Positions 1-36,353 of a DNA stretch of 36,353 bases are shown in pieces. The notes under the pieces were generated by a model that saw only the letters and a list, made by a program, of their open reading frames with translations, made no database searches and was not told where the DNA came from. The stretch's first letter is position 1. The number at the start of each line of letters is the position of its first letter. Source of the stretch: Campylobacterota bacterium (GTDB lineage Bacteria > Campylobacterota > Campylobacteria > Campylobacterales > QNZT01); the NCBI GenBank assembly GCA_022600175.1, contig JAHZKW010000104.1:1-36353 (forward strand), read 5' to 3'. The position numbers were made by a program, and so were the translations under genes.

Positions 1-1958
1 ATATTATTATAGGAGAAGATAAAAGAAGATCTATCAATACTTTTTCTTTTAAAGCGATCAGCGATAATGACATGATCAAACTCTAATCCTTTTGACTTGT
101 GGATCGTTAAGATTTTTATACCACGTTCTTGTTTTGAAGGGGAATCAATAGTGAGCTCTTCAGATTCAAATAAAAAGGATTCAATATCTTTATAGTGAGA
201 GATAACTTCAAGAAATTTGAGAAGTGAGTCATCATGAGAATAGAGTTTAAAGTTCTCAATGATACGCTTTACAAGTTTTGTTAAATCTTGATGTTTACTA
301 AACCCTTCAAGCTTAAGGTCATAATCCCATGAGAGACCGATTTTAGTTAAAAAGTTTACTTTATAGAGTGGATCTTGAAAGTAAAGATATTTTAACAGTT
401 CAATGATAGCTGAGACCATGGATGCATTGATCAATTTAGCAGTTGTTTGTGTTGTGATTTTTAGTGTAGGGTCTTTTTGCAACAGTGCTTCTTCAATAAT
501 AAAAGCATCACTATTTGCATAGGTGAGTATTGCAATATTATCTGCCTGTACACCTTGTTGTGTAAGCATCTGTACAGAGATGACGATCTCATTAATTAAC
601 GATTCAGTCACTGAAACTTGAACATAACCAAGCGTTGGATCACCTTTAAACTGTTGATCTTTATAACCAGGAATTAAAGATCGAAAGCTTTCATTGACAA
701 ATGAGACAATTTTCGCATCACTTCTATAATTGGTTGTGAGTGCTTCTAAGTGAATACCATAAGCTGATGCCGTGTGGTGAAAGAGCTCTTTTGCACCACC
801 TCTAAAACGATAGATAGACTGTTTAATATCTCCAACATAAAAGAGTGTTTTAAAGGCCTTTGTACCAATACCTGCACTGATTTCATCAAGGATAGGTTCT
901 AAGATTTTGTATTGTATCACATTGGTATCTTGGAATTCATCTATCAGTATATGATCTATTTTTGCATCGAGCCTAAAGTAGAGAAAATCACTATGTATAT
1001 TATTTCTTAAGAGGTCAAATACATTGTTACTTACATCGTTAAAACTTAATTTATTTGTATTGGTATTATAGGCTCTTTTGGTCTCTTTGTAGATTTGATA
1101 GAGTTCTAAATAACGTGATTTTAAATAAGCATCTTTGTTTTGTAAATAGTCAGTGATGGTTGATTTGATCTTAGATAGTAAGATATCTGCTTGGGGAGTA
1201 AAGCATTTTTTAAAGTAAGTATACTCTGCACAACTTTGCTTTTGGAGCCAAGTTTTTTTAAGCAGATCATCAATATTATCAAACTTAAAGGCATTTTTTC
1301 CGCTTTGACTGAGTTGTTCACATTCTAAAAAAAGTGCTTCTAATGTTTTAACCTGTTTTATGATCTCTTTTTCATGATAGTAATCGACATGAGGTATAGT
1401 GATATTTTGTAGTTCACCATCCTTGGCATAAAGATTTTCTAGTAGTGAAAAGATATTGCCAAGCTTTTTACTCTCAATAGCAGCAAATTTAATAAGATCA
1501 ATATAACGATCATGTTTTTTTGTCTGTTGCAAAAACTGCTCTATCAATTTTACTTCATCACTATTCTCTTCTATTTGAAAATCAGGCATGAGTGCTAGAT
1601 TGAGTGAAAATTTACGTAGGATTTGTGAGAAAAATTTATCGATCGTAGAAATCTTAAGATCACTTTGTAAAAAAGTATGATAAATACGCTCTTTTTGTAC
1701 AAGTAATACTTCTTCGGATAAGCCAGTATTTCGGCTGATTTCACTTCGTTCAACGGCTCTACTTGGTTGATCTAATTCTCGAAGCACTTTGTTAATACGT
1801 TCAGCCATCTCATTTGCTGCTTTGTTTGTAAAAGTAAGCGCAAGAATAGTATTTGGCTTTGCACCCAAGTATAGTAGTGATATATAACGTATAACAAGTG
1901 CAAATGTCTTTCCACTACCTGCACTCGCTTCATAAGCCATATTAGTGTGAAATGCCAT
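1..1958 (-). CDS. addA: AddA/RecB-like UvrD-family helicase (3'-partial, runs off the left edge of the window)
   Basis: Own translation of the minus strand from ATG at 1958 stays open to position 1: MAFHTNMAYEASAGSGKTFALVIRYISLLYLG... Walker A (ASAGSGKT), motif II (DEFQDT), GDIKQSIYRFRGG, and TIHKSKGLEFDHVII near the edge. Overlaps the stop of the upstream addB (TAATG). Absent from the ORF track because it is open-ended. Confidence 0.9.
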   Translation of the reverse strand, partial: MAFHTNMAYEASAGSGKTFALVIRYISLLYLGAKPNTILALTFTNKAANEMAERINKVLRELDQPSRAVERSEISRNTGLSEEVLLVQKERIYHTFLQSDLKISTIDKFFSQILRKFSLNLALMPDFQIEENSDEVKLIEQFLQQTKKHDRYIDLIKFAAIESKKLGNIFSLLENLYAKDGELQNITIPHVDYYHEKEIIKQVKTLEALFLECEQLSQSGKNAFKFDNIDDLLKKTWLQKQSCAEYTYFKKCFTPQADILLSKIKSTITDYLQNKDAYLKSRYLELYQIYKETKRAYNTNTNKLSFNDVSNNVFDLLRNNIHSDFLYFRLDAKIDHILIDEFQDTNVIQYKILEPILDEISAGIGTKAFKTLFYVGDIKQSIYRFRGGAKELFHHTASAYGIHLEALTTNYRSDAKIVSFVNESFRSLIPGYKDQQFKGDPTLGYVQVSVTESLINEIVISVQMLTQQGVQADNIAILTYANSDAFIIEEALLQKDPTLKITTQTTAKLINASMVSAIIELLKYLYFQDPLYKVNFLTKIGLSWDYDLKLEGFSKHQDLTKLVKRIIENFKLYSHDDSLLKFLEVISHYKDIESFLFESEELTIDSPSKQERGIKILTIHKSKGLEFDHVIIADRFKRKSIDRSSFIFSYNN

Positions 1959-4321
1959 TAAAGAAGCCTATTGCAGATTTTGATATAGGGACAAAACGTA
2001 CATTTTTTGAGATCTTGGGTCATTGTAAAGTTGTACTCTCTCTCTTTTAAAGAATCAAGTGTTTTGTAAAGCATATCTAGTTTGAGATCAAAGTAGGGGT
2101 CTTCAACTAATTGCCCAGTATTTAAATCGTAGTAATAACTTTGTAGTACTTCACCTGTTTGACTAGCAAGTAAGTGATAAAATTGTAGTTGAAAATTACT
2201 TGAAGATTCGAGTGCTTTTTTACTCTCTTTAGGGATTTTACCACTTTTATAATCAATCACCTCAATATAATTATTTTTTTGATCCACTCTATCGATTTGT
2301 CCAATGAGTGTAAAGTTATCAATCTTAAGCGTATATTTTTTCTCAACCTCTTTGACAATATACCCTTCTTGTGCTCTTTGTATCTCATGTAAGGCAAAGG
2401 GTTTGAGTTTTTGCATCCAAAGGTCAACAAGATATTGTAGCATTGGTTTATTTGCGCTATGTTGATAAAGTTGAGATTGAATCGTAAATAGTAATGCTGC
2501 ACTGTCAAAATAAGCATTTTTTCGGCTATAGGCATGTTTGAGTGCATCATGGAGATGTACTCCTATAATACGATCACTGTTATCATCTTTTGGAATCTCA
2601 CAAGCGTCTAATCTTTTGATATATTGAAAATAGTATTTTCGTCTACAATCAAGAAAAGATTTTAAAGAAGTTGCTGAGAGTTCAATCTGTGTAAAGTCAT
2701 AGGGTAAAATCAAATCTTCTTGTTGATAGTGTACAATCTCAGGATGGGATGTAAAGAGTATACACTCTAAATTATCAATGTAGTACGATTTTTTTGAGAT
2801 ATTTAATTCATCTAAGAATCTTGAAGGTTGGTTTTGTTCATCGCTGACATAACAGATGGCTACTTCATTTGCCTGATCAAAAAGTCTCTGATAATAGTAC
2901 TTTTGTAAGTTCTCACGATCAAGTACCGTTGGCAGTTTTGCTAAAAAACGAAGCTCACTTGATAGAAAAAGATCTTTTTGACTAGTTGCGGGTACAATGC
3001 CTTCATTAAAATCAACAATAATGACAGCATCAAAAGTGACACCTCTGGTCTCTAAAACCTCCATTACGGTGACTTTCCCTCCACGGACATCATCGATAGA
3101 TTGACTTGACAACCTGTTTAAAAAGAGGTGTAAGAGTTTATGAAAAGGTTGATGTTTGAGATTAGCAAAAAGTTTTGAAAAGAGATGTAGTTCTTCAAGG
3201 TATATTTTGCACTCTTCCTCTTTGGCATCACTGCTGTTTACTAAAAATTCAAACTCTTGATAGAGCGTTTTATCATCTAGGGGCTGATTCCACTGTTTTT
3301 GTTGTGTTTCTATTTTTTCAATATTTAAACCAAATCTTTCTAAACGGTATCTACTCTCATGATCTTTTTTAGTAAAATAGTCATATTGTGCTAAAATTTT
3401 TTGATACAGTGTTGTTTTTTGGTAAGAGAAACCCATGGCAAAGTTTAAATTATTCTCTTCATCAAATAGATCAAGTAGAGATGCAAATTGGTTATTGGGT
3501 AATACTACGACAATTCTTTCAGGAGCAATGCCTTGTTGAATGTAATCATAGATCTTCTTTTTTACAAAAGCAACTTCTTGTAGTTGTGAGGTACATGCAT
3601 ACGTCATAAAGTTTGCTTTGTTAGAGGTTGTTTTTTCTTCAGATAGAATCTTTTTATGTGTCAAGTCAATTTTATATTGATATCCTATCTCTAATGTTAT
3701 ATCAATATCTTTAAGTTTTGTGATCATTTTTTGGTTAAAACTATTTGTATTGATATAAAGAGTTACAGGTTTGATGGCACTGATTTCTTCAAAGAGTTTA
3801 AACTCAAAGTTATTTAAATAACCTTCAAGATGAAGTGCAATCTCATCATAAGTATGTAAATAGGCAAGGTTGAGTTTATAGAGAGAGGGGAGAGTGGTTT
3901 TGTCGATATAGTTGTTTTTTTCTAAGAGAATTTGATACGCTTTTAGTAAGGTTTGCAGAATTTCAATATGTTCAGCAAAAGAGGCATAAGTATCAAACTC
4001 TTGCAATGTATCTATATTGACAAGTTCAATGGCAAGTTCATCAAAAAAGCCAAAAAGAAACTTTGCATTTTTTAAAAAGGTGAAAAATTCTCTATCTATA
4101 TGTAGTGCTTTGAATGTCGAAAATGAAGCTGCTTCATTTAAAAGGAGAGTTCTTGTATCTTGATCAATAAAAGTATGGTTTTCAACCATAAGTGCTTTTT
4201 TTTCAAATTCACCTATGGTAATCACTTTTGGAAGTAGTGTATCAGTAGAAAGTTTAGATTGTATATAGCTTCGTACGGCTCTTGAAGTTGGGTAGATAAC
4301 CAACTTCTTAGTTTGTAGCAT
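1958..4321 (-). CDS. addB: AddB-like PD-(D/E)XK nuclease / inactivated-helicase partner of AddA
   Basis: 787-aa ORF; C-terminal RecB-type nuclease signature (IGQIDRVDQKNNYIEVIDYKSGK) and a Cys set (LDCRRKYYF ... CTFCPYIKIC) typical of Fe-S-stapled AddB nucleases; translationally coupled to addA. Confidence 0.85.
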   Translation of the reverse strand: MLQTKKLVIYPTSRAVRSYIQSKLSTDTLLPKVITIGEFEKKALMVENHTFIDQDTRTLLLNEAASFSTFKALHIDREFFTFLKNAKFLFGFFDELAIELVNIDTLQEFDTYASFAEHIEILQTLLKAYQILLEKNNYIDKTTLPSLYKLNLAYLHTYDEIALHLEGYLNNFEFKLFEEISAIKPVTLYINTNSFNQKMITKLKDIDITLEIGYQYKIDLTHKKILSEEKTTSNKANFMTYACTSQLQEVAFVKKKIYDYIQQGIAPERIVVVLPNNQFASLLDLFDEENNLNFAMGFSYQKTTLYQKILAQYDYFTKKDHESRYRLERFGLNIEKIETQQKQWNQPLDDKTLYQEFEFLVNSSDAKEEECKIYLEELHLFSKLFANLKHQPFHKLLHLFLNRLSSQSIDDVRGGKVTVMEVLETRGVTFDAVIIVDFNEGIVPATSQKDLFLSSELRFLAKLPTVLDRENLQKYYYQRLFDQANEVAICYVSDEQNQPSRFLDELNISKKSYYIDNLECILFTSHPEIVHYQQEDLILPYDFTQIELSATSLKSFLDCRRKYYFQYIKRLDACEIPKDDNSDRIIGVHLHDALKHAYSRKNAYFDSAALLFTIQSQLYQHSANKPMLQYLVDLWMQKLKPFALHEIQRAQEGYIVKEVEKKYTLKIDNFTLIGQIDRVDQKNNYIEVIDYKSGKIPKESKKALESSSNFQLQFYHLLASQTGEVLQSYYYDLNTGQLVEDPYFDLKLDMLYKTLDSLKEREYNFTMTQDLKKCTFCPYIKICNRLL

Positions 4322-4796
4322 TGACCTCTAGTTTGCCGTATGAGACCAAATCATTGATAGCAATTTTTGACTGTATATGCCAGCGTCCAAGATCTTTTAT
4401 CTCAAAAGGCTCAAATGTATAAACTCCATTTTGAGTTGATGTTACTTCTAATTTTTTATCTGTAAATGAAGTATGTGGTCTAGTGATCAGTAGATCTACT
4501 TGTGCAGTATCTACACCATTTTTCTCTTTATCTGTAACTTTTAATGTCACACTGTTTTCACCGATGATAAAGTCTTTTTTCTCAATATCAACAGTATATT
4601 TTGCATCAAATTCTTTTTGCTTCATGATCATCTCATTGACGTTTAGATCAACATCTCTATAATCCGCAAAATAGGTATTATCCATATGTACAGGAAGACC
4701 CTCTGCGACATAAACCGCATGAACACACATTCCAGCTACTGTCATAATTGAGAGGGTGATGCCTATAGGCCATACTTTTGGATTAATCTTACTCAC
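4308..4796 (-). CDS. FixH/CcoH-like cbb3 oxidase accessory protein
   Basis: 162 aa with one N-terminal TM helix and a periplasmic domain; lies downstream of ccoNOQP in the position of FixH-like proteins. Confidence 0.65.
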   Translation of the reverse strand: MSKINPKVWPIGITLSIMTVAGMCVHAVYVAEGLPVHMDNTYFADYRDVDLNVNEMIMKQKEFDAKYTVDIEKKDFIIGENSVTLKVTDKEKNGVDTAQVDLLITRPHTSFTDKKLEVTSTQNGVYTFEPFEIKDLGRWHIQSKIAINDLVSYGKLEVNATN

Positions 4797-5428
4797 TTTT
4801 TCTCCTTGTTGAAGTATTTTACCTTTATATAGTAAATAAAGAAAAAGAGTGTGACAACATAAAATAAAATTCTCGCAACATTAATAGTAGTTTTTGTTTC
4901 ATTCCCGATGCTAGAGTCGAGTTTTATACCATACGATTCTGCAATCATATCTGTTAAATCTCCATAACCATTTAAAAAAGCTGCAGCTGTTGGATCTGAT
5001 TTTGATTTGTGGACTGTGAGGACTTTTGTAAAAGTTCCACCCCATGGACTAAATAGAGAATCTTCATCAAATTTATCTTTTACATCAGCTGAACTAAACA
5101 TTTGATTAATTCCCACATTGGTTCTATCCATATAGCTTTTTGAAAATATCCATAATACATAAGGATTTTTCAGCGTTTTTAAATACCTATTTTTAACCTC
5201 TAAAAACTCTTCTTTTGTTAGATGGCTTTTAGCCACAATAACAGTAGAAACACCTGTCTTTTGATAGAGCTCATTTCCCATCTCATCTAATTTTTTCAAT
5301 GCTTTTTCACCGATAAGACTATCACCTTCATAAGTGAACTCAGCATATAGTGAATTGTTGAAGAAAAAAAGTGTTGTGAATAACAAAGCAGCTTTAAAAG
5401 CTGCTTTGAGTTTATTTGTTAATCTCAC
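4793..5428 (-). CDS. TPM-domain-like secreted/membrane-anchored protein in the cbb3 cluster
   Basis: 211 aa; N-terminal signal/TM (AALLFTTLFFFNNSLYA), C-terminal TM (ILFYVVTLFFFIYYI), central region resembling TPM-fold proteins (LDEMGNELYQKTGVSTVIVAKSHL). Overlaps the fixH-like start by 4 nt. Confidence 0.55.
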   Translation of the reverse strand: MRLTNKLKAAFKAALLFTTLFFFNNSLYAEFTYEGDSLIGEKALKKLDEMGNELYQKTGVSTVIVAKSHLTKEEFLEVKNRYLKTLKNPYVLWIFSKSYMDRTNVGINQMFSSADVKDKFDEDSLFSPWGGTFTKVLTVHKSKSDPTAAAFLNGYGDLTDMIAESYGIKLDSSIGNETKTTINVARILFYVVTLFFFIYYIKVKYFNKEKK

Positions 5429-5431
5429 AAA

Positions 5432-5542
5432 TTAACCTATATAAAGGTATTGACCTGGAGTTAGGACAACCCATGCTGTAATAGCTGCCATTGCAACCAT
5501 ACCTAAACCAATTGCATAAAATAACATATCTGCTAATGCCAT
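5432..5542 (-). CDS. 36-aa single-TM mini-protein in the cbb3 oxidase operon
   Basis: Minus-strand ORF below the track length cut-off: MALADMLFYAIGLGMVAMAAITAWVVLTPGQYLYIG*. Good SD (GGAGAA) 5' of the ATG; fits the 5428-5552 gap with 3 nt to the next start codon. Confidence 0.75.
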   Translation of the reverse strand: MALADMLFYAIGLGMVAMAAITAWVVLTPGQYLYIG

Positions 5543-5551
5543 TGCTTCTCC

Positions 5552-5767
5552 TTATTTATTAACTCTAAGTGCTGCGTTATCTGCACTTTGAGCTTTGATT
5601 GCTGTTGGGTTTTCAATTTCATAAAAATTGGTAGCGTTTGCTTTTTGTACTTCAATTGCTTGCACTGTTAAAAACGCAAGAATTGCAAGTAATAAAAGTG
5701 TTGCGATCACACCACCCATAAGACCATTAATATTGAAACACATTCTTCTTGTAGTATTTTCAGCCAT
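5552..5767 (-). CDS. DUF4006-like small membrane protein
   Basis: 71 aa, NINGLMGGVIATLLLLAILAFLTV TM segment, immediately after ccoP as in other Campylobacterota cbb3 clusters. Confidence 0.7.
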   Translation of the reverse strand: MAENTTRRMCFNINGLMGGVIATLLLLAILAFLTVQAIEVQKANATNFYEIENPTAIKAQSADNAALRVNK

Positions 5768-5776
5768 ATTATCTCC

Positions 5777-6607
5777 TTACTTCTCTCTAAGTGATAGAAT
5801 ATAGTGACCAACAGCTTCTTTTTGAATATCTGTAAGTCTTCCATCATTAAACTTAGGCATAACACCGATCATACCATCTTTACCACGGTTAAGTACTTCA
5901 GTAACAAATGCTGTTTTACCATAAGTTGTAAGATCTGGAGATTGTCCACCAAGACCTTTACCATCTGCACCATGACAGCTAGCACAAGCAGCAAAAGAAG
6001 CAGGTTGTTCACCTTGCATACCATTTGCAACGTATTCAGCAATTACTTTAGCATCTTCACCACTTGCCATACCAGCAGGCATTTCACCCATTGGGTAGCC
6101 TAAACCTTTAGAACCGTTATTGATAACATCAAGAACGCCAGCAGCAGTTCCCCATGTATCAAAACCAGCAGCTTTACCATCGATACCATCACCAGCAATA
6201 CCATGACAAGGAGCACATTGAACAAGGTAAACACCTTCACCCATACCCATTAGAGTCTCTTGATCAGGGTTTGCCCATTTGCTTTCAAATGTTGAGTTAT
6301 ACGTACTGACTTCTTCATTATATTGACCAATTTGTGAAAATGCATTGAGTGGGTAACCAGCAAACCAGTACCATACAGCCCAAACCATTGTTCCAAAAAA
6401 GCTGACAGCCCATCCTAGTGGAAGTGGGTTTTTATACTCACCGATTCCATCCCAGTTGTCATCTGCCAATTCACCACTGCTGGTATCTGTTTTCATTTGA
6501 CGTACAAGTTTACCAACAACAAATACTGTGATAAGTACAATCAGTGCCGCACCAAGAAGCGAGAGTTGATTGACCGTATCAGTTGACACATTTAAGTTTT
6601 CAAACAT
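5777..6607 (-). CDS. ccoP: cbb3-type cytochrome c oxidase subunit III (diheme)
   Basis: Two CXXCH motifs (CAPCH, CASCH), N-terminal TM helices, operon context. Confidence 0.95.
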   Translation of the reverse strand: MFENLNVSTDTVNQLSLLGAALIVLITVFVVGKLVRQMKTDTSSGELADDNWDGIGEYKNPLPLGWAVSFFGTMVWAVWYWFAGYPLNAFSQIGQYNEEVSTYNSTFESKWANPDQETLMGMGEGVYLVQCAPCHGIAGDGIDGKAAGFDTWGTAAGVLDVINNGSKGLGYPMGEMPAGMASGEDAKVIAEYVANGMQGEQPASFAACASCHGADGKGLGGQSPDLTTYGKTAFVTEVLNRGKDGMIGVMPKFNDGRLTDIQKEAVGHYILSLREK

Positions 6608-6848
6608 GCTTTTTTTCTCCTTTATTTTTCTTTTTGTCCCAAGGAGAGGTTGTCTCTAGAGGAGTTGAATCCAATTCATCATCTAGTGCAATATTTGCAT
6701 ATTTCTCATAGTTTCTTGTGCCTTTTTTCTCACTGCTATATAGATGATATATATAACCATATAACATAAATGTACAAAAACCAGTAGCCAAAATATAGCC
6801 GTATGCTTGTATCGTCTCTATTGTTTCTAAATCTAAATCCATCTCCAA
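6600..6848 (-). CDS. ccoQ: cbb3-type cytochrome c oxidase subunit IV
   Basis: 82 aa, one TM helix, between ccoO and ccoP. Confidence 0.85.
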   Translation of the reverse strand: MEMDLDLETIETIQAYGYILATGFCTFMLYGYIYHLYSSEKKGTRNYEKYANIALDDELDSTPLETTSPWDKKKNKGEKKHV

Positions 6849-6858
6849 ACCACCTCTA

Positions 6859-7524
6859 CTATTTTAAACTATTAAGATAAGCAATAAGTGCAACAATCTC
6901 TGGAATTTGTCCATTTGCTACTGCATCTTTTACATCTTGATTTTTCATACCTGCTGCGATTACTTGAGCATCTGCAAGCGCTTTTGCTTGAGAATCTGCA
7001 AGTGAACCTAATTGCGGCATACCTTCTTGATCATAAGGTGTATTAAATACATCTCTTACTGTCACAGCCTCAGCATATGCAGTATCTACATCTGCCATAT
7101 TTGAGAACATGTGTTTGTAAGCAGGCATAATTGAACCTGGAACAACAGAAATTGGATCCCACATGTGATTCTCATGCCAGTCAGTTGTTCTATAGTTACC
7201 AACTCTCATAAGATCTGGACCAGTTCTTTTAGAACCCCAAAGGAATGGTCTATCATATGCATACTCACCACTTAGTGAATATGCACCATATCTATCAGTC
7301 TCTGATTTAAATGGACGAATAAGTTGAGAGTGACATGCATTACAACTATCTTTGATATAGACATGACGCCCAGCTAATTCTAATACTGTATAAGGTTTTG
7401 TACCTACTACAGGTTGTGCTGATTTTGCAAAGTCTGGAAGTACTGTAATAACTCCAGCAAACGCTACTGTTACGAATACCATTACTGTAAAAAGGAATGG
7501 ATTTTTTTCTAACCAATGAAACAT
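6859..7524 (-). CDS. ccoO: cbb3-type cytochrome c oxidase subunit II (monoheme)
   Basis: CXXCH motif (CNACH), RTGPDLMRVG, HMWDPISVVPGSIMPAY; operon context. Confidence 0.95.
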   Translation of the reverse strand: MFHWLEKNPFLFTVMVFVTVAFAGVITVLPDFAKSAQPVVGTKPYTVLELAGRHVYIKDSCNACHSQLIRPFKSETDRYGAYSLSGEYAYDRPFLWGSKRTGPDLMRVGNYRTTDWHENHMWDPISVVPGSIMPAYKHMFSNMADVDTAYAEAVTVRDVFNTPYDQEGMPQLGSLADSQAKALADAQVIAAGMKNQDVKDAVANGQIPEIVALIAYLNSLK

Positions 7525-7536
7525 AATTTATCCTCC

Positions 7537-9003
7537 TTACGCCATAGGGGTAGCATTTTGAGGTTCTCTCTCAAGTACTCTACCAGCTTTGAATGTCATA
7601 TAAATGTTATATGCCCACATAAATACACCGATTAGGTATAGTAATCCACCAACACCTCTAATTGTGTAGTAAGGGTGAAGAACAGTTACTGTATCAATGA
7701 AAGAGTAAGCAAGGTTACCAAATTGGTCAGTTGCTCTCCACATCATACCTTGTGTGATACCTGCGATCCACATACTTGAGAAGTAAAGTACGATACCTGT
7801 TGTTTGAATCCAGAATTGTGATTCCATCAATTTTTTGCTATAGATTTCTCTTTTTGCCATTCTTGGAGTCATATGGAATAGTGCTGCGATTACCATGAAT
7901 CCTACCCAACCAAGTGTACCATCATGAACGTGACCAGGAATCCAATCTGTAAAGTGTGCAAGTGCATTGACTGATTTAATTGCTTGAATAGGTCCTTCTA
8001 GTGTTGAGAACATATAGAATGTTGAAGCAAGAACCATAAATTTAATCAAAGGATTAGTTTGGAGTTGACCCCATTCACCTTTCATTGTCAGAAGCATATT
8101 AATAGCTGAACCCCATGAAGGAAGAATAAGTACAACTGAGAAAATTGACCCCATTGTTTGAACCCAATCAGGAACTGTTGAGTAGATAAGGTGGTGACCA
8201 CCAGCCCATAGATAAACGAACATTAATCCCCAGAAAGCAAGAAGAGAAAGTTTATATGAATAAACAGGTTGACCTGACTCTTTTGGAAGGAAGTAATAGA
8301 TCATTGCAATAATTGGAGTTGTGAAAACAAATGCAACTGCATTATGTCCGTACCACCATTGTACCATTGCATCATTTGTACCTGCATACATTGATACTGA
8401 GTGATACCATGCACCAACACCACCTGAAGCAAAGTAAGTAGGAACTGCCATATTGTTAAATAGGTATAACATTGCAACAGCAACATAGAAAGCGATCATA
8501 TACCACATAGAGATATAAAGGTATTTCTCTCTTCTAATACCGATAAGTCCAAATAAACTAATACCAAAGATAACCCATACTACAACAATAGCGATATCAA
8601 TTGGCCATTCAAACTCTGCATACTCTTTTGATGTAGTAATACCCATGAAAAGTGTTACAACAACTGCAGCAACACCAACAATGTATAACCAGAAATGAAG
8701 TTTCCCGATGAACATTAAAAATGGTGACTCAGCCATAGAAACTTTTAGGATTCTTTGCCCAAAGTAGTACCATGAAGCCCAAATACCACTGAGCGTAAAA
8801 CCAAATGCCACGGCATCAGTATGTAGCGGTCTAAGTCTACTAAATGTCCCATACTCTCCTAATAGGTAGTTTAGTTCGGGATATGCTAGCTGGAATGCTA
8901 GTAAAACACCGATTGTCATACCTACAATACCCAATACAATTGCTGCAACTGTAAACATCTTGGCAACTGTATAGTCGTACTCTAATGCATTGTGTGATTG
9001 CAT
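7537..9003 (-). CDS. ccoN: cbb3-type cytochrome c oxidase subunit I
   Basis: 488 aa polytopic heme-copper oxidase; His-rich helix motifs (LHTDAVAFGF, WWYGHNAVAFVFTTP, HHLIYST, HFTDWIPGHVHDGTLGW); SD AGGAGG. Confidence 0.97.
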   Translation of the reverse strand: MQSHNALEYDYTVAKMFTVAAIVLGIVGMTIGVLLAFQLAYPELNYLLGEYGTFSRLRPLHTDAVAFGFTLSGIWASWYYFGQRILKVSMAESPFLMFIGKLHFWLYIVGVAAVVVTLFMGITTSKEYAEFEWPIDIAIVVVWVIFGISLFGLIGIRREKYLYISMWYMIAFYVAVAMLYLFNNMAVPTYFASGGVGAWYHSVSMYAGTNDAMVQWWYGHNAVAFVFTTPIIAMIYYFLPKESGQPVYSYKLSLLAFWGLMFVYLWAGGHHLIYSTVPDWVQTMGSIFSVVLILPSWGSAINMLLTMKGEWGQLQTNPLIKFMVLASTFYMFSTLEGPIQAIKSVNALAHFTDWIPGHVHDGTLGWVGFMVIAALFHMTPRMAKREIYSKKLMESQFWIQTTGIVLYFSSMWIAGITQGMMWRATDQFGNLAYSFIDTVTVLHPYYTIRGVGGLLYLIGVFMWAYNIYMTFKAGRVLEREPQNATPMA

Positions 9004-9057
9004 TAAAACCTCCTTATGAATTAAAAAATGTCACGCAAATATCACATGATAAGGGTA

Positions 9058-9063
9058 ATTATA
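9058..9063 (-). promoter_or_regulatory. Putative sigma70 -10 element (TATAAT) upstream of ccoN
   Basis: Minus strand ...CCTATATAATTACCC..., 55 nt upstream of the ccoN ATG. No good -35 at 17-bp spacing, which is usual for Campylobacterota sigma70 promoters. Confidence 0.35.
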
Positions 9064-9342
9064 TAGGCTTGAAATAGAAACTAAGCTGAAAATTGTCAAA
9101 TAATTGTGAAATGCCTCTTTTTTATTTACTTTTCGTTTAGTAATTAAGAGTATTTAAGATTTTTTTTGTCCTATTTTTTTATAATTTGGCTATATTTCAA
9201 TGGCGTCTAAAGACCATAGTATGGGCATTTTGAAAGGTATGCGCTTAAAGAAAAATATCGTGAGTTTCGCATTGAAAAAGGTGGAATAAAAGGGGATAAA
9301 AAAGCGAGACATGCTACATTTAGTAACATATCTAAACTCTTT

Positions 9343-9915
9343 TTAGTTTAACACAAATTTAAAACCGACATAGACAGCATCATTGTAGTTTATATTTTTG
9401 TTATCGTAATCAGTATCTATGTTTCTATAACCTAGATAGACATTAACATTATCAATAATACTCATATCAACTTCTACTCTATACTCTAAATATGAATCTG
9501 CATCTTGAAATGTAAGTGGACTAGGGGCATAAGCAAGTTTTACACCTAAATGACTTTTAGGAAGATCTCCAAGATACATTCTCGCTTTTGCACCAATAAA
9601 AATTGGAATTGCTGTAAAGTCATCACCCTCATAATCTGTAAAAATAGTACGAAGACCAATCGCAAAAGCAATATTTTGATAATTAACTGGTGAGTTTTCT
9701 ACAAAAAAACCTAAGCCGATGAGTGGATCATCTGCATTGATGAAATTTGCATCCACAAAGAAGTTTCTATAGACAGGGTCGTTTGTTGTAAAAGCTAAAG
9801 AGGAACGTGCTTCAATCTCTAAATCATCACTATTGATGTTTAATCCAAAAGAGGCCTTATCCGCTGCTATCAAATAAAGGTTTAGTGTAAGTATTAAAAA
9901 TACTATTTTTTTCAT
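9343..9915 (-). CDS. YfaZ-family outer membrane protein
   Basis: Signal peptide MKKIVFLILTLNLYLIAA and a beta-barrel-like C-terminus ending VGFKFVLN. The track start (9981) is upstream; MKK at 9915 preceded by an SD-like AGGAG is preferred. Confidence 0.65.
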   Translation of the reverse strand: MKKIVFLILTLNLYLIAADKASFGLNINSDDLEIEARSSLAFTTNDPVYRNFFVDANFINADDPLIGLGFFVENSPVNYQNIAFAIGLRTIFTDYEGDDFTAIPIFIGAKARMYLGDLPKSHLGVKLAYAPSPLTFQDADSYLEYRVEVDMSIIDNVNVYLGYRNIDTDYDNKNINYNDAVYVGFKFVLN

Positions 9916-9959
9916 ATTTTCTCCTATTATGATCTTACTTATTTTAAGATATTGTTCAT

Positions 9960-9965
9960 TATAAT
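9960..9965 (+). promoter_or_regulatory. Putative -10 element (TATAAT) six nt before the ATG of the peptide-binding protein
   Basis: TATAAT-CTGCTA-ATG; implies a leaderless or near-leaderless transcript. Confidence 0.4.
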
Positions 9966-9971
9966 CTGCTA

Positions 9972-11471
9972 ATGAAGCCAATATTATTTTTTTTACTTTT
10001 TACCCAAATGCTTATCTCCTCTACGGTACACCTTTCTATGAACTCTAGTCCAAGTAAGTTAAATCCTTTAATATCCACAGATAGTGCTAGCTCTGTTATA
10101 GGTAATTGGATTTTTTCCTCACTGATCACGTATGATAAAGATGGTCAAATTAAAATGGAGTTGGCAAAAAGTTATCAATTTATCAATGATACAACATTAC
10201 GTTTTACATTACGTGAAGATATCAGCTGGAGTGATGGTGTTCCTTTTACCGCTGAAGATGTGAAATTTACCTATGATCTGATTCACTCTCCCAAAGTTTA
10301 TACTCCCTATACAAGTACTTTTCGTTATGTCAAAGAGGTTAAAGTATTAGATAAGTTTACTTTAGAAATTACCTATAAAGAACCTTACTTCAAGGCACTT
10401 GAAACATGGATGACAAATATTGTTCCCAAACACAAGTTGCTTAATGAAGAAGAGATCATGACTAGTAAATTTAATCAAAAACCTATAGGAACAGGAAAGT
10501 ATACAATTAATGGATTTGAAGTCTCAAAAGATGTAAAACTTGTAGCAAATCAGACTTATTTTGAACGTGTACCTAGTATTGATAACATTATTTATCACTT
10601 TATTCCTGATCCTGCGACGGAATTTTTAATGTTAAAATCTCAAAAGTTAGATATTGGTACTTTAACGCCACTACAATATGAAAGACAGTTAGATGAGACG
10701 TTTAAAAGAAATTTTAATTTTTTTGAAAAGATCTCAAATGGATATAGCTATTTAGGATTTAATTTTAAAAATAAAAAGTTTCAAGATCCACGTGTCAGAG
10801 AAGCGTTATCATTAGGCATAGATAGAAATGAGTTAGTCGATATTCTCTTTTTTGGTCATGGCCAAGTGTGTCATGGCCCTTTTATGCCTGGTACATTTGC
10901 GTATGATGAAAGTGTAAAGTCTCCTAATCCTAATCTACAAAAGGCAAAAGCTTTATTGAAAGAGGCTGGATATGATGAAAAAAATCCACTCTCTTTTGAA
11001 ATTATCACAAATTCAAATAACCCTATACGGGTGAATGCAGCACAAATTATTCAATATCAATTAGCAAAAGTTGGAGTTAAAGTAAAACTAAGAACGATGG
11101 AGTGGCAGGCATTTTTAAATACTGTAGTAATGCCACGTAAGTTTGAAGCTGTATTACTTGCATGGTCTTTGTCGTTAATGCCTGATGCCTACAGTATTTG
11201 GCATAGTAGTGGTAGTAAAAAAGGCGGATTTAATTTTATCGGTTACAAGAATGAAAAAGTTGATGCACTGATAACGCAGGCATCAAGAACTGTTGATAAA
11301 GAAAAGTTGGCAGTGCTTTATCAAGAGATTTACCGTTTGATTGTTAAAGATAACCCCTATCTTTTTCTCTATATAAGCAATACCATTACTGTTGTCAATA
11401 AAGATATTAAAAATGTATCACAGTCCATTATTGGCGTGATGCATAATTTCATTGATTGGGTGAAGCCATGA
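9972..11471 (+). CDS. ABC transporter substrate-binding protein, family 5 (peptide/nickel type)
   Basis: 499 aa; signal peptide, FTLREDISWSDGVPFTAEDVKFTYDLI, YLGFNFKNKKFQDPRVREALSLGIDR are hallmarks of SBP_bac_5. Confidence 0.92.
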   Translation: MKPILFFLLFTQMLISSTVHLSMNSSPSKLNPLISTDSASSVIGNWIFSSLITYDKDGQIKMELAKSYQFINDTTLRFTLREDISWSDGVPFTAEDVKFTYDLIHSPKVYTPYTSTFRYVKEVKVLDKFTLEITYKEPYFKALETWMTNIVPKHKLLNEEEIMTSKFNQKPIGTGKYTINGFEVSKDVKLVANQTYFERVPSIDNIIYHFIPDPATEFLMLKSQKLDIGTLTPLQYERQLDETFKRNFNFFEKISNGYSYLGFNFKNKKFQDPRVREALSLGIDRNELVDILFFGHGQVCHGPFMPGTFAYDESVKSPNPNLQKAKALLKEAGYDEKNPLSFEIITNSNNPIRVNAAQIIQYQLAKVGVKVKLRTMEWQAFLNTVVMPRKFEAVLLAWSLSLMPDAYSIWHSSGSKKGGFNFIGYKNEKVDALITQASRTVDKEKLAVLYQEIYRLIVKDNPYLFLYISNTITVVNKDIKNVSQSIIGVMHNFIDWVKP

Positions 11472-12115
11472 CAACTATTTTATTTGACCTTGATGGGACA
11501 TTATTAGACTCTACAGAAGCGATATTACTCTGTTTTGAAGACGCTTATAACGATTTTGATTTTATCGCGCCTGCACGTGAAAAGATTAAAGTGTTGATTG
11601 GACACCCTTTAGATTATATGTTTTTACACTTAGGTGTTGAAGAAGATCGTGTATGGGATTTTGTTGATCGTTATAAATTTCACTATCGTAAACGATCCAA
11701 ACAGATGACCTATTTTTTACCTGGTGCAAAAGAGTCGATTCTCGAAGCTTCAACATTTGCAAGGTTGGGTATAGTGACAACTAAAACGGGAAGTTACTCT
11801 ATCGCACTTCTAGAACATATGGGAGTGATGAAGTACTTTGACGTATTAATAGGAAGAGAAGATGTGACTCACCCCAAACCACACTCTGAACCTATCATCA
11901 AAGCACTTCATAAGATGAACATAAAACATAAAGAATCGATTTGGATGATTGGTGATACATGTTTGGATGCAGTGAGTGCAAAAGACGCAGACATCTCTTC
12001 TATAGGAGTAACTTGTGGGTATGGCTCCAAAGAACAGCTTCAAAGATGTGCTGATATTGTAATGGTTGATACCAAAAGTGCTGTCAAATATATAAAAAAA
12101 CAAACAAAGTTATAA
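11468..12115 (+). CDS. HAD-superfamily hydrolase (phosphoglycolate phosphatase-like)
   Basis: FDLDGTLLDS (motif I), GIVTTKTG (motif II), HPKPHSEPI and MIGDTCLDAVSA (motifs III/IV). ATG at 11468 overlaps the upstream stop (ATGA); the track start at 11456 is a TTG. Confidence 0.88.
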   Translation: MTTILFDLDGTLLDSTEAILLCFEDAYNDFDFIAPAREKIKVLIGHPLDYMFLHLGVEEDRVWDFVDRYKFHYRKRSKQMTYFLPGAKESILEASTFARLGIVTTKTGSYSIALLEHMGVMKYFDVLIGREDVTHPKPHSEPIIKALHKMNIKHKESIWMIGDTCLDAVSAKDADISSIGVTCGYGSKEQLQRCADIVMVDTKSAVKYIKKQTKL

Positions 12116-12190
12116 CTACAGCCTAAGTTAAGTCACATTGATCTAGAATTATGTCACTATTCGGTAACAATTTAATTACAAGGGGTATTT

Positions 12191-12754
12191 ATGGTTGAAA
12201 TTAGATGGCATAGTCGTGCTGGACAAGGCGCTGTAACAGGCGCTAAAGGTCTTGGAGATGTTATATCGACAACCGGTAAGCAAGTACAGGCATTTGCACT
12301 ATATGGTTCTGCCAAAAGAGGTGCGTCAATGACTGCCTATAATCGTATTGATGATACACAAATCATCAACCATGCAAAGTTTATGCATCCTGATTATGTG
12401 TTTGTCATTGATCCTGCACTTGCATACAGTGATAATATCACTGAACATGCTACAGAAGATACAAAATATATCATCACTACACATTTATCAAAAGAGGAGT
12501 TGATTCAAGAGATTCCTGAGTTAAAAGGTAAAGAAGATAAGGTATTTGTACTTGATTGTTTTCAAATCTCTTTAGATACGATTGGTAGAGCAATCCCTAA
12601 TACACCAATGCTTGGAGCATTTGTAAAAGTTTCAGGTATGTTTGAATTAGACTTTTTCAAAGATAGAATGCAAAAAGTTTTATCTAAATTTCCTGAAAGA
12701 ATTATTAATGCAAATATGCAAGCAATCGATCGTGCATTTCACGAAGTAAATTAA
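12191..12754 (+). CDS. porG: Pyruvate:ferredoxin oxidoreductase, gamma subunit
   Basis: IRWHSRAGQGAVTGAKGL signature of POR gamma; first gene of the gamma-delta-alpha-beta order. Confidence 0.92.
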   Translation: MVEIRWHSRAGQGAVTGAKGLGDVISTTGKQVQAFALYGSAKRGASMTAYNRIDDTQIINHAKFMHPDYVFVIDPALAYSDNITEHATEDTKYIITTHLSKEELIQEIPELKGKEDKVFVLDCFQISLDTIGRAIPNTPMLGAFVKVSGMFELDFFKDRMQKVLSKFPERIINANMQAIDRAFHEVN

Positions 12755-12765
12755 TAAAGGGGCAT

Positions 12766-13206
12766 GTGATGAAGCAAAGTGAAAATCCAAAATTTTTAGG
12801 AAGCGAAGAACTTTTGGGATGGGATGAAGTAAACCAAGGTGTTTTATTAGAGTCATTTAATGGCGAAGTTGAAAATGCGGCTTTTTTAAAACAAGAAGAT
12901 AGAAATTATGCTGAAACAAACTCTTTTACTGCAAGTGTTGCAGACTGGAGAGTAATCAAACCTGTATTTAACCGAGACTATTGTATTGATTGTCAATTCT
13001 GTTGGATGTTCTGTCCAGATACGTCAATTATCTCAAGAGATAAGAAAATGCTTGGTATCGATTTTGATCACTGTAAAGGATGTGCAATTTGTGTTGAAGT
13101 ATGCCCTACAAATCCAAAATCACTTCTTATGTTTGAAGAGAGAAAAGATATTGATGATGCATTAGCAGAATGGCCTGCAAAAGAAAATAAAGAAGGAAAA
13201 GAGTAA
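12766..13206 (+). CDS. porD: Pyruvate:ferredoxin oxidoreductase, delta (ferredoxin-like) subunit
   Basis: Two 4Fe-4S motifs: CIDCQFCWMFCPD and CKGCAICVEVCPT. Confidence 0.92.
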   Translation: MMKQSENPKFLGSEELLGWDEVNQGVLLESFNGEVENAAFLKQEDRNYAETNSFTASVADWRVIKPVFNRDYCIDCQFCWMFCPDTSIISRDKKMLGIDFDHCKGCAICVEVCPTNPKSLLMFEERKDIDDALAEWPAKENKEGKE

Positions 13207-14429
13207 TGGCAGAAAAATGGGATATCCAAGAAACAGAAGTTTGGGATGGAAATCATGCAGCAGCACAAGCATTAAGACAAGCACAAATTGATGTTGTAGC
13301 CGCGTATCCAATTACACCCTCTACACCAATTGTTGAAGGTTATGCAAAATTTCTATCGGATGGTTACGTAGATGGTGAATTTATCATGGTTGAGAGTGAA
13401 CATGCTGCAATGAGTGGTTGTGTTGGTGCAGCCGCGTCTGGTGGTAGAGTTGCTACTGCAACAAGCTCTCAAGGTTATGCATTGATGGTAGAGGTACTCT
13501 ATCAAGCATCTGGTATGAGATTACCAATTGTACTGACCGTTGTTAATAGAGCTTTAGCATCTCCACTAAATGTACGTGGTGATCACTCAGATATGTATTT
13601 AGGTCGAGATTCTGGCTGGATTCAAGTGGATGCATTTAATGCACAAGAAGCGTATGATCTGACACTTATGGCATTTAAAATCGGTGAAGATGAGTCTGTA
13701 CGACTGCCTGTGATGGTACACCAAGATGGTTTTATTACTTCACATACTGCACAAAATATTAACCCTTTAACGGATGATGATGCGTATGCATTTATCGGTG
13801 AATATAAAGCTGTAAATGAGATGTTAGATTTTTCACAACCCGTAACCTATGGTGCACAAACAGAAGAAGATTGGCACTTTGAGCATAAAGCTAAACAGCA
13901 TAAAGCAATCCTTGATTCACGTCCTGTTATTGATAAAGTTTTTGAAGAATTTGAAGCAAAAACAGGTAGAAAATATAAGCGTGTAGAAACTTACATGATG
14001 GAAGATGCAGAAGTTGCAGTGATTGCTCTTGGTACAACTGTTGAAACTGCACGTCTTGTTGCTGCACAAATTAGAGAAGAAGAGGGCATCAAAGCAGGTG
14101 TTGTTGCACCTAGATGTTTTAGACCATTTCCATTTGATGACGTAAGAGAAGCACTCAAAGATGTAAAAGCAGTTGCATGTATGGATAGAAGTAGCCCGGG
14201 TGGCGCACTTGGTGCACTATATAATGAAGTAGGCTCAGCAATGTATACTAGTGATAATAGACCTGTTCTTACAAATTATGTCTATGGTTTAGGTGGTAGA
14301 GATCTTACTGTTGATGCATTAAAAGTTATTTATAGAGAATTAGCAGCAAATGCAAAAACAGGTACGCGCTCAGGTAAAATCCAACAGTTTGTGGGCTTAA
14401 GAGGTCCAAAACTTGAGTACTTTGAATAG
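13206..14429 (+). CDS. porA: Pyruvate:ferredoxin oxidoreductase, alpha subunit
   Basis: GNHAAAQALRQAQIDVVAAYPITPSTPIVE, VESEHAAMSGCVGAAASGGR; operon context. Confidence 0.95.
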   Translation: MAEKWDIQETEVWDGNHAAAQALRQAQIDVVAAYPITPSTPIVEGYAKFLSDGYVDGEFIMVESEHAAMSGCVGAAASGGRVATATSSQGYALMVEVLYQASGMRLPIVLTVVNRALASPLNVRGDHSDMYLGRDSGWIQVDAFNAQEAYDLTLMAFKIGEDESVRLPVMVHQDGFITSHTAQNINPLTDDDAYAFIGEYKAVNEMLDFSQPVTYGAQTEEDWHFEHKAKQHKAILDSRPVIDKVFEEFEAKTGRKYKRVETYMMEDAEVAVIALGTTVETARLVAAQIREEEGIKAGVVAPRCFRPFPFDDVREALKDVKAVACMDRSSPGGALGALYNEVGSAMYTSDNRPVLTNYVYGLGGRDLTVDALKVIYRELAANAKTGTRSGKIQQFVGLRGPKLEYFE

Positions 14430-14443
14430 GAAAAGGGGAAAAT

Positions 14444-15400
14444 ATGAGTACTATTAAAAAGATCAAAAACTTAAAAGAGTTATCAACAGCAAATGATAGA
14501 TTTGAAGGTGCACACCTTCTATGCCCTGGTTGTGCACATTCGATTATTGTCAGAGAGTTGATGAACTGTACTGATGATAACTTAGTCATTAGTTCTAATA
14601 CAGGTTGTTTAGAAGTTTCTACAGCAGTATATCCATATACATCATGGGATACTTCTTGGATTCATATTGGTTTTGAAAATGCAGCAACTGCCATTGCAGG
14701 TGCAGAAGCAATGCATAAAGCTAGAAAAAGAAAAGGGACACTCAAAGATCCTGATGCACCAGTGAAATTTGTTGCATTTGGTGGAGATGGTTCAACTTAT
14801 GATATTGGTTTTCAGTGGTTAAGTGGTGCTGTTGAAAGAGGTCATGATTTTACCTATATTTGTCTTGATAATGAAGTTTATGCAAATACAGGAGGGCAGA
14901 GAAGTTCTGCAACACCTATTGGTTCATCAACGACAACAAGCCCAGCTGGACGTATTAGTTATGGTGAGAAGAAAATGAAAAAAGATCTTGTTGGTATTAT
15001 GGCTGCACATGGCGCGCCATATGTTGCACAAATGGCACCAAACAAGTGGAAAGATATGCTGAAAAAAATGCAGACTGCATTGGCTGTTGAAGGACCAAGT
15101 TATCTTAATGCTATTAGTGCATGCACAACTGAGTGGAAATTTGACCCAAAAGATACAATAGCAGTTTCAGATTTAGCAACAGATTCATTAGTATTTCCTC
15201 TGTATGAGATTATCGATGGAAAAGAGTTAAATATCACTTATAGACCAAAAAATATTGTGACTGTACGAGACTATTTAGGTGCACAAGGTAGATTTAAACA
15301 TCTATTTAAACCTCAATTTGAGCATGTCATTGAAGAGTGGCAGAAAAATGTAGATGCCCAATGGGAATATCTGCAAAGAAGAGAAGAGGCTAGAGTATAA
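14444..15400 (+). CDS. porB: Pyruvate:ferredoxin oxidoreductase, beta (TPP-binding) subunit
   Basis: CPGCAHSII, FGGDGSTYDIGFQWLSGAVERG, DNEVYANTGGQRSSATP TPP-binding motifs. Confidence 0.95.
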   Translation: MSTIKKIKNLKELSTANDRFEGAHLLCPGCAHSIIVRELMNCTDDNLVISSNTGCLEVSTAVYPYTSWDTSWIHIGFENAATAIAGAEAMHKARKRKGTLKDPDAPVKFVAFGGDGSTYDIGFQWLSGAVERGHDFTYICLDNEVYANTGGQRSSATPIGSSTTTSPAGRISYGEKKMKKDLVGIMAAHGAPYVAQMAPNKWKDMLKKMQTALAVEGPSYLNAISACTTEWKFDPKDTIAVSDLATDSLVFPLYEIIDGKELNITYRPKNIVTVRDYLGAQGRFKHLFKPQFEHVIEEWQKNVDAQWEYLQRREEARV

Positions 15401-15405
15401 ATATA

Positions 15406-15426
15406 TCAGAGGGGTTTCCCCTCTGA
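15406..15426. other. Perfect 9-bp hairpin TCAGAGGGG-TTT-CCCCTCTGA between porB and pheA
   Basis: Read directly from sequence; 3-nt loop; no U-tract follows on the + strand. Confidence 0.75.
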
Positions 15427-15439
15427 AGTACTCAATAAT

Positions 15440-16282
15440 ATGATAAATCACTCTATAGCATATCAAGGCGTTAAAGGTGCCTATTCTGAACAGGCATGTA
15501 AAAATGCATATCCTCATTTAACACCCATTGCGTGTGATACATTTCAAGAAGCCATGTGGCTTGTTGAACAGGGTGATGTTGATATTGCTATGATTCCTTT
15601 AGAAAACTCTACTGCAGGTCGTGTTGAAGAGATTTATAGGCTAATACCTAAAATGGCTTTACACGTAATTGGTGAACACTTTGAACCAGTTGTACACTGT
15701 CTTATAGGTGTTAATGGCGCACATACAGATGATTTAAAATATGTTGCATCACATCCACAAGCACTAGCGCAATGTCACAATAATATCATATCACTTGGAC
15801 TCAAAGCAGATGCAAAACTTGATACAGCAGGCTCTGCAAAAGAGTTAAGTGAGTCTGGTGATATATCTCGATCAGCAATAGCCTCAAAATTGGCAGCTGA
15901 GATTTATGGATTGGATGTATTACAAGAACACTTTGAAGATATACAGGGTAATACCACACGTTTTTTCGTGCTCTCACGTAAGAAGTTTATTCCTACATTT
16001 AATAAAGATAAATCTTATATCACTTCGTTGATATTTCAAGTACGTGATATACCATCCTCTCTTTATAAAGCATTAGGCGGATTTGCTACCAATGGTGTGA
16101 ATCTTTTAAAGATTGAAAGTTATATGGGGACAACTACATTAGATGGTAGTCAATTTCATATTGATATTGATGGACATATTGAAGCAAGACCGCTTCGCTT
16201 AGCACTTGAAGAACTTGCTTTTTTTGCTGAAGATGTTAGGGTACTTGGAACCTATGAAAAACATAGACTCCGTAACAATTAA
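15440..16282 (+). CDS. pheA: Prephenate dehydratase with C-terminal ACT domain, no chorismate mutase domain
   Basis: YQGVKGAYSEQA, MIPLENSTAGRVEEIY, GNTTRFFVLS, ESYMGTT...FHIDIDGH. Confidence 0.9.
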   Translation: MINHSIAYQGVKGAYSEQACKNAYPHLTPIACDTFQEAMWLVEQGDVDIAMIPLENSTAGRVEEIYRLIPKMALHVIGEHFEPVVHCLIGVNGAHTDDLKYVASHPQALAQCHNNIISLGLKADAKLDTAGSAKELSESGDISRSAIASKLAAEIYGLDVLQEHFEDIQGNTTRFFVLSRKKFIPTFNKDKSYITSLIFQVRDIPSSLYKALGGFATNGVNLLKIESYMGTTTLDGSQFHIDIDGHIEARPLRLALEELAFFAEDVRVLGTYEKHRLRNN

Positions 16283-16473
16283 CTATTTATATTTGATTCA
16301 ACTTCGCTATTGGTCTTAACCACTTCACCACTACCATGAATAACATGTGGAATACATGAAGTACAAATATGCACCTCTTCACCAAGGCAAACTGCTTTAA
16401 TATAGACAGTTTTAGTGTCACTATTTGATTCAATCATACATACATTACAATATTGTTTATTGTTGATTTCCAT
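16279..16473 (-). CDS. Small two-CXXC (putative zinc-ribbon) protein
   Basis: 64 aa with CNVC and CTSC; SD AAGGAG upstream of the ATG; 4-nt convergent overlap with pheA. Confidence 0.55.
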   Translation of the reverse strand: MEINNKQYCNVCMIESNSDTKTVYIKAVCLGEEVHICTSCIPHVIHGSGEVVKTNSEVESNINS

Positions 16474-16548
16474 AACTAAACTCCTTTTGATAAAAACATA
16501 TTGTAGTCAGTTGCGACTAAAGAGAGATTGATTTGGCTCAAGTTTTGC

Positions 16549-16554
16549 TATAAT
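16549..16554 (+). promoter_or_regulatory. Extended -10 sigma70 promoter upstream of luxS (TGCTATAAT)
   Basis: TTTTGCTATAATA, 28 nt 5' of the luxS ATG. Confidence 0.5.
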
Positions 16555-16581
16555 ATTTTTAAAAGTATACAAGGACTCATT

Positions 16582-17097
16582 ATGCCAATGTTAGATAGCT
16601 TTATGGTTGATCATACAAAGATGAAAGCACCTGCAACAAGAGTTGCTAAAACGATGAAAACACCAAGTGGAGATATCATTACTGTATTTGATCTACGGTT
16701 TTATGCACCTAATAAGGGCATCATGGGAGAGAAAGGGATACATACATTAGAACATCTTTTTGCTGGATTTATTAGAGATCATTTAAATAGTAAAGATGTT
16801 GAGATTATTGATGTTTCACCTATGGGGTGTAGAACAGGATTTTATATGAGTCTTCTAGGAGAGCCAGAAGCACAAAAAGTCTCTAATGCTTGGAAAGAGG
16901 CGATGCAAGATGTACTCAATGTTGCACAGCAAGAAGATATTCCTGAGTTAAATATCTATCAATGTGGAACTTGTGCAATGCACTCACTTGATGAAGCCAA
17001 AGAGATTGCTACGGATATTTTAAAGAGTGGTATAGGTACAATGGACAATGAAGCACTACAGCTAGATGAAACACTTTTAAAAAATCAAACATGCTAA
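16582..17097 (+). CDS. luxS: S-ribosylhomocysteine lyase
   Basis: [35 protein letters not shown] (metal site), [12 protein letters not shown]. Start moved to ATG at 16582 rather than the track start 16528. Confidence 0.95.
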
Positions 17098-18386
17098 CCA
17101 ATAAAATTATGATGGAACGGGATTTAGCCAATATCTGGCATCCTTGTTCACAAATGAAAGATTATGAGACGCTCCCGTTTATTCCGATAAAATCAGGTAA
17201 AGATGCTTATTTATATGACTTTGATAATAATGAGTATTTAGATGCGATTAGTAGCTGGTGGGTAAATCTCTTTGGACATTCTAATGGCTATATCAATACA
17301 AAAATTAAAGAACAACTTGAAACACTAGAACATGTAATCTTTGCAGGTTTCTCTCATGAGAGTGCTATCAGATTAGCAGAGAGACTTGTCTCTTTGACAC
17401 CACAGAAACTACAAAAAGTTTTCTTTGCTGATAATGGTTCAAGTGCAATTGAAATTGCTTTGAAGATGAGTTTTCAATATTATAAAAATAGTGGTGAAGT
17501 ACGTGATATTTTTATCTCTTTAGAAAATAGTTATCATGGTGAAACTATGGGAGCACTAGCTGTAGGTGATGTAGCCCTCTATAAAGAGATTTATAATGAA
17601 ATACTCATCAAAACAGTGCAGGCAAAATCACCTGCCTTAATCTCTGAAGAGGAAGCACTTCTCTCTATGGAAGCGTTACTTAAAAGTTATGATGGTCGTG
17701 TCAGTGCTGTAGTGATTGAGCCCTTAGTTCAGTGTGCAGGAAGTATGGCAATGTATGATGCAACTTATATCACAAAACTAAGAGCATTGTGTGACCAATA
17801 TGGTGTTTTTCTTATTGCTGATGAGATTGCTGTAGGGTTTGGTCGAACAGGGACATTGTTTGCTTGTGAACAAGCAGAGATTACGCCTGATTTTTTATGC
17901 CTCTCTAAAGGGATTACAGGAGGTTATTTACCGCTTTCTTGTGTGATGACGACAGATGATATCTATCAGGCATTTTATTGTGATTATAGTGAAGGTAAAT
18001 CGTTTTTAGATTCTCATAGTTATACAGGTAATGCACTTGCTTGTGCTGCTGCAAATGCTACATTGGATATTTTTGAGAATGACAATGTTATAGAAAAGAA
18101 TAAAGCAAAAATAAAAAAAATAGCCAAAATGTTAGAACCATTTAAGCAACTTCCAAATGTCAAAGAGGTGAGACAAAGAGGGATGATTGCTGCCATTGAG
18201 TTAGAAGGTTATCAAAGTGAAGAGCGCATTGGATTGCAAGTTTATCAATATGCACTTCAAAATGGTGTTTTGTTACGTCCTTTAGGACATGTGATCTATT
18301 TTATGCCACCATTTATCATAAATGATATACAGATAGAAAAAATGATAGATATCGCATATCAAGCAGTTAAGAAGATAGCACGATAG
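17091..18386 (+). CDS. bioA: Adenosylmethionine-8-amino-7-oxononanoate aminotransferase
   Basis: [63 protein letters not shown]; typical BioA. Confidence 0.95.
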
Positions 18387-18423
18387 TATATAAGAGAGTG
18401 TAAAGCAGGTTTAAAAGTGATTA

Positions 18424-18705
18424 CTACTTATTTTTTAAAAGTGTTTTAAGCTCTTCAATATCCTCTTTTGTTGCAAGACCTAATTCATCAACAATTGCTT
18501 TTATTTTATTTTTGAGTTCGCTTTCGATCTCTTCTTTTTGTTCACCCGCTTTTGTCATAGTCTCAGTTGCTGTAGTTTTGATATCTTCTTTGGAGGCTTC
18601 ACCTTTTTTTAAAATATCATCAAATTGATCTGAAAAACGATCTTTTAAAAGTAGTGCTCCCCCAAGGAGAGTGTAAAGAAACTCCTTGGATTTATCATCA
18701 TTCAT
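18424..18705 (-). CDS. Small coiled-coil/acidic-basic protein of unknown function coupled to the response regulator gene
   Basis: ATG at 18705 overlaps the upstream stop (ATGA); charged helix-rich C-terminus. The track start at 18729 lies inside the upstream gene. Confidence 0.6.
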   Translation of the reverse strand: MNDDKSKEFLYTLLGGALLLKDRFSDQFDDILKKGEASKEDIKTTATETMTKAGEQKEEIESELKNKIKAIVDELGLATKEDIEELKTLLKNK

Positions 18706-19367
18706 GAAGCGTCTTTGTCCACATAACAAAACTTATATCCACGTCTACGGATAGTTTCGATACATTTAATACCAAGATTTTTATCAAGCTTTTGTCGAAT
18801 AGCATTGATAGATGTTTCAACAACATTTGGTGTGATAAATTCTGGTTCTTCCCAGATGGCATTTAAGAGTCTATCTTTAGAGATAACTTGATTTTTATGC
18901 TCTGCAAGATATACCAAAATATCAAACGGCTTACCTTTAATCTCTATCTCTTTATCACGGTATGAGGTTTTTTCCTCACTAATATCTATTGTCAGTTTTC
19001 CAATTTTAATTCTGTTGTCAATCGTGCGTCTAAGCTTTGCTTCAACACGTGCTGAAATAACATCTGTCTCAAATGGTTCTTTAATAAAATCATCTGCCCC
19101 TGCTTTTAAGAAGGAGATCTCTGTATCTTTATCATCGATGATTGATAAAATAATCAAAGGAACTTTGAGCTCTTTTGAAATTTTTGTTATAAATTTTTTT
19201 GTTTTATTATACTCAAGGTCGTAGTCAAGTAAAATCAGATCATAATTTCTAAAACGTAAAAAGTTTGAACTGTCATCAATATCATAAGATTCATCTACAA
19301 TAACCCTGAGGTTTGCAGCAATTGACCTTGATAATTCTTCTTCGACACCTATTGATAGTATTCGCAT
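18702..19367 (-). CDS. OmpR-family orphan response regulator, HsrA (HP1043)/CosR-like
   Basis: C-terminal domain KGKPFDILVYLAEHKNQVISKDRLLNAIWEEPEFITPNVVETSINAIRQKLDK..ETIRRRGYKFCY closely matches HP1043 as recalled; no adjacent histidine kinase. Confidence 0.85.
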   Translation of the reverse strand: MRILSIGVEEELSRSIAANLRVIVDESYDIDDSSNFLRFRNYDLILLDYDLEYNKTKKFITKISKELKVPLIILSIIDDKDTEISFLKAGADDFIKEPFETDVISARVEAKLRRTIDNRIKIGKLTIDISEEKTSYRDKEIEIKGKPFDILVYLAEHKNQVISKDRLLNAIWEEPEFITPNVVETSINAIRQKLDKNLGIKCIETIRRRGYKFCYVDKDAS

Positions 19368-19407
19368 ATAATTCCTCTATCACATTTATTCTTAAACTAA
19401 GGGACAA

Positions 19408-19436
19408 AAAATAGCAGAATAATATTTAAATGTCAA
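19408..19436 (-). promoter_or_regulatory. Putative sigma70 promoter of the response regulator gene (TTGACA-N17-TATTTT)
   Basis: Minus strand -35 TTGACA (19436..19431), 17-bp spacer, -10 TATTTT (19413..19408), about 40 nt 5' of the ATG. Confidence 0.5.
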
Positions 19437-19449
19437 TTTATTATCATTT

Positions 19450-19737
19450 TTAATATTGAAAGTCAACTACTTTTGAGGAAAGTGCTACCGTTTTGAGGTA
19501 AGAAACGATCTCCATATGATATGGATGTGTTGCGTAGATGCCAAGGTCTTTTTTACTATCAAAGTCTGTAAGGAGTGCAATATCATAGGCTCGGTCTTCA
19601 TTTGCAAAGTTGAGTCCTACCTCAATCTTTTGTAAAACACCTATGGCATCTTTCATGGTTAAGAGCCTCTCTTGGACCTCTGTTTTATTCTCTTCAGAGT
19701 TATTTTCTAGTTTGATAAATACAATATGCTTAACCAT
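19450..19737 (-). CDS. Dabb-family (stress-responsive alpha/beta barrel) protein
   Basis: MVKHIVFIKL ... EVGLNFANEDRAYDIALLTDFDSKKDLGIYATHPYHMEIVSYLK ... SSKVVDFQY is typical Dabb. Confidence 0.85.
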   Translation of the reverse strand: MVKHIVFIKLENNSEENKTEVQERLLTMKDAIGVLQKIEVGLNFANEDRAYDIALLTDFDSKKDLGIYATHPYHMEIVSYLKTVALSSKVVDFQY

Positions 19738-19748
19738 GTGTTGTTCCT

Positions 19749-21263
19749 TTAGCGTAATATCTCATCTTCGTTGTCTCTAACATGCAAGTAGTTTTCTAGA
19801 TTTTTGATCAAATCTTTTTTATCAATGACACTTTTTGTACCGCCATAGACATTAGCTTCAAGTCTATTGATGATATTTTGCATCTTTAGTGATCTATTTG
19901 CAAAGGGAAGTAAAACTGCAAGGAGTGCTTTATCATCTTTTGCTTTTTTAATCTTCTCTACCAAAGGTTGCTCACTACTATCTTGTTTAGTTTTTCTTTT
20001 TAGTTTTGTGAAAATGACAAATGCTGTCAAGAAACCTAATACAAATCCTGCCAACGTAAATAGTATCAATTTAGTTTGTGAGATTTTATCATAAATGACT
20101 TTGGTCTCAACTGCTTTTTCACTATTTTTTGTATCACTTTTTTTCTCAAGTTTAGCAGTTTGCGTTTTAATCATTTGCCCCTCAACAGCGATGTGATAAG
20201 TATCACTTTTTAAAGTTTTAATCTCTTTTACTTGAGAGTCAAAAAATTTAAAATTAAGAGCAGGAATGGTAAAGTTTCGATCTGAGACAATGGCAAATTT
20301 TTGGGTAAATTCTCCTAGCTCCTCTTTATCATTGGTATAGATCTTTTTTTCTGGTTTATCAGCATAGACAATTGCATCTTTGATATCTAGTTCATAGGGC
20401 TCAATATCATCAATATTACCAATACCTTTAATGGTTAGTGTAAGGTTGACAGGCTCATTAGCCTTTGTTTCTGTTTTGTCAATATCAGCAGTTAGTGTAA
20501 AGTTACCATAGATATCTACCCCTGCTGGTAAAGGTTTAACATTGATAAAGAGATCATTGGAAAAAACACTTTTCCATTTAATACGTTCAAAGCTGAAAAA
20601 ATCACGTGTACGCTTCTGCATAATTCCTGCATCCATACGTCCCGATTCTATCTTTATTTTTCCACTTTTTTGTGGGAAAAGAAGATAGCGAATACGATAG
20701 ACCATATAATCACCCTCGATGACAGCAGGTTGCTTTTTTGTAGGTTTCGCCCAGAAATCATGAAAGGTTGGTGAGTTGAAGTTTGCCTCTGCAAGTTCAA
20801 CATCTAAATGTTTTTTAAAGGTAAAGAGTATATTGACAGGTTCCCCGACAAATACCTCTTTTTTATCACTGCCTAGTTCAAAAATAAATGAAGGGTTGTT
20901 ACCCACTCGCTCTTTACGCACTTCGATGGCAATAGCATTGGTTGTGAGGTTTTCCCCATCTACAGTGACCTCTATCTCTGGAATCGTAAAGTCACGTTTG
21001 ACTGTGAAACGATACTCTTTAGAGAGTGTTTTGGTAATTTTTCCATTGATATTAGTGATATTGCGTGAAATTGCTTGATTCTCTATTTTATATCCTGCAA
21101 TCTCCTGAAGCTTTGGAAACTTGATATTATCTCCTTGAGCAGAGATGACAAATGAGACCTGATCTCCCTCATAGACAATTTGTGGTGAAACTTTGGTTGT
21201 TAAGCTAAATAGAGTGCTACTGCATATAAGTAGTGCTAAAAGTATATTACCAAGGGTTTTCAT
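19749..21263 (-). CDS. batD: BatD-like protein
   Basis: 504 aa; signal peptide, repeated beta-sandwich domains (VGEPVNILFTFKK, TKANEPVNLTLTIKGIGNIDDIE), C-terminal TM; last of the Bat cluster. Confidence 0.85.
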   Translation of the reverse strand: MKTLGNILLALLICSSTLFSLTTKVSPQIVYEGDQVSFVISAQGDNIKFPKLQEIAGYKIENQAISRNITNINGKITKTLSKEYRFTVKRDFTIPEIEVTVDGENLTTNAIAIEVRKERVGNNPSFIFELGSDKKEVFVGEPVNILFTFKKHLDVELAEANFNSPTFHDFWAKPTKKQPAVIEGDYMVYRIRYLLFPQKSGKIKIESGRMDAGIMQKRTRDFFSFERIKWKSVFSNDLFINVKPLPAGVDIYGNFTLTADIDKTETKANEPVNLTLTIKGIGNIDDIEPYELDIKDAIVYADKPEKKIYTNDKEELGEFTQKFAIVSDRNFTIPALNFKFFDSQVKEIKTLKSDTYHIAVEGQMIKTQTAKLEKKSDTKNSEKAVETKVIYDKISQTKLILFTLAGFVLGFLTAFVIFTKLKRKTKQDSSEQPLVEKIKKAKDDKALLAVLLPFANRSLKMQNIINRLEANVYGGTKSVIDKKDLIKNLENYLHVRDNEDEILR

Positions 21264-22944
21264 TTTTGCTCCTCTCTACACTGTTGCTTTGAAACTGCAT
21301 TGGCATTGTTTTTGGTTTCATTTTTTCGAGTTGTTCTTCCCACTTTTTAGCCTCTTTTTCACTTATTTTTTCCTCTTCCTTCTTTTGTGCTTGTTGAGCT
21401 TGTTCACTCTTTTCTTGTTGATCAGCAGATTTGGACTCTTTTTGATCACCTTTGTCTTGCTGCTTCTCTTTTTGTTCTTTATCAGGCTTTTGTTGATTAT
21501 TTTGTTGCTGTTCTTTATCTTTATCTTTTTTTTGATTTTGTTGCTCTTTGTTTTGTTGTTTCTGTTGCTCTTTTTTGATCTGTTTTTTTGTCAGTTCTAT
21601 ATTATGTGTAAGATCTTCTTCACTTTGAATTTTTTTTGCATCTTCATAAGCTTTGAGTGCTTCTTCATATTTTTGCATTTGAAAATAACTATTACCGATA
21701 TTAAAACGTTTTTTGTATTCGAGGTTTTGATCTTTTGTGGTGATACTTTGGTACTGTTTGAGTGCACTTTCATACTGTTTATCTTTATAAAGTGCATTGG
21801 CAAGGTCATAAAAGCTTTGTGCATTTTGTTTTGATTTAGCCACTTCCGTATAAGATTCAATAGCCTCTTTATAGGCTTGATTTTGATACGCTTCATTTGC
21901 TTTTTGGATGGTTTGAAAATCAAAAATACCAGCTTTTAAATGCACATGAGGTATTAAAAACAGTAGTAGCAGTATTGTTGTACTGTTTCGTTTAGGTAAA
22001 GAGCTAAAAGCAAACAGTATAAAAAGAAGAGCAAGTGCAAGAGGATAGTAAAAAAGCTCTTGATACTCTTTAACTTCACGACTCTCTTTCTCTTGTAGTT
22101 CAAACTTTTTTTTGATATCTTCAACTAAAATTTGAATACTCTGATCTCTTAGACCTCCTACGATATAGGCTCCACCACTCTCTATCGCTAATGTTTTGAT
22201 CGCACTATTGAGTTTTGTGATCACAATATTCCCTGTTTTATCTTTGATAGAGGCCCCATCTTCTTGTATAGGTGCCCCTTGGTTGGTCGCTGTAGCATAG
22301 ATATAGATATGAATATCTTCCTCTTTTGCTGCTGCTATCTCTTTTTCAAAGGTAGTGCTATCACCACCATCTGTGACGATGATCATGATCTTTTGTTTAG
22401 ACTCTTTGAGAAAGGACTTCGCTTTATTGATAGGGATCATAAGGTTTGTACCTGAGGTACTAAGGCTATCAAGTGAAAGATTTTTGATTAGGTATTTTAA
22501 CGTTGTGCTATCTCTAGTCATTGGAGAGACTAAAAAGCCCTCAGAACTAAAAGCAACCACACCGATATTTGCCTCCTCAAAACTATCTATGAATTTATAA
22601 AGTTTCTGTTTTGCAAACTCCAAACGATTAGGATAGATATCAGAGGCAAGCATCGATTTTGAGATATCTAGGGCAACCATGATATCTATTGATCTATTTT
22701 TGATTGTTACATCACCTTTTTCTACTACAGGACGGGAGAGGGCAAAGATTATTAAGAAAAGTGCAGTAAAAAGCATAAAGTTTCTCCCCATACGCCCTAA
22801 GCTACCATTATCAAAGGTGAGTTTCTCTAAAATTTTTTGGTCAAAAATAGTTGTGATTGTATTTTTATGAAGGAGAATAAAAAAGAATAAAATCAGTGCA
22901 GGGATGAGCATAAAGAGTAGATAGTCAGGTTTTAAAAGTATCAT
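21247..22944 (-). CDS. BatB-BatC fusion: VWA-domain membrane protein with C-terminal TPR and Gln/Lys-rich tail
   Basis: MIDAS motif DISKSMLAS and VTDGGDSTTFEKE, N- and C-flanking TM helices, then TPRs (YEALKAYEDAKKIQ) and a QKKDKDKEQQQNN low-complexity segment. Confidence 0.85.
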   Translation of the reverse strand: MILLKPDYLLFMLIPALILFFFILLHKNTITTIFDQKILEKLTFDNGSLGRMGRNFMLFTALFLIIFALSRPVVEKGDVTIKNRSIDIMVALDISKSMLASDIYPNRLEFAKQKLYKFIDSFEEANIGVVAFSSEGFLVSPMTRDSTTLKYLIKNLSLDSLSTSGTNLMIPINKAKSFLKESKQKIMIIVTDGGDSTTFEKEIAAAKEEDIHIYIYATATNQGAPIQEDGASIKDKTGNIVITKLNSAIKTLAIESGGAYIVGGLRDQSIQILVEDIKKKFELQEKESREVKEYQELFYYPLALALLFILFAFSSLPKRNSTTILLLLFLIPHVHLKAGIFDFQTIQKANEAYQNQAYKEAIESYTEVAKSKQNAQSFYDLANALYKDKQYESALKQYQSITTKDQNLEYKKRFNIGNSYFQMQKYEEALKAYEDAKKIQSEEDLTHNIELTKKQIKKEQQKQQNKEQQNQKKDKDKEQQQNNQQKPDKEQKEKQQDKGDQKESKSADQQEKSEQAQQAQKKEEEKISEKEAKKWEEQLEKMKPKTMPMQFQSNSVERSKNENPW

Positions 22945-23870
22945 GCAACACTCCTTTTATTAAGCAAGTAGGTATAAAAGAGCAGAGCGATAAATGCTAA
23001 AAAAAGTGGGTATTCAAAATAGTAACTTTTTTTGACATATTTTTCACTCTCAATTTCACTTTTTTCAAGTTCATCAATCATGTTATAAACATTTTTGAGA
23101 GTATTTTTATTTGAAGCACTAAAAAATTTCCCATTGGTTTTATCTGCAATGAGTTTAAGATGCTCATCATTAAACTCCCCTTGGCTTCCTATCCCAATGG
23201 TATATACTTTTACATTATGCTGTTCTGTAAGTCTCATAGCTACATCAAAAGGGACATTATCTCCGCGACTCTCACCATCTGTTAAGAGAATGGCAATTTT
23301 TGTTTTAGCATCAGACTCTTTAAACAGTTTTGCACTTTGAAAAAGTGCATCATTGATTACTGTATAGTTTGAGCCTGCAATGCCTGACTGTAACCCTCCC
23401 ATAATTTGTCCGAGGATCTCTTTATCATAAGTCAGTGGTGCAGCTACATAGGCATAGTTTCCAAAGACAACAAGCCCTAGTTGATCATCACCTCTTTTTT
23501 CAATAAACTCTTGTGCCATTTGGATAGAGACATCAAATTTACTCTCTAATCCTTGACCTATAAACCTACTCTCAAAGCCATAACGCATAGAGCCACTGGC
23601 ATCTAGAACTAAAGTGATAGCATATCCATCTTTTTTCTCGATCTCTACTTTGTCTTCAACCACTGGTGAAGCTAAAGCGATGAGGGCAGTGGTGATAGTA
23701 GTCCACTTTAAAAGACGCATCATCAATGATCTATTACCCACACTCTCAAGAAAAATTTCTAAATGTGGAAAAAGAATTGCTTCACTTTTAGGCTTGCACC
23801 ATTTTGCACAGATGATAAAAAGTATCAGTATCAAAAACAGATAAGGGTATTCAAATGTGAGGTTACTCAT
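22941..23870 (-). CDS. batA: BatA-like VWA-domain membrane protein
   Basis: MIDAS DASGSMRYG, LLTDGESRGDN; TM segments at both ends. Confidence 0.88.
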   Translation of the reverse strand: MSNLTFEYPYLFLILILFIICAKWCKPKSEAILFPHLEIFLESVGNRSLMMRLLKWTTITTALIALASPVVEDKVEIEKKDGYAITLVLDASGSMRYGFESRFIGQGLESKFDVSIQMAQEFIEKRGDDQLGLVVFGNYAYVAAPLTYDKEILGQIMGGLQSGIAGSNYTVINDALFQSAKLFKESDAKTKIAILLTDGESRGDNVPFDVAMRLTEQHNVKVYTIGIGSQGEFNDEHLKLIADKTNGKFFSASNKNTLKNVYNMIDELEKSEIESEKYVKKSYYFEYPLFLAFIALLFYTYLLNKRSVA

Positions 23871-24264
23871 CTACACTCTTTAAAAATAGGTGATAGTAGT
23901 TGATACTTTCATCATCAAACTCTGGTACATCTTTAGCATATTTATACTTTTCTAGTTTTGGAAGCAATTGTTCTAACATCTTTTGACTACGCTCATCTTG
24001 GGCTAAAAATCTAGCATATTTACTCACTTTATAGGCTGCATCTTTAGGGTCATCAAACTCAACCTCTTTAAGCTTTTGTAAGACCTTCTTACGTAAATCT
24101 ATTGCTCTTTTTTTTCTCAAACCTTTGATAAGGGCATAGAGCAATGATCCGATGATAAGTACAACGAAAGTAACAGCTATGATAAAAAGATAGAGACTGA
24201 TATCATCAATAGGTTCAAGTGCTCGTATATCACGTAAGTTTTCTGAAAGGTTTTGTTCATTCAT
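23863..24264 (-). CDS. DUF4381-like membrane protein of the Bat cluster
   Basis: 133 aa, one TM helix, acidic C-terminal half; position between DUF58 and BatA genes. Confidence 0.65.
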   Translation of the reverse strand: MNEQNLSENLRDIRALEPIDDISLYLFIIAVTFVVLIIGSLLYALIKGLRKKRAIDLRKKVLQKLKEVEFDDPKDAAYKVSKYARFLAQDERSQKMLEQLLPKLEKYKYAKDVPEFDDESINYYHLFLKSVDE

Positions 24265-24266
24265 CG

Positions 24267-25097
24267 TTATCTTCTTAAAAATAGTTTTGACATTTTGACA
24301 AAGGGATCTTCATCAGTGTAGAGCTTGGTAAATGCAACGCGATTTTTACGGAAATGTTTAAAGAGTTGACTATCTTTATCATGAAGGGTTTTTATATATT
24401 TATCTATGGATTTTTGGTCAATTTGCATCAGTGCGCCTTGTAGTGTTGAGGGATCAATCAGATTGATCGAGCCTAGTGCAACAGGGTGTTCTTCAAGTTG
24501 ATCACGTGTCATGACTGCAATCACTTCATGTTTTTTAGCCAAATACTTAAAATCAAAATCTCCAAAAAAGTCTCCTAATACAAAAATAATTGATTTACGT
24601 TTGATACGTTCAAACATTGTTTTATAAAAGTTTTTAAGATCAAGCGCTTTACCCAGTGCTTGAAACTCTAGAATATCAGAAACAGTACTACTCACAGCAT
24701 GTATATTTTTGGTTGGTTTTGTGAAAGCTTCTACTTTGTCCGTATAGATATAGGAGGAGAAAACATCACCGTTTTTGACTGCTGAAAATGCTAAAAGGGC
24801 TGCTGTTTCAGCAATGAGTTCTTGTTTAAACCGTTTTTGTCCAAAGTGTACACTGCCACCTAAAAGTGAGATGATGACAATATTAAGTTCACGTTCTTCT
24901 TTAAAAAGTTTGATAAAGGGTTTTTGCATACGTGCCGTGACATTCCAATCAATTTTACGTACATCATCGCCGTAAGTGTATTCACGGAGCTCCATAAAGT
25001 CAAAACCCTCACCTTCAAAAATGGAGGGGTTATTTCCAGCAATTTCACTAAAAATTTGGCGTTTAGTCTTAATGAGAATTTTTTTAAGTTTACTCAT
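24267..25097 (-). CDS. DUF58 domain protein
   Basis: EGEGFDFMELREYTYGDDVRKIDWNVTARMQKPFIKLFKEERE is the DUF58 signature. Confidence 0.93.
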   Translation of the reverse strand: MSKLKKILIKTKRQIFSEIAGNNPSIFEGEGFDFMELREYTYGDDVRKIDWNVTARMQKPFIKLFKEERELNIVIISLLGGSVHFGQKRFKQELIAETAALLAFSAVKNGDVFSSYIYTDKVEAFTKPTKNIHAVSSTVSDILEFQALGKALDLKNFYKTMFERIKRKSIIFVLGDFFGDFDFKYLAKKHEVIAVMTRDQLEEHPVALGSINLIDPSTLQGALMQIDQKSIDKYIKTLHDKDSQLFKHFRKNRVAFTKLYTDEDPFVKMSKLFLRR

Positions 25098-25098
25098 C

Positions 25099-26046
25099 TT
25101 ACGGAATATCCACCGCCTCTAAAACTTTTTCAATGATTTGGTCACTGCTGACACCTTCTGCTTCAGCCTCATAGCTCATGATAACTCTATGGCGTAGTAC
25201 ATCCTTACTCATAGCAGCAATATCAACAGGTGTGACATGATCTTTTCCTCTTAGATATGCATATGCTTTAGAAGCATTAAAAAGGTTGATTGAAGCTCTA
25301 GGACTTGCACCATACTGGATATACTCTTTATATTTTGAAAGACCATAATTTTCAGGTTCTCGTGTTGCAAATATAAGATTGACGATATATTTTTTTAATT
25401 CTTCATCAATATGGATACTTTTTACCTCTTCTTTGAGGACTTCAAGATCTTCTTGACTTGCTACATTGTGTACCTCATCAAGTTTACCTTCTGCAATTCT
25501 AGTGACAATTTCTAACTCTTCCTCTTTGGTATTGTAGCCGACAACAATTTTAAGCATAAAACGATCAAGTTGTGCTTCTGGAAGTGAATAAGCTCCCTCT
25601 TGTTCAATTGGATTTTGTGTCGCAAGGGTGAGAAATGGTCTTTGAATCTTAAATGTTTCATCGGCAATAGTCACTTGACGCTCCTGCATCGCTTCAAGAA
25701 GTGCTGATTGTACCTTGGCCGGTGCACGGTTGATCTCATCTGCTAAAAGAAGATTGGTGAAAATTGGTCCATGTTTAACACGAAATTCATTGTTCTTAGG
25801 GTCATAAATTTCGGTTCCAATAATATCGCTTGGGAGTAGGTCAGGTGTAAACTGCACCCGTTTGAACTCTAAGCCAAGTGTCTTTGCTAAGGTATTGACT
25901 GTAGTGGTTTTGGCAAGTCCTGGAACACCTTCAAGTAGTATGTGCCCTTCACAAAGAAGACCAATCAAAAGAGAATCAATCATCGCTTCTTGACCCACTA
26001 TGACTTTTTGTACCTCTTGTTTGATCTGTACTAATTTTTCACTCAT
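25099..26046 (-). CDS. MoxR-family AAA+ ATPase
   Basis: GHILLEGVPGLAKTTTVNTLA (Walker A), LLADEINRAPAKVQSALLEAMQERQVT, FLTLATQNPIEQEGAYSLPEAQLDRF. Confidence 0.95.
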   Translation of the reverse strand: MSEKLVQIKQEVQKVIVGQEAMIDSLLIGLLCEGHILLEGVPGLAKTTTVNTLAKTLGLEFKRVQFTPDLLPSDIIGTEIYDPKNNEFRVKHGPIFTNLLLADEINRAPAKVQSALLEAMQERQVTIADETFKIQRPFLTLATQNPIEQEGAYSLPEAQLDRFMLKIVVGYNTKEEELEIVTRIAEGKLDEVHNVASQEDLEVLKEEVKSIHIDEELKKYIVNLIFATREPENYGLSKYKEYIQYGASPRASINLFNASKAYAYLRGKDHVTPVDIAAMSKDVLRHRVIMSYEAEAEGVSSDQIIEKVLEAVDIP

Positions 26047-26094
26047 GAACTCTCCATATATATGTAGTTAATTTGAATATTTTATCAAAAAAGA

Positions 26095-26658
26095 TTAAAT
26101 AAGTGCTTTTTCGTAATCTTCTGGAAAGTTTAAGTTTGTGAAAATGCTCTCATCTTCAAATAAAACAGTATGGATATTGATTTTTTCAAAGAGATGAGCA
26201 AAACGATATTTTTTTGTCTCTGTTAAGTTCTTGAGATGAGGGAGAACAGATCTGCTATAGATAGCACAAAGGGGTTGTGCTCCACTTGGACTTTGTGCAA
26301 TGATCGCATCATGATCTTGAAACTGTGCATAAATTTTTTCAAAATGTTCAATCTTAAAAAATGGGGTATCAACACTAAGGACAAATATCGCATCAGATTG
26401 TAGTTGCTCAAAAGCTGAGATTAACCCTACATGCGGTGCTGAATCTTCATAGTCAGTGAGATCTTCGATAAAGTTAGCGTCAAAATCAAATTTGCTATGG
26501 CTTTTACAGCTAATGTAGACTTGACGAAAGTAGGGTGCAAATTTTGCTTGTTGGTATTGGGTTAACGTGTCAAACTCACCAAAAGGGAGAAGTGCTTTGT
26601 CTCTGCCCATTCGCCGGCTTTTACCACCGGCAAAAATAATGCAAGGGATTTCGTGCAA
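26095..26658 (-). CDS. mobA: Molybdenum cofactor guanylyltransferase
   Basis: IIFAGGKSRRMGRDKALLPFG, APHVGLISAFEQLQSDAIFVLSVDTPF. Confidence 0.88.
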   Translation of the reverse strand: MHEIPCIIFAGGKSRRMGRDKALLPFGEFDTLTQYQQAKFAPYFRQVYISCKSHSKFDFDANFIEDLTDYEDSAPHVGLISAFEQLQSDAIFVLSVDTPFFKIEHFEKIYAQFQDHDAIIAQSPSGAQPLCAIYSRSVLPHLKNLTETKKYRFAHLFEKINIHTVLFEDESIFTNLNFPEDYEKALI

Positions 26659-27924
26659 CTAGATATCTCGAGGATCTACAATTTTGCCAGCAATTGCACT
26701 CGCTGCTGCAACTGCTGAGTTTGCTAGGTAAATCTCTGAAGTTCTTGCACCCATACGACCTACAAAGTTTCTATTTGTGGTGGAGATACATCGCTCATTA
26801 TCACCAAGAATTCCCATATACCCTCCAAGACAGGCACCACAAGTTGGGTTACTAACTACCGCTCCTGCATCGATAAGGATGTCAATAAGTCCCTCTTTCT
26901 CTGCTTGTTTGAGGATCTTTTGTGTAGCAGGGGTGACGATCATACGTGTTTTTTTATGTACACGTTTTCCTTTGACAATTTCAGCAGCCATTCTAAGGTC
27001 TCCTAAACGACCATTGGTACAACTTCCTATAAATACTTGATCCACAGCCAGGTCATCTTCTACTGCTTGTTTAATAGATTTACCATTTGATGGTAAGTGA
27101 GGATAAGCGATAACAGGATCTAATTTACTCACATCAATTTCAATAGTTTTGACATAGTGTGCATCTTCATCTGAATAGTGATATTTTGGTTCATCTCTCA
27201 GATTTTTATCTGCTAAAAATGCTTTAGTTGTTTCATCTACAGCAACAATACCACTTTTTGCACCAGCTTCAATTGCCATATTACAAAGACTGAAACGATC
27301 ATCCATATTAAGGTATTGGATTGTATCTCCTGTGAATTCGAGTGTTTGGTAAAGTGCACCATCTACACCAATTTGTCTGATAATCTCAAGGATAAGATCT
27401 TTTCCATAGACATGTTTACCAGGCTTCCCTGTAAAGATTACTTTGATAGATTCTGGTACACGAAACCAGTTACCACCTGTGATCATCGCAAAGGCAAGGT
27501 CAGTTGAACCCATACCCGTAGAAAATGCCCCTAGTGCTCCATGTGTACAAGTATGTGAATCTGCACCGATGATGACATCACCTGGAACGACTAATCCCTT
27601 TTCTGGAAGAAGGGCGTGTTCAATACCCATATCTTTTTCATCATAAAAGTGCTTGAGATCATGTTTATAAGCAAATTCACGGCTGATTTTTGCTTGATTT
27701 GCGCTTGCGATATCTTTGGCAGGGATAAAGTGATCCATAACGATTGAGAAGTTATCAGGTTTGGCTAGCTTAGTCGCGCCACTCTCTTCAAACGCACGTA
27801 TTGAGATTGGTGTTGTGATGTCATTTCCAATAACCATATCGATATCACAACGGATAATTTCACCCGCTTTGACTTTGCGTCCGACATGTTCGCTAAATAT
27901 TTTTTCTGTAATAGTTTGTCCCAA
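26659..27924 (-). CDS. leuC: 3-isopropylmalate dehydratase large subunit
   Basis: IGADSHTCTHGALGAFSTGMGSTDLA, VFIGSCTNGRLGDLRMAAEIVKG, NPTCGACLGGYMG aconitase-family Fe-S ligands. Confidence 0.92.
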   Translation of the reverse strand: MGQTITEKIFSEHVGRKVKAGEIIRCDIDMVIGNDITTPISIRAFEESGATKLAKPDNFSIVMDHFIPAKDIASANQAKISREFAYKHDLKHFYDEKDMGIEHALLPEKGLVVPGDVIIGADSHTCTHGALGAFSTGMGSTDLAFAMITGGNWFRVPESIKVIFTGKPGKHVYGKDLILEIIRQIGVDGALYQTLEFTGDTIQYLNMDDRFSLCNMAIEAGAKSGIVAVDETTKAFLADKNLRDEPKYHYSDEDAHYVKTIEIDVSKLDPVIAYPHLPSNGKSIKQAVEDDLAVDQVFIGSCTNGRLGDLRMAAEIVKGKRVHKKTRMIVTPATQKILKQAEKEGLIDILIDAGAVVSNPTCGACLGGYMGILGDNERCISTTNRNFVGRMGARTSEIYLANSAVAAASAIAGKIVDPRDI

Positions 27925-27960
27925 AATTTGTTCCTAAGTCATAAATTGAGGCGATTTTAG

Positions 27961-28560
27961 CTAAATTCGTTTTAAAAACAGTGTAAAATCATGGGGTAAG
28001 TACCCTGTGACAAGGCTTATTTCACATGGAAACTTTTGTGCAAAATGGTTAATCTCTTGGGGCAGAAAATAGTTAAAATGAGCACTCTCATTTTTGCCAT
28101 AAGGCAGGTTAAAGACAAACCCAATATTACTATGTGCAAAACAGCGTTCTATAAAAAGATAGGTCTCAAATCTATTCAAAATATTCATCGACCCACTGGC
28201 AATATAAATATCTGCAACTTCTAAAGGATCAGTCAAAATATCTCTATGTTTTATATCTTGTGAAGTGCGTTGTTGTGCTATTTCAACAACTTCATCAACG
28301 ATGTCATAGCCCTTATAAGTTACTTGGCAGTGTCTCTTTTGTAGATAGAGATAAAAATCTCCAAATCCACACCCCGCATCGATGACTGATCTGTGGGTAA
28401 GATCTGCTTTGATAAGATCATAAATGACTTCAAAACGTTTAGTTTGAGAGTATGCATCATGCCAATTTAATCCTTGTGCAGTTGAACCATACTTTTTGAG
28501 TGCTGTAGTGTAGAATTTGGTGTTGTTTATTCTTGGCATATCTATAAGTATACTAGCCAT
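27961..28560 (-). CDS. Class I SAM-dependent methyltransferase
   Basis: VIDAGCGFGDFYLYLQKR (motif I), divergent from the pse cluster. Confidence 0.8.
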   Translation of the reverse strand: MASILIDMPRINNTKFYTTALKKYGSTAQGLNWHDAYSQTKRFEVIYDLIKADLTHRSVIDAGCGFGDFYLYLQKRHCQVTYKGYDIVDEVVEIAQQRTSQDIKHRDILTDPLEVADIYIASGSMNILNRFETYLFIERCFAHSNIGFVFNLPYGKNESAHFNYFLPQEINHFAQKFPCEISLVTGYLPHDFTLFLKRI

Positions 28561-28576
28561 TGGTATACTTTTTGCT
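28561..28576 (+). promoter_or_regulatory. Putative sigma54 (RpoN) promoter upstream of pseC
   Basis: TGGTATACTTTTTGCT: GG-N10-GC spacing, -12 GC 39 nt before the ATG. Confidence 0.55.
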
Positions 28577-28613
28577 TAAAACTATTTAATTAAGAGAAAT
28601 TATTGGAGATTAT

Positions 28614-29762
28614 ATGGCGATATCTGTACAAGAGAAGTTTTCTATTCCTTATGGTAAACAAACGATCAATCAATCTGATATTGACAAAGTAGTTGAAATT
28701 TTGAATGGTCCTTTGATCACTACTGGACCACAAGTAATGAAGTTTGAAGAAGCTTTATCCCGTTATACTGGCGCAAACTACGCTGTTGCTGTTTCCAATG
28801 GTACTGCGGCACTACACTTAGCCTCTTTAGCCCTGTTGGAGGAGGGTGATAAAGTATTAACAACGCCTAACTCTTTTTTAGCAACTTCAAATGCAATTCT
28901 CTATGTCAAAGCGAAACCTATTTTTGTTGATATCTGTGAAGATGGCAATATTGACCTTGATCTTTGTGAACAGTATCTACAAAAGGATCCTACAATAAAA
29001 GCAATTTACGGCGTACACTTTTCAGGAAACTTATTGGATCAAACACACCTTAAAGCATTGAAAAATAGATATAAGGTTATGATATTGGAAGATTGTGCGC
29101 ACTCTATTGGTGCTGAGAATTTGGGGGTCAAAGCAGGTAGTTGTGCTTTTAGTGATTGTGCTATTTTTTCATTTCATCCTGTTAAAAATATGACAACAGG
29201 AGAGGGGGGAGCTATTACGACTAATTCAAAAGAGCTCTATGAAAAATTACTTGTGCTTAGAAATCATGGAATGGTTCGAAAATCAGATGTTGCACCGTGG
29301 TATTATGAGATGCATACATTAGGATTTAATTATCGTTTAACAGATATTCAAGCAGCACTTGGTATTTCCCAGCTTTCACGACTTGACAAGTTTTTAGAAA
29401 AAAGAAGAGCAATTGTAAAGCGTTATCATAGACTTTTAGAAGAGACTCCTGTAAAGCCACTTTATGCATTTGATGAAGGCTCAGCCTAGCATCTATTTGT
29501 AGTAAGAGTAGATTTTACAAAGTTGCAAATTTCTAAAAAAGTGTTATTTGAAGCATTAATTGAAGAGGGGATTGGTGTACAGCTTCATTATATTCCTATC
29601 AATAAACAGCCTTACTATCTGGAGTTGGGATATGGTTACGAAGATACACCTCAGATGGATCGATATTATGAAGAGGCGATCTCTTTACCACTATTTCCGC
29701 TTTTAAAAAGAGAGGAACAGGATTTTGTGGTTGAGACACTTTTGAGGTTAGTGAATGCTTAA
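28614..29762 (+). pseudogene. pseC: UDP-4-amino-4,6-dideoxy-N-acetyl-beta-L-altrosamine transaminase, interrupted by an in-frame TAG at 29487-29489
   Basis: Tracks 28614..29489 and 29523..29762 are in the same frame; reading through gives ...DEGSA*HLFVVRVDFTKLQISKKVLFEALIEEGIGVQLHYIPINKQPYY..., a continuous DegT/DnrJ aminotransferase. Confidence 0.88.
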
Positions 29763-30486
29763 TCTCTTGATTATCATTCAAGCGAGAATGACCTCAACGA
29801 GACTTCCTAAAAAAGTATTATTGCCTCTGTGTGGCAAAACAGTCTTGGAAGTGATGATTGAGAGGCTTGGTGATTTAAAAGAGAATATTATTATTGCAAC
29901 GACAAATGATGGTTCAGAAGCAGAGATTGTTACACTGTGTCAAAAACTGGGCGTGAAGTATTACAGAGGTGATACTGAGAATGTCTTGAGCCGCTACTAT
30001 GAAGCTGCGATGATACAAGGTGTGGATGAAGTAGACACTATCGTAAGGCTTACGTCAGATTGCCCTTTAATTGATAAAGCGGTGGTAGAGAAGACAATCG
30101 CTCTTTTTTATGATGGAGAGTATGATTATGTTTCCAATACAATGCATAGAACATTTCCAAGAGGTCTTGATACTGAAGTTTTTAGTTTTAGAGTGCTAAA
30201 AGAGGCATATGATGGTGCAACGTCAATACAAGAGAAAGAGCATGTAACTACCTATATCCATACCACACATAGAGAACATTTTAATCTTGGAAGCTATCAA
30301 GATCCTCAAGACAATTCAAAATATCGTTTGACCTTAGATGAAGAGGCAGACTATACGGCTATAAAAACACTCTATGAAAAGTTTAATTGTAAGATAGATT
30401 TTGATTATGATGCATTGATCAAGGTCCTACATGCGAATCCTTTCATTTATGAGATCAATAAAGAGATAGAACAAAAAAAGTTATGA
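29755..30486 (+). CDS. SpsF-type cytidylyltransferase (candidate CMP-pseudaminic acid synthetase)
   Basis: IIIQARMTSTRLPKKVLLPLCGKTVLEVMIERL, RLTSDCPLID; placed between pseC and pseG. Confidence 0.8.
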   Translation: MLNLLIIIQARMTSTRLPKKVLLPLCGKTVLEVMIERLGDLKENIIIATTNDGSEAEIVTLCQKLGVKYYRGDTENVLSRYYEAAMIQGVDEVDTIVRLTSDCPLIDKAVVEKTIALFYDGEYDYVSNTMHRTFPRGLDTEVFSFRVLKEAYDGATSIQEKEHVTTYIHTTHREHFNLGSYQDPQDNSKYRLTLDEEADYTAIKTLYEKFNCKIDFDYDALIKVLHANPFIYEINKEIEQKKL

Positions 30487-31895
30487 ATATTCTCATCCGT
30501 GCAGATGCATCATCAAATATTGGTACAGGTCATGTGATGCGGGATTTAGTTTTAGCAAAACAGTTTGAAAATGCTCAGGTTATTTTTGCCACACAAAATT
30601 TGGCAGGTAATATAAATCAAAAAATTGTTGATGATGGATATCAGATTATCAATCTACAATCTAATTGTAAAGATGAGTTATTAGAACATATTAAGAAGTT
30701 AGCCATTGATCTGTTGATCATAGATCATTATGCCATTGATGCAACTTATGAGTATGATGTTAGACAGAGGAGTGGCGTCAAAATTTTAAGCTTTGATGAT
30801 ACTTATGAAAAGCATTATTGTGATTATCTCTTAAACCAAAATATATATGCCAAGAGAAGTGCGTATACCAAGTTGGTACCTGATTTTTGCACACTCTTTT
30901 GTGGTCTTGATTTTGCGCTTCTTCGTGATGAGTTTCACCAATGTCACAAACACCCAAAAGTACTAAAAAAAGAGATAACCGTCCTTCTCTCTTTAGGAGG
31001 GAGTGATGTGAAAAATATCTCAGCATTTGTGATTGATGCAATCAAAGATCTTGAAAATATAAAGATTCAAGTAGTTTTAGGCGCATCAAACCCTCATGTT
31101 GCAAGGCTTCAAAGAGAATTTGCACATATACAGAATATCGAGCTTATTGTTAATACAAACAGTATGGCAGCGTTAATGGCGCAAGCAGATATTGGCATTA
31201 TTGCAGCAGGCTCTAGTACGATAGAGGGGCTTTTTATGCATCTTCCGATGATTACCATTCAGAGTGCTGAAAATCAATCTTTGATCGTAAAGGCATTATC
31301 TGAAAAAAATCTTGCCATCAATCTTGGCAAAGCTGAAAACTTATCTCTCAAGATGATCCAAGAGGCTCTCTATCATATTATGACCCCCAAAGTCTATAGA
31401 GGGTTATCTCATCATACCTATCAAATTGCTACTAAAAATATATCAGATTTTATTAATTTACGCCAAGTAAATAAAGAGGATATCGATTTTTTATATCTCT
31501 TAGCAAACGATAAGCGTGCACGACAAAACTCTTTAAATCAAAAAGAGATTAGTTATGAGGAGCATACGGAATGGTTTGGCCATAAGTTAAATGCGATTAA
31601 AGAGAAAGAGAGTGAGATCTATATTTATGAAGAAGATAAGCAAAAGATTGGGGTCATAAGAATTGATAAACATGGGATATTTTATGTTGTGAGTATTACT
31701 GTTTTAGATGCTTATAGAGGGCTGGGGATGGCAAAACGTATGTTACGTGCATTGTTATATCGTGTGAGGGAGAGGATATTGATCGCATATATTAAACATA
31801 GCAATGAAACTTCAAAACGACTCTTTTTATCTGTTGGGTTTCAAGAAGCAAGAAAGTGTAAAGATATTTCATTATATAGGTTAAAAATTAAATAA
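30483..31895 (+). CDS. PseG-PseH fusion: UDP-sugar hydrolase with C-terminal GNAT N-acetyltransferase domain
   Basis: N-terminus IRADASSNIGTGHVMRDLVLA and AADIGIIAAGSSTIEGL-like region (PseG); residues ~320-470 INLRQVNKEDIDFLYLLAND..VSITVLDAYRGLGMAKRMLRAL (GNAT/PseH). Confidence 0.85.
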   Translation: MNILIRADASSNIGTGHVMRDLVLAKQFENAQVIFATQNLAGNINQKIVDDGYQIINLQSNCKDELLEHIKKLAIDLLIIDHYAIDATYEYDVRQRSGVKILSFDDTYEKHYCDYLLNQNIYAKRSAYTKLVPDFCTLFCGLDFALLRDEFHQCHKHPKVLKKEITVLLSLGGSDVKNISAFVIDAIKDLENIKIQVVLGASNPHVARLQREFAHIQNIELIVNTNSMAALMAQADIGIIAAGSSTIEGLFMHLPMITIQSAENQSLIVKALSEKNLAINLGKAENLSLKMIQEALYHIMTPKVYRGLSHHTYQIATKNISDFINLRQVNKEDIDFLYLLANDKRARQNSLNQKEISYEEHTEWFGHKLNAIKEKESEIYIYEEDKQKIGVIRIDKHGIFYVVSITVLDAYRGLGMAKRMLRALLYRVRERILIAYIKHSNETSKRLFLSVGFQEARKCKDISLYRLKIK

Positions 31896-31927
31896 ATGAT
31901 AAAATATTTATAATCTAAGGGTTTTGT

Positions 31928-32977
31928 ATGAAAATAGAAGATAGAAAAATTGGCAGTGATGCTCCTACCTATATTATCGCTGAGGTCTCTGCAAATCATA
32001 ATCAAGACTATGATACTGCAAAAGAGATGCTAAAAGCTGCAAAAGAGGCAGGTGCAGATGCGGTGAAGTTACAAACCTATACTGCAGATACGATGACTTT
32101 AGATGTTCATAACGAGTACTTCACCATTGATCAAGGAACTATTTGGGATGGAAAAAACCTCTATGCACTTTATAAAGAGGCTTATACCCCTTGGGAGTGG
32201 CAACCAAAACTCAAAGCATATGCTGATGAGATTGGTATTACACTTTTTTCATCCCCCTTTGATAAGAGTTCAGTTGATTTTTTAGAGAAGATGGATGTTC
32301 CAGCTTACAAGATAGCGTCATTTGAGATCACTGATCTTCCACTTATCAAGTATGTTGCTTCAAAACAAAAGCCTGTGATTATCTCTACAGGTATTGCATC
32401 ACTTGCAGATATAGAAGCAGCAGTACAGTGCTGTAAAGATGTAGGGAATGATCAAATTGTCTTACTTAAATGTACTTCAGCATATCCTGCCCCGTTAGAG
32501 GAGGCAAATCTATTGACGATTCCAAATTTGGCAGAGACTTTTGGGGTTATTGCTGGGTTTTCAGATCATACTTTAGGCATAACTGCACCAGTGGCAGCAG
32601 TTGCACTTGGGGCGAAAGTGATAGAGAAACATTTTATTTTGGATAAGTCTATGGGTGGTGTGGATAGTGCTTTTTCACTTGATATTGGTGAGTTCAAAGA
32701 GATGGTTCAAGCCGTAAGAGATACAGAGAAATTGTTAGGGAAAATCTCTTATGAGATGAACGCTAAAAAGTTAAAGTCTCGTGAGTTTTCACGAAGTCTT
32801 TTTATTGCTAAAGATATTAAAAAAGGTGAGCTCTTCACAGAGGAAAATGTCCGAGTGGTCAGGCCTGGTTATGGGTTAGCACCAAAGTATATTGATAAAG
32901 TATTAGGTAAAAAAGCCGATAAAGATTATAGAAAAGGGGTGCCGTTATTGGCATTGCCACATGAGGAAAAGAGATGA
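31928..32977 (+). CDS. pseI: Pseudaminic acid synthase
   Basis: YIIAEVSANHNQDYDTAKEML, AGFSDHTLGI, EKHFILDKSMGGVDSAFS, C-terminal SAF-like domain. Confidence 0.93.
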   Translation: MKIEDRKIGSDAPTYIIAEVSANHNQDYDTAKEMLKAAKEAGADAVKLQTYTADTMTLDVHNEYFTIDQGTIWDGKNLYALYKEAYTPWEWQPKLKAYADEIGITLFSSPFDKSSVDFLEKMDVPAYKIASFEITDLPLIKYVASKQKPVIISTGIASLADIEAAVQCCKDVGNDQIVLLKCTSAYPAPLEEANLLTIPNLAETFGVIAGFSDHTLGITAPVAAVALGAKVIEKHFILDKSMGGVDSAFSLDIGEFKEMVQAVRDTEKLLGKISYEMNAKKLKSREFSRSLFIAKDIKKGELFTEENVRVVRPGYGLAPKYIDKVLGKKADKDYRKGVPLLALPHEEKR

Positions 32978-34111
32978 GATATTGTACAAAATGTGTCATG
33001 CCAGATACGAAGCCTGAGTTGACATTTGATGCACAAGGTGTTTGTAATGCCTGTAGAGCACATGAAAGAAAAGCAGAAAATATAGATTGGGCACAAAGAG
33101 AGAAAGAGTTTTTAGAGATTGTCAAAGCCAATAAAAAAAATGATGGCTATGATGTTTTGATACCTGTGAGTGGAGGAAAGGATTCTACTTATCAAACAGT
33201 TAAAGCACTTGAGATGGGTCTTAAACCTCTTTGTGTCTGTTTTGAACCGACAATTCCCACAGCGCTAGGAAAACAAAACCTTGATAATTTACAAGATTTG
33301 GGTGTTGATCTGATTTTAGTGAAAAAAGACCCAAAGGTCTATAAAAGCATGGTGATTGAGGGCTTTAAGATTTTAGGTGACAATGAGTGGCCAGATCACT
33401 TAGGTATATTTACGGTACCTGCTCATTTTGCAGTGAAGTTTAATATTCCGCTACTTTTATGGGGTGAAAATTCACAGTTTGAGTATGGTGGACCAGCAGC
33501 ATCACAAGAAAATAAATACCTTAACCGAAGATGGCTTGAAGAGTTTGGTGGATTGTTAGGGTATCGTGTAGAAGATATGATAGGAGTTGATGGTATTAGT
33601 AAAAAGGATCTCTACCTTTATAGCTATCCTTCTGATGAAGAGATTGAAAAGGTAGGAGTGACAGGTATATTTTTAGGATACTATTTTCCATGGGATACGC
33701 GTCGTCAAACAGATGTGTCCATCGCCAATGGTTTTAAGGTTGCCTCAAGACATATCGAGACTACGTATACTAATTTTGAAAATTTTAGATTGTCACTCTA
33801 TGACCATACATGACTATCTCAAATATGTTAAGTATGGGTTTGGCCGTGCGACTGATCATGCATGTTTAGATGTGAGAAATGGTGATATCCCACGTGAGGA
33901 GGCTGTGAGACTTGCCAATAGATATGATGGACGCTATCCACATGAAGCGGTACGTGAGTTTTGTGATTATACGGGGATGAGTCAAGAAGAGTTTGATGAG
34001 ACGATAGATACTTTTACCAATAGAAAGATATTTCGTCAAAATGAACAAGGAGAGTTTTTAAAAGATATTGATGGTTCACTCATCAAAAATGATGAATATC
34101 TTTTAAGCTAA
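32974..34111 (+). pseudogene. pseA: N-acetyl sugar amidotransferase (PseA/WbpG-like), split by a one-base frameshift near 33783-33786
   Basis: Frame 1: MRYCTKCVMPDTKPELTFDAQGVCNAC...VSGGKDSTYQ...SRHIETTYTNFEN; the family sequence resumes in the next frame: LDCHSMTIHDYLKYVKYGFGRATDHACLDVRNGDIPREEAVRLANRYDG. Confidence 0.88.
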
Positions 34112-34112
34112 A

Positions 34113-34718
34113 TTGATGATTACGATTATTGACTATGGGATGGGAAATGCAACGTCAGTCAAAAAGGCGTATGATTTTTTAGGTATCAAAAGTGTGATTA
34201 CCAATGCACCTCAAATGGTCAAAGAGGGTGATAAGATTTTAATTCCAGGTGTGGGGGCATTTGGTGATGCTGTAGATGCTTTGCATGAGTTAAATCTTTT
34301 TGAAACTATCAAAGATGAGGTCATTAATCGTAAAAAGCCGATACTTGGCATCTGTTTAGGGATGCAGCTTTTAGCAAAAAGCAGTCAAGAAACAAAAGAG
34401 AAAGAGGGGTTTGGGTTTATCGATACGGTATGTCATAAGTTTGATATTGATCTTAAAGTCCCTCATGTAGGTTGGAATAGTATCAAAATACTCCATGCTA
34501 ACTCCCCACTCTTTCACACGATACCTGATGATAGTGATTTCTATTTTGTCCACTCTTATCACTTTGATAGTAAGACAAAAGAGAAAAGTACGATGGTAAA
34601 TTATGGTTATGATTTTACCAGTTCAGTTGAAAGTGACAATATCTTTGGAGTACAGTTTCATCCTGAAAAAAGCCAAAAACATGGTTTAGCACTCTTGAAA
34701 AACTTTGGAAACCTATAG
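34113..34718 (+). CDS. hisH: HisH-like glutamine amidotransferase subunit (second-copy type, partner of PseA)
   Basis: IIDYGMGNATSVKKA, GICLGMQLLA (catalytic Cys), VQFHPEKSQKHG (His/Glu); adjacent to pseA and hisF-like genes. Confidence 0.88.
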   Translation: MMITIIDYGMGNATSVKKAYDFLGIKSVITNAPQMVKEGDKILIPGVGAFGDAVDALHELNLFETIKDEVINRKKPILGICLGMQLLAKSSQETKEKEGFGFIDTVCHKFDIDLKVPHVGWNSIKILHANSPLFHTIPDDSDFYFVHSYHFDSKTKEKSTMVNYGYDFTSSVESDNIFGVQFHPEKSQKHGLALLKNFGNL

Positions 34719-35471
34719 ATGTTAAAACATAGAGTTATCCCGTGTGTTTTGTTAAAAGATTGGCAGTTGACAAAGAGTGTTGGGTTTGAAGAGTTTAGAA
34801 CTATTGGGCACCCTAAAGTCACATCAAAAATATATAATAGACGCAATGTTGATGAGTTAATTGTACTAGATATTGATGCGAGTAACTTGGAGAAAAGTAT
34901 CAATTATAAGACATTGAGTGATATCGCCCAAGAGTGCTTTATGCCACTAACCCTTGGTGGAGGAATTAGATCCCTTGAAGATATCAATAAACTTTTAGAG
35001 ATTGGTGCAGACAAAGTCTCACTCAATACTATCGCTTTGAAAAAGCCAGATTTTATCAAAGAGGCAAGTGTGAAATATGGATCTCAATGTATTGTGATAA
35101 GTATTGATGTGATTAAAGAGGAGCAGTGCTATAAAATCTACAATAAAAATCTCGGCGTTGTGCATGATTTAGATTTACGCTTATGGATGCATACATGTGA
35201 GAGACTTGGGGCAGGGGAGATCTTACTGACGAGTGTTGATCATGATGGTAGAGAGTGTGGTTATGATGTTGATCTCATCGCACTTGTCGCTAAAGAGGTT
35301 AACATACCTATTATTGCCAATGGTGGAGCAGGGAATCCTCTACATGCAGTAGATGCAATTAGGGCTGGAGCAGACGCGATTGCTGCAGCATCAATTTTTC
35401 ATTTTACGCAATATACACCTGATAATATCAAAGAAGTACTACAAAAAGCCAACCTTCCTGTACGACTCTAA
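34719..35471 (+). CDS. hisF: HisF-like (WbpI/HisF2-type) synthase subunit, partner of PseA
   Basis: VDELIVLDIDASN, LTLGGGIRSLEDINKLLEIGADKVSLNT, GAGEILLTSVDHDGRECGYD; N-terminus IPCVLLKDWQLTKS rather than CLDVKDGRVVKG. Confidence 0.88.
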   Translation: MLKHRVIPCVLLKDWQLTKSVGFEEFRTIGHPKVTSKIYNRRNVDELIVLDIDASNLEKSINYKTLSDIAQECFMPLTLGGGIRSLEDINKLLEIGADKVSLNTIALKKPDFIKEASVKYGSQCIVISIDVIKEEQCYKIYNKNLGVVHDLDLRLWMHTCERLGAGEILLTSVDHDGRECGYDVDLIALVAKEVNIPIIANGGAGNPLHAVDAIRAGADAIAAASIFHFTQYTPDNIKEVLQKANLPVRL

Positions 35472-35491
35472 AAAGAGCACTTTCTCAATTA

Positions 35492-35507
35492 TGGAATAAT
35501 TTTTGCT
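35492..35507 (+). promoter_or_regulatory. Putative sigma54 (RpoN) promoter upstream of the DUF2920-like gene
   Basis: TGGAATAATTTTTGCT: GG-N10-GC, -12 GC 40 nt before the ATG; near-identical to the pseC element. Confidence 0.55.
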
Positions 35508-35545
35508 TTTAATTAAGTATATTAAATTAATCACGTGGAAATTAT

Positions 35546-36353
35546 ATGGGCTTACTGACTGCTAACACTGCACTAATAACTGAAAAAAAAAGTGTTCAAT
35601 CTTGTCATGATTTTGAACTTGACATCCCAAGAAGAGATAACGTAGAGTATAAATATAGCTATCCTTCAGAAGGTAAATTAAAAGGGATAGTGTTTATTAT
35701 TCCTGGATTTGGAGATGATAGTAATTTATCGTATAGTGATAATCTACGTGAATATATTGCTGAAAAATTTTCAGTAATTGCTGTTAATGTTTACTATCAC
35801 TGTTTTTATTCGCGCGTAGAAAACGGTGCGAAATTAACACTTGATGCATCTGACAAAAAACTATTGCATAATCATCTAGATCGATATAACATTGCCTATC
35901 AGGATAATAGCTATTTTGATGCTTTATCTGATTTAGACGATAAACTTGATGAACAAGTTCAAATGGGTGCGATTTCTGAAGCGTTAAAACATATCGTAAC
36001 CATGACTTTGGCACCACAACATGATGAGTATCAAAACTTTGGAGTTATGCAAGCACTTGATCACTTAAATGTCCTTAAAGAGATTGAGAGTATGTCATTA
36101 AATTTTGATACAAATTGTGGTGTGACCTTGATGGGGAGTAGTCATGGTGGATATCTTGCTTACCTTATTGCAAAATTGGCACCCCATAAAATTGATTGTG
36201 TGATTGATAACTCTGCGTATGTACAACCACCATTAAATTATATTGTGGGCAAAGAGAAAGACCTTTTAAATTCTGAATATAGGATGTCTAATTATAGGCA
36301 CATTCAGATCAACTGTTTTGTGAAGACGCTATGGACACTTGATCCTACTTCAG
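35546..36353 (+). CDS. DUF2920-like alpha/beta-hydrolase-fold protein (partial, runs off the right edge)
   Basis: Own translation from ATG 35546 is open to the window end: MGLLTANTALITEKKSVQSCHDFELDIPRRDNVEYKYSYPSEGKLKGIVFIIPGFGDDSN...VNVYYHCFYSRVENGAKL...GVTLMGSSHGGYLAYLIAKLAPHKIDCVIDNSA. GxSxGG nucleophile-elbow motif. Absent from the ORF track because it is open-ended. Confidence 0.75.
   Translation, partial: MGLLTANTALITEKKSVQSCHDFELDIPRRDNVEYKYSYPSEGKLKGIVFIIPGFGDDSNLSYSDNLREYIAEKFSVIAVNVYYHCFYSRVENGAKLTLDASDKKLLHNHLDRYNIAYQDNSYFDALSDLDDKLDEQVQMGAISEALKHIVTMTLAPQHDEYQNFGVMQALDHLNVLKEIESMSLNFDTNCGVTLMGSSHGGYLAYLIAKLAPHKIDCVIDNSAYVQPPLNYIVGKEKDLLNSEYRMSNYRHIQINCFVKTLWTLDPTS

Follow-up and report, generated by a model that had tools for sequence, protein, structure and literature searches.

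A pseudaminic acid locus with an interrupted pseC

The window, by which we mean the whole 36,353-nucleotide stretch of DNA analyzed here, comes from a draft assembly of a Campylobacterota bacterium (163 contigs, 94.4% complete) and carries genes for the synthesis of pseudaminic acid (Pse; Table 1). Next to a divergent methyltransferase gene lies pseC, for UDP-4-amino-4,6-dideoxy-N-acetyl-beta-L-altrosamine transaminase, a gene of 382 codons that is interrupted at codon 292 by an amber codon in the same frame as its ATG. It is followed by a probable pseF, a pseG-pseH fusion and pseI, and then by a frameshifted wbuX/pseA-type gene and the genes of two further subunits, one HisH-like and one HisF2/WbuZ-like. 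PseG and PseI are both present with scores above their cut-offs, while the PseH model TIGR03585 reaches 31 bits on the C-terminal part of the fusion, against a cut-off of 93.

Table 1. Features of the pse locus, in positions of the window
Feature	Position	Strand	Basis
Divergent methyltransferase gene, flank of the pse locus	27961..28560	-	Pfam; same neighbor in loci L085-L090 and L093
Methyltransferase-pseC intergenic region, site of pseB in relatives	28561..28613	+	Synteny
Sigma-54-like promoter TGGTATACTTTTTGCT	28561..28576	+	Precedes pseB in relatives
pseC, interrupted	28614..29762	+	TIGR03588, 446.7 bits read through
In-frame TAG, codon 292 of pseC	29487..29489	+	Tyr codon in 26/26 close orthologs
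Probable pseF, cytidylyltransferase of the CMP-pseudaminic acid synthetase type	29755..30486	+	PF02348; 60% identical gene in the same place in locus L039
pseG-pseH fusion, hydrolase and GNAT acetyltransferase	30483..31895	+	TIGR03590, 257.5 bits, above cut-off; GNAT domains
pseI, pseudaminic acid synthase	31928..32977	+	TIGR03586, 512.5 bits, above cut-off
wbuX/pseA-type N-acetyl sugar amidotransferase gene, frameshifted	32974..34111	+	TIGR03573 in two frames
HisH-like glutamine amidotransferase subunit	34113..34718	+	TIGR01855, 224.1 bits
HisF2/WbuZ-like subunit	34719..35471	+	TIGR03572, 290.8 bits, slightly under cut-off (299.7)

The amber codon and the conservation of pseC

Apart from the TAG, which stands between the codons GGC TCA GCC and CAT CTA, the frame of pseC is open as far as a TAA at 29760-29762. 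With the stop rendered as X, the read-through protein of 382 residues exceeds the curated cut-off of the PseC model TIGR03588 (446.7 against 423.5 bits), and genome-wide it is the only PseC to do so. The 291-residue product as encoded falls below that cut-off, at 351.6 bits, and the C-terminal part on its own scores 82.3 bits. The two parts cover positions 2-283 and 295-379 of the 380 in the model, and the C-terminal part shares 49-69% identity, mostly 58-65%, with close orthologs. Judged from these matches, the homology across the amber is true continuity, far beyond what chance would give. The initial annotation, made from the letters of the sequence, had described an in-frame amber in an otherwise well-conserved pseC, and this description is borne out. 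It had also divided the gene into two open reading frames (ORFs) in one frame; the pieces do share a frame and are homologous, but the homology of the second begins at the codon at 29490, and 29523, where that piece had been said to start, is simply the first alternative start codon.

The PLP-binding lysine motif SFHxxKN is present as FSFHPVKN, in alignment with FSFHAIKN of ArnB (1mdo), and we take its Lys191 to have the PLP-binding role. The amber would cost the aminotransferase about 90 residues at its C-terminus, and loss of function through truncation, as first proposed, is the likely outcome, so that PseC activity is presumably lacking. Other full-length DegT proteins of the genome were considered as a second intact PseC and rejected; none of them reaches the cut-off for PseC, and both of those examined are LegC-like.

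We aligned the read-through PseC with 41 homologs. All 41 have a sense codon at the amber position, none of them naturally ending there, and no internal stop occurs in any of the aligned pseC orthologs. Tyr, encoded by TAT or TAC, occupies the position in every one of the 26 close orthologs (same order, Campylobacterota; 54-71% identity). Trp is found in only four homologs, which belong to other groups and share 41-45% identity, and in the related enzyme ArnB. Because the close orthologs carry Tyr codons, the change from TGG to TAG that had been suggested as the origin of the amber is unlikely. At the positions that are invariant among 25 other close orthologs, the PseC of the window shows no departure (0/58 before the stop and 0/13 after it, 0/71 in total). 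Since both halves are as conserved as intact genes, the lesion would be recent, or an error, or tolerated.

Translation of UAG

TAG is an ordinary stop in the window, as 6 of its 33 confident genes end in it (20 end in TAA and 7 in TGA). The genome encodes two full-length release factors (357 and 380 aa) without internal stops, consistent with RF1 and RF2, and a CUA anticodon is absent among the 30 tRNAs whose anticodons were read with ARAGORN, an incomplete set without Ala, Asp and Ile tRNAs. The suppressor background that had been listed as a candidate therefore finds no support. Readthrough of UAG, by a near-cognate tRNA or a suppressor, would yield full-length PseC and would agree with a conservation of pseC that is unbroken past the stop; moreover, near-cognate decoding of UAG can insert Tyr, among other residues, and Tyr is what one would expect at this position. 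However, the release factors, the anticodons and the use of TAG as a stop all speak against it, as does the fact that no aligned ortholog has a stop at this position, and a full-length PseC made in this way would still be without the product of PseB (see below). We regard such readthrough as extremely unlikely. Programmed readthrough of the amber is unlikely as well, and the interruption is most simply seen as ordinary gene decay rather than a recoding event.

Absence of pseB upstream of pseC

Each of the 20 relatives that have a close pseC carries pseB directly upstream of it. In the window the methyltransferase gene is 54 bases from pseC, pseB is absent from its syntenic place between the two, and a search of the window for a remnant gave no match at E<=10. 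Nor was pseB found in the rest of the assembly, 94.4% complete, where the best PseB match reaches 177 bits and the cut-off is 407.75. This match is a long dehydratase (589-603 aa), which we take to be of the WbpM/PglF type, beside a LegC-like gene. A point against the loss of pseB is that, in a draft of 163 contigs and this completeness, the gene could fall in an assembly gap.

The sequence 5' of pseC also bears on this question. The promoter-like TGGTATACTTTTTGCT is the only exact sigma-54-type match in the window, and a sigma-54-like motif is likewise found upstream of pseB in four relatives (G018, G012, G013 and G015). The leader that precedes pseC in the window aligns with the pseB leaders of the relatives; for G018 and G012, none of 500 shuffles attains the score. 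Its alignments with the pseC leaders of the relatives are clearly poorer. The simplest account of this arrangement would be a deletion of pseB that joined its promoter to pseC.

Relative G012 (locus L086, 3526-6883) has two pseC genes flanking pseB, the second copy adjoining the methyltransferase gene. Recombination between two such copies was considered as the route by which pseB was deleted and was rejected, as the window pseC shows no sign of being a hybrid: its N and C parts are 73% and 63% identical to the G012 copy that follows pseB, against 63% and 55% for the other copy. In G015 (L089, 11103-12099), pseB is split between two frames; damage to the pse locus may therefore affect several members of the family and not just one, unless the G015 draft has an error here. 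Some relatives have additional small genes between the methyltransferase gene and pseB, as in L085 (3300-4090) and L087 (5900-6790), those of L085 resembling an antitoxin and PIN-type toxin pair, and such genes mark this boundary as a possible hotspot for insertions. pseB can also occur apart from pseC, with a PseB-scoring gene away from a close pseC on contigs G002:C122, G005:C65 and G006:C34; in G002 and G005, PseB is present and a close pseC is absent. This, too, is a point against the loss of pseB here.

The wbuX-type gene and the region beyond

The wbuX-type gene is split near 33785 into two overlapping ORFs in different frames (32974..33813 and 33713..34111). The first covers positions 1-271 and the second positions 270-343 of the 344 in TIGR03573, and an intact 374-aa homolog in G046 spans both parts. 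There is no long repeat tract at the frame change near 33785.

A DUF2920 gene (35546-36353) follows the pse locus, and just upstream of it we noted a second sigma-54-like site (TGGAATAATTTTTGCT, 35492-35507, one mismatch). This site suggests that the DUF2920 gene and the pse locus may be under joint control.

Three lesions in one locus

The locus has three lesions: pseB is missing, pseC carries an amber, and the wbuX-type gene is frameshifted. A nonsense mutation in pseC alone is an ordinary, known kind of event, and it was as a lone stop that the initial annotation had interpreted it. The nonsense codon stands, but the pathway is damaged elsewhere as well, and the case shows that a lone in-frame stop has to be interpreted in the light of the entire operon.

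We considered whether the amber and the frameshift could be errors of sequencing, assembly or bin consensus, both genes working in real cells. A draft of 163 contigs would be compatible with this, and so would the unchanged state of all 71 invariant positions of pseC, which is what is expected of a working gene. Base errors, however, do not explain why pseB is cleanly absent. The sequence around the amber is unremarkable and the site itself has no homopolymer, and no other lesions were noticed in the window. There is no indication of a generally high error rate, since the remaining window genes give near-complete family matches and the 35 ABC-domain matches found genome-wide contain no internal stop. 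Each of the point lesions could singly be an error, whereas two of them and the loss of a gene in one locus favor real decay, and we judge error to be unlikely. Internal stops that had been flagged in other DegT genes (contigs C151 and C93) turned out to be match-edge effects, vanishing under another model or outside the best match.

Surface glycan genes frequently vary within species, and part of the population might be intact, through strain mixture or on/off variation, with the assembly showing the off form. The conservation of pseC, which suggests a recent state, would suit such polymorphism. Against it, neither the amber nor the wbuX frameshift has a repeat tract for slipped-strand switching, which also tells against the reversible on/off variant raised earlier, and a lost pseB is not reversible through a point change. 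Polymorphic or reversible lesions are in our view very unlikely.

Probable loss of the pseudaminic acid pathway

We think it likely that a true loss-of-function mutation gave rise to the amber, in a Pse locus that was recently disabled as a pathway. A genuine nonsense mutation had been among the candidates first listed and is the one we favor, yet as one of three lesions in the locus. Ancestrally, the locus would have had the usual order of the family, with the divergent methyltransferase gene, the sigma-54-like promoter, pseB, pseC, pseF, pseG/H and pseI. Deletion of pseB would have left its promoter and leader joined to pseC, pseC would have gained the amber and lost the C-terminal part of the aminotransferase, and the wbuX-type gene would have gained its frameshift. 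PseB and PseC carry out the first two steps of Pse synthesis. With both steps blocked, no Pse would be made by the known route and the intact downstream enzymes would be without substrate, and another cluster of the genome, of legionaminic type, may have taken over. We infer the recency of the loss, the order of the events and the replacement by legionaminic acid from the sequence. Two points weigh against decay of the pathway, namely that pseC has no other signs of decay and that the downstream pse genes are intact.

From pseC on, the gene order of the window is the same as in the pse locus of a Sulfurimonas sp. MAG (JAMOMX010000266.1; L039 in Table 1), with identities of 70% for pseC, 60% for pseF, 34% for the pseG-pseH fusion and 63% for pseI. 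There, in contrast to the window, pseB lies directly upstream and pseC is uninterrupted. By family assignment, the enzyme steps are also those of the Campylobacter jejuni and Helicobacter pylori pathway (PseB, PseC, PseH, PseG, PseI and PseF), although here steps 1 and 2 are missing or broken while the genome keeps fliF and flagellin-domain genes. In C. jejuni, pse mutants, those of pseC included, have no flagella and are non-motile (PMC8540345). Our literature search found no paper on a premature stop in pseC together with PseB, or on Pse together with Sulfurimonas.

In Bacillus thuringiensis, Pen/Pal make the product of PseB without PseB (PMC7439481), a route that would still need PseC. One could imagine that the cell still makes use of the interrupted pseC, with readthrough and a PseB-independent source of substrate keeping a pseB-less Pse pathway at work. 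If true, this would account for the full conservation of pseC and the downstream genes; we give it hardly any credence.

Returning to the loss of the pathway, contig C151 carries a cluster for a LegB-like dehydratase, LegC, NeuD and NeuB that is apparently intact and runs to the contig end. A legionaminic-type sugar may plausibly have replaced Pse. If so, this relative of Campylobacter, which has flagellar genes and keeps a legionaminic-type cluster but would recently have lost steps 1 and 2 of Pse synthesis, would represent a natural nonulosonic acid replacement.
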